A stretch of 64,000 nucleotides of DNA from Rubellicoccus peritrichatus. GTDB lineage: Bacteria > Verrucomicrobiota > Verrucomicrobiia > Opitutales > Cerasicoccaceae. The translations under genes were made by a program, and so were the position numbers. Location of the stretch: positions 2,351,001 to 2,415,000 of the forward strand of contig NZ_CP136920.1 in assembly GCF_033100135.1 (NCBI RefSeq), in the 5' to 3' direction. This document shows, one piece after another, positions 1 through 64,000 of this stretch; position 1 is the stretch's first letter; each line of letters begins with the position of its first letter. The notes under the pieces were generated by a model that was not told where the DNA came from, searched no databases, and worked only from the letters and a program-made list of their open reading frames with translations.

Positions 1-1350
1 CAGGTTATTTAGCTGCCAGCCTTTGAGAACGTCTTGCTTTGGTGCCGTTCGCAGTGGATTGGGAAAATCTGGTAATTCAAAGCGAGGTGGTTTGAGGGTG
101 TTAAGCTTCTCAAGAAGCTGCTCATCAGCGGAAAGCTTCATTGTGCCAAGTGATTTAAAGAACGCCTCGATTGTCTCAATCGAAGCAGTTCTTATGTCAG
201 GAATGTCTATCGGATTTTTGTTTGTGACGATATACCAGTTATCGTCCTCAACTCCTGGTTTATCTTTGATCAGTTTGTAACTCCACATGGTTGCTGCCCA
301 GCCGTAGGATTCATAAAGATCCCAGTAGTGACGCATCATACGGTCTCCACCAGTGTGATTGAAAACGACATTGAATTCACCGACCAGAAAAGGAGCTTTC
401 CAGGTTTGGAGGAGCTCATGGCGCCCTGTCAGATGATCACTGATGAAGCGAGCATGTCCTTCGATACTGGGTTCTGCGTGGAAGATGCCCGGGTAGAAAT
501 GTTCAGTGAATCCGAGATTGTGGGCATTCATCTCAGTTGGTGAATCATAGAAGAAGATGCCTTCCTGAGTTCCCGGGAAAAGGATGACATGTTCGTCGCC
601 AGTTGCTCTGATTGTGTGATAGATACGTTCACAGAGATTTTTTAGGATATCTTCGATGCCGGATCGTGGTCCTTCGCCATAGGGCTCGTTAAGAATGTCA
701 TAAGCAGCAATCGCCGGTTCGTCCATGTAGCGAAGGGCGAGCTCTTCCCAGATGTTGACCGTCATATCCTGATATTTGGCGGAGTCCCATAATTCATTGC
801 TGTCGATTTTTCCCGTTGGTTGATCAACACTTTGTCCACCAGGGGCTCCATGTAGATCCAGAATAACATAGAGATTGTTGGCCCTGGCCAGTGAGATGGC
901 GTGATCGAGCCAGGCAAACCCATTCTCCCGGTATGATTCCGGCTCCGTTTTATCGATCAGCATTGAATAGTGAAAAGGCAGACGGACGGTGTTCATACCG
1001 AACCCTTGAATGAGTTTAAAGTCGCGGGCGGTAATCCAGTTGCTGCGATACAGATTAATGAGTTCCTCCCGTTTTTCCGCTCCGAAACGCACATCCAAAA
1101 TGCTGAAGAATGTATGCTGATCCGGGATGTCTCCAATCCCAAGCATCCAGCTCTCTATGAGAAACCAGTTACCCAGATTAACGCCGCGCAGGTTTACTTT
1201 CTCACCTGAAGCGTTAACAAACGATGAGCCCTCTGCCGAAATCGATGACAGAGGTTCTGTTGCTATTTCAAGTGGCTCGCCATTGCCCTGGACTGCTAGT
1301 TGGCTGGTCATTGTGGCTATCAGGATACAGATTGAGTGGGAAGTTTTCAT
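1..1350 (-). CDS. GH5 family glycoside hydrolase, secreted (C-terminus cut by window edge)
   Basis: Open for 450 codons from ATG at 1350 to the window edge, so the C-terminus is missing. Residues 1-22 look like a signal peptide. The catalytic domain begins near residue 53 with LRGVNLGNWFLIESWM, which resembles the GVNLGGW signature of GH5 exo-beta-1,3-glucanases (subfamily 9). The acid/base Glu is E222 in DILNEPYG and the nucleophile is E325 in PFLVGEFNV. A GAPGGQ turn lies at 168-173. By family it is a retaining beta-glucan hydrolase acting outside the cytoplasm; activity on beta-1,3-glucan is inferred from the motif only. It follows the pseudopilin gene by 14 bases on the same strand, below the LacI gene, so the three are probably one operon. 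Confidence 0.9.
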   Translation of the reverse strand, partial: MKTSHSICILIATMTSQLAVQGNGEPLEIATEPLSSISAEGSSFVNASGEKVNLRGVNLGNWFLIESWMLGIGDIPDQHTFFSILDVRFGAEKREELINLYRSNWITARDFKLIQGFGMNTVRLPFHYSMLIDKTEPESYRENGFAWLDHAISLARANNLYVILDLHGAPGGQSVDQPTGKIDSNELWDSAKYQDMTVNIWEELALRYMDEPAIAAYDILNEPYGEGPRSGIEDILKNLCERIYHTIRATGDEHVILFPGTQEGIFFYDSPTEMNAHNLGFTEHFYPGIFHAEPSIEGHARFISDHLTGRHELLQTWKAPFLVGEFNVVFNHTGGDRMMRHYWDLYESYGWAATMWSYKLIKDKPGVEDDNWYIVTNKNPIDIPDIRTASIETIEAFFKSLGTMKLSADEQLLEKLNTLKPPRFELPDFPNPLRTAPKQDVLKGWQLNNL

Positions 1351-1364
1351 GCATTTAGTGCTCA

Positions 1365-2033
1365 TCAAGGCGCCCAACCGTTGGTGAAGAAAGGGCTATC
1401 AACTGATTCACCATCGTTGTGAAGTGCGATGTATTCATCGTAGGTCAGTGGACTTACCGTCCCACTGCCCAAAACGACATTCATGTAGGCCTCGCCACCA
1501 TCCTGATAAGGGAAATCAGTTGAAGGCCAGTCGGGCCAGGCGACATCAAATACGACGATGGCTTTGTTGTCATCGACCATGTAGTTGCCTGGCGCGGTCA
1601 TGACGTTGTATCGGAAATGCGTATGCCCCGGCTCATGCAGCCAGGCGGGAGTTTCGTTTGATTCTACAATGGGATTGCGGAAAATTTCCTGAATCTCCGA
1701 CGCGTTTGTTTGGTAAAGGTTGAGGTATGGCGCGAGTTTTTCCTGCATGTAGGGATAATTGGCGGCAACCAGATCACCGGCAGGATTAACCGGGCCATCC
1801 CAGTCGTAGTTTTTCATCAGGGGGAAGCGACCATGTTCATCTATCTGGCTCAACATGATAGCCTGATGGATGGAGCGCATACGTGTCGTTGCTTCGACTT
1901 TCCATGCCTTTGACCTGACACTGGAGGTAATGGGGATGAGGATCGCCGCCAGAAGTAGCACGATACTGAGAGTCACCAGGATTTCGACTAGTGTGAATCC
2001 GCGGAATACGTTTCCTGTCGGCTTAGGCTTCAT
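1365..2033 (-). CDS. Pseudopilin with prepilin-type N-terminal cleavage site
   Basis: This 222-residue protein has a short basic leader, then a type III prepilin site (RG before FTLVEILVTLSIVLLLAA) with Glu at mature position +5, and one hydrophobic N-terminal helix. The rest is a soluble domain rich in aromatic and acidic residues with no recognised catalytic motif. By family it would be cut and methylated by a prepilin peptidase and assembled into an inner-membrane pseudopilus or remain anchored. It sits between the LacI gene (15 bases upstream) and the GH5 gene (14 bases downstream). This suggests a role in export or surface display during glycan use, but that is inference from position. 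Confidence 0.85.
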   Translation of the reverse strand: MKPKPTGNVFRGFTLVEILVTLSIVLLLAAILIPITSSVRSKAWKVEATTRMRSIHQAIMLSQIDEHGRFPLMKNYDWDGPVNPAGDLVAANYPYMQEKLAPYLNLYQTNASEIQEIFRNPIVESNETPAWLHEPGHTHFRYNVMTAPGNYMVDDNKAIVVFDVAWPDWPSTDFPYQDGGEAYMNVVLGSGTVSPLTYDEYIALHNDGESVDSPFFTNGWAP

Positions 2034-2047
2034 TGGGGTAGGGGTGT

Positions 2048-3088
2048 TTATGAAAGGTCACGAACAGATTGGCGAATGACTAGCTTTGCCGGGATGCCTG
2101 GTAAGGGCTCGGGGCGCTGGCCGTTATTAATCCAGTTTATTAGCGTACGCGTCGCTTCGCATCCGAGTCGTCTGATCGGCTGGTGAACCGTGGTGAGCTT
2201 GGGGTAAGAGCTTGCTGATTCCTGCAAGTCATCAAAGCCCACGATCGAAATTGCATCGGGAACCTTGATCCCGCGTATAATCGCTGCATCCAAAAATCCC
2301 AATGCCATGGAATCATTTGCTGCGATCATGGCAGTTGGCAGTTCTTTGCGAGTCAGGAATTTGAGGCTCTTGTTACGCGCTTCCTCCCGACTATAGGCAG
2401 CCTTGATTATCCATTCATTTTTGACGAGGAGTCGATGGCGCGACATCAGCATGCGATAGGCAGCCTCACGGGTTTGGGCTGACAGCACATTGTCCGGACC
2501 GCTGATGAAGCCAATGTCCTTGTGGCCTTTTTTGCGGAGATGGTCGAAGAGGATTTCTATTCCGGCTTCGTCGTCGAGATTGACGGTGAGGACTGCATCA
2601 TCAAGAGCAGGTTCACCCGCAACCAGAATCGGAATTTCCTCTTCTGTGATGCTCTCGACAAATTTGTCGTCGTAATGAGGAGCAATTGCAATCAGCCCAT
2701 CGACGCGTTTTTCGAGATAAAGTGAAGCGAGCTTCTGGCCGTCATCAAATGATTCTGATAGTGTATCAAAAAGAGCCAGTTCCCATTCGGAGTCTTTGAG
2801 CGCATCTTGGATGCCAGAGACAAGACGCGCGAAATAGTATGAGCCAAGCAATCCTTCGAAAGGCAAAGCAAGGCCAATGAAGCCTGAGCGATTGGAGAAG
2901 AAGCTTTTGGCCAGACGGTTTGTCCGGTATTTCATCCGATCCGCAACGGCCAGGATTTCATCGCGCTTGCTATCGCTGACCCCGTTTTTCTTGCCGTTGA
3001 GAACCCGGGATATCGTCATTTTCGAAACACCGCACTCACGCGCGATGTCTTCCATTAGGACCTTTTTGGGGGCAGTTGGGGCTTTCAT
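2048..3088 (-). CDS. LacI family transcriptional repressor
   Basis: The N-terminal LacI helix-turn-helix reads MEDIARECGVSKMTISRVLN, followed by the hinge helix and a periplasmic-binding-protein-like sensor domain (about residues 65-340) containing GFISGPDN and IVGFDDL. At 346 residues it is of normal length. The ATG at 3088 has no Shine-Dalgarno sequence and lies two bases from a 16-bp palindrome. The in-frame ATG at 3055 is preceded by AAAAGG and starts right at the helix-turn-helix, as in most LacI proteins, so 3055 may be the true start. The adjacent palindromes suggest autoregulation and control of the downstream pseudopilin and GH5 genes. The effector is unknown, probably a sugar. Confidence 0.95.
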   Translation of the reverse strand: MKAPTAPKKVLMEDIARECGVSKMTISRVLNGKKNGVSDSKRDEILAVADRMKYRTNRLAKSFFSNRSGFIGLALPFEGLLGSYYFARLVSGIQDALKDSEWELALFDTLSESFDDGQKLASLYLEKRVDGLIAIAPHYDDKFVESITEEEIPILVAGEPALDDAVLTVNLDDEAGIEILFDHLRKKGHKDIGFISGPDNVLSAQTREAAYRMLMSRHRLLVKNEWIIKAAYSREEARNKSLKFLTRKELPTAMIAANDSMALGFLDAAIIRGIKVPDAISIVGFDDLQESASSYPKLTTVHQPIRRLGCEATRTLINWINNGQRPEPLPGIPAKLVIRQSVRDLS

Positions 3089-3090
3089 TT

Positions 3091-3106
3091 AAGTTACCGG
3101 TAACTT
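3091..3106. promoter_or_regulatory. Palindromic operator O1, probable LacI-family site
   Basis: AAGTTACCGGTAACTT is a perfect 16-bp palindrome with a central CG step, typical of LacI-family operators. It lies immediately upstream of the annotated LacI start. A second copy with one base changed lies 217 bp further upstream. Binding by the adjacent regulator is inferred. Confidence 0.8.
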
Positions 3107-3307
3107 ATTTTTGGATTATTGCAAGGCATTTTTTTGATTTTAAAGATTTTAGATCAATTCAATGCTAAAGAATGCGCTTCAGTGTATTATAATTCTTAGC
3201 ATTTATAGTCTATTTGAGGAAATAAGTGCGAATCTAGCTTCGTTGGAGTGCTGCTTGAGATAACGTTTTCATGGTGTTCCAGATTCAAAAGATTAGATTT
3301 ATGTTAA

Positions 3308-3323
3308 AAGTTACCAGTAACTT
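3308..3323. promoter_or_regulatory. Palindromic operator O2, probable LacI-family site
   Basis: AAGTTACCAGTAACTT is identical to the site at 3091-3106 except for one central base. Spacing between centres is 217 bp, close to a whole number of helical turns, which would allow looping by a tetramer. The remaining intergenic DNA (3107-3307 and 3324-3438) is AT-rich and shows no gene. Confidence 0.75.
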
Positions 3324-3438
3324 GAGGGTTTAACCGATCTCTAACTCTGCTTTTGCCATTTTGAACTGCTGAGAATGGTTTCCGAAGTGTAAGATTTGGC
3401 TGATGGAGTTCTCAAGATCCAGCACTAAAGATTACTAG

Positions 3439-4134
3439 TCATTCAGCAGTGCACCATTCCAGAGGTGATTCAATTGGGGTCGATGCGAACTCCAGATGAA
3501 GCACCCGGCGATGAGATGGATTCACGGCAGGGCTTGATGCATGCAGTATCAGTGGATGCATGATGAGGGCATCTCCTGCACGACATTCGCAAGTCGTTTC
3601 ATTTTTAGTAAGTTCCTTGATTATTTCTGGTTGGATGAAGCCCTGTTTGTGCGATTTCGGGACAACTCTTAGGGCTCCGGCCTCGGCTGGTGTATGATCC
3701 AGATGTAGCCGAATCGTTATCATGGATTCCATCACACTGACTGGTGGTTGAGTGTGAACAATGCCGTCCTTGATGCTCCATCCTGAGTAACCAGCGACAT
3801 CGAATCTACTCTTAACCGGGATCTTGGTGTCCTGGTGCCAGGCAACTTTCCAGTTGGAGTTTGGTGTCTTATCAAAAACAATACTGCGAACCAGAAAAGC
3901 TTCAGGATAGCCAAGGCGCTTCTTTAATGATTCTATTTCTTTGCATTCAGCGATTGTTTTAAGGATGTCACTGAGTTCGGTGGCTCGACGAAAGCCTCCC
4001 CTGAAGTCATTCTCTTCAATAATCTTTTCGATCTCCTGTCGGCAACCAGTCAGAACATCTTCCGAAATGACATCACGAACGATCGTATAGCCGTTCTCTT
4101 TCAATTCGTTGTCTATTTGTTGAGGCTGTTTCAC
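3439..4134 (-). CDS. Phytanoyl-CoA dioxygenase (PhyH) family protein
   Basis: This 231-residue protein has the Fe(II)/2-oxoglutarate dioxygenase facial triad: H100 and D102 in WHQDTK, and H198 in LILHASSP. An Arg pair at 209-210 could bind 2-oxoglutarate. No signal peptide is seen, so it is cytoplasmic. PhyH proteins hydroxylate varied small molecules, and the substrate here cannot be told. It stands about 350 bases upstream of the LacI gene on the same strand, and divergent from the DUF1080 gene at 4253. A second, distant PhyH protein is encoded at 5157-6002. Confidence 0.88.
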   Translation of the reverse strand: MKQPQQIDNELKENGYTIVRDVISEDVLTGCRQEIEKIIEENDFRGGFRRATELSDILKTIAECKEIESLKKRLGYPEAFLVRSIVFDKTPNSNWKVAWHQDTKIPVKSRFDVAGYSGWSIKDGIVHTQPPVSVMESMITIRLHLDHTPAEAGALRVVPKSHKQGFIQPEIIKELTKNETTCECRAGDALIMHPLILHASSPAVNPSHRRVLHLEFASTPIESPLEWCTAE

Positions 4135-4252
4135 TTTTTATGCAGGAAACTTTAATGACAGGACATTTGCTTGTTAGAAACAACGCTTCTTTGGCTTCCT
4201 CTACTATAATGTTGAGTAAACCCAAAAGGCTTTTTATCCAAGAGAAACAGTT

Positions 4253-5146
4253 ATGCGAAATTATATCCCTTGCCTTCTTTCCCTCATCTTCATTCAAGCT
4301 GCACAAGCCGAGCAGTGGAAATACCTGCTCGATCCAGAGCTATCCCAATGGGAAGTGTTTGTCGGGGTTCCGCATGAAACTGTCGAAATTCCGGGTCATC
4401 CTCCATCGGAAAGCAAGAATGGCCGTGATGGGACTCCTCTTGGGCTTGGTAATGACCCCCTTGATATTGTGACAATGATTGAGGAAGACGGACAGCCGGT
4501 TCTGCATATCACGGGTCAGATTTACGCAGGTATTACGACACTCGATGAATTTGATGATTATCACTTTTCCTGCCAGTTTAAGTGGGGCGACAAGAAGTGG
4601 CCACCTCGCCTGAATCAAAAACGGGACAGTGGTGTGCTCTTCCACTGCGTTGGTGAACACGGCGTTTTTTGGAATGTCTGGATGCGTTCTCTGGAGTGCC
4701 AAATTCAGGAAGGCGATTGCGGTGACTTTATTCCATTAGGTGGTGCTGGGGCAGATGTTCAGGTCAGTGACAGTCCGGATGGCAAACGCCCTGTTTTTGA
4801 TCCGTCGGCTCCTCTATACTCCAACACTGGCTATGTGACGCACAGCGGAAGCAAGGAAGCACCGCATGGTGAGTGGAATACGGTTGAGATCTATACGCTT
4901 GGCCAGACCAGTGTTTTTGTGGTCAATGGAACGCCGAATATGGTGATCTTTAATGCATTCCAGAAAAGCCCTGATGGGAACATTCCGCTGACGCGTGGTA
5001 AATTACAGCTCCAGTCAGAAGCTGCTGAAATCTTTTACCGCGACATCAAGGTCCGTCCCATCAGTGACTTTCCGGACTCACTTGCCAACTTGACGAAAAA
5101 GCCTGAAGGCCCTGTCGAGCGCTATATCCGCCCGGATAAGAGATAG
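4253..5146 (+). CDS. Secreted DUF1080 protein (3-keto-disaccharide hydrolase-like domain)
   Basis: This 297-residue protein begins with a signal peptide (MRNYIPCLLSLIFIQAAQA, cut before EQW). The rest matches the concanavalin-like DUF1080 fold typical of Planctomycetes and Verrucomicrobia, with the features DYHFSCQFKWG, KRDSGVLFHC and WNTVEIYTLG. Some members hydrolyse 3-keto-glycosides; whether this one does is unknown. It lies divergently from the PhyH gene at 4134 and convergently with the one at 5157, and looks monocistronic. It is probably periplasmic and part of sugar or glycoside handling in this cluster. Confidence 0.85.
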   Translation: MRNYIPCLLSLIFIQAAQAEQWKYLLDPELSQWEVFVGVPHETVEIPGHPPSESKNGRDGTPLGLGNDPLDIVTMIEEDGQPVLHITGQIYAGITTLDEFDDYHFSCQFKWGDKKWPPRLNQKRDSGVLFHCVGEHGVFWNVWMRSLECQIQEGDCGDFIPLGGAGADVQVSDSPDGKRPVFDPSAPLYSNTGYVTHSGSKEAPHGEWNTVEIYTLGQTSVFVVNGTPNMVIFNAFQKSPDGNIPLTRGKLQLQSEAAEIFYRDIKVRPISDFPDSLANLTKKPEGPVERYIRPDKR

Positions 5147-5156
5147 GTGCTTGAAG

Positions 5157-6002
5157 CTAAACAGTACTCTGGCAATCTGACGCTACTGGAGCGAATGGAT
5201 CTGCATCCACACGAGTCCACCAAGACTTCAAGTCGAAGCTTTCATCTCCTGTCAGGTAGCGCCAGAGTTTGATTCGTTGCATGATTTCCATGCGCCCGTC
5301 GTTGCCCTGCCACGGTAACTCTTTTTGCAGCACATCAAATAAGCCCGGAGAATCACTGTCAGAAGTAGTATCCCACAAGCGCTCTTGCTTTACTGATGGA
5401 TTGATACGCAGCTTGAGCATGTAGCGATCAAGGTCGGATAGATTACTTCTTGCGGAATGCCATAGATTGTGGTGCCAGAATACAACGGTTCCGGCTTTAC
5501 AGACTGTCTGCACCTGGCCAACAACATTCTGGTATCGTCTGATGTCGCCAACGTAAACGCGTCGGAAATGAGTTCCTGGAACGAATAGTGTTCCACCCAT
5601 TGCTTCAGTTACGTCTGTTGGAAAGATGGAAATCTGAATGTCGAATGCATGGGGCCTTCTGTCATACTCCGCATCCTGGTGCAGGTCGGTGCCTTTCCTG
5701 GTTCCTGCAGGTGTCAAATGCGTAGCGAAATGATCAAAACGAGGATTTGCACCCACCAGACTTTCAATCGTTCCCTGCATCCTTGGCAGGCGCAGGAGCT
5801 TTCCTAGGATCGTCGTTTGGTCGAATGCATGGTAAACCGATTCATCTTTCTCCGCCCAAATAACTTTGTTTTTGCGGTTCTTGACTTCCTCAAGGATTTC
5901 CTGACAGAGCGCCTCGGGGACCAATTCGTCCAGGCGGATAAATCCATTCGAGACGAAATCGATCATTTGCTTAGTGCTTAGTTTATGTGTATTATCACTC
6001 AT
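5157..6002 (-). CDS. Phytanoyl-CoA dioxygenase (PhyH) family protein
   Basis: This 281-residue protein carries the PhyH metal triad H108 and D110 (DLHQDAEY) plus H182 (LWHSARSN), with R193 as a likely 2-oxoglutarate anchor. The GGTLFVPGTHF stretch is typical of the double-stranded beta-helix core. It is only weakly similar to the 231-residue PhyH protein nearby. Its start overlaps the end of the small upstream gene by eight bases, so the two are probably co-translated. Both point away from an AraC regulator, which may control them. Substrate unknown. Confidence 0.9.
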   Translation of the reverse strand: MSDNTHKLSTKQMIDFVSNGFIRLDELVPEALCQEILEEVKNRKNKVIWAEKDESVYHAFDQTTILGKLLRLPRMQGTIESLVGANPRFDHFATHLTPAGTRKGTDLHQDAEYDRRPHAFDIQISIFPTDVTEAMGGTLFVPGTHFRRVYVGDIRRYQNVVGQVQTVCKAGTVVFWHHNLWHSARSNLSDLDRYMLKLRINPSVKQERLWDTTSDSDSPGLFDVLQKELPWQGNDGRMEIMQRIKLWRYLTGDESFDLKSWWTRVDADPFAPVASDCQSTV

Positions 6003-6294
6003 AACATTCCTCTATTTTTTCCAGTGCTACTTCGTATTTCAGGTAATTGGTCTCGTATTCCCGGCCCTTTTCGGGAGCTTGTAATACGGGAAGCTGAATG
6101 ACACGCCAGCCGTCACGCATGGCTTCCAGAACAGACGCATAAGGTGGTTCCGGGGTTCCTTTTGCTTCATACTCATATTCTCCAGTGCCGTCGTAGATGG
6201 ACCAGGCGATGGTATGCGATTCCAGGCTGGCATTCCCCAGATAGAGAAGCATCAACTTCTGGCGTTGTTTTGAGATAATCTCTTTGCTCATCAT
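5995..6294 (-). CDS. Small hypothetical protein translationally coupled to PhyH
   Basis: About 99 residues from the Met pair at 6294/6291; a longer start at 6336 is possible. It has no signal peptide or membrane helix. It contains AWSIYDGTGEYEYEAKGTPEPPYASVLEAMRDGWRVIQLP-type sequence in which the end (DGWRVIQLPVL) looks like a compact alpha/beta domain. I do not recognise the family. It overlaps the start of the PhyH gene and shares its divergent promoter region (6337-6416) with the AraC gene, so a partner role for the dioxygenase is likely but unproven. Confidence 0.7.
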   Translation of the reverse strand: MMSKEIISKQRQKLMLLYLGNASLESHTIAWSIYDGTGEYEYEAKGTPEPPYASVLEAMRDGWRVIQLPVLQAPEKGREYETNYLKYEVALEKIEECYE

Positions 6295-6416
6295 TGTTTT
6301 ATGTTTTGAGGGAAGTATTCCCGTTTTATGATGCACATGATTTTAGCTTATATTTCTTTTGAAATAAATGAGTAATACATCCATCCTTGTGTGTAATCCT
6401 AACAATGTGATGTCCA

Positions 6417-7232
6417 GTGTCTCAGCGAAGTGATTTTTTCAATCAGTCAATTACGTTACTCCATTGCCCCTATGTGGAGCTGAAAAAATGGGAGGTTGAT
6501 ACCAATGGAGATCCCTTTTGGCGGCTCTATTGGAATGATACTCCGGGTGCATTTGCCCATGATGGATACCAGGGGTTTGAGCTGGTTCCATCAGAGTTGA
6601 TGGTGATACCTCCCGAGACACCCTTTACAGGACGACTGGAAAATGACGTCAATCATATGCACCTGACATTTCTGACGCGCTTCGTATACAAAACCAAACG
6701 CATCTTTACTTTTCCGCTGTCAAAGGAAGCAAAGCAACGGGTTCGCATTTTTACTGAACCTTCAGAAAGGCCTTTGACCCGCATTGATCAGACTTTTGCA
6801 GCTAATTACCTGGCATCCCTCGCTTTATCCCAGATTCCGAGAGACGGATTTAGTCACTTGGCGATAGATACTAGGGTTGCCAGAACCATCGAGTACATGA
6901 AGGGTCATTTGCGCGAAATCGTGTCAAATGATGAATTTGCGGCTATGGCGAATTTGAATACGAATTCTTACATTCGCTTGTTTAGCGAAAGCATCGGTCA
7001 GTCACCCCAAGCTTACTTTGCAAAGTTGAAAATAGATCATGCCTGTGTCCTTTTGATGAGTACGGAGGACACGATTGAGGATATCACAGCTGCCATTGGC
7101 TACTGTGATCGTTATCACTTTTCAAAGATGTTCAAAAAGGTTCGCAATATGAGTCCGGTGCAATACCGCAAACAATCCATCTCAGCAATCGATGGGAGTG
7201 TTCTTTGGAAAAACATTCGAATGGGCCGGTAG
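6417..7232 (+). CDS. AraC family transcriptional regulator
   Basis: A 271-residue regulator starting at GTG 6417. The N-terminal half (about 1-150) is a cupin-like sensor region (FELVPSELMVIPPETPF). The C-terminal 100 residues hold the two AraC helix-turn-helix motifs, ending with DITAAIGYCDRYHFSKMFKKV and MSPVQYRKQ. It is divergent from the small gene and PhyH gene at 6294-5157 across an 80-base gap, so it is the obvious candidate regulator for them. The ligand is unknown. Confidence 0.93.
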   Translation: MSQRSDFFNQSITLLHCPYVELKKWEVDTNGDPFWRLYWNDTPGAFAHDGYQGFELVPSELMVIPPETPFTGRLENDVNHMHLTFLTRFVYKTKRIFTFPLSKEAKQRVRIFTEPSERPLTRIDQTFAANYLASLALSQIPRDGFSHLAIDTRVARTIEYMKGHLREIVSNDEFAAMANLNTNSYIRLFSESIGQSPQAYFAKLKIDHACVLLMSTEDTIEDITAAIGYCDRYHFSKMFKKVRNMSPVQYRKQSISAIDGSVLWKNIRMGR

Positions 7233-7270
7233 GCTGGCGCTTGAACCTTTTAAGGCTGAAAACATCGAAA

Positions 7271-7356
7271 TGGTGCTCAGGAAGGGACTCGAACCCTTAC
7301 ACCTTGCGGCACCGCCACCTGAAGACGGCGTGTCTACCAATTCCACCACCTGAGCA
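7271..7356 (-). tRNA. tRNA-Leu (anticodon CAG)
   Basis: Read on the minus strand from 7356. The acceptor arms TGCTCAG and CTGAGCA pair perfectly and CCA is encoded (7273-7271). The D-loop region is TGGTGGAATTGGTAGAC. The anticodon stem CCGTC/GGCGG encloses TTCAGGT with anticodon CAG. A long variable arm (TGCCGCAAGGTGT) and the T-loop GGGTTCGAGTCCC follow. The long variable arm and the anticodon together identify a leucine tRNA decoding CTG. It stands alone between the AraC and ABM-like genes. Confidence 0.97.
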
Positions 7357-7581
7357 TCCGTGAAATATGAAGGGGATGAAAAGACCGTAAAACGAAACAG
7401 CTGTCAAGCCTTCGATCCTGGACCAAATGGGCTTATTTACAGGGTGTTTTAATGAAAACGAATATACTGGCCATAAGCTCTGTCTCCATGTCAATTTGAG
7501 TTATCTCTGAAATCAACAATTCCATTATTCGGAAAATGATTGTTGAAGAAAAACCAATATAATTACCACGTAAGGAGAATT

Positions 7582-7944
7582 ATGGCGACCGAAGATACAT
7601 GCTGCACAATCCTACCCTATATGAAAGTCCATGATGGACAACTTGATGCTTTTAAGGGGTATTGTGAAAAACTACTCAAATTAACAAGCAACGAGCCAGA
7701 TTGTCTTTTCTATGGCTTTAGCTTTGATGGGAACCTGGTCCACTGCCGGGAGGGATATAAAGATGCAGATGGACTATTGGCCCATATTGATAATGTCGGC
7801 ACCGTTCTTGAGGAAGCACTAAAGATTGCCGAAATTACCAGACTGGAAGTACATGGCCCGGAAGCTGAGCTGGCTAAATTAAGAGAGCCGCTCTCTGCGT
7901 TTAACCCTCAGTACTTTGTGTTGGAGTACGGTTTTCGCCGATAG
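7582..7944 (+). CDS. Antibiotic biosynthesis monooxygenase (ABM)-like domain protein
   Basis: The start at ATG 7582 is chosen because a strong Shine-Dalgarno (AAGGAG) lies just before it; a longer frame from 7540 lacks one. The 120-residue product is a single ferredoxin-like alpha/beta domain resembling ABM or putative quinol monooxygenase proteins (CTILPYMKVHDGQLDAFKGY, CREGYKDADGLLAHI). These are small dimeric cytoplasmic proteins, some acting as cofactor-free monooxygenases. No neighbour points to a pathway, and catalysis is uncertain. Confidence 0.72.
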   Translation: MATEDTCCTILPYMKVHDGQLDAFKGYCEKLLKLTSNEPDCLFYGFSFDGNLVHCREGYKDADGLLAHIDNVGTVLEEALKIAEITRLEVHGPEAELAKLREPLSAFNPQYFVLEYGFRR

Positions 7945-7989
7945 GGATATTCGGTTTCTTTTGCTTCAAACAAGTAAGCTTGCTTGACG

Positions 7990-8751
7990 TTAGGTCACTC
8001 TTGGTAGCAGAGCTTGCTGAGTGGCATTCACTGCTGCAATATGTGCCGCGACTCGCTTCTCGAGTGGCATGGCGCTCGGTGCTTCGAGTGTGTATGAGCG
8101 GATTGCACCTCGACGCATTATATAAACCGATTCTGGCCATTCCTGCATGAATGGACTGGCACCGCGCAATGAAATTAGACCGTCCTCTGCGGGCATGCCT
8201 TCGATTTCCGACAATTTATTGATACCACAGATTGGTGAGACCACGTGTCTCATTTCAGGGGCAAAACTACGTCCTTCATAAGTGACTTGCTCGTAAAGAT
8301 AATAACCTTTGCTTTCCCAGTCCTCGTGTAGGAGCAAGGCGGTGTCGATGGCCGGATTGTGTTTCGCTATCCATTCCACCTGCGATTGAATTTCCGCTGT
8401 TTGCGGGTTGCGATAATCTCGATTCGGGTCCGCTCCATCGGCGCATTCGCGTCGATTAGCCGAGAGATTTTCAGGACAGAGAATTGGGAAGATGAGCCAT
8501 GATAACTCATGAGATAAACGACTTTCCTCCAAGAGTTGCAAAATCGACAACGGTCCGGCTGGTTCATCACCATGAATACCGCTTGAGATTAGAATCAATC
8601 TGTCGCTCTTTGTTGCTTTTCGCTGCAGGACTAACTGGGGGAAGTTGCCTTTGTATGTTGTTTGACCACAACTGAAGCCATCTCGCTTTGCGGCGTCTTT
8701 CAACGTCTCGATTGTTTTAGCGACATCAATCGTCTCTCCTTCGTAGCCCAT
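7990..8751 (-). CDS. M14-type zinc carboxypeptidase / succinylglutamate desuccinylase-like protein
   Basis: A 253-residue protein with the M14 zinc site: H60 and E63 in SGIHGDEPAGP, and H142 in LLLHEDWE. DPNRDYR (N110, R111) matches the substrate-carboxylate binding motif, and E223 in YTLEAPS fits the general base. There is no signal peptide, so it is cytoplasmic. By family it removes C-terminal residues or deacylates small amides, possibly from peptidoglycan peptides; the substrate is unknown. It starts eight bases after the histidine kinase gene ends, so the two are probably co-transcribed. Confidence 0.85.
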   Translation of the reverse strand: MGYEGETIDVAKTIETLKDAAKRDGFSCGQTTYKGNFPQLVLQRKATKSDRLILISSGIHGDEPAGPLSILQLLEESRLSHELSWLIFPILCPENLSANRRECADGADPNRDYRNPQTAEIQSQVEWIAKHNPAIDTALLLHEDWESKGYYLYEQVTYEGRSFAPEMRHVVSPICGINKLSEIEGMPAEDGLISLRGASPFMQEWPESVYIMRRGAIRSYTLEAPSAMPLEKRVAAHIAAVNATQQALLPRVT

Positions 8752-8759
8752 GAAGCGTC

Positions 8760-10463
8760 CTAGAGCTGGGGTAGCCAGAAACGAAACGTTGTTCCTTTGC
8801 TGCCGGATTCTACGAGTTCAATTTCGCCACGATGAGATTTCAGAATTTGTTTGCTTATTGAAAGTCCCAGTCCCGTACCGTCTCGTGTTCCTGTGAGGAA
8901 TGATTCAAAAATACTGCTCTGCAATTCTTCGGCAATGCCAGAGCCGGTATCAGTTATTTCCACTTTGGCTCGTTTTTGTCCATCGGCTTCTTCAGCAGAA
9001 ATTTCAACACGAATTGTGCCACCATGCGGCATTGCTTTAAGCGCATTCAGCACCAGATTCAGAATAACCTGCTGGATCTGTCCTTTGTGCACTTCTACGA
9101 AAAGCATATCAGCAGGGGTTGCATAAATGAGATGGACGTTGCTTTGCTCAAGCTTCAGTCGAACAAGCAGGAGTGTTTCTTCAACAAGTTTGCAAAGACC
9201 ATAGCGGGCATGTAGTTCGGTACGGCTTTTCCCAAAACTGAGGACCCGGCCAACGATCTCTTCAAGGTGGTTGATCTTTTCTACAATGACCGATACGTCA
9301 CGCCCACGGGGATCACCTTCGTCAAAACGGAGATCCAATGAGTCAAAAAGAAGTTTGATAACAGTAAGCGGGTTTCTGATCTCATGAGCGATCTCCGCAG
9401 CAAGCAGTCCCAGTGTTGTCAGGCGTTCGTTTTTGCGGAGACTGTCCTCACTGGTAAAAACTCTTGAATAAAGCCGGGTGTTTTCGATGGCAACAGCACC
9501 TAGAGAGGCGAGGGTGGAAAAGACCTGTTTCTCGTCATTGTTGAAGCGGTGAACCTTATCGGTGTAGGCATTGAGGACGCCAATGACTTCGTCTTCAAAA
9601 ATGATTGGCGTTGATAAAAGGGAGACGAGGCCTTCACGTTGAGTCAATTCAATGAAGTGATGTTCCTCGGTTTGAGGAAGGTCGAGGACCGATACTTGCT
9701 TGCGGCGACTGATAGCAACTCCGACCGAACTGTCTTCGATGTTCAGGTCTTCGACATCAAGGTTCCCGTTTTCGATTCCAGCCAATGAACTCAGTTTCAA
9801 TGTCTTCCCATCGGGATTAAGCAGAAGAATCGCACAAATGCGTGAGTTCATCAGATTCAAGGCTTCGCGTGTGATTGCATCGAGTACGCTCTGCATATCG
9901 CGGCGTGAAACCAGCTCCTGTCCGGTCGTTACGAGGGTTTGCAGTTGATCCGCCTTGTCTTTGAGCTGGTTGATTAGCCACAGGCGACTGACTGCCCTTG
10001 TGGCTTCATTGGTCAGGAGGGTCAGGACTTTTAAATCTTCTTCGGAAAAAGCAGCCGTTCGTTCGCTGTCCACATTGACTACGCCGATAATCGTCCCTTC
10101 GGTGATCATGGGAACCGCAATCTCGGAACGAACGTCGTCCTTCACCGCGATGTAGTGCGGATTATCTCTGACATCTTCGATTCGCTGTGGATAGCCATGA
10201 AGTGCAACCCGCCCTGTGATGCCCTGGCCAATCGCGAGTTTTACATCTTCGATGTCCCTCGATAGTCCTTTATAGGCCTCCACTTCTAGATACTTGGTAT
10301 CCGGGTTGATCAGGGCAACTGAGGCACTGCTGGCATCCAAAACGTCAACAATCTCTTGAAGAATCAGGTCAAGCGCCTCATGCGGGTCTTCAGTTTGTCC
10401 AACCAGGCTACTGATTCGGTAAAGTGAATCAATCGTCGTGGATGCTTCTCGGGTGCCGTGCAT
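8760..10463 (-). CDS. Soluble GAF-GAF sensor histidine kinase
   Basis: A 567-residue protein without membrane segments. GAF domain 1 spans about 18-165, GAF domain 2 about 180-335, then HisKA with phospho-acceptor H360 in AAEIAHEIRNPL. The ATPase domain has the N box (QVILNLVLNALKAMP), G1 (DTGSGIAEEL) and G2 (GTGLGLSI). The GAF domains should bind a small intracellular ligand or chromophore. No response regulator gene is adjacent, so its partner is elsewhere. It lies downstream of glnD by 130 bases on the same strand and directly upstream of the M14-type peptidase. Confidence 0.95.
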   Translation of the reverse strand: MHGTREASTTIDSLYRISSLVGQTEDPHEALDLILQEIVDVLDASSASVALINPDTKYLEVEAYKGLSRDIEDVKLAIGQGITGRVALHGYPQRIEDVRDNPHYIAVKDDVRSEIAVPMITEGTIIGVVNVDSERTAAFSEEDLKVLTLLTNEATRAVSRLWLINQLKDKADQLQTLVTTGQELVSRRDMQSVLDAITREALNLMNSRICAILLLNPDGKTLKLSSLAGIENGNLDVEDLNIEDSSVGVAISRRKQVSVLDLPQTEEHHFIELTQREGLVSLLSTPIIFEDEVIGVLNAYTDKVHRFNNDEKQVFSTLASLGAVAIENTRLYSRVFTSEDSLRKNERLTTLGLLAAEIAHEIRNPLTVIKLLFDSLDLRFDEGDPRGRDVSVIVEKINHLEEIVGRVLSFGKSRTELHARYGLCKLVEETLLLVRLKLEQSNVHLIYATPADMLFVEVHKGQIQQVILNLVLNALKAMPHGGTIRVEISAEEADGQKRAKVEITDTGSGIAEELQSSIFESFLTGTRDGTGLGLSISKQILKSHRGEIELVESGSKGTTFRFWLPQL

Positions 10464-10593
10464 GGATGTCTTTTATAAGGGGGAAGGCAGAAGTGAGAAG
10501 GCAGAAGTGAGAAGAATCTTGGAGGAATGAGTTCATCGCACGTAGCACTCAGTATTTCCTGGTTCTTCTGGCTTCTTTCGTCTCGCTTCCCAT

Positions 10594-13410
10594 TCATCCT
10601 GCGGCGCGGATGTCTTCCTGAGCAACGATCTTTGTCAGGTCTTCGCGGAGCGAGAGAAGTCTGGTTGTGTCAGAATCGGTTTCATTGATGTTTTCGATGT
10701 AAAACGTATCCAGAGCGGCGTCGCGTTCTGTCGAAATTCTTGCAAAGGTGATGTTGTATCCGTGATCGAAGATTGCTTTGGCCAATTGATAGAGGAGACC
10801 CAGATGATCATTGGCCTGAACCTCGACAATTGTGCGTTTGAGCGAAAGCTCGTGATAAACATCAACGGTTGACGGAATTGGGGCCTGGAGCCGTGTGTTC
10901 TGAGGGAACGCTATTGAATTGGAGACTTGCTTTGCCTGGGCAAGGATATCGGGCATCAAGTCTTTGCCTTCGAGGAGCGCGTCGCTTAGAGATTTTCTGA
11001 AAGTCGGTTCGGCTCTCTTTGACTCAACAATTCCGCCGGAAGGAGATACGATGTAAAAGGTATCGATGGTGATGTGGTCGCTGCGTGAGATTGCTTTGGT
11101 GCTGAGAATATTTACCCCCGCAACGGTCAATGCTCCGGCCAGTTTGTAAAAAAGTCCTGCCCGGTCCCATGTGATTACATTGACGACGGTAAATCCCTGG
11201 TCATGGTCATCACGCCAGTCGATCATGGGAACAAGGGAGCCTACGGAGTCTGATTCCGAAATCGTAACCAGCATCTGGTTGATCATTTTCAAGTGAAGGA
11301 TGACCTCTTCCGTGCTGTTATGGATAAAGTAGCGCTCCGGGAGGAGACTGAAGTGCGCCTCGACCTGATCTTCAGCCAGGTCTGGCAAGCGCTGTTTTAT
11401 GATGTCGCGATGGATCATTTCCTTCCGCTCCTCGCTTTTCTTACGAATGCTTTTTTGATCGCCGTGCAGTTGCGCCAGAGCGTTGTTGAATAGTGTAGTG
11501 TGGAGTGACTCCTTGTAGCTGTTCCAAAGGCTGGCTGATGTGCCGCAGGTATCGCAGTAGGTAAGGACGTAAAGATAGCGCAGGCGGTCTTCTTCTCCAA
11601 CAAATTGAGTGAGTGATGATACTGTGTCGGGGTCATGTACATCCAACCGTTGCCAGAATCGTGCCATTTCGAGATGATTCTCAACGATCCACAAAATTTC
11701 TTCCCATAATGGCTTTTCCACGTCCAATCGTTTGATCACAGCTTTGGACAGTTGTGTTCCGATTTTCTGATGGTTTTTGATGGATTCTCCCTTGCCAATA
11801 TCATGCAACAACAGCATTAAATAAAGCAGAGCAGGGATTTCGGTGTCATGCAGGGCTTTCTGGTAATGCTGAGTTCCAGGGATATCCCCTGTAATTACCT
11901 GATCGAGAATTCGGATGGTTTCCAGAGTATGGATATCTGCGGTATACCGATGGTAATATTCGTGCTGCACCAGGCAGGTGATGCCTTCGAACTCTGGCAA
12001 AAAACGACCAAGCACGCCTAGCTCATGCATCGGCTGCAGGGCATCATAGACTTGTCCGGTGGATTGGAGAATGGAGCGAAAGCACCTTTTTGCGGCTTCC
12101 TGCCGGGCCACTTTGGGCGTTAAGAGGTTGATGGAATCGCTGATCAGGATGCGTAATTCAACATCCAGGCTGCCTTCATGCTGTTGGAGATAGCGAAAAA
12201 TACGCAACAGGCGAACAGGGTCTTCTTCAAAAATCTTATTATGCTCGGAATAGAAAACCCCTTTATTGAGAATGAAGCCGTCGATGTAGCGTTGAAGATC
12301 GGCTCGTCTCGATTCAATTACCGCCCTGAAAGGGATTTTGCTTGGCCCAGCGAGGCTTGCGACTGCGAGGCGTTGCTCCAGGCGTGTTGAGATCAGGTAA
12401 ATACGCTGGGCATGACGGTAATAGTCACGCATGAAGGCTTCAACCCGTTTAAAGACATCGCGCTGTTTGTAGCCCAAAGCCCAGGCGACGAGTGGCTGCT
12501 TCTCCAGATTGATGACATCGGTTGCGCGATTACTTTGAAAGTGCAACTCTATGCGGACGCGCATCAGGAAGTCATAGGCCTTTTCTAGGAGCTTGCGATC
12601 GGCTTCAGTCAGGTACTCCTTCCGCTCCAGCTCGATCAGGCTGCCAACGCCAAGTCGAACATGGGCCATCCACAGGATGCTCTGGTAATCACGCATTCCG
12701 CCGACCCCGTTCTTAATATCGGGCTCCTGCATGAAGACAGTTCCGCCGTATTTCTCACGTCGGGCCTTTTGATCATTCAGCCGCTGTTTGACATACGGGC
12801 CCGGCTTTTCGTTTTTGGTTAATGAGCGAAATGCTTTTTCAAATTCTAAATAAACTTCGTTTGATCCACAGATCAGACGGGCTTCCGTCAGAGCGTTCTT
12901 AGTTTGGTCATCCGCTTTCGCTTCCTCAATGGCCTCACGGCTTGTTCTGGTCGAATGCCCGACTTTTAACCCTAAATCCCAGAGTGGATAAAGAATTTCA
13001 TCAGCCAGTGTGGTTTGCAGCGGTTCGATGAGCTTCTTTTTCGACTTCTTGGGAAAGAGGAACATCAGATCGACATCGCTGTAAGGGCAGACTTCTTCAC
13101 GGCCGTAACCTCCGAGTGCAACTAATGCAACTTCACACGGAGGTGGCCCGTGTTGTTTGTAATAAGCCTCCAGGGCAAACTGGAATAGCTTTTCCAGGAG
13201 AACATCCAGCATGATGGAGCGTGCCTTGGCCACGCGGGTGCCCCGATCTCCTTTGCGCTGGTAACGCAAAAGCATCTCCCGTTCCAGTCGCATGTACTCC
13301 TTGAGCTTGGGCAGGCGATCACCCGATGACGAACCTGCATCGAAAAGCAGTCGCTTCTCGGCGTGTTCCCGAATTCTTCGGTATAGGGGATCTATCTTAT
13401 CTATAGTCAA
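10594..13410 (-). CDS. glnD: Bifunctional uridylyltransferase/uridylyl-removing enzyme GlnD
   Basis: At 938 residues it is near the usual GlnD length. In order: a nucleotidyltransferase domain with GGYGREEVCPYSDVDLMF (Asp pair for Mg), the GlnD linker domain, an HD domain (LLLHDIGKGES) for removing UMP, and two C-terminal ACT domains (VINVITWDRAGLFYKLAG; VEVQANDHLGLLYQLAK) that sense glutamine. By family it uridylylates and de-uridylylates PII proteins and so reports nitrogen status. No glnB or glnA gene is next to it here. Confidence 0.96.
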   Translation of the reverse strand: MTIDKIDPLYRRIREHAEKRLLFDAGSSSGDRLPKLKEYMRLEREMLLRYQRKGDRGTRVAKARSIMLDVLLEKLFQFALEAYYKQHGPPPCEVALVALGGYGREEVCPYSDVDLMFLFPKKSKKKLIEPLQTTLADEILYPLWDLGLKVGHSTRTSREAIEEAKADDQTKNALTEARLICGSNEVYLEFEKAFRSLTKNEKPGPYVKQRLNDQKARREKYGGTVFMQEPDIKNGVGGMRDYQSILWMAHVRLGVGSLIELERKEYLTEADRKLLEKAYDFLMRVRIELHFQSNRATDVINLEKQPLVAWALGYKQRDVFKRVEAFMRDYYRHAQRIYLISTRLEQRLAVASLAGPSKIPFRAVIESRRADLQRYIDGFILNKGVFYSEHNKIFEEDPVRLLRIFRYLQQHEGSLDVELRILISDSINLLTPKVARQEAAKRCFRSILQSTGQVYDALQPMHELGVLGRFLPEFEGITCLVQHEYYHRYTADIHTLETIRILDQVITGDIPGTQHYQKALHDTEIPALLYLMLLLHDIGKGESIKNHQKIGTQLSKAVIKRLDVEKPLWEEILWIVENHLEMARFWQRLDVHDPDTVSSLTQFVGEEDRLRYLYVLTYCDTCGTSASLWNSYKESLHTTLFNNALAQLHGDQKSIRKKSEERKEMIHRDIIKQRLPDLAEDQVEAHFSLLPERYFIHNSTEEVILHLKMINQMLVTISESDSVGSLVPMIDWRDDHDQGFTVVNVITWDRAGLFYKLAGALTVAGVNILSTKAISRSDHITIDTFYIVSPSGGIVESKRAEPTFRKSLSDALLEGKDLMPDILAQAKQVSNSIAFPQNTRLQAPIPSTVDVYHELSLKRTIVEVQANDHLGLLYQLAKAIFDHGYNITFARISTERDAALDTFYIENINETDSDTTRLLSLREDLTKIVAQEDIRAAG

Positions 13411-13504
13411 GGGCCACAGAATATTAGGGCACTTTCCAGAGATGCAATCGGGAATCTTAGATAAATATGAACTTCTTCATTCTGTCACGCGATGGTTCGA
13501 TAAT

Positions 13505-13590
13505 GTGATTATTAATCCACAGATTTCCCTGATTTACACAGAATTATCTGATCTATTGCATTTTAACCTGCACCAATCTGCGAATTGAAA
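13505..13590. repeat. Degenerate CACAGAT-type intergenic repeat
   Basis: Between glnD and the phosphoesterase gene lies AT-rich DNA with AATCCACAGATT, TTACACAGAAT and CAATCTGCGAATT. This vocabulary also appears in the intergenic hairpins near 17.1-17.4 kb and 59.0-59.3 kb. Pairing is weak here, so it may be a decayed copy. No gene is seen in 13411-13693. Confidence 0.45.
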
Positions 13591-13693
13591 GTTGATATTG
13601 GTTCGTAAAGGATTCTTATTAGGAACAGGGGGGAGCCCGAAGAACTTGATTTGCCATGCCGCTTTGATACTGTCATGTTCTTTTCTGTTAGCT

Positions 13694-14893
13694 ATGCATC
13701 CCTTTAAGAATCTTTCCATCACTGCGATTGTCATATGCAGCATTGCCAGCTTTGCTATTGCCGATTCTACGAAAGGCTTCAGGCAGCCTTTGTTTACTTG
13801 GACGGATACACCTTCTTCGACCATAAATATGATCTGGTTAACTGACGCCAATGAGTCTGATTCCCTGCAATGGCGGGCGGAAGGTGAGGATTCCTGGAAA
13901 AACGCAATTGCCGGGATACATCCATTCGGACCGGATAAAGGCACGGAAGTGTGTCAACTTGCTTTGAGTGGATTGGAAAGCGACACCATTTACGAAGTGA
14001 AGCTCGGAGGTGAAATCTATCGCTTTCGCACACTGCCTGACGAAAGGCCGGTTCGTTTGAACTTCGCTGCAGGCGGCGATATGATGCACACACCGGAGAT
14101 GCATCGGGCAGCGACGAAGGCCATGGCGAAGTCCGATCCGGCATTCGCAATTTTGGGTGGAGATCTGGCCTATGCCAATGGTCGTGATCAAGAACGCTGG
14201 TTTGACTGGATTAATGTTTGGGTGGATGAAGCAGTGACCTCCGACGGCCTAAGCATTCCGTTCATTGTTGCAATTGGTAACCATGAAGTGATTGGTGGCT
14301 ACAATAAGACGCCAGCAGAGGCTCCTTATTTCTATAGCCTTTTTCCATTTCCTGAGCCGAATAAGTCGAACTATGTGGTCGATGTCTTTGATGATATGTC
14401 CGTTTTCGTCCTCGATACTAATCATACGCAAAGGGTAATTGACCAAGAGGAATGGCTGGAGCAGACGCTCAAGGAGCGGGCAAACCACAAGCATCTTTTT
14501 GCCGTCTATCACTTTCCTGCCTACGGAATAAAAAAGAAGGGTTTGAAAAATGAGAACTCGAAACAAATTCGGGAACATTGGACCCCGCTATTTGATCAAT
14601 ACAATCTCGATGCAGCCTTCGAAAACGATAGTCATATCTATAAGCGTTCTGTCCTGATCCGTGACGATAAAAAAGATCCTGAAGGTACGCTATATATTGG
14701 TGATGGAGCCTGGGGAGTTACAGTCCGCGATTTGAGTGAGGCAGAAGTCAATCAATGGCATGTGTCAAAAGCAGAATCCCGGCACCATTTCATCGATGTT
14801 CTGATTGATGAGGATGTTCGGACCTATACCGCATACGATCCCAAGGGAATCGCTTTTGACCAGTTTGTTGATGATCGGGATGCAGCTCATTAG
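13694..14893 (+). CDS. Secreted metallophosphoesterase (purple acid phosphatase-like)
   Basis: The start at ATG 13694 gives a 399-residue protein with a clear signal peptide (HPFKNLSITAIVICSIASFAIA). An N-terminal fibronectin-like region (about 25-110) precedes a calcineurin-like phosphoesterase domain with GGDMMH, GGDLAY, GNHE, YHFPAY and DSHIYKR, the order of metal ligands in purple acid phosphatases. The last motif lacks the usual Gly before its His. It should act in the periplasm or outside on phosphoesters. Longer in-frame starts to 13592 would spoil the signal peptide. It appears monocistronic. Confidence 0.88.
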   Translation: MHPFKNLSITAIVICSIASFAIADSTKGFRQPLFTWTDTPSSTINMIWLTDANESDSLQWRAEGEDSWKNAIAGIHPFGPDKGTEVCQLALSGLESDTIYEVKLGGEIYRFRTLPDERPVRLNFAAGGDMMHTPEMHRAATKAMAKSDPAFAILGGDLAYANGRDQERWFDWINVWVDEAVTSDGLSIPFIVAIGNHEVIGGYNKTPAEAPYFYSLFPFPEPNKSNYVVDVFDDMSVFVLDTNHTQRVIDQEEWLEQTLKERANHKHLFAVYHFPAYGIKKKGLKNENSKQIREHWTPLFDQYNLDAAFENDSHIYKRSVLIRDDKKDPEGTLYIGDGAWGVTVRDLSEAEVNQWHVSKAESRHHFIDVLIDEDVRTYTAYDPKGIAFDQFVDDRDAAH

Positions 14894-15029
14894 CCTCCCT
14901 GGCATTGGCACAGTGCATTTTCATATATGTAGTCGTCAATTGAATGTCCTTTACTTTGCCAGGCTCAGGTTTTCGACACGATTCGCTTCGGCTTGCACGT
15001 TTCAGTAAGCTGCGTATAGGTGAATCCTT

Positions 15030-17051
15030 GTGTCTTTAGTGGAATCCACGCATCCCAATTCTCAAATTGATCAGAGCAACGGCGATATCATCACGGTGGC
15101 GTCGTGCTGTGGTGTGGCTGCGGAGGCACCTACGGGGGCGGATGACAACTTCTGGCCCAAAGTCTGGCTGCGAGTCGGGATTGTTCTGGTTATTGCCGGG
15201 CAAGGTGCCGTCTTAAGTCTCGGTTTGAACACGGCCGAACCGCCATTGACACCTCAAAATCCAATTTACTGGGCATTACACGGTGGTTTGCTTTTGTCTG
15301 CTTTAATCGTGTTGGCGATTCTCGGTGGACCTTTGGTTCGCGAAACAGCAGCGGCACTACGTCAAAGGAAAATTACCGTTGATTCACTTTTTGCACTTAG
15401 CGTTGTCGGGGCTTTGGTCGGGTCGATCATTGCGTCTTATCGAGGAGAGGGGAGTGTTTACTACGAAGTTGTCGCTATTGTGCTTGCGATTTACACCGTG
15501 GGCAAGGCTCTGGGTGTGCGGACCCGTGCCCGGGCGCTCGCTGAAGCAGGTAAGTTAGAGAATGAATTTGATTTTGCCTGGATTGATGACGATACGGCAT
15601 GCGGTGGTCGTCGCCGCGTGCCGCTGGAATCGGTCCAGTTAACTGACACGCTGGTGATTGGTCCGGGCGAAGGTATTCCGGTTGATGGAAAGGTCGTTCG
15701 CGGAAAAGCCTATGTGCAGGAGCAGTCTTTGACTGGTGAACCTGCGGCAGTCGTTCGAACGGTCGGTGAACCTGTTTTGGCTGGAACGCATTCTGTCGAT
15801 GGTCTTCTTTATATAAAACCGGAAAAGCTGAAGGGAGAGCGGCGTTTTGATGGCGTCCTGGCTGCGGTCAGAGAAGCGCGAGATAAGCCGTCTTCGCTTC
15901 AAGCGGAAGCGGATCGTTTAACTCAGTGGTTTGTTCCGGTGGTTACGACGGTTTCATTGCTTACTTTTTTCGGATGGATGCCTTTCATCGGTTGGAGTTC
16001 CGCCTTGTTCAATGCGATGGCCGTATTGATCGTGGCCTGTCCATGTGCGCTTGGCTTGGCCACACCGGTTGCAGTCTGGCGTGGTGTTGCGAGTCTGGCC
16101 CGTATTGGGCTTGTTCCGCGGACGGGTGATTTACTCGATACACTGGCTCGAACCCGCACTGTAGTTTTTGACAAGACCGGCACCTTGAGTGATGAAAGCC
16201 TGAGTGTGGCCAAGGTTGAGACAATGACAGGTTTCAAGGGCAAGGAAAGCATGCTTGCAGCAGGTGTTGGCGCAATCGAATCCGCGGTTAATCATCCGGT
16301 GGCTCAAGCTTTGTCTCAATGGGCAAACCAGCAAACGAACAACGCGGAACGACCAGTCATCATTGACTCGCGGCTTGAGCCCGGGCGTGGGATTATCGCC
16401 ACGATTGCTTTTGGAAAACATCCAGAAAGCATCTGGCGCCTGGGGCAGGCAAGTTTTGCATTGGACCAGCCCGATAATGACGAAGATGCAGTTTGTCTTT
16501 CAATTGATGGTGAGCCTGTGGCACGTTTTTTTCTGGCCGAAACATTGCGGCCAAGCGCAGATTCCGCCCTCAAAGAACTGGCTGATGATGGAATTGAAAT
16601 GACCGTTTTGACTGGTGATATGAAGCCACGCTGGGCAGAGATTGCGGGTGTGCATATCGAGTCTGGTTTGACGCCACTTGAAAAAGTGGAACGAGTGAAG
16701 GAGCTCAGGCATGATAAGATTCCTCTGCTTTTTATAGGTGACGGGATTAATGATGCGCCGGCCATGGCAGAAGCCGATGGTGCGATTGCGATGGATTCGG
16801 GAGCAGACCTCTCACGTTCCAGCGCAGACGGAATTTTGATCGGTGGGCGTTTGGAGGCGCTGCCTCAAGCAGTCCTACTTTGCCGCCGGATACGTAAGTC
16901 AATTGCGCACAACATCCGCTTTGCATCTGTTTATAATATGATTGGAATGGCGCTGGCGGCAGGCGGTGTGTTACACCCTGTTATTGCGGCACTGCTTATG
17001 CTCGGTTCCAGTGCTTATGTTTCCGTGCGTGTGATGCGGGCGTCGGTTTGA
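15030..17051 (+). CDS. P1B-type heavy-metal translocating ATPase
   Basis: A 673-residue pump starting at GTG 15030, preceded by AGGTGA. Membrane helices begin near residue 47. The CPC metal site is C337-P-C339 (VACPCALGLATP), LTGEPA is the actuator loop, the phosphorylated Asp is D381 (DKTGTLS), NHPVAQAL is the P1B HP motif and GDGINDAPAMAEADGA is the hinge. The CPC class suggests Cu(I)/Ag or Zn/Cd export. The usual N-terminal HMA metal-binding domain is absent; only a CC pair (ASCCGVA) near residue 25 remains. No chaperone or metal regulator gene lies nearby. Confidence 0.93.
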   Translation: MSLVESTHPNSQIDQSNGDIITVASCCGVAAEAPTGADDNFWPKVWLRVGIVLVIAGQGAVLSLGLNTAEPPLTPQNPIYWALHGGLLLSALIVLAILGGPLVRETAAALRQRKITVDSLFALSVVGALVGSIIASYRGEGSVYYEVVAIVLAIYTVGKALGVRTRARALAEAGKLENEFDFAWIDDDTACGGRRRVPLESVQLTDTLVIGPGEGIPVDGKVVRGKAYVQEQSLTGEPAAVVRTVGEPVLAGTHSVDGLLYIKPEKLKGERRFDGVLAAVREARDKPSSLQAEADRLTQWFVPVVTTVSLLTFFGWMPFIGWSSALFNAMAVLIVACPCALGLATPVAVWRGVASLARIGLVPRTGDLLDTLARTRTVVFDKTGTLSDESLSVAKVETMTGFKGKESMLAAGVGAIESAVNHPVAQALSQWANQQTNNAERPVIIDSRLEPGRGIIATIAFGKHPESIWRLGQASFALDQPDNDEDAVCLSIDGEPVARFFLAETLRPSADSALKELADDGIEMTVLTGDMKPRWAEIAGVHIESGLTPLEKVERVKELRHDKIPLLFIGDGINDAPAMAEADGAIAMDSGADLSRSSADGILIGGRLEALPQAVLLCRRIRKSIAHNIRFASVYNMIGMALAAGGVLHPVIAALLMLGSSAYVSVRVMRASV

Positions 17052-17086
17052 GTGCGTTAGTGTAGTGTCGCTAAAGTTCTTTTGAT

Positions 17087-17161
17087 CTACCACGAAGGTC
17101 TCGAAGAACACGAAGTTCTACTGCACTTTAGCTTCGTGCATTTAGTGTGTTTTGTGGTCAG
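17087..17161. repeat. Imperfect hairpin of CACGAAG-type repeat
   Basis: CTACCACGAAGG...AACACGAAG on the left is mirrored by CTTCGTG...TTTTGTGGTCAG on the right, forming an imperfect stem just after the P1B ATPase gene. It could act as a loose transcription stop but has no clean U-tract. It resembles the intergenic repeat vocabulary seen elsewhere in this window. Confidence 0.6.
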
Positions 17162-17230
17162 AAGTCTTGCTTCCTAAGATGTTAACGTAGTTTTGTTTTA
17201 GCAATTACGCTCAATAAGAAGGAGGGAAAG

Positions 17231-17320
17231 TTAGCCACGGATTCACGCGGATAAAACGCGGATTGAATTCAAGTTGTCTTTTATTTTATCCGTGAAAATC
17301 CGTGTTTCATCTGCGGCTAA
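17231..17320. repeat. Imperfect hairpin of CACGGAT-type repeat
   Basis: The left arm TTAGCCACGGATTCACGCGG and the right arm ending CATCTGCGGCTAA are inverted copies with mismatches. The motif CACGGAT/ATCCGTG occurs several times. A second weaker pair (TTTCACAGAC ... AATCTGTGGATAA) follows at 17370-17434. The 425-base gap 17052-17476 holds only these repeats. Confidence 0.65.
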
Positions 17321-17476
17321 AAAAGAATTTAATTACGATTCGCTTTTGAGTTACATCATTTTCCAATAAATTTCACAGACACAGCCTAAATACATTGCAT
17401 GAAATTTGTGGAAATTTGCGTAATCTGTGGATAATAAAAACGAAACTTGAAATTTATCTAAGTAGAATTTGTAGGC

Positions 17477-18433
17477 TTATTTTGTATTAACATCACGCCA
17501 CTGCTTACACAGATCCTCTGTCGCCTTTTTCCATGATGGGTATTGGAACTCAAAACCATCCTGAAGCAGCTTCCCGGGTATCACGCGTCTGCTTTTCAAA
17601 ACTAACTCCGTTTCGGTCTTCATGAAGAAAGCACCGATTTCGAGCATCCAACTTGTTGCCGGGAGCCCAAGGCGAATTCCCCAGGCATCGCGGATGCAAC
17701 GCATGAACTCGAAATTGGGAAGAGGGTTGAGCGAGGCAAGATTCACGACATCGTTCAAATGCTCATGCTCGATTATCCAATCAATCGCCCTGATGAAATC
17801 AACTTCGTGAATCCATGATACATATTGGCGACCGTTTTCGGATTGGCCTCCCAGACCAACACGAACCAAACCAAGTAAGGTATCAAATACACCTTTGGCA
17901 TCAGGACTCATCACCATGGCAGAGCGAAGCTTGACGGTTCTTGTTCGAGGAAGCGTAAATGCATCGGTTGCCGCTTCCCATGCTTTTGCCACATCAATAC
18001 TAAAGCGCCAGGTATCCGGAGTGTCGTCATTATCGTTACCAATGATACCGTTGGCCTCATCATTGGGAGCGTCGAAGCGGTGGGCATAAATAGTCGCAGT
18101 ACTGGATTGAAGCCAGACCTTTGGCGGATTTACAGCCGCCTTGATCGTCTGTCCAATAATGCGCGTTGAATCTACCCGGGACTGCATGATCGCTTCGCGG
18201 TTTTTTGAATTGTATCGGCAGTTCACACTTCGTCCGGCGAGGTTGATCACAACATCGGCACCTTCGAATTCATTGGTCCAGGTGCCAGGCGTTTGTGCAT
18301 CCCATTGAACAACACGCCAGTCCGCCGGTTGTGGTTTGCGACTGAGAACAACAACTTCGTCACCACGCTGATGATAATGCCGCGCCAGGATTGTGCCGAC
18401 TTGCCCGCTTCCGCCAGGAAGTATGATTTTCAT
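17477..18433 (-). CDS. TIGR01777 family SDR protein (YfcH-like epimerase)
   Basis: A 318-residue protein. It starts with the NAD(P)-binding motif GGSGQVGTILARHY (G-x-x-G-x-x-G) and continues with VVINLAGRSVNCRY, where the LAG motif and basic residues typify the family. It ends with a DUF1731-like segment (VLKSRRVIPGKLLQDGFEFQYP). It is a cytoplasmic short-chain dehydrogenase/epimerase-like protein of unknown substrate. It stands alone on the minus strand between two plus-strand genes. Confidence 0.9.
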   Translation of the reverse strand: MKIILPGGSGQVGTILARHYHQRGDEVVVLSRKPQPADWRVVQWDAQTPGTWTNEFEGADVVINLAGRSVNCRYNSKNREAIMQSRVDSTRIIGQTIKAAVNPPKVWLQSSTATIYAHRFDAPNDEANGIIGNDNDDTPDTWRFSIDVAKAWEAATDAFTLPRTRTVKLRSAMVMSPDAKGVFDTLLGLVRVGLGGQSENGRQYVSWIHEVDFIRAIDWIIEHEHLNDVVNLASLNPLPNFEFMRCIRDAWGIRLGLPATSWMLEIGAFFMKTETELVLKSRRVIPGKLLQDGFEFQYPSWKKATEDLCKQWRDVNTK

Positions 18434-18640
18434 TTTATGTTTCTCCGTTGGATGTATAGGAATGATGACAGTGTAATAAATTTGAAATGGATTAATCCAC
18501 TTAGGTCAACAAAGGAACTTCATCCCTGAGTTGAAGTTCTGAATTCGATTTGTGTAAACAGCCGTCGGCGAAAAAGAATAAAAAAAACACTTGCACTGAT
18601 TTTTTCTTCGGGTTTTTGTTTGGATTCTCAACTTTAGCCA

Positions 18641-18799
18641 GGAGGGCACTAATGATTACCTTTTCGTTCCAACATTGACACACGGCTGATCCAGCCACCG
18701 GACTGAAACACGTCTGTAGAAGTCAATGTTTTGCGAGCCCTCCACCAGATAGCTTTTTCGTCAGCTATCCGTTGAGACCATTGCTGGGGAGCTTTTTTT
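18641..18799 (+). ncRNA. Structured leader or small RNA with mutually exclusive stems and a terminator
   Basis: Perfect stems are seen: GGAGGGC (18641-18647) with GCCCTCC (18737-18743), AACATTGAC (18671-18679) with GTCAATGTT (18722-18730), GGCTG-ATC-CAGCC (18684-18696), and GATAGCT with AGCTATC (18748-18769). The segment 18740-18748 can instead pair with CTGGGGAG (18784-18791), followed by seven Ts. Competing pairing of one strand with an upstream arm or a terminator arm is the layout of a riboswitch or attenuator. It lies 60 bases before the ABC exporter gene. No known riboswitch class is recognised; a free-standing small RNA is the alternative. Confidence 0.55.
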
Positions 18800-18811
18800 G
18801 TCGTTTCTTTT

Positions 18812-18831
18812 CTCCGTCACGGAGCGTTTTT
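18812..18831 (+). terminator. Second terminator-like hairpin upstream of the ABC exporter
   Basis: CTCCG-TCA-CGGAG followed by CGTTTTT makes a short intrinsic terminator 27 bases before the ABC gene start. It follows the first U-tract at 18793-18799. Confidence 0.5.
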
Positions 18832-18857
18832 AACACCTGATTTGCTTATATCTACCA

Positions 18858-21146
18858 ATGAACTCTCAGAGTTTTCAGCATAACCGTCGCCTTTTACAGC
18901 GATACACCGATCAACCCGATGTCTTACCTGATGCAATCCGACGAAAAGTCGAGAGCGCGTGGGGTGGGCAAGCGATTCAGCTCTACGCAATGGGAGACCT
19001 TGATGCGTCGCTTAAGCTTGCACAAATCTGGCTTCTGGTCGGTGCTGAACATTGCGCAGTCGTCCGCGAGACTGAAGGTGATTTAGATGTGACCAGCTTT
19101 CCGCGGTCAAAGATTAAGGACGTTCGCGAAACTGCTGGCCTCAGTTGCACACAGCTTTCACTTCGCTCTGAGACGGGTGAACCGTCACTGGCTGTGTTGC
19201 GTTACAGTCAACGGCAGCGGCAGGCTTTCTCCGCAATCATTTTTGTCCTAAAGCAACAGCTGGAGGGCAGGGTGGTTTCGCCGAAAGATGCGGATGAAGC
19301 CTATGCCGATGCCATGGCTGGTCCCATTCGCAAGGCGCGTTCGAACAAGGATAACACGAAAGCCGCTGTGGTTTGGCGCTTGCTCAGTTACCTGAAGCCT
19401 TACCGTGTGCGTTTTGGCATGGGAGTGCTTGCTGCCTTTGCCTTGACGGCGGTGGCGCTGGTCCCTCCTTTCCTGACCAAGGAGTTGCTGGATGGCTATG
19501 TCTGGCCGTTCAGTCGCGGTGAGATCACTTACGATGCCGCAATGCATGGTGCCTGGTGGCTGCTGGGAATTCTCGTTGCAATGGTTCTGGCCCGGCTTGG
19601 CTTTGTCTGGTTGCGCTTGCGTTTTCTGACAACCGTTGGTGAGGAGGTCGCACGTGATTTGCGCGATGATATTTACGACCATCTGCATAAGCTAAGTGTC
19701 AGTTACTTTTCGGAGCATCAGACAGGTAGTATCATTAGTCGTGTAAGTTCTGACACGGATCGTATCTGGGATTTTATCGCTTTTGGCATCGCCGAGTTGA
19801 TGCTTTCACTTTTGATGATCTTGGGTTTGAGCACGGTGTTGCTCCTTCTCGATTGGCAATTGGGGCTGATCCTCATTCTGCCACTTCCGGTGATCTTTTA
19901 TCTGATTTATCTGATGGGGGCCAAGCTGCATGCTGTGTTCATCCGAATCTGGCAGAAGTGGTCGAACATGACGGCGGTGCTTTCGGATACGATTCCCGGC
20001 ATGCGCGTGGTCAAGGCCTTCAATCAGGAAGATCAGGAGCGTTCGCGCTTCTTCAAACGCAACCGCGATGTAGCCGAGGAAGCAAACCTCATTCACAAAA
20101 CATGGACCACGATTTGGCCGCTGATTTTTTTCATGCTCGAAGTCATGACGTTGTTGGTATGGTTCTTCGCTTTACCTCGTTTGTTTGGTGAAGCTGGAGC
20201 TGGACAGACGATGCAGCCGGGGCTTTTCGTTTCCTTCCTGCTTTACATGGGGATGTTTATCGGGCCAATCGACCAGATCGGAATGATCACTCGGATGATT
20301 AACCGTTCGCTTAGTTCGGCTCACCGTGTGTTTGAAATTCTCGACACGGAGCCGGATGTTGTCGCGAAGGAAGAACCGATCGACCCGGGCAGAGTCGAAG
20401 GGCATATTGCTTTTGAAGATGTAACCTTTGGTTACGAACCTGTGCGTCAGATTCTCAAGGGCATTAGTTTCAACGTGAAGCCAGGGGAAATGATTGGTTT
20501 GGTTGGACCATCCGGGTCGGGCAAGACCACGATCATTAATTTGATTGCACGCTTCTATGATGTTCAAAGTGGGCGAGTACTGATTGATGGAAACGATATT
20601 TGTGACCTCGATCCTGGCGCTTATCGTTCTCAGATTGGAATGGTTTTGCAGGATCCTTATTTGTTCCATGGCAGTCTGCTGGATAATATCCGTTACGGGC
20701 ATCGCAATGCCAGCCTGGATGAAGTGGTACAAGCGGCACGCGCAGCCAACGCACATGAGTTTATCTGCAAATTACCTCAGGGATATGATACGGTTGTCGG
20801 CGAACGTGGACATACTTTGTCCGGTGGCGAGCGGCAGCGTGTCTCCATTGCGCGTGCGATCCTGCATAATCCACGAATACTAATTCTCGATGAAGCCACG
20901 AGTAGCGTCGATACAGAGACCGAGCGGAATATTCAGGATGCGATTGAGCGGCTCGTTTCCGGGCGAACCGTTATCGCAATTGCCCACCGGCTTTCAACTC
21001 TGCGTCGTGCCAACCGAATTCTGGTTGTTAAAGATGGTAAGTTGGCCGAGCAGGGAACCCATGAGGAGCTGCTTGCCTTGGAGGATGGCGTTTATCGAAA
21101 ACTCAACTCAATGCAGAAGGAACTGCACGAAATGTATGCCGTGTAA
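18858..21146 (+). CDS. ABC exporter (fused permease/ATPase) of the DUF1854-associated type
   Basis: A 762-residue half-transporter. Residues 1-150 form an extra soluble domain ahead of the membrane part. Six membrane helices lie at about 175-460. The ATPase domain (about 520-750) has Walker A GPSGSGKTT, signature LSGGERQRVS and Walker B ILILDEATSS. The N-terminal extension and the DUF1854 gene 33 bases downstream match the pair annotated in other bacteria as cyanophycin metabolism-associated. No cyanophycin synthetase gene is visible here, so the exported substrate is unknown. It is preceded by a structured leader that may regulate it. Confidence 0.9.
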   Translation: MNSQSFQHNRRLLQRYTDQPDVLPDAIRRKVESAWGGQAIQLYAMGDLDASLKLAQIWLLVGAEHCAVVRETEGDLDVTSFPRSKIKDVRETAGLSCTQLSLRSETGEPSLAVLRYSQRQRQAFSAIIFVLKQQLEGRVVSPKDADEAYADAMAGPIRKARSNKDNTKAAVVWRLLSYLKPYRVRFGMGVLAAFALTAVALVPPFLTKELLDGYVWPFSRGEITYDAAMHGAWWLLGILVAMVLARLGFVWLRLRFLTTVGEEVARDLRDDIYDHLHKLSVSYFSEHQTGSIISRVSSDTDRIWDFIAFGIAELMLSLLMILGLSTVLLLLDWQLGLILILPLPVIFYLIYLMGAKLHAVFIRIWQKWSNMTAVLSDTIPGMRVVKAFNQEDQERSRFFKRNRDVAEEANLIHKTWTTIWPLIFFMLEVMTLLVWFFALPRLFGEAGAGQTMQPGLFVSFLLYMGMFIGPIDQIGMITRMINRSLSSAHRVFEILDTEPDVVAKEEPIDPGRVEGHIAFEDVTFGYEPVRQILKGISFNVKPGEMIGLVGPSGSGKTTIINLIARFYDVQSGRVLIDGNDICDLDPGAYRSQIGMVLQDPYLFHGSLLDNIRYGHRNASLDEVVQAARAANAHEFICKLPQGYDTVVGERGHTLSGGERQRVSIARAILHNPRILILDEATSSVDTETERNIQDAIERLVSGRTVIAIAHRLSTLRRANRILVVKDGKLAEQGTHEELLALEDGVYRKLNSMQKELHEMYAV

Positions 21147-21179
21147 TCAGAAAATTAATGACTTAATAGGATTATTATC

Positions 21180-21644
21180 ATGGACCAAACAATAAGTTTA
21201 TACCGCGATGCCTGGGGACAACTCATGATGGAACAAGAGGGCAAGCACTCACATGTTTTTTTGAAACCCTGCTTTCCTTGGTCGGAGCCTGAGCGTCATC
21301 TTTCCTTGCGGGACAAAGAGGGGGTCGAGCTGGCAGTTGTTGAGAACTTGAATGATCTTGATGAAGAATCCCGCGAAGCCGCCAATGCCGAACTAAAACA
21401 AGCCCGATTTTGTTTTGAGATCACAGGGATTGAATCGGTGGAGCGAGATTTCGAGCTGCGTGTCTGGAAAGTCAGGACAAGTGAAGGTCCGCGGCGCTTT
21501 TTAACTCACCTCGACACCTGGCCGCTAAAGTTACCAGGCGGAGTGTTAATTCTGCGTGACCTGGCTGGAGATCTTTATCGCGTTTCTGATCCGGATAAGC
21601 TGGATAAGAAATCAGGAAAGCTATTCTGGGCTTTTCGGGATTAA
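21180..21644 (+). CDS. DUF1854 domain protein, partner of the ABC exporter
   Basis: A 154-residue cytoplasmic protein with the DUF1854 pattern: HLSLRDKEGVELAVVENL near the middle and PRRFLTHLD...GGVLILRDLAGDLYRV at the end. It is 33 bases downstream of the exporter gene on the same strand, hence the same operon. In other genomes this family sits beside cyanophycin genes; its biochemical role is not established to my knowledge. Confidence 0.88.
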   Translation: MDQTISLYRDAWGQLMMEQEGKHSHVFLKPCFPWSEPERHLSLRDKEGVELAVVENLNDLDEESREAANAELKQARFCFEITGIESVERDFELRVWKVRTSEGPRRFLTHLDTWPLKLPGGVLILRDLAGDLYRVSDPDKLDKKSGKLFWAFRD

Positions 21645-21845
21645 ACAGAGCAGAGTGTGCTGGCTGCAGTTGAAATGACTTCTATTGAGGTCTCACGTCT
21701 AAAAACCAATCTCCTCTAGTAGACACGCTAGCTGTTGTATTGGGTTTAGTTGACGCACTATATATACTTAATATCCATATTTTTGATATTGACTTAAGTA
21801 AAAATAATATGTAAACTAATGGTAAATATCTAGGGTTTAGATTAA

Positions 21846-22544
21846 ATGAAGACGTCTGTCATAGTTCCCTGTCTGTTGGCTTTGCTTTTTCTAATGCCAG
21901 CACAATTGTCTGCTTCTGGTAAAGTACGCTGCAAAATTTACCAAGTTGGTGATATTGCCGTCTTGTTTATTCACGGAACTTTTGATGGGAGTGAGCTCGA
22001 CGATAGGGGAAAGTATAAGAAGACGTCTGAGCCTTCGATTGTTCTGAGGACGCATAATCTATATGTGTACTTAAGTAACGATGAAAGCATAACAACTCGA
22101 AAGTATACTAAAGATCTTGCTTACGACTCGAATGGTATCCCCTCAATTTCTGATAGTAGTTCGGTGACTTCTGATGCAAGCAATACGTACTTTAGTAATG
22201 CCGATATGAATTACTTTTCGATGAAAGTTCATATCAATCATGATAGTGATGTTGATCCATATGTTCATGTCCATGTAGACAATAGCTATACCAATACGGA
22301 TGATTTCGCCATGCTTTCAATAATGGATTTTAGTGATATTGTCGATAGCTTGAATTTGACTGATAGCGATCTATCATATTACTATGTTACAGAGGATTAT
22401 GGTCAGGAGCTTTACTTCGAAGTTAAAGAGGTAACGAGCGACTCAGACTACGACACGCTGATAGATGATATAGAGGATTATTTCTCGGGAGATGGTCTCG
22501 ATGCCATTGAAGGCTCATTAAGTGATGCGTATTCAGATGAATAG
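21846..22544 (+). CDS. Secreted hypothetical protein, paralogue A
   Basis: A 232-residue protein with a signal peptide (MKTSVIVPCLLALLFLMPAQLSA). The mature protein is acidic, Ser- and Asp-rich and probably all-beta. It aligns by eye with the next gene: TSEPSIVLRTHNLYVYL against STEPSLDLGPDYLEIEL, and a shared ending of the form D-x-hydrophobic-DxI-x-D-hydrophobic...SLSDAY / TILATAY. The family is not recognised. The gene lies in an AT-rich stretch (21.7-24.3 kb) unlike its flanks. Confidence 0.75.
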   Translation: MKTSVIVPCLLALLFLMPAQLSASGKVRCKIYQVGDIAVLFIHGTFDGSELDDRGKYKKTSEPSIVLRTHNLYVYLSNDESITTRKYTKDLAYDSNGIPSISDSSSVTSDASNTYFSNADMNYFSMKVHINHDSDVDPYVHVHVDNSYTNTDDFAMLSIMDFSDIVDSLNLTDSDLSYYYVTEDYGQELYFEVKEVTSDSDYDTLIDDIEDYFSGDGLDAIEGSLSDAYSDE

Positions 22545-22652
22545 ACTCGCTGATCTAATAATGCTAATTGATTTATGAAGCTGTGTATGCTGCCCATAGT
22601 TAAGAATTACAATTCAAAGATATGAACTATCCTTGATCTGGAAGGATATTAT

Positions 22653-23513
22653 ATGAAATTTCACCGATATCCCTTGTCTATTTTTCTGTTGCTCTTGTTT
22701 TTTAGTAAAGCAAGTGCTTCTTCATCGATCAATATAGAGCTGGTTGGTCTTGAAGATCACTTTTTTATCTTGGTTACTGGTAGTTTGGATATTGAAGAAC
22801 TCTTCGGCGAAAATGACTTTGATGGTATCAGGATGTCTACCGAACCAAGTTTAGACCTCGGCCCCGATTACCTGGAGATTGAGCTAAATAGTGAAAACCG
22901 TACTGATTTGATTTTCTATGCTACCGAGTTTGAGGCGGAGTTGCCTGTATTGACTTCATCAAGAGTTCTGACCTTTGATAAACACTACCACACCAAATCC
23001 TGCGATTACCTTTCTGTGGAACTTAACGGTTCGTCTGTTATGATGAAAATAGATGAGAATTACGCTGAAAACAGTGGCGAGGGTTTTGCCTTTTTTGCTT
23101 TGAGCGAAGATCACAGCTTAGACGATTTCGACTCTCCTATCAACGATGATGGAGAAAGCTATTCCTGGTCCAATACGATCAACGATGAGCAGCTCACAAT
23201 AAGCTTTTCTGTTACACGAGTAGAAAGCATGGACGACTTTTTTGCTCTGTTGGATGTGGTAAGCGATGCTTTCGAAGGAAGTGATGATCTTGGTCATATC
23301 AATACGATTTTAGCCACCGCTTATCCGGCCGCTGGTTACGCAAATTTCGGAGATGGGCATTACCATAGTTGGTGGATGCATGGTGGCAGCTACGGCCGAT
23401 TTGTTTATCTCCACGATTACCGGGATTGGGCTGTGCTTATCCAGGATGATCAGGGAAACACCGCTTATTTGTATCTCCATGGTCGAAACGCCTGGCTCTC
23501 GAATAAAAAATAA
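22653..23513 (+). CDS. Secreted hypothetical protein, paralogue B with aromatic C-terminal tail
   Basis: A 286-residue protein with a signal peptide (FHRYPLSIFLLLLFFSKASA). Its first 230 residues parallel the preceding gene, and a unique 55-residue tail is rich in Tyr, Trp, His and Gly (YHSWWMHGGSYGRFVYLH, AYLYLHGRNAW). Such aromatic C-terminal modules occur on predicted surface proteins of Opitutae, so surface attachment is possible (inference). The family is unrecognised. It is probably co-transcribed with its paralogue 108 bases upstream. Confidence 0.75.
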   Translation: MKFHRYPLSIFLLLLFFSKASASSSINIELVGLEDHFFILVTGSLDIEELFGENDFDGIRMSTEPSLDLGPDYLEIELNSENRTDLIFYATEFEAELPVLTSSRVLTFDKHYHTKSCDYLSVELNGSSVMMKIDENYAENSGEGFAFFALSEDHSLDDFDSPINDDGESYSWSNTINDEQLTISFSVTRVESMDDFFALLDVVSDAFEGSDDLGHINTILATAYPAAGYANFGDGHYHSWWMHGGSYGRFVYLHDYRDWAVLIQDDQGNTAYLYLHGRNAWLSNKK

Positions 23514-23689
23514 ATATGAGCAATTCAGCTTATCTGAATTTGACTCGAGAGGCACTTATTATAAATTTTATCACCGACACAGTGAGGCACTAGAGCTGAA
23601 ATGGATGCATGCAGGTGCCTTGAACATTCGTTTTTGGAATCTCACTGAAGAAGCGCTCGATTAATCTAACTCACTTTGACTCATTTGCT

Positions 23690-24343
23690 ATGCAAACCAC
23701 ATCAAACTTGTTTTCAACTCTGATCATTCTTATCTCGATAGGAATGCTGAGGGGATCAGGGCAAATTGATCATGAAGCAAAATTTCCAGTAGATCTTTCT
23801 GACAGTTCCGCGGAAGAGATCGCTGTAATTTATGAGCAGTTCAAAGGGAAAGAAATCATCTTCGAAATTGATGATATGTTTAAAGTGAATTTGAAGACGG
23901 TAGATGATGTTTCTCAAATTGAATTCTTCTGGATGTTGGAAGAGCTGTTTCGCTTGAATGGAATCGAGTTGATTGAAGAAACTGGTAAGCCGATCAGGCT
24001 GGTTCGTGTAAGCGATGGTGAGTTTTACGACTCTAAAGATGATTCTGTGGAATCGAGATTGGAGAAAACGCTTTCTGATCTCCAGTTGAACAATGAGAAT
24101 GTCGAGGAATTTGAGCTGATGAATCAAAAACCATCCCAGGCTCTGGAATTGGCTCAGGCTTTTACCGGGAAAACCATTTTGCGTGGCCCGGGTTTGCCGG
24201 AAAATATAAGGATCAATTATGAAAGTTCTGCGCCCATGAGCCAGGCAGATGCTTTTTTGATCCTTGAAAGCCTTTTGCGGGAAAAGGGTATTATCCTGCT
24301 AGATACAGGTAGTGATTGTATTGCAGCCTTGGCTGTAAAGTAA
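23690..24343 (+). CDS. Secreted protein with two secretin N0-like repeats
   Basis: A 217-residue protein with a hydrophobic N-terminus (signal peptide or anchor). Two repeats follow. Repeat 1 (about 40-110) reads EEIAVIYEQFKGKEIIFEID...LEELFRLNGIELIEETGKPIRLV. Repeat 2 (about 150-215) reads ALELAQAFTGKTILRGPGLP...LESLLREKGIILLDTGSDCIAAL. Both match the pattern of secretin or GspD N0 domains: a helix, ltGk-hhh, a dipeptide repeat of strands, then L-x-L-L-G-hhh. No pore domain follows. Role unknown; it may be periplasmic and dock onto an envelope machine. Confidence 0.7.
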   Translation: MQTTSNLFSTLIILISIGMLRGSGQIDHEAKFPVDLSDSSAEEIAVIYEQFKGKEIIFEIDDMFKVNLKTVDDVSQIEFFWMLEELFRLNGIELIEETGKPIRLVRVSDGEFYDSKDDSVESRLEKTLSDLQLNNENVEEFELMNQKPSQALELAQAFTGKTILRGPGLPENIRINYESSAPMSQADAFLILESLLREKGIILLDTGSDCIAALAVK

Positions 24344-24351
24344 TCGACGTC

Positions 24352-25098
24352 TTAATCGTCGAGGATTTTTGAAACGCTCTTCCAGAGTTCACTGTATGTC
24401 TTGGAAGCAGGACTTGATGCCGCGTAAGCCGGGACTGGTTCGCGGTGCAAACCCATTCTTTCGACCACGGATGCCATCGGGATTTGAACTGGGAGGAAAT
24501 GATCGTCCTCTGCCTGCATCTGCTCAATGGTTTCGCGATGCAGCTTTTTGCGTTTTTCCACCATGGAGAAAAAGGCACGAACCCGATTGAAAGCGATTTT
24601 TTCCTTCTTGAAGAATTTTCTGATTTGCTGGTAAGTCAGAATGGATAGGGTTGTGGGGATCACTGGAATGAGAATCAGATCAGAGGCGCGGAAAATATTT
24701 TCTGAAAGCAGAGTGATATTTGGAGGGGCATCGACTATGATCAGGTCGTAGTCTTCGGAAAAGGAGTCAAGGAATTCACGAAGCCGGCGATTGGATCGCT
24801 TTTGCTTATCGAGTAGCAGGTCGAAGTTGCGGTAGGCGAGGTGAGCGGGTAGTAGATCGAGATTGGGATAATCTGACTCTTTGATTTGTTTGTGCGCAAA
24901 GTTGCCACCTTTGAGTAACTTTGCCGGCTTCATTTTATTGCCTGATTTGATACGGAGGTAATAAGACGAGGCCCCTTGCGGATCAAAATCGCAGAGTAGA
25001 GTGCGAAGACCATCTTGCGAGGCGAGGTAGCTGAGATTTACGGCGGAGGCGGTTTTTCCAACACCACCTTTAATATTATAGATTGAGAGAACTTTCAC
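24352..25098 (-). CDS. ParA family ATPase
   Basis: A 248-residue ATPase with a deviant Walker A (KGGVGKTA, residues 10-17), the switch I region DFDPQGAS and Walker B LIIVDAPPN. These mark ParA/MinD ATPases that position cargo along the nucleoid or membrane. No parB gene or centromere-like repeats are beside it. It lies 76 bases downstream of the CHAD gene on the same strand, so it probably serves the CYTH-CHAD unit and not chromosome partition; that is inference. Confidence 0.92.
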   Translation of the reverse strand: MKVLSIYNIKGGVGKTASAVNLSYLASQDGLRTLLCDFDPQGASSYYLRIKSGNKMKPAKLLKGGNFAHKQIKESDYPNLDLLPAHLAYRNFDLLLDKQKRSNRRLREFLDSFSEDYDLIIVDAPPNITLLSENIFRASDLILIPVIPTTLSILTYQQIRKFFKKEKIAFNRVRAFFSMVEKRKKLHRETIEQMQAEDDHFLPVQIPMASVVERMGLHREPVPAYAASSPASKTYSELWKSVSKILDD

Positions 25099-25174
25099 GT
25101 AGTATTTCAGGAGGCTTGTTTGGGCTGCTTGTTTTATTATGATTTTTGTTTCGTGATATTCAAATCTTGTTTTG

Positions 25175-26779
25175 TTACTTTATGGCTCGTTTCTTTGAGC
25201 TTCGAGCGGTGAGCGGCGATGTCGCTTTTCCACCGAAATGCAGTTCCAGGATAGCAGCGAATTTCTTGTCGCATATTCCGGAAAAAGTCTCTGAGAAGTG
25301 TGTTCGAACGGAATCTTTCTCACGTTGCAGTGCTGACACGAGCACGCCAATACTAGCTGCGAGAGGAATGGCGTCCTTGCGTTGGGGCGAGATCTCGGAA
25401 AGATACTGATTGAGTGTTTCCTGCTGAACAAAAAGATCATTCAAATCACCCAGAACACCTTGTAATCTGCGCAATTTCTTTACGATAAAAGCGATATCCT
25501 TGGCCGGGTAAAGTGAACGGAAAAATTCGATCAAGTAACGGAGCTTTTTGAAATCAATGCGCAGCTCGTGGAGTCGTTCTTCCGGTGTCAGGTCATTGAT
25601 CGCTAAGCCTTCTCGGTATATCTTGCGAAAGCGTTTGGCGATAAGTTCCTGGGCGGTATTGATGACTGGCAACTCGGCATTTGGGCAGTCAGCGATGGGA
25701 ACATTGTTGTTCTCAAGGAAACTGTTCCACGCCTTCATGATTGATTTGTATTTTCCGTTGCGTACGTTTTTGACAAATTTCTTGTATTCTTCAGTACGCT
25801 GCGTGGAGAGATCTTCGAAAAAGAGATCAAGTCCCGGGCGAAGATTGCCCGGAAGCATCCCGCGGTAGCGTTCACGCTTAAGCAAATAGACATCGAGATC
25901 GCGCATCTTATTGGTCAGACGACCGAGGTAGGAAAAATCGTTCTTAAAGCGATCAACCTGTGCTTGAGGAAAGACGCCTTTGACCAGGCTAAGGGCGGAA
26001 CGCGTGCGTCGCACTGCGACTCGGAAGTCATGGAGGAATTCACTGTCAATATCGGCCAGCATTCCCTCTTCGTTTTTGCACATGACATCGAATGAGTGCC
26101 GATGGATAATGCGTGCGGCTTCCCGCGAACTCATCAGGGGGTTGAGTTTGATGTCAATTTTCGAACTATAATCAAAGGGGCGCTTTCCGATTGCCTCAAG
26201 CGCCGCCATGACAAAATGCCGGGGGCGTGATTCGGGAAACACTCCCATACGATCGAGTATTTCCTTTAGCCGGTCTACTTCGCTTTCATAGCCGCGAAGT
26301 GATTCTATCTGGAGAGCATGGCGGAGTGATTTGTTTTCACCTTCGGCTTGAACAAGTGAGACATCTTCAAGGTGGAGACGTAAGACGGTTTTACTGTCGC
26401 TGTTGAGGCAGCGATAAGTTTCCAGATCTCTTATTGTTTCGGCCAAAGGTAGAACCGCACGAACATCCAGTATATCCTTCAAGGCTTTTTGAAATTTGCC
26501 TTTTGGGAAATCCCACCAGAATTGCGGTGTGTCTTTCTCCGCTTTGACAGTATGAAGCCAGCACTCATCGGTATTGGTCTTACGCAATTGGAAACCATCT
26601 TCATCCTGATCGATGAGAAAATAACCTTTCTGATATAAGCGCCAGTCAAAGCTATCGAACGAGGTCTGCCGTTGGCTTACCGGTGTAAGGCTTTTGAGCG
26701 GATAAACGCGTTTCAACTCGGCCAACAGGTTTTTACCAACGGTATGATCGGGAAGGATATAGGTTTCCTGAAGTTTCAT
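25175..26779 (-). CDS. CHAD domain protein with degenerate CYTH-like N-terminal domain
   Basis: A 534-residue protein. Residues about 1-215 look like a divergent CYTH barrel (GFQLRKTNTDECWLHTVKAE, TVLRLHLEDVSLV) that lacks the ExExK signature. Residues about 225-520 form the CHAD helical bundle with conserved basic and His positions: EFLHDFRVAVRRTRSAL, RLHELRIDFKKLRYL and LRRLQGVLGDLNDL. CHAD domains bind polyphosphate. It begins at the base after the CYTH gene stops, so translation is coupled. It probably binds or localises to polyphosphate granules (inference). Confidence 0.9.
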   Translation of the reverse strand: MKLQETYILPDHTVGKNLLAELKRVYPLKSLTPVSQRQTSFDSFDWRLYQKGYFLIDQDEDGFQLRKTNTDECWLHTVKAEKDTPQFWWDFPKGKFQKALKDILDVRAVLPLAETIRDLETYRCLNSDSKTVLRLHLEDVSLVQAEGENKSLRHALQIESLRGYESEVDRLKEILDRMGVFPESRPRHFVMAALEAIGKRPFDYSSKIDIKLNPLMSSREAARIIHRHSFDVMCKNEEGMLADIDSEFLHDFRVAVRRTRSALSLVKGVFPQAQVDRFKNDFSYLGRLTNKMRDLDVYLLKRERYRGMLPGNLRPGLDLFFEDLSTQRTEEYKKFVKNVRNGKYKSIMKAWNSFLENNNVPIADCPNAELPVINTAQELIAKRFRKIYREGLAINDLTPEERLHELRIDFKKLRYLIEFFRSLYPAKDIAFIVKKLRRLQGVLGDLNDLFVQQETLNQYLSEISPQRKDAIPLAASIGVLVSALQREKDSVRTHFSETFSGICDKKFAAILELHFGGKATSPLTARSSKKRAIK

Positions 26780-27262
26780 CTATTGGGAGGTGCGCTCTTT
26801 AGCAAAAGTTGAGTAGGGGCGTTGGGAGAGGTTGGCATTGTAGTAGCGAGCATCGTTTGTGACTTCCTTAACTGCCCATTCAGGGATAGTGATTGTTTCA
26901 TCTTCGGAATCGAGTTCGACTTCAGCCATGACCAGGCCCTCATTGTCGCCGTAAAATGTATCAATCTCCCAGGTCTTCCCGTCAACATCATGACGGACAC
27001 GTGTTTTATCGATGAATGGTTTTCTGCCTAAATCTTCAAGTAGTGCTCTGCCTGTCGCCTCATCAACCGGGAATTCGTACTCACTTCGAGTAGTACCGCC
27101 TTCCTTACTTTTAAATGTTAGCACGCAGCCTTTGGGGGTTATACGCACACGCATCGTTGCTCGCTCCGGATCGATGTATCCCTGTGTGTAGTGATCACCA
27201 TTGGATAACTTAGGCAATTGTGTCGTATCAACGATGAATTTTCTCTCAATTTCTTTGGGCAT
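26780..27262 (-). CDS. CYTH domain protein (class IV adenylate cyclase / triphosphatase-like)
   Basis: A 160-residue beta-barrel protein opening with the signature EIERKF (ExExK) after MPK. Further acidic and basic strands follow: MRVRITPKGCVLTFKSK and MAEVELDSEDETI. This size and motif fit bacterial CYTH inorganic triphosphatases, which hydrolyse tripolyphosphate; adenylate cyclase activity is a less likely alternative. It heads the CYTH-CHAD-ParA operon. Confidence 0.92.
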   Translation of the reverse strand: MPKEIERKFIVDTTQLPKLSNGDHYTQGYIDPERATMRVRITPKGCVLTFKSKEGGTTRSEYEFPVDEATGRALLEDLGRKPFIDKTRVRHDVDGKTWEIDTFYGDNEGLVMAEVELDSEDETITIPEWAVKEVTNDARYYNANLSQRPYSTFAKERTSQ

Positions 27263-27442
27263 TTTTGACTTTGTTAGATACAGCCTCTGAAAGAGTCTGT
27301 TGTAAGCTTCGTTTCACATCTGTCAAGTCTTCGTAACATTATCGTAACAATTGGGCTGGGATTATTTTTACAGTAAGCAAGTGATCCATTTCTTATTTCG
27401 CGTAGAAGGTGTTCGTGATTTCCTCTGTCGAATGGCTACAAA

Positions 27443-27470
27443 AAAGCCGTCACGCTAGGTGACGGCTTTG
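27443..27470 (-). terminator. Intrinsic terminator of the isocitrate dehydrogenase gene
   Basis: On the minus strand, an 11-bp perfect stem AAAGCCGTCAC/GTGACGGCTTT with a five-base loop is followed by further Ts. It lies 27 bases after the icd stop codon. Confidence 0.88.
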
Positions 27471-27496
27471 GCAAAATGATAGGCTGTTAAGCTGTG

Positions 27497-31011
<3,515 letters not shown>

Positions 31012-31121
31012 AATCGATTCGTCTTGAAATTTAGAGAAACGATTACTGTCGCCAACATGTCGCGTTTGGCAACTCTTTTACGACGGGCGCCGTATTCAAT
31101 TAAAAGACTGTTATTTGGCTG

Positions 31122-31592
31122 TTATTTTTTCTTCTTCCTTGAAACCTTCTTGGCTTTTTTCTTTGCGGCCTTTTTAACGGCCTTCTTCTTGGCAGGTGCC
31201 TTTTTTACAGCTTTCTTGACTGCTTTTCTTGCCGTCTTTTTCACTGCTTTCTTTGCGGCCTTTTTAACGGCCTTCTTTGCCACCTTCTTCTTAACGGCTA
31301 CTTTTTTCTTTGCAGCCTTTTTGGCGACCTTCTTTCTGGCAGGTGCTTTTTTCACTGCCTTTTTTGCAGCTTTCTTTGCGACCTTTTTCTTGGCTGGCGC
31401 TTTTTTAGCAACCTTCTTCTTTACCACCTTCTTTTTTGCGGCCTTTTTCACTGGCTTTCTTGCCGGTGCTTTTTTAGCCACTTTTTTTCTGGCGACTGGT
31501 TTTCTCTTAACGGCCTTCTTGACCGGCTTCTTAGCTACTTTTCTTTTAACGGCTTTCTTTGCCGGTTTTCTTGCTACTTTCTTTTTAGCCAT
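31122..31592 (-). CDS. Histone H1-like Lys/Ala-rich DNA-binding protein
   Basis: 156 residues composed almost wholly of Lys, Ala, Val, Arg and Pro in degenerate AKKAVKK/APAKKK repeats. This matches the C-terminal tail of eukaryotic H1 and of bacterial H1-like proteins such as chlamydial Hc2. There is no globular domain, so the protein should be disordered and bind DNA or RNA by charge. Repeat-rich DNA makes the length prone to change between strains. The opposite strand gives a long hydrophobic frame that is only a shadow. Confidence 0.9.
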   Translation of the reverse strand: MAKKKVARKPAKKAVKRKVAKKPVKKAVKRKPVARKKVAKKAPARKPVKKAAKKKVVKKKVAKKAPAKKKVAKKAAKKAVKKAPARKKVAKKAAKKKVAVKKKVAKKAVKKAAKKAVKKTARKAVKKAVKKAPAKKKAVKKAAKKKAKKVSRKKKK

Positions 31593-31596
31593 AGCG

Positions 31597-31848
31597 TTAT
31601 GTTTTGGTTTCAGTATATCTCCATGTGGAGGGTGAGCGGGACTTTAGGTAGTCCCGGACAGTTGTAGCTTCCTTTAATGGAAAATGATTACCGAAAAACA
31701 TGGTATCATCGACAGCTAGCCGGTGATATGGGATGGCATTGCTTTTGACGGATGTGAAGACTTGTTCTTCGGTTTTGGGGTGGGACAACTTATAGGGAAA
31801 ATGTCTTTTCCCTTTTGTGTTTTTAAAACTATAAAAAGTTAATGCCAT
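31597..31848 (-). CDS. Possible small basic protein upstream of the H1-like gene
   Basis: An 83-codon frame from ATG 31848 to five bases before the H1-like start. It contains YSFKNTKGKRHFPYKLSHP and DDTMFFGNHFPLKEATTVRDYL. It has no recognised domain and no Shine-Dalgarno. The tight spacing would allow co-transcription with the H1-like gene, but this could also be untranslated leader. Confidence 0.3.
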   Translation of the reverse strand: MALTFYSFKNTKGKRHFPYKLSHPKTEEQVFTSVKSNAIPYHRLAVDDTMFFGNHFPLKEATTVRDYLKSRSPSTWRYTETKT

Positions 31849-31869
31849 CGGCGAGGGATGGTGCAGCAA

Positions 31870-32754
31870 GCTTGTCTCTTTTTATAAGAAAGGGTATTGT
31901 TACGATTTTTTCAATATAAAACTTCAACTAAATCACAAAGATTTAACAATGCTATATTCGCATTTAGGACAAATACTTTGCAGTGCAAAGTTTGCATGAA
32001 TTTGTTTAATGAATGTGCTTTTTCTATTGGTATGTATGTTCGTTAAAAAATTCATCTACTGATTAAATTGAAATAGCTGAGTATGTGTGCTGTTCATGTC
32101 ATGCCTATATGCTCTTTAAGTATAGAGCGTATCTTGTTTACGAACTCTATGGCGAGTTGAAGTCGTATTGATTTTAATGAGATGGTGAATTGTTCTGTTT
32201 GATAGAATAGGTCTAATCGTAAGTATCACCATTGGACTGGATAGCCCTTAGAGATGCTTTTCTCTCTTAGTTGTGATTCCTGTTTAAACCATCTGCGTTA
32301 TGTGTGCAACTTTGCGATGATTCTGGAATTGATCAGCGTATTTGTAGAAATAAGTGCTTATCTAATAGTCAGCTGGTGACTTTGTCGGACTTGATACCAT
32401 TCGTTGGATTCGACTTATAATCGATTACTTCATTCGCAATGATTCCTTACGGTATGAGTATCATTCACGATTGCGCTAAAAAGCACTCTGATGATTTCGA
32501 CATGAATCTAAAAATTTCGTGAAGCTTAATTGAAATCTAAAGATGGCTTGCTTTGATGTTATTCTCGGTGCTTTTGAGAAGATACTCATGAAGAGGGTAC
32601 TTGTGCTGTCTTAACTGTAAGATGTCATGTAGTGGAGGGTCATTTTGTAGAGCAACTTTTGGGCTGCTTCTACATTCTGAATTTGAGCCTTCAATTTTGA
32701 TTTGAAGTCGATGTGACTTGTTACGAGCGCTTACTTGTGTTTAATAGTTTTACT
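31870..32754. other. Long AT-rich intergenic region with no recognised gene
   Basis: About 880 bases between the divergently placed H1-like and pyroglutamyl peptidase genes. No frame of useful length, tRNA or terminator is seen. Short weak inverted repeats such as GGTGA...TCACC (near 32182-32231) exist. It probably holds the two promoters; the excess length is unexplained. Confidence 0.6.
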
Positions 32755-33423
32755 ATGACCAAAGTATTGTTGACTGGATTTGGAGATTGGGCGGGTAGCA
32801 AGCTGAACCCAGCTGAGGCGGTTGCAACTGCGTTGGATGGTTCTGTTGTTGCTGGCGCTCAGGTTGAGAGCACAATTGCTCCCAGTGTATTTAAGAAGAT
32901 GGTTGATCATGTTACTTCGGAGATTGATCAACGACAGCCGGACATCGTCTTGATGATGGGGGAGTATAATGGCCGCACCATGATTACGGTTGAGCGCATT
33001 GCGCAGAATATTATTGATGCGACGCGGTATGGTTTCGGCGATGAGGCTGGTGATATGCCGCAGGATGAGCCGATCGCCGTAGATGGTCCATATGCCTATC
33101 GGTCAACGGCTCCGATGCGTGCCATGGTACTGGCGATGAGAAAGGCAGGGGTTCCCGCTGATATCTCGGACACTGCTGCGACCTTTGGCTGCAATTTGCT
33201 CATGTATGGTGTGTTACATTACATTGCCCAGAAGCAATTACCCATTCGGGCAGGGTGGATTCATTTGCCATCCTTACCGGCAACTGCCGCGCTCGACAAA
33301 AATATTGGGCTTCCCAGTATGGCGGTCGAAACTCAAGTTGAAGGACTTCGTGCGGCGATTGCTGCTGCGGTTGAGCATGATCAGGATATCGATTCACCTG
33401 TGCCTTCGCGGTTGCAGATTTAA
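32755..33423 (+). CDS. pcp: Pyroglutamyl-peptidase I (C15 family)
   Basis: From ATG 32755 the product has 222 residues, normal for the family. The start at 32713 would add 14 unlikely residues. It opens with KVLLTGFGDW. The catalytic triad is E80 (TVERIAQN), C146 (TAATFGCNLLMY) and H170 (GWIHLPSLP), near the canonical E81/C144/H168. It removes N-terminal pyroglutamate from peptides in the cytoplasm. Confidence 0.92.
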   Translation: MTKVLLTGFGDWAGSKLNPAEAVATALDGSVVAGAQVESTIAPSVFKKMVDHVTSEIDQRQPDIVLMMGEYNGRTMITVERIAQNIIDATRYGFGDEAGDMPQDEPIAVDGPYAYRSTAPMRAMVLAMRKAGVPADISDTAATFGCNLLMYGVLHYIAQKQLPIRAGWIHLPSLPATAALDKNIGLPSMAVETQVEGLRAAIAAAVEHDQDIDSPVPSRLQI

Positions 33424-33649
33424 TAGATGAAAATCGGATCTTAGTTTGTGCGAATTAAGAGAAGTCGCCAAAAAGCGCATTCGAACAAGTCCACTTTGCC
33501 TTAATAATCTAGATGATTGCTGCTTCTCGTGCGCTTTGGACAGTTGACTTGATCTGGTGAATTCTTTGCTTGCATGGGATTTGGCACTTGGCCACGATTT
33601 TCGGCTTCATTTTCATCCCCTCGCTTTTCGGTAAATATTATACGTTCTC

Positions 33650-34780
33650 ATGGCAAAAGTAGTTCTAGAAGACCTGATTAAGGAATATCGTGGAGACAGC
33701 AAAGAGCCGTTTCGTGCTGTAAAAAAAATTAATTTAGAGATCCGCGACCGTGAGTTTATGGTTTTGGTTGGGCCTTCGGGTTGTGGTAAGTCCACTTCGC
33801 TTCGGATGATTGCCGGTTTGGAGGAGATTACTGATGGGACTATTTCAATTGGTGATCGTGTTGTGAATAATGTCCTGCCTAAGGACCGTGATATCGCGAT
33901 GGTTTTTCAAAACTACGCGCTTTATCCACACATGACTGTTTTCGACAACATGGCCTTTGGACTCAAACTGATGAAGTATCCGAAAGCTGAGATCAAGAAG
34001 CGTGTTGATGATGCAGCGGATATCCTGGGTTTGCAGACGATGTTGGATCGTAAGCCCAAGGCGCTTTCCGGCGGTCAGCGTCAGCGCGTTGCCGTGGGGC
34101 GCGCTATTGTTCGCAAGCCCAAGGTTTTTCTTTTTGATGAGCCGCTTTCAAATCTTGATGCGAAAATGCGCGTCCAGATGCGAACTGAGATTTCAAAGCT
34201 CCATGCCCGGCTTAATGCCACCATGATTTATGTTACGCATGACCAGGTTGAAGCGATGACCATGGGTGATCGCATTTGCGTCATGAAGGACGGTAACATT
34301 ATGCAGGTCGATGAGCCGCTCGGTCTATATAATACACCGAAGAATATGTTTGTTGCAGGGTTTATTGGAAGCCCTCCGATGAACTTTTTTCACGGTCGCC
34401 TGGAAGCTGACGGAAATGCACTTAAGTTTATCGAAGATAATGATGGGAAGCCTGGTTTCACTGTTAAGTTGGATGACAGGCTTTCTCGGCTTGGCCAAAG
34501 CTATGCTGGCAAGGAAATCGTTTTCGGTGTTCGCCCCGAGGATATTGCAGATGCTTTGAGCGTTTCGAATCCGAATCCGGACTCAACCATCTCAGCTAAA
34601 GTTGAGGTATCTGAGCCAATGGGATCAGAGACTTATATTTACCTAGACACTGGCGGTCACTCCTTTACCGCTCGAGTTCACAGCGACCATAAGTTCGATA
34701 TCGATGAGTCGTTAAAGGTCTGCTTCGACTTGGAGAAGGCACATCTGTTTGATCCGAAGACAGAAAACGTGATCAGCTAA
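33650..34780 (+). CDS. ugpC: Sugar-type ABC transporter ATPase (UgpC/MsmX/MalK family)
   Basis: A 376-residue ATPase with Walker [11 protein letters not shown]-loop [13 protein letters not shown], signature [14 protein letters not shown], Walker [14 protein letters not shown] and a C-terminal MalK-like TOBE/OB region (about 240-376; VFGVRPEDI). Such ATPases energise carbohydrate importers and can serve several permeases. No permease or binding protein gene is adjacent, which fits a shared multitask ATPase. A strong terminator follows. Confidence 0.93.
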
Positions 34781-34809
34781 GGCCCTATTGGGTGTCTTGT
34801 TAAACTTGA

Positions 34810-34841
34810 GAACGGACAACTGTTGTCCGTTCTTTTTCTTT
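34810..34841 (+). terminator. Intrinsic terminator after the sugar ABC ATPase gene
   Basis: GAACGGACAA and TTGTCCGTTC form a perfect 10-bp stem with a three-base loop, followed by TTTTTCTTT. It lies 29 bases past the ATPase stop codon. Confidence 0.92.
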
Positions 34842-34851
34842 AGACAGCCCC

Positions 34852-35730
34852 TTAAACACCCTTGAACGGAATCTTGCGTGTGTCAGGAATCGATTTGATT
34901 TGCTTTGGATCGAAGGTCTTTGGATCCAGTTTCTGATTTACTGCAGCGCCGCGAACGATAAAGCGGCTTTTGTCGCGGGTGACTTCTTCAAGTAAATCTA
35001 TCTGTTTGATGATATACTGGTCATCAACCTCTTTGAAGCTTTGCACTTCTATGGTTTGTATCTCGTCACCGCTCTCATCGAGGAGTTCAGCCTTTACGAG
35101 TGCATTGTAGTTTGCGTCAAGGGCAATGAATGCGGCACCAAGATCCGGACGTGCTTCCCGAATTGAATCCGATGGCCACATGACAAACTGGTGGGCTGGG
35201 CGACCTTTTACACGTTTCGACCCTTCGTATTGGTACTTATCCCAAAACACAAAAGGCATCAGAAGATCGAAAGCAGAGTAATGGTTGTTTGGGAGAAGTG
35301 GTTCGAAGAACTCTTTGGGTTCAAGGGCCCGGACATCCTTTCCAGGCTCCCATAACCAGACTTCTGGTTTGGCTCCTCCTTGTGCAATGATCTGCATCAG
35401 TGGCTCATTCGGTTTGCCCGGACTCCAAATAATCGCCCGGCTTAAGGGGCCCTTGTCATTCCATGTGCCCCAAATAATGCCTTCGTAGATGGACTTCTTT
35501 CCACGCCGTGGAATGTTTTCCAGGTCGAAATGAAATACATAGTCACCACGGAGGCGCTGGAGGCGGAACTTCTCAATTAGTTTTGCGCCTTCTTCCTGAT
35601 CGATTTGATCAACCTTTGGAACAGTCGGCCTCTGTTTCGATGGGCCCTGGCCGTTCGCATGAAAGGGAAGCAGGCACGCCCATGCAGTGACCATGGTTGC
35701 TACTTGAATTCCGAACCTCAGGTTTCGCAT
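34852..35730 (-). CDS. Outer membrane lipoprotein-sorting (LolA-like) protein
   Basis: From Met 35730 the protein has about 292 residues with a signal peptide ending near PFHANGQ; an upstream Met at 35781 would bury it. The mature part is a beta-rich domain like LolA/MOLPALP proteins (GDYVFHFDLENIPRRGK, EGIIWGTWN, PKTFDPKQI). By family it binds lipoproteins or lipid in the periplasm. It is convergent with the ABC ATPase gene and follows secG by 68 bases on the same strand. Confidence 0.68.
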   Translation of the reverse strand: MRNLRFGIQVATMVTAWACLLPFHANGQGPSKQRPTVPKVDQIDQEEGAKLIEKFRLQRLRGDYVFHFDLENIPRRGKKSIYEGIIWGTWNDKGPLSRAIIWSPGKPNEPLMQIIAQGGAKPEVWLWEPGKDVRALEPKEFFEPLLPNNHYSAFDLLMPFVFWDKYQYEGSKRVKGRPAHQFVMWPSDSIREARPDLGAAFIALDANYNALVKAELLDESGDEIQTIEVQSFKEVDDQYIIKQIDLLEEVTRDKSRFIVRGAAVNQKLDPKTFDPKQIKSIPDTRKIPFKGV

Positions 35731-35798
35731 TGCAATCAGGACAGGAGCGCAGTCGAAAAGGTCCGGATTTTTGGAAAACAAATAGTAGTTGCTATTGC

Positions 35799-36365
35799 CT
35801 ATTCAGCTGAAGCGTCAGCTTGCTCTTCCTGAGTGGGTGACTCAGTGGTGGAAGCTGCTTCGGCTGCAGGTTGCTCCGTTGCCGGAGCTTCTTCTTTGAT
35901 GTCAGATTCGGTCGTGACCTCAGGTGTGACAGCTTTTGTTGCTGCGTCTGCTGAGTCAGTGATCGTTGTCTGAATTAAAGGCTGGGCATCAGCCGGAGCT
36001 GCTGCGTCGTTCGTTTCAGTCAAAGATCCTTGGAGAGCGGATGGTGCTGCTTCTTCTTCAACTGCTGGCGCAATCATGTCTGCGTCAAGAAGGGATGCCG
36101 AAGGACGGATGTCTCCCTCGTAGTTGGCCATGTGACCGAGATAAAGAATAAACGCCAATGAAAAGAACAATGCGGCCCCAAGGACTGTTCCGCGAGTTAG
36201 CACATTACTGGCACCACCGCCAAGAGCAGATTCCATTGCACCACCTCCAAGAGCGGAGCCAAGGCCTGCATTCGTGCTGGCGCGCTGCATGAGTACGATC
36301 AAAACGACGTAGGCACAGATCAAAACGAGCACTACGGTGAAAAAGCCAATAAGGATGGTAAGCAT
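35799..36365 (-). CDS. secG: Preprotein translocase subunit SecG with long acidic tail
   Basis: A 188-residue protein. Residues 1-90 are standard SecG: helix one (LIGFFTVVLVLICAYVVLIVL), the Gly-rich loop GLGSALGGGAMESALGGG, and helix two (VLGAALFFSLAFILYLGH). The remaining ~95 residues are an Ala-, Glu- and Thr-rich acidic tail with no fold. Normal SecG proteins are about 75-130 residues. It is an accessory part of the SecYEG channel. Confidence 0.92.
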   Translation of the reverse strand: MLTILIGFFTVVLVLICAYVVLIVLMQRASTNAGLGSALGGGAMESALGGGASNVLTRGTVLGAALFFSLAFILYLGHMANYEGDIRPSASLLDADMIAPAVEEEAAPSALQGSLTETNDAAAPADAQPLIQTTITDSADAATKAVTPEVTTESDIKEEAPATEQPAAEAASTTESPTQEEQADASAE

Positions 36366-36483
36366 CTGGATTTACTCCTCTATTATGGGAAAAGCCGAGG
36401 AAAATGAGCGAATCAATCGGTCTGTTCAAGTAAAAACGAGCGACTTTAGTTTTGCCATGAAAGAGTGGCCTTTGTCTCGATTA

Positions 36484-36969
36484 CTACTTCATTCCGACTC
36501 GTGATCCGTCGGTGTGGAGGCGACTGGGGTCAGAAGTGAGTGGAGCGAACCCTTCTCGATAGTTCAGTTCGAGCAACTCGTGGTGCAGGAAGACTGGTTC
36601 TCCGTCTGAAGTTTTGCGTGAAAATTTCCATCGATGGCGCAAATCAGCAATGAGGTGTTCGCCAGATGGCTTGTCAGGTAAAGCTTTGTATGCTTCCCAA
36701 ACCATTTGGGTTTCCAAAGTGAGTGGCGGACCTGAGTCAACGATTTGAAAGTTATAATAGAGGTGTCGTTCCTCGAAGAAAACTGATTTCAATTGGTCAT
36801 GCTCTCTTAGTCCTGCAAGTCCACGGTAAACCAGATCTTGGAACTGGATGGCAAAATCTTCTCCAGCAGTGTAACGATAGATGGTTTCTGGTGAAGCATG
36901 TGCATCAAATAAATTAGCCCATTTTTGTATTAGAGTCTTTGCCTCATTGAATGAAACGATTTCTGACAT
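36484..36969 (-). CDS. SnoaL-like / NTF2-fold protein
   Basis: A 161-residue cytoplasmic protein. The first ~130 residues have the helix-helix-helix-sheet pattern of NTF2/SnoaL proteins (TLIQKWANLFDAHASPETIYRYTAGEDFAIQF, then YYNFQIVDSGPPLTLETQMVWEAY). Members bind small hydrophobic ligands or act as isomerases or hydrolases; no activity can be assigned. It is divergent from sufS and 118 bases upstream of secG. Confidence 0.68.
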   Translation of the reverse strand: MSEIVSFNEAKTLIQKWANLFDAHASPETIYRYTAGEDFAIQFQDLVYRGLAGLREHDQLKSVFFEERHLYYNFQIVDSGPPLTLETQMVWEAYKALPDKPSGEHLIADLRHRWKFSRKTSDGEPVFLHHELLELNYREGFAPLTSDPSRLHTDGSRVGMK

Positions 36970-37092
36970 GCTTTTAAATTACTGTGATGATTCTAAATAA
37001 GCGATTTCTTATCTTACGCAAACCCGATAAGCTCAAAAGTAATGGCTTCGCAGTTGCCAAGCACGCTTTTTGAATTACAGTCTCAATTTAGA

Positions 37093-38340
37093 ATGATTCT
37101 AAAAAACAGTCCAACTGAAGCATTGCTCGATGTTGAAGCCGTTCGACGCGATTTTCCTATTCTGCAGTCGTCTGTCTGTGGAAAACCTTTGGTTTACCTG
37201 GATAATGCGGCCTCGGCCCAAAAGCCACAGTCTGTTATCGACCGCCTCGACCGGTATTATAAGGAGCAAAATGCAAATATCCATCGTGGTGTGCATTTCC
37301 TAAGTCAGGAGGCAACAGTCGCTTACGAGGATGCGCGAAAGGTTGTGGCTCGTTTTATCAACGCAGCTGAGCCCAAGGAGTGTATATTTACACGTAATGC
37401 GACGGAAGCGGTCAATCTGGTCGCCAGTTCCTGGGGAAGGGCAAACCTCAAAGCAGGCGATGAGATTATTATCTCAACCATGGAACATCATGCCAATATT
37501 GTGCCTTGGCAGATGTTGCGGGATGAACTGGGCGTGGTGATCAAAGTGGTTCCAATCAGTGACACTGGTGAATTTCTGGTTGAGGATTACAAGGCATTGT
37601 TTACTGCAAAAACCAAGCTGGCGGCTCTTTGTCAGGTTTCGAATTCCCTTGGGACCATTAACCCTGCGAAAGTAATGGTGGAGATTGCGCATCAGCAAGG
37701 GGTGCCGGTTCTGCTTGATGGAGCCCAGGCCATTGCGCACTTACCTATCGATGTTCAGGATCTGGATTGCGATTTTTATGTCTTCAGTGGGCACAAGCTC
37801 TTTGGTCCAACAGGTATTGGCGTGTTGTATGGAAAGGCTGATCTGCTATCAGCGATGCCACCTTATCAGGGCGGTGGGGATATGATTGATCGCGTCACCT
37901 TTGAAAAGACGACCTATCGGGGTATTCCAGAACGTTTTGAGGCGGGAACACCACATATCTCCGGTGCGATTGGTTTGGCTACTGCCATTGAATATGTTGA
38001 GCAGTTGGGGCATGAGGCGATGATTGCTCACGAGCAAAGCCTACTGAAGGAGGCAACCGACAAGCTTTTGGAGATTCCAGGTTTGCGGATTTATGGAACG
38101 GCAGGGGACAAGGTCTCTGTTATTTCTTTCACAATGGATGGCATTCATCCCAATGACGCCGGAACTATTTTGGATGCCGATGGGATCGCAGTGCGTACGG
38201 GTCACCATTGCACGATGCCGCTTTGGCAGCGTTTTGGACTGGAGGGCAGTATCCGTGCATCGTTCGCATTCTATAATACCCGCGAAGAGATCGATTTGCT
38301 CGTAACGGGTCTGGGGAAGGTGCAAAAGCTCCTGGGCTGA
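37093..38340 (+). CDS. sufS: Cysteine desulfurase SufS
   Basis: A PLP enzyme of 415 residues from Met 37093; an upstream Met at 37042 would add 17. Motifs: VYLDNAASAQKP, MEHHANIVPW, the Schiff-base lysine in FSGHKLFGPTG, and the active-site Cys in RTGHHCTMPLW. It releases sulfur from cysteine for Fe-S cluster assembly. The stop overlaps the start of the next gene, a SufU-like scaffold. Confidence 0.95.
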   Translation: MILKNSPTEALLDVEAVRRDFPILQSSVCGKPLVYLDNAASAQKPQSVIDRLDRYYKEQNANIHRGVHFLSQEATVAYEDARKVVARFINAAEPKECIFTRNATEAVNLVASSWGRANLKAGDEIIISTMEHHANIVPWQMLRDELGVVIKVVPISDTGEFLVEDYKALFTAKTKLAALCQVSNSLGTINPAKVMVEIAHQQGVPVLLDGAQAIAHLPIDVQDLDCDFYVFSGHKLFGPTGIGVLYGKADLLSAMPPYQGGGDMIDRVTFEKTTYRGIPERFEAGTPHISGAIGLATAIEYVEQLGHEAMIAHEQSLLKEATDKLLEIPGLRIYGTAGDKVSVISFTMDGIHPNDAGTILDADGIAVRTGHHCTMPLWQRFGLEGSIRASFAFYNTREEIDLLVTGLGKVQKLLG

Positions 38341-38768
38341 TGGATTTGTCGTCAACAGAGCTGCATCGCGAGATTCTCCTGGACCACAGCAAGTCCCCTC
38401 AAAATAAGGGCCAACCAGCTGAATTTGATCTTACCGCTGAGCATCGTGATCGGGAAACTGGCGATGAAGTCGTGATTTGGTTGTCTCTTTCTGGAGATGC
38501 ATTGGTTGAAATTCACTGGGAGGCAAAGGGCAGTGGTGTGCTCAATGCTTCCTGTTCTCTAATGAGTGAGCACTTGAAAGGGCAGGGGATTATGAGTGCT
38601 CTTTCGTCTATTGAGTCTTTTCTTGGTATGTTGACGAACTCTGATGATATCGAGGATTGGGAGCAGTTTGGCGATACTGCCGCTCTCTCAGGTATCCGTC
38701 ATTTGCCAGCCAGAGTCCAGTGTGCGGCATTGCCTTGGCGCGTCACGCAAACACTTTTGCAGGGCTAG
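38340..38768 (+). CDS. SufU-like Fe-S/sulfur-transfer protein with altered metal ligands
   Basis: A 142-residue protein. It opens with ELHREILLDHSKSPQNKG, which matches the IscU/SufU start (YRQVIMDHYKNPRNKG). Of the SufU ligands (Cys, Asp, Cys, Cys), the first Cys is T40 (ETGDE), Asp is kept as D42, the second Cys is S65, and the last is C128 (ARVQCAALPW). A new Cys, C72, sits in ASCSLM. It is fused by overlap to sufS, so it probably still accepts sulfur from SufS, but classic zinc or cluster binding is doubtful. SufE is excluded by sequence. Confidence 0.88.
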   Translation: MDLSSTELHREILLDHSKSPQNKGQPAEFDLTAEHRDRETGDEVVIWLSLSGDALVEIHWEAKGSGVLNASCSLMSEHLKGQGIMSALSSIESFLGMLTNSDDIEDWEQFGDTAALSGIRHLPARVQCAALPWRVTQTLLQG

Positions 38769-38780
38769 GTGATAAACTTC

Positions 38781-38799
38781 GCCGCGTCAGTAGCGCGGC
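38781..38799 (+). terminator. Possible weak terminator after the sufS-sufU-like pair
   Basis: GCCGCG and CGCGGC form a 6-bp stem with a seven-base loop, followed only by TTTC. The short T-run makes this uncertain. Confidence 0.35.
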
Positions 38800-38845
38800 T
38801 TTCAATCAGATCTGAAAACCCTCCCAGTGCGGCCTGAGGGATGTT

Positions 38846-39256
38846 TCACGATTCGAATGCTTTACGGACCTCTTTGCTCTGAAGTGCCCAGAGTGCGTAG
38901 GCACTTGCACCAATCCCCAAGATAGCCTGAATCCAAAACGTGATTTGAATCTCAGCTGAAAGGTCACTGAGCGTTTTTTTGCCGGAAAGAACAATAAGGA
39001 CGTTTCCAATCATGAAAATGAGGACCACGGCTGAGCAGGAAATCGCAAACTTCCGCCAAAGTTCCTTTTTCTTAATCAGGGCAAATCCAACGAAAATGAA
39101 GACGATGAAGAAGTTGATGTAAAAGACCGGACTATTGAGAAGGCTGTAGATTGTCTCGATCAGCGCCAGGAATCCCAGAAAAATAAAGGCCCAGGACACT
39201 ATTTTAAGGTGTTTTGGGAGTTTGGACTTTTCGATGCCTGCGTTTTGATTTGCCAT
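38846..39256 (-). CDS. Small integral membrane protein, four helices
   Basis: Start at Met 39256 (136 residues), as AAAAAGA lies just before; Met 39286 would add 10. Four hydrophobic segments are seen at IVSWAFIFLGFLALIETIYS, VFYINFFIVFIFVGFALI, FAISCSAVVLIFMIGNVLIV and FWIQAILGIGASAYALWAL. No catalytic residues or known family are recognised. Convergent with sufU-like gene. Confidence 0.7.
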   Translation of the reverse strand: MANQNAGIEKSKLPKHLKIVSWAFIFLGFLALIETIYSLLNSPVFYINFFIVFIFVGFALIKKKELWRKFAISCSAVVLIFMIGNVLIVLSGKKTLSDLSAEIQITFWIQAILGIGASAYALWALQSKEVRKAFES

Positions 39257-39418
39257 TCTTTTTCGATTAATCGCATCGATTGCCAAGCAGTCAAGCCCAT
39301 GTCATTGGGCGAGGTTATATGTGACAATGACGTGAACTAATGACAGAAATGTGTACCAACTAACGGTATTCCCAGGTTATTCACATCCATATCCTGAGAT
39401 TTTCGAATAACTATCGGG

Positions 39419-40201
39419 TTAATCTGTAAGGCGAACCGGCAAACCGGCTTTATCAATTGCCTTTTTGGCTTCGGTGATCGAATAGGTGCCGAAGTGGAAG
39501 ATCGATGCTGCAAGAACCGCACTGGCTTTTCCGTCCTGAAGGACTTCTACGAGGTGGTCCAAGGTTCCGGCACCACCACTTGCGATTACAGGAATGCCAA
39601 CGGCGTCGCTGACTGCATGGGTTAATTCGACGTCGTAACCATCTTTGGTGCCATCCGCATCCATGCTGGTCAGGAGGATTTCTCCGGCTCCCAGACGTTC
39701 AACTTCACGAGCCCACTCAATTGCATCAAGTTCTACGGGCGTACGTCCGCCGTGAGTATAAACACGCCAACGTGGTTTTCCATCAGCTCCGGGTTCTGGC
39801 TCACGTTTGGCATCAATTGCGACAACAATGCATTGATTTCCCAGCTTCTCGGATGCCTCCCTGACAAGTTCCGGATTATTAACCGCTGAAGTGTTGAGAC
39901 TCACTTTGTCCGCACCTGCGTTGAGCATGGCTCGGATATCATCAAGGTTTCTCAGGCCACCGCCAACGGTCAGTGGCATAAAGCACTCGGATGCCGTTCG
40001 CTCGACAACATCGCGCATGATCGCGCGTTCATCACTGCTGGCCGTAATATCCAGAAAGACCAATTCGTCAGCACCTTGAGCCTCATAGGCTTTGGCCTGC
40101 TCTACCGGATCACCTGCGTCAATCAGATTGACGAAATTGACGCCTTTGACCACACGTCCACCATGAACGTCGAGGCAGGGGATGATGCGGACGGAAAGCA
40201 T
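39419..40201 (-). CDS. hisF: Imidazole glycerol phosphate synthase subunit HisF
   Basis: A 260-residue TIM barrel starting [17 protein letters not shown], with catalytic D11, the phosphate-binding loop VGGGLRN, the second catalytic Asp in VVAIDAKRE and the [11 protein letters not shown] loop. With HisH it forms IGP and AICAR in histidine synthesis. No other his gene is nearby, so the pathway is scattered in this genome. It lies 60 bases downstream of the 585-residue unknown gene on the same strand. Confidence 0.96.
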
Positions 40202-40262
40202 ATCGGCGAATCTGAATGAAGTCCTGAGTTTATGCTAAGGACTTGATTTCCAAATGGTTATC

Positions 40263-42020
40263 CTATTCTCCAGCTAGAGCAATATCCGGTTCGAATTCAA
40301 CGACGAGGCGGTATTGCTGTCCCGGACGCATATTCAATGGATGATCACGCTCCAACACCTGCAGGTAATGAAGATTTCCCCAATAGGTGCGGTAGTCAGG
40401 ATTTTCGCTAACCACTTCGAGATCGCTCCAGACGGCTTGGAAATCGTCCTTAACCACATTCGGGCGCAGGCTTTCCTCGCCCAGGCAGAAAGAAGTGCTG
40501 CTATGGTAATGAGAATGCGGTGCACCCAGTGCGATGACATAGCGCATTTTGTCCAGCTGGATCTGGTTTTTTACCTGGAAAGTAAACTCACTGGTGATCT
40601 TGCCGCCCAGGAAAGTCCAGTTGACTTTGCAGGAACCGAGACCGCTAACATACTTTTCGTCTGTAGTAATGAGGTCTGGCTGCTCATAGCGGAAGAAAAA
40701 GGAGTTTCTCAAACCAAGGCCAGTTGCGCATCGCTTGCCATAGAAGGATGGGACGATGGTGTGCTCACCAAAGGTCAGTTCAGGAACCAAAATTGGCAGA
40801 TAGGTGCTGACCGGCCAGTCGAAGATACCAGGTGCATGAGGGAAGGCCTGGGAGCCGGAATCTCTTTGTGTGCCCTGGCTGACGAGTGGGATGACAACAT
40901 GCAATCCGCTGTCGGGGTCGTTGTAGTTGAAAACTCCCTGTTCTTTGCGGTGGTCCTTGTTGTAAACTACGAAGCGGCCTTTGCGCTTGCTTGGAGCAGG
41001 CTTGGCTTCCATCTGTCCGCCGATTGCTCGGGCCAGACGTGCCCATTGGCACAGGTAGCGGGCTGCATCATAATTGGCGATGCGTGTGGTGTGGTTGGCG
41101 CCTGCAGTTCTTTCGGCGTCACGAATGACAAGGTAACCGTGCTCGTGGTCCAGGTAAGTCGTGAAGAAATACTGGAAAAGCCGTCGCATGATATCCAGAT
41201 ACTTTGGACGGTCTGCTTCTTCGATCCAGCCGTCACGCAACGCCTGCATGACCAGGCTGATGCAGTGCATCTGACCATAGGCCCCAATACTACGACCGTA
41301 AGGCCAGCCGAGACCATCCTGGCGAACGATGTCGGGAAGCATTTTAATGTATTTCCCGGCGTGGGTGCGCAGGCTTGGCAGCTTGCGGTCGCGCAAATGG
41401 ATGTTTGAGTGGAGCTGTAGTGACTGGCGGATGAAAACGAATGACATCAGGCCGTAAATATCGAAGCAGCCTCCAAGCCCTTCAGGGTTATCATCGAGGA
41501 AGCCAGCGCTGCTGTTCTCGTTCAGTCTTTCAACAAAGCGATCGATCAGCTTGCCGGTTTCATCCTTCTTGGACAATCCGAGACTGAAGCGTGCAACGGA
41601 CTTTGCGATGTTGAAGGACTGGAAATGATTGTCGTAGTCCGTGCGGGCGAGGAGTCGCTTGTCCAGCGCTTCACGTGTCGGCTCGAGCAGGCGTTCCCAG
41701 ACTGGGTTACGCTCCTTCGCCGGACTGAACGAAAGCAATCCGAGGGAGGCATAGGCCAGGCCATTCTCGGTCTCTTCCTCCAGAAAAGTTTGGGCTGTGA
41801 TGACTCGGGCTGAGAGATCGACCAGATCAAAATCCCCGAAACGGGTTTGCTCGGTCAGACGATGGTACTCACCAATGGCGAGAGCAGCGTGCCCAGGTTC
41901 ATCGTAGCGGAAGGCCTCGCCGTCTACAGGCGTTATAGACCCATCCTCATTGATGGCGCTCAAGTTGTTGGCCAATAAAGATTGGGCCATGTCGAGGCAT
42001 TGCTCGGCGAAATTTTCCAT
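40263..42020 (-). CDS. Hypothetical protein, predicted alpha/alpha-toroid plus beta domain
   Basis: A 585-residue protein without a signal peptide. Residues about 1-340 are helix-rich with repeated aromatic and acidic helices (GHAALAIGEYHRLTE, GLGWPYGRSIGAYGQMH, DIMRRLFQYFFTTYLDHEHGYL). The rest is beta-rich (TFGEHTIVPSFYGKRCATG, YRTYWGNLHYLQVLERDHPL). That architecture is common in glycan-active toroid enzymes and lyases, but I cannot place it in a family or name catalytic residues. It could be a cytoplasmic oligosaccharide-processing enzyme. Confidence 0.82.
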   Translation of the reverse strand: MENFAEQCLDMAQSLLANNLSAINEDGSITPVDGEAFRYDEPGHAALAIGEYHRLTEQTRFGDFDLVDLSARVITAQTFLEEETENGLAYASLGLLSFSPAKERNPVWERLLEPTREALDKRLLARTDYDNHFQSFNIAKSVARFSLGLSKKDETGKLIDRFVERLNENSSAGFLDDNPEGLGGCFDIYGLMSFVFIRQSLQLHSNIHLRDRKLPSLRTHAGKYIKMLPDIVRQDGLGWPYGRSIGAYGQMHCISLVMQALRDGWIEEADRPKYLDIMRRLFQYFFTTYLDHEHGYLVIRDAERTAGANHTTRIANYDAARYLCQWARLARAIGGQMEAKPAPSKRKGRFVVYNKDHRKEQGVFNYNDPDSGLHVVIPLVSQGTQRDSGSQAFPHAPGIFDWPVSTYLPILVPELTFGEHTIVPSFYGKRCATGLGLRNSFFFRYEQPDLITTDEKYVSGLGSCKVNWTFLGGKITSEFTFQVKNQIQLDKMRYVIALGAPHSHYHSSTSFCLGEESLRPNVVKDDFQAVWSDLEVVSENPDYRTYWGNLHYLQVLERDHPLNMRPGQQYRLVVEFEPDIALAGE

Positions 42021-42259
42021 GCAGTTGGGTTTCGAAAATTACGAAAAGCCCTCTGTTCTGGGTAGACCGGGATGTCCTGTCAACTGCTATTATGCTGATT
42101 TATTTCGGGGTTGCTCTACGCACACGTCTAATGGGTCTCCATCTTCATTGTCTGCGTAAGCCATTCGGTTATGCAGTCACAGGATTCCTATTAATGGCCT
42201 CATAACCGAAAGCCTTGCTGCCTTTCTGCAAGTTGCTTGCAGCCAATCGCTTGAAGCTA

Positions 42260-43393
42260 TTATCGATTCAGGAGACGGAGGAACTCAGCATTGGATTTGG
42301 TTTTTCCAATGCGTTCGATCAAGGTTTCGCAGGCATCTTCAGGTTTCATTGGAGAAAGTGCTCTCCGAAAGAAAGATACCTTATCCAGTATGTCACTCTC
42401 GAGCAGGAGCTCCTCTTTTCTGGTCCCGGAAGACTTCATATTAATTGCAGGCCACAATCTCAGCTCTGCACATTTTCGGTCCAGAACCAGCTCCATGTTG
42501 CCTGTCCCCTTGAATTCCTGAAAAATCAGGTCGTCCATTCTCGAGCCTGTTTCGACTAAAGCAGAGGCGATAATGGTCAGGCTACCGCCCTCTTCCGTGT
42601 TTCGTGCTGCAGAGAACAGTTGCCGTGGCTTTTCCAGAGCTCGGACATCAAGACCGCCACTCATGGTCCGCCCACTGCCTTTTTTGGAATTGTGAGCACG
42701 TGACAGTCGGGTGATGGAGTCCAGAAGTAGAACGACATCTTTGCCGACTTCCACCTGGCGCTTTGCACGCTCAATTGCGACTTCGGCAACTCGAATATGA
42801 TTGTCGACCTCCTCATCGTTTGAGGATGCGTAAATTTCGGCTTTGGGCAGTTCCCGGCGAAAATCAGTCACTTCCTCCGGACGTTCGTCAACCAGAAGCA
42901 CCATAACCAGGCATTCCGGGTGGTTTTCCTGAATGCCTTCAGCGATATCCTTTAAAATGGTTGTTTTGCCGGTTCGAGGTGGGGCAACGATGAGACCACG
43001 CTGACCCTTACCAATTGGAGTAAAAAGGTCTACAACCCTATTGGTTAAGCGACCGTCTGCGGTTTCCAGCTGCAGTTGCTTGTCGGGTGCGACCGTAGTC
43101 AATTGCGTGAATTCATACTTTTTTCTTCGATCTTCCACGCTGAGACCGTCGATTTGCTCAATAAATCGAACCTTTGGGTTGGGGTAGCGATCATCATGGA
43201 CGGCGCTGGCTGTGATCCAATTGCCTCGCTTCAACTTGAAGCGGCGGATGAGTTCACGTGGAATAAAAGGATCCGTTTGCCGAGTGCGGCCGTTTTTAGT
43301 CGGATCAAGCAATTGCCCGGTCTTGTTGTTGAGGGGCTCAAATATTCCCGAGACTTGTGTCTGGTTACTGGGTGCGGTTGTCGTTTCGCTCAT
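42260..43393 (-). CDS. rho: Transcription termination factor Rho
   Basis: A 377-residue hexameric helicase. It has a cold-shock-like RNA-binding domain (FKLKRGNWITASAV..), Walker A in APPRTGKTTIL, Walker B in VVLLLDSITRLSRAHN, the Q-loop GSGRTMSGGLD and the R-loop FKGTGNMELVLDR. It is shorter than the 419-residue E. coli enzyme because the N-terminal helical domain is reduced. It terminates untranslated transcripts. The gap 43394-43731 upstream shows no gene and may hold the rho leader and the pseudopilin promoter. Confidence 0.96.
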   Translation of the reverse strand: MSETTTAPSNQTQVSGIFEPLNNKTGQLLDPTKNGRTRQTDPFIPRELIRRFKLKRGNWITASAVHDDRYPNPKVRFIEQIDGLSVEDRRKKYEFTQLTTVAPDKQLQLETADGRLTNRVVDLFTPIGKGQRGLIVAPPRTGKTTILKDIAEGIQENHPECLVMVLLVDERPEEVTDFRRELPKAEIYASSNDEEVDNHIRVAEVAIERAKRQVEVGKDVVLLLDSITRLSRAHNSKKGSGRTMSGGLDVRALEKPRQLFSAARNTEEGGSLTIIASALVETGSRMDDLIFQEFKGTGNMELVLDRKCAELRLWPAINMKSSGTRKEELLLESDILDKVSFFRRALSPMKPEDACETLIERIGKTKSNAEFLRLLNR

Positions 43394-43731
43394 TGAATAA
43401 AGGTTTTCTACGGAATAACGCAGGTAGTGTGCGTTTTAGAAAATGCTCCGCTCGGGAAAGGCTTAAAAACAGTTGCCGTTTTGATCGGCAGGATGCTGCA
43501 GCATCAGTGAGTGATCGCTGGTTGGGACGTTCCCGGCAGGATTTCTTTAAAAAAGACATGAAAATCCGCCCTGACAAGCACTAAAAAAACGATATTCCGT
43601 GCAGTTACGGCTTCTACCGGTGCAAAAAATCGTTATTGTGGTATCTTTATTTATGTAGGTGAGTTAAAGGTTGCTGGGGATACGAGTTGACAGCACTGTC
43701 TTGGCCCGCCATAGCGAATAGAGATACCCTT

Positions 43732-44370
43732 ATGCTTGATTCTTCTTTAATCCAAAAGTCGTCCAGAGTTTATCGCCCCGGTTTCACCTTGATTGAGGTG
43801 CTGGTGGTTATGACGATTATCATTGTTCTCGCTGGCATCGTCATCAGCGTTCAACGTGGTGTTTACCATAAGCAGTCCCAGGCAAAGGCTAAAGGTGAAA
43901 TGCAAGCCATCGCAACGGCGCTTGAGTCTTTCAAGCTGAAGTATGGTGACTATCCTTGGTTGGGAGACGATAATACTGCATCTACCCGGAATCCAGAGAA
44001 GCTTTTCAATTTACTGACAGGAAGTGAGATCATGTTCAACCAGAATGGTACCGTCATGATCGGTCAGCCTCCCAATAATCGTGCAACAACCGCATTTCTT
44101 GGTGAGTCCGAAATTAAAACCGACAGCGATACCGACCCGACTTATTTCGTAGATCCCTGGGGGAATCCTTATCGTTACTATTATAAAAATCTTAGTAGCC
44201 CGGATTCATGGGAGTATCCAGCATTTATACTGATGTCGGCAGGCCCTGATGGGACTTTTACGGCATCAAAACTTTCCAACGGGGCCATTGATACGGACCC
44301 GGAAAGCTATTTTGGAGATGCCGGTAATAGCAGTGATTTTGATAATCTCGTCCACGGATTTGAATTCTAA
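43732..44370 (+). CDS. GspG-like pseudopilin
   Basis: From ATG 43732 the protein has 212 residues; TTG 43687 would only lengthen the leader. The cleavage site is YRPG before FTLIEVLVVMTIIIVLAGI. The soluble domain has KLKYGDYPW and VDPWGNPYRYYYK, the hallmarks of type II secretion major pseudopilins. It heads a run of five consecutive pseudopilin genes. Confidence 0.88.
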   Translation: MLDSSLIQKSSRVYRPGFTLIEVLVVMTIIIVLAGIVISVQRGVYHKQSQAKAKGEMQAIATALESFKLKYGDYPWLGDDNTASTRNPEKLFNLLTGSEIMFNQNGTVMIGQPPNNRATTAFLGESEIKTDSDTDPTYFVDPWGNPYRYYYKNLSSPDSWEYPAFILMSAGPDGTFTASKLSNGAIDTDPESYFGDAGNSSDFDNLVHGFEF

Positions 44371-44382
44371 AGAAGGCTTAAA

Positions 44383-44961
44383 ATGATGAAATCGTACAAA
44401 GAAATGAAGCGACAGGAGGGTTTTACCTTAATTGAGCTCCTCACCGTTGTTGCTATTATTGGCATTTTAGCAGGTATTTTGATACCGGTTGTTAGTTCAG
44501 CCTCTGACTCGGCTCTCAAAGCGAAAGCCAGGGTTCAGTTTACCCAATACGCCACTGCACTTCAGCAGTACCACTCAGAGTATGGCTACTGGCCGGATGT
44601 CGGAGGCCTGAGAGCCACTAATGGCGATGGGACTGCCGATCTTTCTACCGATAGTCGTAATTTTATTGAAGCGCTTACCGGTCGTAATCCATCAACTGGT
44701 AATAAAAGTACTGCTTTTAATCGTAAGGCCATTCCTTTTATGTCATTTAGCGAAAATGAGTTTGAAGAAGGGTCTGACACACAATTGGCTGATCCTTTTG
44801 GCAATACCGCTATCCAAATCGTAGTTGATGCTGATGGTGATGGACAGCTTACTGGACTCCCAAATGTTGATGGCATAGGTTCGACCATCAAGGGAAAGGT
44901 GGCAGTTTATTCTGAGGCCAATGGGAATACAGATTACGAGGATATCTACACTTGGAATTAA
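44383..44961 (+). CDS. Pseudopilin 2 of the cluster (GspG-like)
   Basis: A 192-residue protein. Leader RQEG precedes FTLIELLTVVAIIGILAGIL, then HSEYGYWPDVGG and ADPFGNTAIQI. It is a close relative of the preceding gene with a shorter leader. 12 bases after the previous stop, so same operon. Confidence 0.88.
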   Translation: MMKSYKEMKRQEGFTLIELLTVVAIIGILAGILIPVVSSASDSALKAKARVQFTQYATALQQYHSEYGYWPDVGGLRATNGDGTADLSTDSRNFIEALTGRNPSTGNKSTAFNRKAIPFMSFSENEFEEGSDTQLADPFGNTAIQIVVDADGDGQLTGLPNVDGIGSTIKGKVAVYSEANGNTDYEDIYTWN

Positions 44962-44978
44962 GGTACAGGCAAAACACC

Positions 44979-45671
44979 ATGATGAATTCAAAACAGAAGA
45001 CTTTTCGTCAGTGCCTTCGTCGTGGTTTCTCCATGGTCGAATTGCTTGCAGTCATAGCAATTATTAGTGTTATGGCGGTTTTGATCGGAGTTGCGTTAGG
45101 TGGAGGTAATGAAAGCGTTGCCTTAGGCAATGCTCAACGCATTGCTTCCAGTATTTTTCAAAGTGCACGCTCCGTAGCAGTGCTTAAGCAGACACCAACG
45201 CGTGTCATCATATATGGTGATAACGGCAGTCAGACGGATCCGAGTAAGTTTTTGCGTTATATTGGAGTCGTTTATGATGATCCTGATACTGCGGCAGTTG
45301 ACTGGGTTGGAGTGAATGCTGGAACTTACCTGCCGGAGGGGGTTTATTTTATGCCAGATAGCCGACCTTCCAGTTTGGTTGATGCTACTGGTGGTAATAT
45401 GCAGTCCAGCAATTTTAATAATTCGAGTAGTACGGATAATATTTCATTTCCTGTCCGCAGCGGAGCTGCTGAGAATTTTTATTATTATGAGTTTGATTCC
45501 AATGGCATGTCGGAGAACCCGGGAGGAACCTTTGTGATCCACTCTGGCAGGAAGTCCGGTGAAGATGAAGTTACCGTTGATAATGAGTTTGCTGTTGCAG
45601 GTTTTGCTATAAGACGAATTGGTGGAGTCACCTTGTTCAACGATTATGAAGAGATCGATGCCTTGAACTAG
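44979..45671 (+). CDS. Pseudopilin 3, Verru_Chthon cassette protein D-like
   Basis: From ATG 44979 about 230 residues. Leader CLRRG precedes FSMVELLAVIAIISVMAVLI. The soluble part (NAQRIASSIFQSARSVAVLKQTPTRVIIYG) is GspH-like. N-terminal sequence and size match Verru_Chthon cassette protein D. The first ATG of the frame, 44952, would overlap the previous gene and disrupt the leader. Confidence 0.82.
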   Translation: MMNSKQKTFRQCLRRGFSMVELLAVIAIISVMAVLIGVALGGGNESVALGNAQRIASSIFQSARSVAVLKQTPTRVIIYGDNGSQTDPSKFLRYIGVVYDDPDTAAVDWVGVNAGTYLPEGVYFMPDSRPSSLVDATGGNMQSSNFNNSSSTDNISFPVRSGAAENFYYYEFDSNGMSENPGGTFVIHSGRKSGEDEVTVDNEFAVAGFAIRRIGGVTLFNDYEEIDALN

Positions 45672-45708
45672 TTTGTCTTTTATTAGCACACTTTAATCCA
45701 GTTCCACA

Positions 45709-46347
45709 ATGAGAGAAAACATATCATCGAAGAGTCAGGCTAGGGGATTTTCACTGGTTGAGGTCGTTCTTGCAATTGGCGTTTTGTCCTTGGCCGTTGT
45801 TGCATTGCTTGGCTTGTTTGGGCCAACCATGGGCTCTGTGAAGCAGGTCATTGATACGAATCAGGCCACAGCAGTAGTTTCCCGGGTCAATGCAGAAATC
45901 CAACGCGGTATGACATGGGCTGACATTCAGAACGGTATTGCTGGTGGCGGGGAAATGATTTTTTACGTTTGGAAAAGACAGGAGGATACAAATAAGCCGG
46001 TTAGTTTTGCCATGAGTGGAGGAAATTCATCAGGTACAGATTATGATGCGGATTTAGATGGCGATGGAACCAATGACGTCACCATTAAAGGTGCGGGTGG
46101 GGACTTTGAAACAGGAAAGCTCGTTGGAACTCCAATGATCGTTACCTTTGAACAAGGCTTACAGGGTGGATCCAATCCTTATGATTTTAGTAATGTAGCC
46201 AACGAAGGATACATGCCTATTTTTGTAAGCATATTTCCTGTCGATCCAAATCAGATAGGTAAAAGTGATTATGATTCGGTAGATGAAATTAAGCAGACCG
46301 TTGAGCCAATATTCACCTACACCACAGCGAAAACTCGATCATTGTAG
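45709..46347 (+). CDS. Pseudopilin 4, Verru_Chthon cassette protein B-like
   Basis: A 212-residue protein. QARG precedes FSLVEVVLAIGVLSLAVVALLGLF, the pattern of cassette protein B/GspI. A DADLDGDGTNDV segment may bind calcium. It lies 37 bases after the previous gene on the same strand. Confidence 0.82.
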   Translation: MRENISSKSQARGFSLVEVVLAIGVLSLAVVALLGLFGPTMGSVKQVIDTNQATAVVSRVNAEIQRGMTWADIQNGIAGGGEMIFYVWKRQEDTNKPVSFAMSGGNSSGTDYDADLDGDGTNDVTIKGAGGDFETGKLVGTPMIVTFEQGLQGGSNPYDFSNVANEGYMPIFVSIFPVDPNQIGKSDYDSVDEIKQTVEPIFTYTTAKTRSL

Positions 46348-46369
46348 TATCGCTTAATTATTTTACCCA

Positions 46370-47347
46370 ATGCGCTTCGCAGAAATACACAAAAAACGCT
46401 CTCAAGGATTTACCCTTGTTGAGATTATGGCGGCGACTGGTATCATGCTGGTCATCATTTTACTGGTCCTGACATTGACGACCAATGTGCTGTCCAGCTG
46501 GACTCGTTCGTCTGGCCAACTTTCGACCAATTTCGAAGCTCGGGTTGCTTTGGATTTGCTGACATCTGATCTTGAAAGTGTTGTCATTCGTAACCGGCCA
46601 ATCAACTGGGTGCAACTTGATTACCAAAGGGTCGAAGACATAGATGACTCACCCGTGCTTTATTTCTTTGCTCCCGCCTTGGAGCGTCCTAGAAAAAAAG
46701 AGAATGGAGACGATATCCTGGGGGATGTCTGTGCGATCAGTTACCGATTGGATTTTGATAACCCCTTTATCGCTGGTCAGCAAAATGCAGGAAATCAGCC
46801 GGTTCCAACATATGGGCTTTATCGATCCGTTGTGGACGCAGAAAACACTTTTAATCATGCACTGTCTATCGCGAATATCAAGGCTCCTGGTAGTAATACT
46901 ATAAGAAGCAACGCGACACTCAAAGCATATTGGGATGGAGATGCGATTAATAGTGATGGCGTTGGAATTGCTCAAGAGGTTATCGCAGAGAATGGCAGGG
47001 AGGCTAATATTAGGGACTGGGTTTTGAGTTCTGGCAATTTTCTTAGCCAGAATGTGGCCGATTTTCAGGTTGTTTTCTGGTTTCGTGATCAAAATGGAAT
47101 TCTTCGATCAGTTGATCCACCTGAAAGATTAATATACGCAGACCAGTTGTATCTGAGTGATGATGGTAGTAATTTCAGGGAACAACCCGGCGCACGCCTT
47201 GAATACGTTGATGTCAGTTTGACCATCCTTTCCCGGGAAGGGGCATCTGCATTGAATCTCGATCCTAGCGTTAATTATGATGACGCTGTTCAGCAGTACG
47301 GTGAGGTCTTTACCCGCCGCATCAATCTGATGAGCAGTGGCTTTTAA
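46370..47347 (+). CDS. Pseudopilin 5, Verru_Chthon cassette protein C-like
   Basis: A 325-residue protein. RSQG precedes FTLVEIMAATGIMLVIILLVLTL. The long soluble domain (ARVALDLLTSDLESVVIRNRP; LEYVDVSLTILSREGA) is GspJ-like and matches the size of cassette protein C. It ends the five-gene operon. Confidence 0.85.
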   Translation: MRFAEIHKKRSQGFTLVEIMAATGIMLVIILLVLTLTTNVLSSWTRSSGQLSTNFEARVALDLLTSDLESVVIRNRPINWVQLDYQRVEDIDDSPVLYFFAPALERPRKKENGDDILGDVCAISYRLDFDNPFIAGQQNAGNQPVPTYGLYRSVVDAENTFNHALSIANIKAPGSNTIRSNATLKAYWDGDAINSDGVGIAQEVIAENGREANIRDWVLSSGNFLSQNVADFQVVFWFRDQNGILRSVDPPERLIYADQLYLSDDGSNFREQPGARLEYVDVSLTILSREGASALNLDPSVNYDDAVQQYGEVFTRRINLMSSGF

Positions 47348-47434
47348 GTAATTTTTGAGCCAGTATGAGGACTATAAGATGCCTCGTCAAAAATGTTCGT
47401 GACCAATTGGAGGTAGTTGCTATTTAGTTATGCC

Positions 47435-47635
47435 ATGCCTTCAGCGGAAAAAGCCTTAAAGCGTTCGTCCAATCGTGTCATTGGTGGTGTCTGTGGCGGG
47501 ATTGCCGAATACTACGGTTGGGACCCTTCCATCCTCAGGCTGGTCTACCTCATCGTCTCGATTGTATCGACTGCCTTTCCTGGCATCATCGTCTACATTA
47601 TTCTGTGGATTGTGATACCTCCTGCTGAGGATTGA
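47435..47635 (+). CDS. PspC domain protein
   Basis: A 66-residue protein from Met 47435 with the PspC pattern LKRSSNRVIGGVCGGIAEYYGWDPS, then one transmembrane helix (LVYLIVSIVSTAFPGIIVYIILWIVI). PspC proteins sense or respond to membrane stress. No pspA is beside it. Confidence 0.9.
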   Translation: MPSAEKALKRSSNRVIGGVCGGIAEYYGWDPSILRLVYLIVSIVSTAFPGIIVYIILWIVIPPAED

Positions 47636-47703
47636 GTACGAATCTAAAGGTCATACTCTCCTAAAACCATCACCACTACCTAACTGTTTGCCTTCACAAT
47701 TCA

Positions 47704-48288
47704 ATGCCTGACAAGACTACACCCGTTTCTGTTGCTTCCTTGCTGGGGCTAACTCCGGAGAAGCTGAAAAAGCATGCCGGAGTCGCCCAGTGGCTCGCCA
47801 TTGTGTTTATCATTCTTGGTATCGTGGCGATTATTCTGCCCGGTCCTTTTTCACTCGGGATCGAACTTTTCCTTGGATGGCTTTTGTTGATTGGAGGAAT
47901 CCTTCAGGCGGTCAGTGGGTTTTCATCACTGGGTGCAAAAGGATGGTGGATACAGCTCTTGTCTGGGCTTGTCTCAGCCATTGTCGGCGCATTGTTTCTT
48001 ATGAACCCCTTTAAAGCCGTTGAGATATTGACCATGTTGCTGGCGGCCGTGTTTCTCACCAACGGGATCTTTCGCATTGTCTACTCATTTCAAGCCACTG
48101 GTGCCCCTGGTGCTGGCCTGGCCGGTCTTAACGGTGTATTCGGCATCATCATTGGAGTCATCGTCTGGGCCGAATGGCCAACATCGGCCACCTGGTTCCT
48201 CGGCTTGCTGGTTGGCATTGATATGCTCTTCTTTGGTATGTCACTTTTCACTCTTGCCAGTGCCGCTAAGAAGGAAGCCAAAGGCTAG
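47704..48288 (+). CDS. HdeD-like (DUF308) membrane protein
   Basis: A 194-residue protein with six predicted membrane helices arranged as short hairpins (WLAIVFIILGIVAIILPGPF, ELFLGWLLLIGGILQAVSG, and so on), matching the DUF308/HdeD acid-resistance family. Its role is not well known. It follows the pspC gene by 68 bases; both are small membrane-stress proteins. Confidence 0.85.
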   Translation: MPDKTTPVSVASLLGLTPEKLKKHAGVAQWLAIVFIILGIVAIILPGPFSLGIELFLGWLLLIGGILQAVSGFSSLGAKGWWIQLLSGLVSAIVGALFLMNPFKAVEILTMLLAAVFLTNGIFRIVYSFQATGAPGAGLAGLNGVFGIIIGVIVWAEWPTSATWFLGLLVGIDMLFFGMSLFTLASAAKKEAKG

Positions 48289-48310
48289 GTTAGTGTTTTC
48301 AAATTAAGAA

Positions 48311-48395
48311 GCGCCGAAGGCGCGCAGGCGCCTAGCCGTAGGTGAAACCCACGGTTACGGAGTGCCTTTAAAAGTTCGGAACCCTCGAAGAGGGT
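48311..48395. repeat. Cluster of three short hairpins (REP-like)
   Basis: Three hairpins are packed together: GCGCC-GAA-GGCGC (48311-48323), CCGTAGG-TGAAA-CCCACGG with one mismatch (48336-48354), and ACCCTC-GAA-GAGGGT (48381-48395). Two share a GAA triloop. Such GC-rich elements are frequent between genes of Planctomycetes and Verrucomicrobia, sometimes with REP transposases; none is seen here. Confidence 0.6.
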
Positions 48396-48495
48396 GAAAG
48401 CAACGAATTTACTGTCCATTAATTTGAAAATATAACCTAAGGTAGTGCGCTCGAGAGATTTCGACCGTCAGTGTTCTATCTGCTATTTTTGGTTG

Positions 48496-48515
48496 GATTG
48501 TGTTAACCCACAATC
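48496..48515. repeat. Short inverted repeat around GTTAAC
   Basis: GATTGTG and CACAATC flank TTAACC, giving a 7-bp perfect hairpin. No neighbouring gene starts here. Confidence 0.4.
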
Positions 48516-48636
48516 AAATTCGCGGAGATTCGTGCCATGCGTAGTCCGCGACATTAAGTCAAGCTAGTCCCGTCAAGCTGGTTCGATAGTTAAGCTCAGT
48601 TCGCCAGGCAGAATTCGGCGGCACCCAAATATGAAA

Positions 48637-48762
48637 TTGGGAACCGCCCATCTCGCTATTGGGCGGTTCCCAACGGTTCATTGGGCGGTTCCCAACGGTT
48701 CATTGGGCGGTTCCCAAAAGGTTGTTGGGCTGGGCCCAATTTCAAATTTGGGCCCAGCCCAA
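48637..48762. repeat. Nested array of TTGGGC...CCCAA hairpins
   Basis: TTGGGAACCGCCCA (48637-48650) is inverted to the first of three TTGGGCGGTTCCCAA units at 48659, 48681 and 48703, which repeat every 22 bases. A 15-bp perfect inverted repeat follows: TTGGGCTGGGCCCAA (48725-48739) and its complement at 48748-48762. Each unit alone is a hairpin. Not a CRISPR: units are 15 bases and the spacers are the same 7 bases. Confidence 0.75.
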
Positions 48763-48764
48763 AT

Positions 48765-49223
48765 GGCGTTAATCGGCTCTTCGCCAGAAAATCGATTCTG
48801 TTGACGAGACAAGCAAGTTGGCTTCGACTTGCTGAACAGACTCAAGGCCAGTCGCGTTGCTCACTTGCGTTTGAAGCTTGGCATCTCAAGTATATCAAAC
48901 CACTTTGGTCATAACATAGCATATGCAGTCGCACGATTACCGAAGTCGAATCGGAAGTTCTGATTGAAACAGATCAAGGAGCTTCCCTGGTTAACCGGGA
49001 CAGCCCCACGAGGAGGGCAAGGCGTTTCGTTGTTCAGTTAGAAGTAGGTGAGCTTTCCTTCAAATTGGCGAAGGGTTCGTAATCAACGGAGTAAAGCGGA
49101 GATGAGGCGAAGCTCTGTGCAAAGCGAATCAAAAGCTACATATAGCGACCAAAGCCAAATTATGACAAAACGTATGCTTATGGTTGGCTTGTAATGTTCA
49201 CTTGGTCTTGGTTACCTGTGCCT
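48765..49223. other. Non-coding stretch, nothing recognised
   Basis: The rest of the gap between the hairpin array and the truncated gene shows no convincing frame, tRNA or terminator. Confidence 0.5.
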
Positions 49224-49679
49224 TTAAGGTCTACTGATAATATTACCGTTTTTCAAATCAATCACCACGACTTCATCTTCATTTTCAGCATTAATCTCCA
49301 AGATTAAGTGATCTTCTTCTTCTTTCGAAAACGTAGCTTCCTTAAGCCATTGAATTGAACTGGTAGTTGTGAACATGCTAGTGATCGTATTAAGGGACAA
49401 AAACTCACTCAATTTCAAAACCCGTATGACCATTCCCACAGTATTATAGATTACCATCGTATTATCAGATGTTCCAATATTACCCCAATCGTCAAAGGTT
49501 ACAATGCAAGGTCCATACCTCGATTCAACAATCATACTACTTGCTGGAGAAATTTTGTTTACTAAATTTCTTTTCCACAAAACTTTATAACTACCATCAT
49601 CCTTTTTCTTCTCAAGGGAGCCCCGGCAAATTATGTTCGTATCATCTCTAACTTTGGCATTGGCATAAAGAGATGAACA
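49224..49679 (-). pseudogene. 5'-truncated secreted protein gene
   Basis: An open frame of 151 codons begins directly after the TAG of the preceding gene, in the same frame, with no ATG, GTG or TTG until 49580. Its first residues, CSSLYANAKVRDDT, look like the end of a signal peptide (ANA cut site) and the mature start; the start codon and first half of the signal peptide are missing. The rest (IVTFDDWGNIGTSDNTMVIY, then ...LEINAENEDEVVVIDLKNG) looks like a normal beta-rich protein. Translation from TTG 49580 would give a 118-residue protein without export signal. It is probably a remnant of an RHS-linked gene. Confidence 0.6.
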
Positions 49680-50168
49680 CTAATCCCAACTCAATGCCCA
49701 TTTAGAACGGACAATTGACCAATAGCCATCATATTTTCTAACGATGAGCCAGAAAACAGTCCCAGTCCCATCCTTGTCAAACATTGTTAGAATCAATGCA
49801 CAGTAACCAGTTTTCCTCTCATAATAAGATTGAGGGATAACATCTACATAATTGCCTTCTTCTTCGCTGAATTTTTGAATCAGTTTCAGAAGAGATTTCG
49901 ATTTTAAACCATCAGGATTATCAGTTACTGCAACTGGTAAGTCAGATAAAAACGCTTTCATAAAACGCATCATATTTCTATCTGTAATACTTGCTCCCTC
50001 ACTAATATCATCAACTGCTTCAAGAAACTCTACTCGTCTTTCGAATATCGCTAAGAAGTCATCATCTTTAATCAAATCAGACAAATCACCTTCACCAGCG
50101 GCCAATACTTGGACACCGCCAACAGTCAAATGTGTACATAAAAACAATAGCATATATTTCATGTTCAT
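49680..50168 (-). CDS. Small secreted protein downstream of the RHS gene (candidate immunity)
   Basis: A 162-residue protein with a signal peptide (MKYMLLFLCTHLTVGGVQVLAA) and an acidic mature domain containing YYERKTGYCALILTMFD and YDGYWSIVRSKW. It has no known family. It begins 13 bases after the RHS stop codon on the same strand and is AT-rich like the RHS C-terminal region. That position is where polymorphic toxin immunity genes lie, so an immunity or accessory role is possible but unproven. Confidence 0.72.
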   Translation of the reverse strand: MNMKYMLLFLCTHLTVGGVQVLAAGEGDLSDLIKDDDFLAIFERRVEFLEAVDDISEGASITDRNMMRFMKAFLSDLPVAVTDNPDGLKSKSLLKLIQKFSEEEGNYVDVIPQSYYERKTGYCALILTMFDKDGTGTVFWLIVRKYDGYWSIVRSKWALSWD

Positions 50169-50181
50169 ATTCTCTTATTTA

Positions 50182-53100
50182 TTAATTGCATGATAAGTTC
50201 GTGCAAGGGGGATCTTCAGGTCTAGGTCTTGGAGTTGGCAGATCGTCACTGAGATCATCATCTAAAGGATTCCCATTCTGATATAGATCGACTCGGTAAG
50301 CAAAAAGCAGACTTTGAATAAAGCCATTAACACCCTCTTGCAAAATACGATTAAGGAAATCTGCACTCCTCACTAACCTACTAATATTCCGAGGAGGATT
50401 TAATGACGCATTTCTCATATGAGACCAATGCCTACGGCCGAATTCTACATGACCATATTCATGACCTACAATTGCCTCTTTAGTAGAATCATCGGTTTCC
50501 CAAAATATCGGATTAACCAGACCAATCAAATCTCTGTTTGGTTGATACCATGCCTCGGTTATATCCTCACCTCCAACCTCATCATCAGCACAGCAATCAT
50601 AACTAGTACTTCTATCTTCTATTTCACTTACGACATTGGGTAATTGCTCAGTGGCCTCTAGCGCAAACCCCATTACAGCCATAACAATCCTATTTAAATC
50701 TGAGTCCCGAATATTGGCTCCCCACGTCGAACGAACCCGGTTCCGTATACTATTAGCTGTAACGGCTCTAAAATCTGTTACAATTGTGTTTAAACGCCTG
50801 ACAAGATTGCTTTCTAAACCTTCGATGAATTGCTGCTGCTGACTTGTGCAATTTATCCACTGTCTAGCCATACCTAAATAATCTGACTTATTCAAAGCAT
50901 CGTTACTAAGCATTCCATAAAGGTTGAGTCCGCCAGCCTCTTCAATCGGATCTCTATTCAGCCAACGCCCCAACTCTGCATCATAATATCGATAGCCGTA
51001 GTAGATTAGTCTACTCTCCGAATCTTGATACTTAGTGGAGAAAGTGAATGGATTGGCTTCCGCCAATACACCTGTGCTCCGAATAGATTCACCGAAAGGG
51101 CCATATTCGTATTCGGCAGAAACTGAACCGCTTACCGAATCTACGAGTGCCATTACGTTTCCGTTTCCATCATAAGATGGATAAGTGGTGATACTTTCCA
51201 TACTCATGGCGAGTAACCCACCAACGCCTCCTGCGCCTTGCATGGTGCCGCTGAGATCGGTTCCCCAGGTGTAGCTGCGGATGAGGGCGCCGGTTCCGTC
51301 CAGTTCGGTCAGGAGGTTCCAGCCGTCGTAGAGGAAGGCGACCGTTTCACTCAAGACGAAGGCCGAAGTGCCGGCGTCCCAGTCGTAAACTTTTTTGGAG
51401 AAACGTCTGCCCTGGGAATCATAAGCGAACTCCAACTTTACTCTTGGCACTCCAGCGTTGTAAGCAGTGGCGATGGTCTCCATCGCGATCAGCCGGTTGT
51501 CACCATTCCAGGTGTAAGTCCACTTACTATCCGTTGTGAGGTTGCCATCGGCGTCATGAGTAAAGTTCTCTGCATTCGGTGGCAGGTAGGCGTCGGTGGA
51601 GACTTCGGCGATGGCATCTACACCGCCAGCGCCTTGTCCGGCGTAAGTGCCGACGAGTTGGATATTTTCGTAACGGGCATCATCCGGGCTAGTAGCACCA
51701 GAGTAGTCCAGCAGTGCCTGGTAATAATCGGCAGCACGGAGGGCTGTTTGTCCGTTGACCGAAATGCTTGCATTGGCGTTGGCCTTGCCGACGACCCCAA
51801 GAACGCGTGGGACGGAGCGGCTGCCATACTGATTCAGTCCGTTGGCTCCGTTAGTGCCGGTGGCATTGGCTCCAGCATAGTAACTCTGTTTACGGGCCGG
51901 GTTGTCGTCACGTCCAGCCGACTTTCGGTTGCCAATATCATCAAAGCCGTAGGTAAACTCGTAGCCTGGAATCACAGTCCTATTGGAAAGATGTTTGGCC
52001 GCGCGGGTGACTTGGCCCAACGAGTCATACCCATAGCCCCAGAACTCACCGTTGCCTAGGGTGGCATAGGTGCGCTGGTTGGCTTTATTGTAAGTGTAGG
52101 ACATGCCAAGGTCTCCATGAGGTTCGCCATAGGACAGGCTTCTTAAGCGATTGAGATTATCGTAGTCCTTCTGCACAGCAAGGATTTCCGCTGAGCCGTT
52201 TTCCTGCACAATGCTCTCGACCAGATTGGTGCCCGCTTTATAGCCGTAAGTGGCGGTGTGGGTGCGTCCGCCGTTAGCAAAGCTGACCGTATCAAGCCGC
52301 CCGCTGATTGCATTGTAACCGTAATCAACACTGTGAAGCGCGCCGCTGCCATTGGCCACCGAAACACCACTCATGCGGGTGGCATCATCAAAGGTGCGGT
52401 CAATCACGACCCCATCCCAGGGCTTGCCCGAATCGGCGTAGGTTTCCGAATCGAGACGTCCATCGGTGTAAGTCAACGTCCGGGCACCGGATGCATCCTC
52501 AATCTTGCCGGGGCGGCCAGCGCGATCATACAGGCTGTAGGTTATGCCTGAGGTAATGCCATCATCGTAGCTAATATTGGTTTGATAACCGTAAGTGGTA
52601 TCATAAGCATAAGTCGTCACAATCCCGCGCCCACCGGTGCGGGTTTCGAGCCGACCGGCATCATCGTAGGTATAGCTCAAGTCGGCCGTGCCGGGATTGG
52701 CTGAATCATAATCGTAAAACTTTTCCTTGAGCAGCCCGCGGTCATTGTAAATCCATTTCGTCGTGGTGGACGAGCCGTCAGGATAATCCTGCCAGGTCTG
52801 CATCGTATCCATCCGTCCGGAATAATCGTAAGTGTATTCCACCGGATAGGTTCGCGCGCCGGAGCGACGCTGGAGCTGGCCTTCAGGATTATAGACGTCG
52901 GTTTGCGTAGCGCCGTCTGGCAGGGTGATGGTTTGAGTCAAAGTGCCGTCAGGGTCCTCGTTATAGGTATAAGATGTGGTTTGAGCTTCATCGCCGGGAT
53001 CAGTCGGGCTGGCCACTGCGGCCGGAGTCGTCATGCTCTGCAGACGACCATCATCGTAATAAACGTAAGTCGTGGTGCCATTGGCATTGGTGGTAGTATC

Positions 53101-56100
53101 AAGACGCCCGAGGTCATCATAGGCGTTGGTCGTTTCAGTCAGGATGGCGTCCTGGGTGTCGTATGTCTTGGTCGACTTCAAACGACCGTCTTCGTAAACA
53201 CTTTCCGTTTTGGCAATCTGGTTCTGGCTGGAGTCCACTACGGTTGTGGTAACCGTCCGGTCTGCCGGGACGTAAGGATTCTGGCCGTCAGCCAAAACAG
53301 CATCGGCGTATTGCGTGATCGTGGTGGTTGTAACGCCGTACTGTGTGCTGACGATCTTCTGTTCATTACCTGATAAAGGTGATTGCAGACTTTCCTCCAC
53401 GATGCGTTCATCCGCAGTATCCACACCGGACAGCGTGATCGTTTTGCGGACCTTGATGCTGCTATCCCATGAGGCTTCGGTGTAGAAAGTCTCGTTGGTA
53501 TTGACGGGGCCATTGGTGTCGTTGCCGACATAGCTTTTCCATTGGTGGCCTTCGTCATTGTAGAGGTAATGCGTTTTGATGCCGATTGGGTCTTCGATCC
53601 ATTCGAGCTGTCCTTTCGTGTTGTAGGAATACTCGGTTTCAGCGTCACCCACGGTCGCTGGATCAAGGGCGGGCTCACGCACATACCAAGTCCGCCCCAG
53701 CATATCACTGATCGTGGTGCGGAATTCAGGCGATGCTGTCAGGTCACCCTTCAGAACCGTTTCAGTGCTGAACTGCTGACCGGCTACCGTCGAGCCATAG
53801 TCATAGCTGCGGGCAACGGCAACTCCCGGACCGCTGTTGCGATATGACGAGCCGTCCTGGTAGGAAAGTGTGGTGCTGGCCCAAACGGATGCCTGCCCTG
53901 CCTCGTAGGGAAAGGAAGTGCGCTGACGAACGTAAATTTCCGAGCTAATCGTCTCCGTATCCTGTGAGTAAGCTGTGATATCACCAAGGGCATCTTTACT
54001 GGATTCCACTTCGCCTGCCTTGTTGTAAACGACCGAAGTCACGATTGAGCTACTGCCCTTGCTCACTGTGGTTTGGGTGGCACGCCCGGCGCCATCCAGC
54101 ACGTAGCTGGTTAATATGTCACTACGCAGGATATCAGTCACCCGACCAGCTGCATCATAAGTGTAATGGGTGTATTGGCCATCGCGCCCATACTCTGACT
54201 CCAGTCCGCAGCAGTCGTAAACCAGCGTGCGAGTGGTTCCATCAAGGTATTTGAAGTCAGTCGGCTTGCCTGTGTCTGAATCCCAGGCTGTGACCGTTTC
54301 CAAATCGGTCAGAATTTCATTGCCACTGTTGTCAATACGGTAGGATTCACGGTATTGCAGGTGGCCCAGTTCATCGACCAAAGTGATATCGCGCGACCAG
54401 GGGTCGAATTCCTGAACCGGTGTATAGTTATAAATACCTTCTTCGCGAGTCGTGATCAACCACTCCAAGGTAGCGGCGCTGGCATTGTCGTAATTGTAGG
54501 AGTATCTGGTGACGGTGTCATCGGGATACTCTGTGCCAAAGGGACTGCCTTCGAGAGAGAATTCATCGATAGTGCGCTCGACGGTGACGAGATTGGTCGA
54601 CGCATCCCAGGCCGCACCGGCCACTGTGCATTCGATGTAGGAGGTTTTCTTGATCTGGGTATCCATCTCCAAAACACGTTCGGTTTCGGTGGTGGCATAT
54701 TCGATCCGGTAGGAGCGCGAGACTTCGTTGCCTTCCAGAGATGTTACGGTTTGTTTCAGCTCGCCTGTAGCAGTGTCCCAGGTGGCATCGGCATCCGTAT
54801 CCCATTTGCATTCAACGACACGGTTGCTGCTTTCGTTCACTGAAGCAGGGAGATCGTCTTTACCCGGAGCAGCCGCGTTTTTAAACTGCGAAATGGTTTT
54901 TGAGCGCAGACCATTCGAACCATAAACATAGTAAGTCCAATTCCCAAAGGGGCCAACCTGCATCTTTAAACGGCCGTAGTTGGGCGAAGCGACCACTTCG
55001 TCATGGTAATGATACAGAGTAACGCGGTTGACACCATCTGGGTCCAGAGCAACCGAGGTCAGTTCCTCGCCCCAGGGAAACATCTCGTAAGTCTCAAGAG
55101 TGTCAGAGGCAACCGCACCACTGCTGTTTTTCAGTTTACGCCGCTCCGTCCTCGTGGTCCCCACCGGAGTGGTATCGGTAAAAGTGCCGGTTTTTGAAAG
55201 ATCCGTCACAACCTCGCCCAATCCCCTGGAAAAGCTCCAATCCGTTCCCGTCTGAGTCCAGTGGGAGGTATCAACGACTGAGCTATTACGCTCTTCAGTG
55301 AGTTTCAATTGATCCGGATTCGCGGCCAAGGGTGTCGGGTTCTCCACCGTATAGGTAACAAAAGGGATTTTTCCTGCCAGAATTGGATAGATGCCAGTAA
55401 CCGCATCTGCAGTCGTATCGTAGTCTTCAGGACGGTAAAAGCGGATTTCGAACTCGCTCGGTTTGTAAACCACAGTCCATTCGCTGGCCGAGGGTTCCTG
55501 CGCCAGTGTGGTGGTGGCAACATTCGCTTCCCAGAGCACGTTATCGCTCCAGACCTGATCGCCCACACTATAGGTCACATCATCCAGCCAGACCGGTGCC
55601 CGGCGCTCCCAGTAGGCGGTTTCGGTCAACGGGTTGTTGCCTGTGTTGGAGGCTTGCAAGGAGACAAAGACGTAGTCCTCGTAAAGCACTGTGTCATCCA
55701 AAGCATAAGTCGTAGCAGCATCATAGGCTGTAGCCAAAGCACTGGACGGGCGTAAGATATCAACAAAGGTCTGTGGTGCCACGATTTGACGAATCGTCTG
55801 GTCGACTGGATGACTGACCACTTCAACACCGATGCGTTTGCCATACTTCAGAATCGCTGGTGTATAAATCACCTGCGAAATAGCTTCCTCATAAAAACCA
55901 AGCGAACCAGCGCCATCCTGCTTATTCAAGTCGCCTAATCCAAAGTTCGCATAAGCACTCGATTGCCCTGTATTGCTGCCGCCAGCAGGCATACTTTCAC
56001 AATCACTCTTGGCTTCGATGTAGAGGAATTTGGTGTAAAAGCCTTCAACAGCTGGTACTTCACCTTCAATTTCGTATACACCATCGTCATTAGGCTCAAT

Positions 56101-56988
56101 TTCTAACTTTTCACCGTCTACCTGAAAACTGGCTCCACCATCGATAGGCCATCGCTTGAAAATTGGGGTAAATGTCCATTCTCCACAACTAGGTGGTGTC
56201 CAAGTGTAAATATATTCTGAATTTCCTCCAGAAATAGTAATCGTTTCGATTTCTGTTTTAGATTCGCTACTTTTCAACCCACTTAGCAATAAATTGTCAA
56301 TATATGATATCCTACTGCTTCCTGATATTGGATTTGATTCTCCAATGAGCTTACTTAAGCTCACGGAATCATGTAGCTGGATAAAGAGGTGTGCTTCAGC
56401 AGGGTACCAAAAAGGAGATTTCACGCATTCGTAACCACCTGTATATTGACTGGAAATTCTAGTATTTGACTCAATCTTATAAGTGTGGTTTTGAAGTATA
56501 GTATAGTTTGCAAAAAAACCACCATTGTAGCCATCAAAATCAATGATCCTCTCTGAATCAGATCCTTCGTTATCACTATTATCGAAAGCTTCGATTATTT
56601 CCCCACGCAAAATATCATTCGAATCGAAGTATATAGTACCACTATAATTTACCGTAAAAGATTCGATGCCGTTACTGCAATCGCGGAATGTATCAACTTC
56701 AAATTTAGGTCGCTTGCGAGTGCGACTTCCTCCTACTGTTAGTTTTTTAAAAATCATTCCAGATTCTCCTACTGTTTCCTCATATCCTAGAAATCCTCTT
56801 GAACTAGCTGAACCATTATGTGATCTAAATGATTGAATTGAATTTCCATTCTGATCCGTATAGGTGTCAGGAATATATATTTTCACGACTCGCCTACTGC
56901 CATCGCCGCATTGCTCTGCAACAACACGGCCACTGAAAAAACAGAGGGCGCTTAATAAGAGTGGGATGTAACGTTTTAAAATCATCAT
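50182..56988 (-). CDS. Sec-exported RHS/YD-repeat protein with chitin-binding-like modules and HEYGH metallopeptidase-like C-terminus
   Basis: 2268 residues. A signal peptide (residues 1-25, ending VVAEQ) precedes a Cys-containing N-terminal region (about 26-400). Two chitin-binding type-3-like modules follow at about 418-510 (TTYALDDTVLYEDYVFVS; VTYSVGDQVWSDNVLWEA). YD repeats run from about 640 to 1980 (YTYDAAGRV, YDSQGRR). The RHS core ends with FTFSTKYQDSESRLIYYGYRYYD and NRDPIEEAGGLNLY (D2013). The last ~235 residues are unlike the core and hold HEYGH (H2176, E2177, H2180), a zinc peptidase motif, plus an Asp/Pro-rich end. By analogy with RHS toxins the repeats may form a shell around the terminal effector. 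Substrate and target are unknown. Confidence 0.93.
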   Translation of the reverse strand: MMILKRYIPLLLSALCFFSGRVVAEQCGDGSRRVVKIYIPDTYTDQNGNSIQSFRSHNGSASSRGFLGYEETVGESGMIFKKLTVGGSRTRKRPKFEVDTFRDCSNGIESFTVNYSGTIYFDSNDILRGEIIEAFDNSDNEGSDSERIIDFDGYNGGFFANYTILQNHTYKIESNTRISSQYTGGYECVKSPFWYPAEAHLFIQLHDSVSLSKLIGESNPISGSSRISYIDNLLLSGLKSSESKTEIETITISGGNSEYIYTWTPPSCGEWTFTPIFKRWPIDGGASFQVDGEKLEIEPNDDGVYEIEGEVPAVEGFYTKFLYIEAKSDCESMPAGGSNTGQSSAYANFGLGDLNKQDGAGSLGFYEEAISQVIYTPAILKYGKRIGVEVVSHPVDQTIRQIVAPQTFVDILRPSSALATAYDAATTYALDDTVLYEDYVFVSLQASNTGNNPLTETAYWERRAPVWLDDVTYSVGDQVWSDNVLWEANVATTTLAQEPSASEWTVVYKPSEFEIRFYRPEDYDTTADAVTGIYPILAGKIPFVTYTVENPTPLAANPDQLKLTEERNSSVVDTSHWTQTGTDWSFSRGLGEVVTDLSKTGTFTDTTPVGTTRTERRKLKNSSGAVASDTLETYEMFPWGEELTSVALDPDGVNRVTLYHYHDEVVASPNYGRLKMQVGPFGNWTYYVYGSNGLRSKTISQFKNAAAPGKDDLPASVNESSNRVVECKWDTDADATWDTATGELKQTVTSLEGNEVSRSYRIEYATTETERVLEMDTQIKKTSYIECTVAGAAWDASTNLVTVERTIDEFSLEGSPFGTEYPDDTVTRYSYNYDNASAATLEWLITTREEGIYNYTPVQEFDPWSRDITLVDELGHLQYRESYRIDNSGNEILTDLETVTAWDSDTGKPTDFKYLDGTTRTLVYDCCGLESEYGRDGQYTHYTYDAAGRVTDILRSDILTSYVLDGAGRATQTTVSKGSSSIVTSVVYNKAGEVESSKDALGDITAYSQDTETISSEIYVRQRTSFPYEAGQASVWASTTLSYQDGSSYRNSGPGVAVARSYDYGSTVAGQQFSTETVLKGDLTASPEFRTTISDMLGRTWYVREPALDPATVGDAETEYSYNTKGQLEWIEDPIGIKTHYLYNDEGHQWKSYVGNDTNGPVNTNETFYTEASWDSSIKVRKTITLSGVDTADERIVEESLQSPLSGNEQKIVSTQYGVTTTTITQYADAVLADGQNPYVPADRTVTTTVVDSSQNQIAKTESVYEDGRLKSTKTYDTQDAILTETTNAYDDLGRLDTTTNANGTTTYVYYDDGRLQSMTTPAAVASPTDPGDEAQTTSYTYNEDPDGTLTQTITLPDGATQTDVYNPEGQLQRRSGARTYPVEYTYDYSGRMDTMQTWQDYPDGSSTTTKWIYNDRGLLKEKFYDYDSANPGTADLSYTYDDAGRLETRTGGRGIVTTYAYDTTYGYQTNISYDDGITSGITYSLYDRAGRPGKIEDASGARTLTYTDGRLDSETYADSGKPWDGVVIDRTFDDATRMSGVSVANGSGALHSVDYGYNAISGRLDTVSFANGGRTHTATYGYKAGTNLVESIVQENGSAEILAVQKDYDNLNRLRSLSYGEPHGDLGMSYTYNKANQRTYATLGNGEFWGYGYDSLGQVTRAAKHLSNRTVIPGYEFTYGFDDIGNRKSAGRDDNPARKQSYYAGANATGTNGANGLNQYGSRSVPRVLGVVGKANANASISVNGQTALRAADYYQALLDYSGATSPDDARYENIQLVGTYAGQGAGGVDAIAEVSTDAYLPPNAENFTHDADGNLTTDSKWTYTWNGDNRLIAMETIATAYNAGVPRVKLEFAYDSQGRRFSKKVYDWDAGTSAFVLSETVAFLYDGWNLLTELDGTGALIRSYTWGTDLSGTMQGAGGVGGLLAMSMESITTYPSYDGNGNVMALVDSVSGSVSAEYEYGPFGESIRSTGVLAEANPFTFSTKYQDSESRLIYYGYRYYDAELGRWLNRDPIEEAGGLNLYGMLSNDALNKSDYLGMARQWINCTSQQQQFIEGLESNLVRRLNTIVTDFRAVTANSIRNRVRSTWGANIRDSDLNRIVMAVMGFALEATEQLPNVVSEIEDRSTSYDCCADDEVGGEDITEAWYQPNRDLIGLVNPIFWETDDSTKEAIVGHEYGHVEFGRRHWSHMRNASLNPPRNISRLVRSADFLNRILQEGVNGFIQSLLFAYRVDLYQNGNPLDDDLSDDLPTPRPRPEDPPCTNLSCN

Positions 56989-57006
56989 GCGAAAGAAGGC
57001 TTGGAA

Positions 57007-58068
57007 TTAAATACTGACACTGAAGAGAGAGAGCTCGACCACTGGGTGGTCCTTTGAGTTTGGAGAGTTACCATTGGCAAATTCGTCTGTGGCCAGAAGG
57101 CCGTCTCCATCTGAGTCATCTGTCGGGCTGGTAATGCCATGCTGTGACTCCCAGGTATCGCCCAATAAATCTGCGTCTGCGTCTGCTTCGATCGTTACGA
57201 TAACTTCCGGTGAAGAAACGGTTGCGCTACTGCCAGAAGTAGCCGTCGCGCTCAAGGCGTAGGTTCCGGCACTACTTGGAGTCCAAATGGCTTCGTAGGG
57301 TGAGGTTGTGTCTGCCGCTCCGAGTGAGCCTGAGTCGACGAAGAACTCGATCTGGCTAAGCGTATCTGATGGAAAACCCGCGACTGACTCAACTGCGACT
57401 GCTTGACCCACCACTGCATAAGAGCCGACAGCAGGCTTGATTAGACGCGCATAAGCCCGGTCGTAGGTTGGCGGTGCACTTGGAGGAACCAATAAACTGG
57501 TGGGCGGCCATGTGGCCAAATCAAATGAAAACACATTCTTGAGCTGCCCGACGTTGACGGGGGTGAAGTTTTGCTCAACGGGCGTTGCCGGGTCCCAGGG
57601 GTAGGTGTTGTCCGCAATGATGGTGCCGTCGGACAGGGTGACGGTGAAATCCACTTCGTGAAAGCGGTCGTAAAAGGTCTTGGCCAGGTTTTTGACCTGG
57701 CCGGCGTTGATCGGAACGAATCCGGTTTCCGCCGTGGAGGAAAAGCCGTTGACTAGGCTGGTGATGGTGGTGCCGGCGGAGCCGGCTTGTTTGGCTTCCA
57801 TCTCAAACATCGCCTTCTGGGCCAGGTTTTTGGCCTGGCCCGCGTTGGCAGGCGTGAAGTTTCCAGCCACCCAGGCATCCCATGCCGCCGGATCGTGACC
57901 GGTTTCACCGGGCGCAGCAGGTGACTGTTGACCGTCCATGATGACGCCTTGATCAATCCACCACTGCGGGTAGAGGTCGGCGTGGGCCGGCGTGACGAAG
58001 CTGGACACAGAGAGCACCGAGAAGGCACAGAGAGCACGGAGGCTCGTTTTCCATTTTTCAATTATCAT
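57007..58068 (-). CDS. Secreted protein with three F-P-N-GQ-KN repeats, Ig-like domain and Ca-binding end
   Basis: From Met 58068 the protein has 353 residues; longer starts up to 58263 run through a repeat element. Signal peptide: SLRALCAFSVLSVSSFVTPAHA. Three motif copies follow: FTPANAGQAKNLAQKAM, FVPINAGQVKNLAKTFY and FTPVNVGQLKNVF. An Ig-like segment comes next (LIKPAVGSYAVVGQAVAVES). The end, DSDGDGLLATDEFANGNSP, is Ca-binding-like. It lies 18 bases upstream of the RHS gene on the same strand. It may anchor or chaperone the RHS protein (inference). Confidence 0.8.
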   Translation of the reverse strand: MIIEKWKTSLRALCAFSVLSVSSFVTPAHADLYPQWWIDQGVIMDGQQSPAAPGETGHDPAAWDAWVAGNFTPANAGQAKNLAQKAMFEMEAKQAGSAGTTITSLVNGFSSTAETGFVPINAGQVKNLAKTFYDRFHEVDFTVTLSDGTIIADNTYPWDPATPVEQNFTPVNVGQLKNVFSFDLATWPPTSLLVPPSAPPTYDRAYARLIKPAVGSYAVVGQAVAVESVAGFPSDTLSQIEFFVDSGSLGAADTTSPYEAIWTPSSAGTYALSATATSGSSATVSSPEVIVTIEADADADLLGDTWESQHGITSPTDDSDGDGLLATDEFANGNSPNSKDHPVVELSLFSVSI

Positions 58069-58125
58069 TTGCAATTTACCATTTTGGATTGGAGGTGCCA
58101 TGCCCTGGAGGATTCGTGTATTCGG

Positions 58126-58198
58126 TAGCGGCCAGCGTCCCTGCTGGCCATTTTGTTTGCCTATCAGCCGTTTTGGCCAGCGGAGACGCTGGCCGCTA
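58126..58198. repeat. GCGGCCAGCG inverted repeat (palindromic element)
   Basis: TAGCGGCCAGCGTC (58126-58139) and GACGCTGGCCGCTA (58185-58198) are perfect 14-bp inverted arms, with inner CTGGCCA/TGGCCAG arms. The ~70-base hairpin is typical of a REP- or MITE-like element. It lies just upstream of the 58068 start. Confidence 0.8.
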
Positions 58199-58387
58199 GC
58201 TGCTTTGTGTCCCGATCTGTGGATGAGGGATGATGCGATACGTCGACGGTTGAAGAGATTCATGGCAATTTACTGAATGGGCTTTAAGTGATTTTAGAGT
58301 GGGCTGTTTTGCGGTGGTTTGCGGCTTAAGGATTTTGGCCAAAATCGCCCATGATCAAGTCGCTCTGTTCGGGGATGTTGGCGATGG

Positions 58388-58666
58388 TTACGGAGCCGTC
58401 GCACTCCCGCTAAAGGTGATTTTGGCGGGCGTCGTGGACGTATCCGCTCCGATCAGGAGGGCCGTAGTATCTGGATTCGGTGTCGTCCAGACCCCAAGCT
58501 CAATGGCGTCACCGCTGACCTGCAGGTCGTGATCAATGGTAGCACCGCCGGCTCCCTCGACAATGAGATCACCAGTGACAGTGAGATCTGTCTGGGCCTG
58601 CAATGGAGCCAGTCCGAATAAGGAAACGAGAGCGGCGATCGGGAAGACACGGTTGGTTATTTTCAT
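58388..58666 (-). CDS. Small secreted protein at the head of the RHS locus (likely frameshifted)
   Basis: From Met 58666 the protein has 92 residues with a signal peptide (KITNRVFPIAALVSLFGLAPLQAQ), then TDLTVTGDLIVEGAG, which resembles tail-spike or beta-helix starts. It ends SGSATAP and stop. In the next frame a continuation VTIANIPEQSDLIMGDFGQNP runs to a stop at 58326-58328. One missing base would join them into ~113 residues. No family is recognised. Confidence 0.6.
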   Translation of the reverse strand: MKITNRVFPIAALVSLFGLAPLQAQTDLTVTGDLIVEGAGGATIDHDLQVSGDAIELGVWTTPNPDTTALLIGADTSTTPAKITFSGSATAP

Positions 58667-58977
58667 GACTAAAATTGAGAAGCGATTGTGGTAAATGGAG
58701 AAAGAGGACAAAGGCCCACCTGTTCGCAATCAGCTTGTAGTTTGAAAAATAAATTGCCGTATTACAGGCGGTTTTTGAATGTGTGAATAATGATACATGA
58801 CATAGAGAATGGATAATCATAGATGGCTAATACTGATACTAAAAGTGATGGTGTCGTTGCCACTAAGATGATGTTCCTGGTTTTGGGCAAGCAAATAATG
58901 CGATCCGTATGAATGTCACCTATCTGATCTGCCTTTCAATCTTCCCAAACATGCCCTCGGATTCCATCCAGGTTGAG

Positions 58978-59298
58978 TCTCCCGCAAAGACGCCAAGGCG
59001 CAAAGCAATCTTACTGTGGGGAATAGGTCACAAAGAACACAAAGCGCGCACTAAGATCACCAAGCTGATCATGATGGAGTTTTAACCACAGAAATCAAAA
59101 AAGGCACAGAAACAGTTCGGCCTTCATCAAGTGCATGGTTTCAATCTGCCCGTGGATTGCTCTAGATCAGCACAGATTGGATTCAGTCAAATCAAATGAG
59201 CATTCTTCTTAATACGGAAATCTCAGTAATCTGCGGATAAAAAACTTTGTGTCCTCTGTGGCAAAGCGATCTTTGCGCCTTGAAGACTTTGCGAGAGA
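58978..59298. repeat. ~320-bp long imperfect palindrome
   Basis: The left arm starts TCTCCCGCAAAGACGCC...AGGCGCAAAG and the right arm ends CTTTGCGCCTTGAAGACTTT...GCGAGAGA. Inner arms CACAAAGAACACAAAG and CTTTGTGTCCTCTGTG also pair. The centre has CCACAGAAATC and ATCTGCGGATAA motifs. No frame is seen in 58667-59357; this repeat fills most of it. Confidence 0.75.
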
Positions 59299-59357
59299 AT
59301 AATACGTAGAGTTGGGGTTATGAAGACAACGATGAGGATAGGGGAAGAGACTTCGGG

Positions 59358-60128
59358 CTATTGAGTGAACTTGATCAGGTCGGTGTTCCAGCGAGTCATT
59401 TTCTCGTTAATTGGAAAGAAAAGGCAAACACCGCGTGTCGTGGGTTTAACTGACCAGATGCGCCTGTAAACCATTTGGTGTTCACCACCGTCTTGAATTG
59501 CTGCCAGGATGCGGAACTTGAATTCTTTGGCTTTGGAGACGTCGATTAATGCAGGCTTCAGAGGATTGAGGGTTACGCGACCGCTTTCGTAAGCTACGGT
59601 TAGTGGTTTGGAACTTAAATTGATGGCCAGGATGGATCCTTCCGGGAGTTTTGCAGAGTCTATCGGGAGTGCGATTAGCTTCTGCAATGATGATTTGCTG
59701 CTTTGTTTTGTACCAACCAGAAGGTAGTCTGTGATACCGGGTGCAAGATTGGCTTCCATCAGGGGCCTGTATTGGTTCTCACCGTTTGCGCCTACTGTGT
59801 TGAGCTTCTCAAATAAAACCAGTCTTGGTGGCCCGGAGTACTCAAAGGGTTTTGATGGGGTATTGGGTTTTATTGAGATGCTATTGTATTTATCATTGGA
59901 CCAGTAGTACAAATTCGCATCTTTCTCCTGGTAGGCCGCCCTGTTATTGTCTCCATCTTCACCGTAGGCTACTGGTTTGACTCTCTTTTCAATCAGGAGC
60001 GAGATATTGACTTTGGTGAGATCTGTGGAGTTTGCCTGAGCATGCAAGTTCGCCAGGCACATAAAGGCCAGGGAAAAGCTGATGACAAAAAGGGTTTTTG
60101 GCAGGCTAAGCTTAGACTTCATCTTCAT
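59358..60128 (-). CDS. Secreted hypothetical protein, partner of cassette protein A
   Basis: A 256-residue protein with a signal peptide (SLPKTLFVISFSLAFMCLANLHAQA). The mature part (KVNISLLIEKRVKPVAYGEDGDN; YRRIWSVKPTTRGVCLFFP) looks beta-rich. I do not recognise the family. Its start lies inside the end of the cassette A gene (17-base overlap), so the two are co-translated. Confidence 0.82.
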   Translation of the reverse strand: MKMKSKLSLPKTLFVISFSLAFMCLANLHAQANSTDLTKVNISLLIEKRVKPVAYGEDGDNNRAAYQEKDANLYYWSNDKYNSISIKPNTPSKPFEYSGPPRLVLFEKLNTVGANGENQYRPLMEANLAPGITDYLLVGTKQSSKSSLQKLIALPIDSAKLPEGSILAINLSSKPLTVAYESGRVTLNPLKPALIDVSKAKEFKFRILAAIQDGGEHQMVYRRIWSVKPTTRGVCLFFPINEKMTRWNTDLIKFTQ

Positions 60129-63100
60129 TTAGCCAACGGAAGGATTGAATGATGAAGCGGCGTTCGTTTGTGTTGGCGGTTACCTCTTCTGGAATGCGTT
60201 GCACTTTCATTTCGCACCATGCTTTAGACTCAGTTTGGTAACTGAAGGGGTTGACCGCTTCGCCATAGGCGCGGATGACAAAAGTATCTGACCTTGGGCT
60301 AAGGACTGATCCAATTCTGGAGAGTAAGTCTGCTTGTGTTACGTAGCCGGGCTGTCCGAATCCCCGGGAGCCGATTGCGCTTTGAAGGTTATATTCATCA
60401 AGCCTGTCGTCGAAATCGTCCTCAGTCAGAGCGATTTCATCGTCATTATGAAATGCTTCATTGACGGTTGAGCTCTCCAGAGCGGCTTGAAGGGCTCCGA
60501 CTGCGGTTTCGCGTCCCTGGAGATTGGCCTGTTCTCTGGTGGACCGGTAATCTGTGTCCTGAACAACTCGATTGACAAAGTGTGACATTGAGACGAACGG
60601 GCCGCGCTTTTTGACTTGCTCCACGATAGCACCAGCCAGGCTGGCAACTTCATCGTCGTTCAAACTGCGGAATCCTGAGTAAACTTCCGGGTCATCTTTA
60701 TCGGCTCCATTGGCATCACCAGTCAGAGGGTAGATGTTCCGCAAGTAAGGTGATCGGTCGGTTTGAAGTGAATCCTGACCACCTGCCAGTTCGACGGATG
60801 ATCCTGTGAGACCACCAAGAAGTGCGCGCCATGCCGCCACGGATGTGGAGTTTATGTTGAAGGCTCCTTTAACCAACAGATTGGAGCTGGCATCACGCAT
60901 GCTCGCAAGTTGGGATCTTTGGCTATCATCGACAACTTCAAGGCGCGGGTTGGTCAGCTGGTCGGCAGGCTGATTGTAGCCTGAGAAGAAGTAGCCATCC
61001 CAGAGGTAATCATTGAGCAGGTAAGACATGTCGTAGAAAGTGAAGTCTACGGGCTCGCCCGACCATGAGTGTCGCTCAAGAGCATTCAATGGGAGATGTA
61101 GCGGGGCCAATGAGTTGCCTATTGGGTAGGCAGGGTAGGCCAGGCTGGTGTTATATTCGTTATCTCCGGCGTTAAAGGACCATAGTGGCAAGAATTTGTC
61201 GCTTGGGGGTTCTGGTATGGAGAGATTTGCATGTTGGAGGGACGCTATGGATTGGAAATATTCAGGACCAGTCGGCAGGTCAAATAATGTACTACGATCT
61301 ATTGTTGAAATATTGGAGTCATCAGTGAGCCCAACTGGAACATCGAAGGGTGCCAGCGATTGGATAAAGGTCCACGCTGACTCTGTATTATCACGTATTT
61401 GAAGGTAGTTTTCTGCTCCCGAGTAATACAGGGGGTGCTTTGTTGAGTCTTCAGCATCGGTTGGATGAGTTGCAGTTTCAGTTGGTGTTCTCCAGCTTCT
61501 GGAGGCGCGAGGGTTGAAGTGCGCCAGGAATGCGAATTGTGGATCCCATCCATCATCAGTGTAAGCTGGCGCATGTGCGTTGGTTAGCCAACGGTAATGC
61601 ATGTAAGTGCCCATGGCAGGGAATTTATTGCCGACGACTTGCTCGAAGCTAATGTTTTGAGCATCCAGTAAATTGTCGTCCACCTCTGAGATTTTCCACA
61701 TGTCCCACTGCTGCATGGTCTGGATGTTGTCAGCGCTAACTGAGTAATTGTAGCCTCTGCCTTGCCATGGCGACCAAAGGTCCGTCCCGTCCAGTATCTG
61801 AATTGGAGGCGTTGCATTCCAGTTGTTTGCAGCTGGGAGTTCGTCTGCGAAATGGAGGGAAACAAAGTGACCTGAAGAAATCCTGGGACCCAGTCTGTCA
61901 GTCGGTTTGTTTTTACCGCCGCTTTCACTGTAAAGTGTGACATCAATACTGCTTCCAGCCTTCAGACCTCCAGTGGGAATGATTCTCTCTGGATGGTCAT
62001 AATAAAAGTAGCCACCCCAGCCTGACCTTGCATCAACGAGTTGGTTTGTATCCAGTTGATCGCTTGTTCCCCAGGGTTGTTTCCAGTCTTGCGGGCTTCC
62101 CGGGATGAAGAGTTTGGCTTCGCCGGGATTAAATGAAGATATGATCCTAAATGGCATTGGTCTGTTGTGGTTGTTCCCCAGGAAGTATTCAGATCCATTC
62201 CATGTACCCTTATCGCCGTTGGATGATTCGTAGCCGATTTCCCCTTTCCATTCGAATTCCAACTTCCAGGTATCGCGCTGGAAGTAGACCATGTAGTCCT
62301 CTTCTTTGATTTCGATGTTATAGGGGTTCCATAGAATGACCGCAGGAAAGACCATTAGCCGTGGTACATATTGGTTGGTTGCCTGATCCTTTAGCACCAT
62401 TAAATGGAAATGCAGCGAGAAGTGGGTGATGATCGGGTGAATCCCCATCTGTTCGTTTTTCTGTTTGCGTGGCTCAATGGCTCGCCCATCAAGATCTCCG
62501 CCTGTGAGGAAGAAGTTGCGTAACTGCGCCCATGGTGGCCCTCCGGGATCTTGATGATGGGATGCTATGTTTGCGTAGTCAGATCCAATGGGTGAAAAGT
62601 TGTTTGAACGCTGTCCAAAGATCAGGTTTCCACCCTCTCCGTGAACATCGAGCAAGTCTTCGAATTGGTCATCACTACTGAAGGCGGCGGTAAGGTCATT
62701 TTTTAGCCCACCGTCGCGAACGTCACTGAGGACGCCATATGCGACCGTGGTAATATCGTGTGAACGGTTCTTCAGGAGTGAATCATTTGCATTAATATCA
62801 TCCAGTGATATTTCAAGAGTTTCCACTTGATCCAGTTTGGAGAGGAGGCTGTCCAGGGGAACATCATCGGTGCCAAGGTTTTTCAGAATGGATAGGTCGA
62901 GTGATTCATCCGTATCGCTGACGAATTCCGCGGCCATACGAGGTGCGTTCAAAACTGATACGATCTGGTCCAGTTGACTGGTCGATCTGGCTACTTCATT
63001 TTCCATTGATACACTGGCCTTGAGGCCTTCGTCGGAAATCCACCATGCATAGCGTCCTGAGACTTCTCCGTTGCTTTCGGTTACTTCGGATGCGGGTAGA

Positions 63101-63669
63101 ATGATGTTTCGGGTATCTGCCCGATTATCTTTATCTACCCAGAGGAGTGGGATGTCATCTGCGCTACGGTTATGATTTTTGGGGTTGGCATTTGGTGCAC
63201 TGACAAACCAGGCAAGACTGCCTTCCACCGAATCACCACCAGTCATGCCGCGCTTGATTAAACCGGGTCGATTTATTGAATCATCATCGGTGCCTCCAAG
63301 GTCTGCCGGGTCGGTAGTCCAGGCACCGATCCAATACGGTTCATTGACGCCATTAATCGCTTCACTGGTTGGGTCAGTGTCGAAAATGCCAGCCTGGGCA
63401 GTGATGCGCTGGTCATCGGCCAGATTCTGCTGAAGTGTGCCAAGCGCAATTTGGGCCGCAAGCAGGGCATTGGCTTGTGCCTCGTTTTCGTAGCGCTGTT
63501 GGCTCGAAGTTACGGTTTCTATCTGGACTAGCGTGGACAGAGCCAGGATCAAAAAGAGCGTGAAGCTCATCAGGGCTAGTGCAACAATCAGGGCAAACCC
63601 TGCGGGTGTTTTAATGCGGCTACTCACCTGAGATGGTCTGCACCTGAATTTGAGTTTTTTCTCAGTCAT
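60112..63669 (-). CDS. Verru_Chthon cassette protein A-like giant envelope protein
   Basis: 1185 residues. Residues 22-50 form one hydrophobic anchor (AGFALIVALALMSFTLFLILAL) followed by VQIETVTSSQQRYENEAQANALLAAQIALGTLQ, a GspK/PilX-like start. The rest is a large mixed domain with many Trp, Tyr and Asp residues (GRYAWWISDEGLKASV; FNINSTSVAAWRALLGG). Start and size match Verru_Chthon cassette protein A, found in Verrucomicrobia with pseudopilins B, C and D. Here those lie 13 kb away on the other strand. Probably exposed to the periplasm; role unknown. Confidence 0.85.
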   Translation of the reverse strand: MTEKKLKFRCRPSQVSSRIKTPAGFALIVALALMSFTLFLILALSTLVQIETVTSSQQRYENEAQANALLAAQIALGTLQQNLADDQRITAQAGIFDTDPTSEAINGVNEPYWIGAWTTDPADLGGTDDDSINRPGLIKRGMTGGDSVEGSLAWFVSAPNANPKNHNRSADDIPLLWVDKDNRADTRNIILPASEVTESNGEVSGRYAWWISDEGLKASVSMENEVARSTSQLDQIVSVLNAPRMAAEFVSDTDESLDLSILKNLGTDDVPLDSLLSKLDQVETLEISLDDINANDSLLKNRSHDITTVAYGVLSDVRDGGLKNDLTAAFSSDDQFEDLLDVHGEGGNLIFGQRSNNFSPIGSDYANIASHHQDPGGPPWAQLRNFFLTGGDLDGRAIEPRKQKNEQMGIHPIITHFSLHFHLMVLKDQATNQYVPRLMVFPAVILWNPYNIEIKEEDYMVYFQRDTWKLEFEWKGEIGYESSNGDKGTWNGSEYFLGNNHNRPMPFRIISSFNPGEAKLFIPGSPQDWKQPWGTSDQLDTNQLVDARSGWGGYFYYDHPERIIPTGGLKAGSSIDVTLYSESGGKNKPTDRLGPRISSGHFVSLHFADELPAANNWNATPPIQILDGTDLWSPWQGRGYNYSVSADNIQTMQQWDMWKISEVDDNLLDAQNISFEQVVGNKFPAMGTYMHYRWLTNAHAPAYTDDGWDPQFAFLAHFNPRASRSWRTPTETATHPTDAEDSTKHPLYYSGAENYLQIRDNTESAWTFIQSLAPFDVPVGLTDDSNISTIDRSTLFDLPTGPEYFQSIASLQHANLSIPEPPSDKFLPLWSFNAGDNEYNTSLAYPAYPIGNSLAPLHLPLNALERHSWSGEPVDFTFYDMSYLLNDYLWDGYFFSGYNQPADQLTNPRLEVVDDSQRSQLASMRDASSNLLVKGAFNINSTSVAAWRALLGGLTGSSVELAGGQDSLQTDRSPYLRNIYPLTGDANGADKDDPEVYSGFRSLNDDEVASLAGAIVEQVKKRGPFVSMSHFVNRVVQDTDYRSTREQANLQGRETAVGALQAALESSTVNEAFHNDDEIALTEDDFDDRLDEYNLQSAIGSRGFGQPGYVTQADLLSRIGSVLSPRSDTFVIRAYGEAVNPFSYQTESKAWCEMKVQRIPEEVTANTNERRFIIQSFRWLNEDEV

Positions 63670-63913
63670 GATTCTCGAGATATTTTGTCATCAATTCAGC
63701 CTCGGCATGAGCCTTATTGCTGGTTCTTCGCATCAGCTTGCGTCTGAGTTTATGGTTAAGTGGGGTTGGGGTGGAGCAATGGCTGTAAGGATACTTTTAT
63801 CGGTTATTTATGCCAAGTCTGTAATCTTTCTTGGCTGCCTACTTAAAAAGAATAGCTGGAAACTTTGTTTTGTCGACATTAAAGAGTGAAAATAACACAA
63901 AAATAGCATTCTG

Positions 63914-64000
63914 ATGTTATCAGACTCAGATTTAAAGGCTTACGATAATGTTCTTTTCTATTATATATGTTCCAAAATTCAGCTTGAAGAAGCGCCTGGG
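63914..64000 (+). CDS. Possible start of an unknown protein, cut by the window edge
   Basis: An open frame of 29 codons from ATG 63914 to the edge begins MLSDSDLKAYDNVLFYYICS and has protein-like composition. No stop is reached. It points away from the cassette A gene. Too short to identify. Confidence 0.35.
   Translation, partial: MLSDSDLKAYDNVLFYYICSKIQLEEAPG

Follow-up and report, generated by a model that had tools for sequence, protein, structure and literature searches.

The leader of the ABC exporter/DUF1854 operon in the window (the whole 64,000-nt stretch of DNA analysed) is probably a transcription attenuator controlled by an upstream open reading frame (uORF); we give this reading a probability of about 0.7. 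The leader most likely reports on translation rather than being a metabolite riboswitch. The computation reveals a structured leader, a uORF with its Shine-Dalgarno (SD) sequence, recurrence of this layout before orthologous exporters, and a switch in models of relatives; uORF translation, termination, what induces the leader, and which way it switches in this genome we infer. The features are as follows.

18591..18596, + strand: possible -35 element TTGCAC, 61 nt 5′ of the uORF start, proposed from the recurrence of TTG[AC][AC] in the leaders
18640..18646, + strand: SD sequence AGGAGGG of the uORF, overlapping strand 1 (18641-18647); anti-SD duplex, -10.8 kcal/mol
18641..18647, + strand: strand 1 of the SD-sequestering helix, GGAGGGC, paired with GCCCTCC (18737-18743) in the MFE and centroid structures
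18652..18678, + strand: uORF of 8 codons, MITFSFQH and stop, from the ORF translation and from uORFs at similar positions in orthologs
18670..18679, + strand: 5′ arm of the inner stem, CAACATTGAC, over the last uORF codons and the stop (MFE)
18684..18696, + strand: hairpin GGCTG-ATC-CAGCC within the 5′ domain (MFE)
18699..18716, + strand: hairpin CGGAC...GTCTG within the 5′ domain (MFE)
18722..18733, + strand: 3′ arm of the inner stem, GTCAATGTTTTG (MFE)
18737..18748, + strand: strand 2, GCCCTCCACCAG, which serves as both anti-SD and switch; its pairings to strands 1 and 3 are mutually exclusive
18748..18769, + strand: hairpin GATAGCT...AGCTATC, capping the structure formed by strands 2 and 3; -7.0 kcal/mol
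18763..18793, + strand: alternative candidate for the terminator hairpin, compact, AGCTATCCG...TGGGGAGCT, 5′ of the T-run; -6.0 kcal/mol
18784..18799, + strand: strand 3 (CTGGGGAG) and T7 run, the putative first terminator site (T1); 2:3 hairpin, -14 to -18 kcal/mol
18812..18831, + strand: second terminator-like hairpin (T2; hairpin 18812-18824), CTCCG-TCA-CGGAG and T5, weak, 5 bp, from the sequence pattern
18858..21146, + strand: ABC exporter gene, a half-transporter (Pfam ABC_membrane and ABC_tran)
21180..21644, + strand: DUF1854 protein gene (PF08909, 8.8e-31)

The nested stems noted in the preliminary description are real, with coordinates shifted by a few bases. For the 5′ domain (18638-18746), the folding energy is -37.8 kcal/mol, as compared with -23.2 (sd 3.4) for shuffled sequences (z -4.3; 0 of 200 shuffles). 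The z score of the entire leader (18635-18808) is only -2.0, indicating that the terminator half is less remarkable than the 5′ domain.

As read from the sequence, GGAGGGC is not a mere stem strand; it is the SD region of the 8-codon uORF. The SD is near-perfect and lies 5 nt ahead of the ATG at 18652. Its anti-SD duplex is stronger than that of any of the 33 window genes encoding 200 aa or more, the best of which reaches -7.3 kcal/mol. The 7-bp stem 18641-18647/18737-18743 therefore hides a ribosome-binding site. An SD-led short ORF stands upstream of a putative terminator, as expected of an attenuator, and the uORF is predicted to be translated. The exporter's own start has no SD (anti-SD duplex, +1.4 kcal/mol). 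Upstream of the 33 larger window genes, the only other strong uORF is a 6-codon ORF (SD, -8.1 kcal/mol) within 22500-22652, with its start 152 nt before the gene at 22653.

Two further features of the uORF are probably due to chance. Its frame remains open for 53 codons past the stop, to the TGA at 18838-18840 just 5′ of the exporter. In addition, the residues SFQH occupy the same position in the uORF (18652-18675) and in the exporter N-terminus (MNSQSFQH, 18858-18881), with different codons; the match is absent from relatives.

As proposed earlier, one strand has two partners. GGAGGGC pairs with 18737-18743, and CTCCACCAG at 18740-18748 is free to pair with CTGGGGAG at 18784-18791, which is followed by C and T7 (18793-18799). 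The energy of the whole leader is -48.5 kcal/mol with the SD helix and -44.1 kcal/mol with the alternative, indicating that the alternative pairing of strand 2 is energetically realistic. The second terminator hairpin described before the gene is found as well, although weak. The sequence pattern thus places two candidate intrinsic terminators, T1 and T2, between the uORF and the gene, and transcription would terminate there.

We modelled the leader by partition function, moving a ribosome footprint along the uORF. The 1:2 helix is complete without a ribosome or with a ribosome at codons 4-8. With a ribosome at codons 0-2, it is lost and 2:3 forms at 0.46-0.69. T1 does not form when 1:2 forms, and the second hairpin forms at 0.84-0.92 in all ribosome states. 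On this model, we have fair confidence that the sensor would be the ribosome on the uORF. The direction of the switch can be read in two ways, as freed strand 2 could build the terminator or remove it. The 2:3 structure abuts C-T7 and resembles a terminator; if it is one, a ribosome at the uORF start would halt transcription, the reverse of the direction in the relatives described below. However, the compact hairpin 18763-18793 precedes the same T-run, in which case 2:3 would be an antiterminator instead. This hairpin is slightly weaker than the competing hairpin at 18748-18769.

The exporter carries an N-terminal domain of ~170 aa that matches no Pfam model, and the DUF1854 gene is likely in one operon with it. 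The exporter scores 648.6 bits against NCBIfam CphA_assoc_ABC (cutoff 880) and the DUF1854 protein scores 80.6 against CphA_assoc_prot (cutoff 150), so neither belongs to the named family. The pair resembles the cyanophycin-associated pair of NCBIfam but lies outside the named equivalogs and, to judge from these scores, is a separate subfamily. Literature searches found no papers on DUF1854 and nothing relevant on leader-peptide attenuation in Verrucomicrobia.

When the leader is searched as DNA against 54 and against 273 related genomes, the latter of the same order, only the leader itself and chance matches of 15-40 nt are returned, and the comparison is made instead on orthologous exporters, located through the N-terminal domain and the DUF1854 partner. 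Among the matches listed, they provide 17 upstream regions from two phyla, with the window's own included and the orthologs not independent of each other. Single-family searches added none, and a phylum search around the Planctomycetota match added one, G648.

What recurs upstream of these exporters is the layout, not a conserved primary sequence: a short SD-led ORF, often a terminator, and then the exporter gene. The covariation counts across leaders are too few for significance, so we make no statistical claim of covariation. In 15 of the 17 regions, it is possible to place a short ORF at about this position (only 3 codons long in G011), mostly starting 180-236 nt ahead of the exporter; examples are MIKFFWHTKTRPAKRPPAAQKFSFSRWRH (G120), MKINTPHNISGIENASGCGWMYIFAMMLSLATSGPFIAA (G007), and MQKYFKHSFPPTPRDLDSIGSLVERFPAS (L016, Planctomycetota). 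A rule requiring both SD and position selects 11 of 17; in dinucleotide shuffles (500 sets) it selects 0.88 on average and never more than 4, the position limits having been fixed after some of the sequences were seen. A uORF together with a terminator is found in 7 of 17 regions and in 0 of 52 control genes, which are real genes with at least 280 nt free upstream from nine of the ortholog genomes and near relatives (uORF, 3/52; terminator, 5/52).

By sequence pattern, terminators stronger than that of the window occur in G003, G005, G007, G009, G099, and G644. G648 has a terminator followed by CTTCTTTTT, which the terminator rule misses. The automatically picked terminators of G049 and G120 are doubtful as drawn, and G011, G047, and G075 have no convincing version of the layout. 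The two leaders of genus g24 (L088 and L078, reverse strand) are arranged unlike other clades: a 10-codon ORF (MIDRDHPKSA or MLNRDHPKSA) ~280 nt before the exporter is followed by a strong hairpin, GCGGACGG-aCCTC...GAGGcCGTCCG, with no T-run. The motif TTG[AC][AC] lies 48-66 nt 5′ of the uORF ATG in 13 of 15 leaders, a count made without a shuffle control, and we read it as a putative -35 promoter element. In the window leader there is no -10 match beside TTGCAC, and a promoter scan found no promoter.

The recurrence makes it unlikely that the leader is an independent small RNA, or a set of ordinary terminators with chance extra pairings before an unregulated exporter. Two terminator-like hairpins in tandem, the modest z score of the whole leader, and the lack of relatives of the window leader by sequence would fit such an arrangement, but the uORF-terminator layout is common to orthologous exporters in two phyla. 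In addition, the gene 5′ of the leader (17477-18433) lies on the opposite strand, so there is no upstream transcript needing termination at the leader.

Less probable still is a metabolite- or drug-binding riboswitch, in which the three-way domain 18670-18733 would be the aptamer and the SD-like strand would be incidental. The domain is indeed very stable, with a compact three-way junction, and the terminator pairing is mutually exclusive. However, the recurring element is the uORF with its SD, and no aptamer-like sequence or junction is conserved upstream of the exporter in any ortholog. Rfam 15 at the gathering score finds only a tRNA in the whole window, and at E up to 10 the leader gives only unrelated weak matches, bearing out the earlier statement that it matches no known riboswitch. 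The 'ligand-responsive attenuator' of the preliminary description therefore survives in its second word, as an attenuator-type leader with a layout that recurs before orthologous exporters, and not in its first: with strand 1 being the uORF SD, no Rfam family, and no aptamer-like conservation, the ribosome is more likely the sensor than a ligand.

The peptide sequences of the uORFs are not conserved among relatives, whereas frame length is equal within clades. The uORF pN/pS is 0.8-1.4, near saturation, with no evident purifying selection on the peptide, so we claim no leader-peptide family. A value near 1 fits start-codon sensing, by analogy with the exchangeable uORFs of vmlR (see below), and the lack of conservation argues against a specific amino-acid sensor. 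Attenuation specific to one amino acid, of the type seen in trp and his leaders (the cyanophycin-associated family name would suggest arginine or aspartate), would account for a leader ORF followed by a terminator, the classic layout, and for several Arg codons in the f24 peptides, but is very improbable and was rejected in its cyanophycin-linked form, since the window uORF has no Arg or Asp codons, the g4 peptides have few or none, MITFSFQH and its relatives share no run of one amino acid's codons, and the peptides diverge freely.

The SD is paired in relatives as well. In three genomes of family f24, its partner strand lies within the uORF, at +41/42 (GGAGACC/GGTCTCC, GGAGGCC/GGCCTCC, and GGAGGTC/GGCCTCC), and the anti-SD strand also complements GAGGCC at the terminator foot. 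In three genomes of genus g4, the partner of the SD AGGACC is GGGTCC, located at +94 to +97 and complementary to the terminator sequence GGGACC as well. The anti-SD strand (strand 2) of these relatives also matches the 5′ arm of the terminator. Over 12 leaders, the combined p for SD:anti-SD pairing at the same place within clades is 0.002, with relatedness not corrected.

A modelled ribosome at codon 1 lowers the terminator probability from 0.78, 0.95, and 0.99 to 0.03, 0.36, and 0.13 in G120, G007, and G009, respectively, and the terminator is lost only with the ribosome at about codons 0-3. These three relatives represent two architectures. Interior shuffles give a mean of 0.30 switching leaders per set and never reach three in 100 sets. 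The switch is seen in three of the seven modelled relatives; G005, G644, G648, and G099 do not have it.

For the uORF-controlled attenuator, we propose the following mechanism. The nascent leader would expose the strong SD and the 8-codon uORF. Strand 2 would have two possible partners, strand 1 (the SD) and strand 3, the latter beside the U-run. Ribosome occupancy of the uORF start would select the pairing, and thereby whether RNA polymerase stops ahead of the exporter. For the relatives, we predict the same logic as in vmlR: the SD helix would act as the anti-antiterminator, 2:3 as the antiterminator, and 3:4 as the terminator, with readthrough when a ribosome stays on the first codons. The natural signal may be a slowing or arrest of translation, such as an inhibitor exported by the transporter would cause.

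In Bacillus subtilis vmlR, initiation arrest on a three-codon uORF opens the anti-antiterminator, and the uORF peptide variants MIN, MDN, MDK, and MRK are exchangeable and work equally (PMC9226507). The features shared with vmlR are a very short uORF, an SD region within a predicted anti-antiterminator stem, a hairpin capping the alternative structure, a putative terminator before the gene, a uORF peptide that seems exchangeable, and, where relatives were modelled, triggering by start-codon arrest. Unlike vmlR, which encodes an ABC-F protein, the gene in the window is an exporter; sequence and organism are unrelated, and the direction modelled in the window is not that of vmlR. The leader also resembles the bmrB leader of the BmrCD multidrug ABC exporter, which has a uORF, an anti-antiterminator, an antiterminator, and a terminator before an ABC exporter operon (PMC4191407). 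However, bmrB is a 162-bp ORF with the terminator inside, whereas the window uORF has 8 codons and ends ahead of the terminator; among the relatives whose terminator is clear, most have a uORF of 29-42 codons. The toiL uORF of Escherichia coli is likewise a short uORF that senses translation stress, including start-codon arrest (PMC12121999), but it controls translation and Rho-dependent termination, whereas the window leader has a candidate intrinsic terminator instead. The window leader is likely an independently built attenuator of the vmlR/bmrB kind, and exporters of this type are not known to carry such a leader.

A broader proposal is tentative, and we hold it as a possibility rather than an expectation. 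In this order and in some Planctomycetota, the ABC exporters linked to DUF1854 may be controlled by an undescribed class of start-codon-arrest sensors. This class would have been rebuilt several times, with different RNA architectures and the same logic of a hidden uORF SD, and its polarity would be inverted in this genome, with expression when the uORF is not being initiated.

If the attenuator reading is true, the state of the ribosome would switch an ABC exporter, pointing to translation inhibitors or translation stress as what it answers. The DUF1854 system would become directly testable, and uORF attenuation of the antibiotic type would extend past the groups studied so far.
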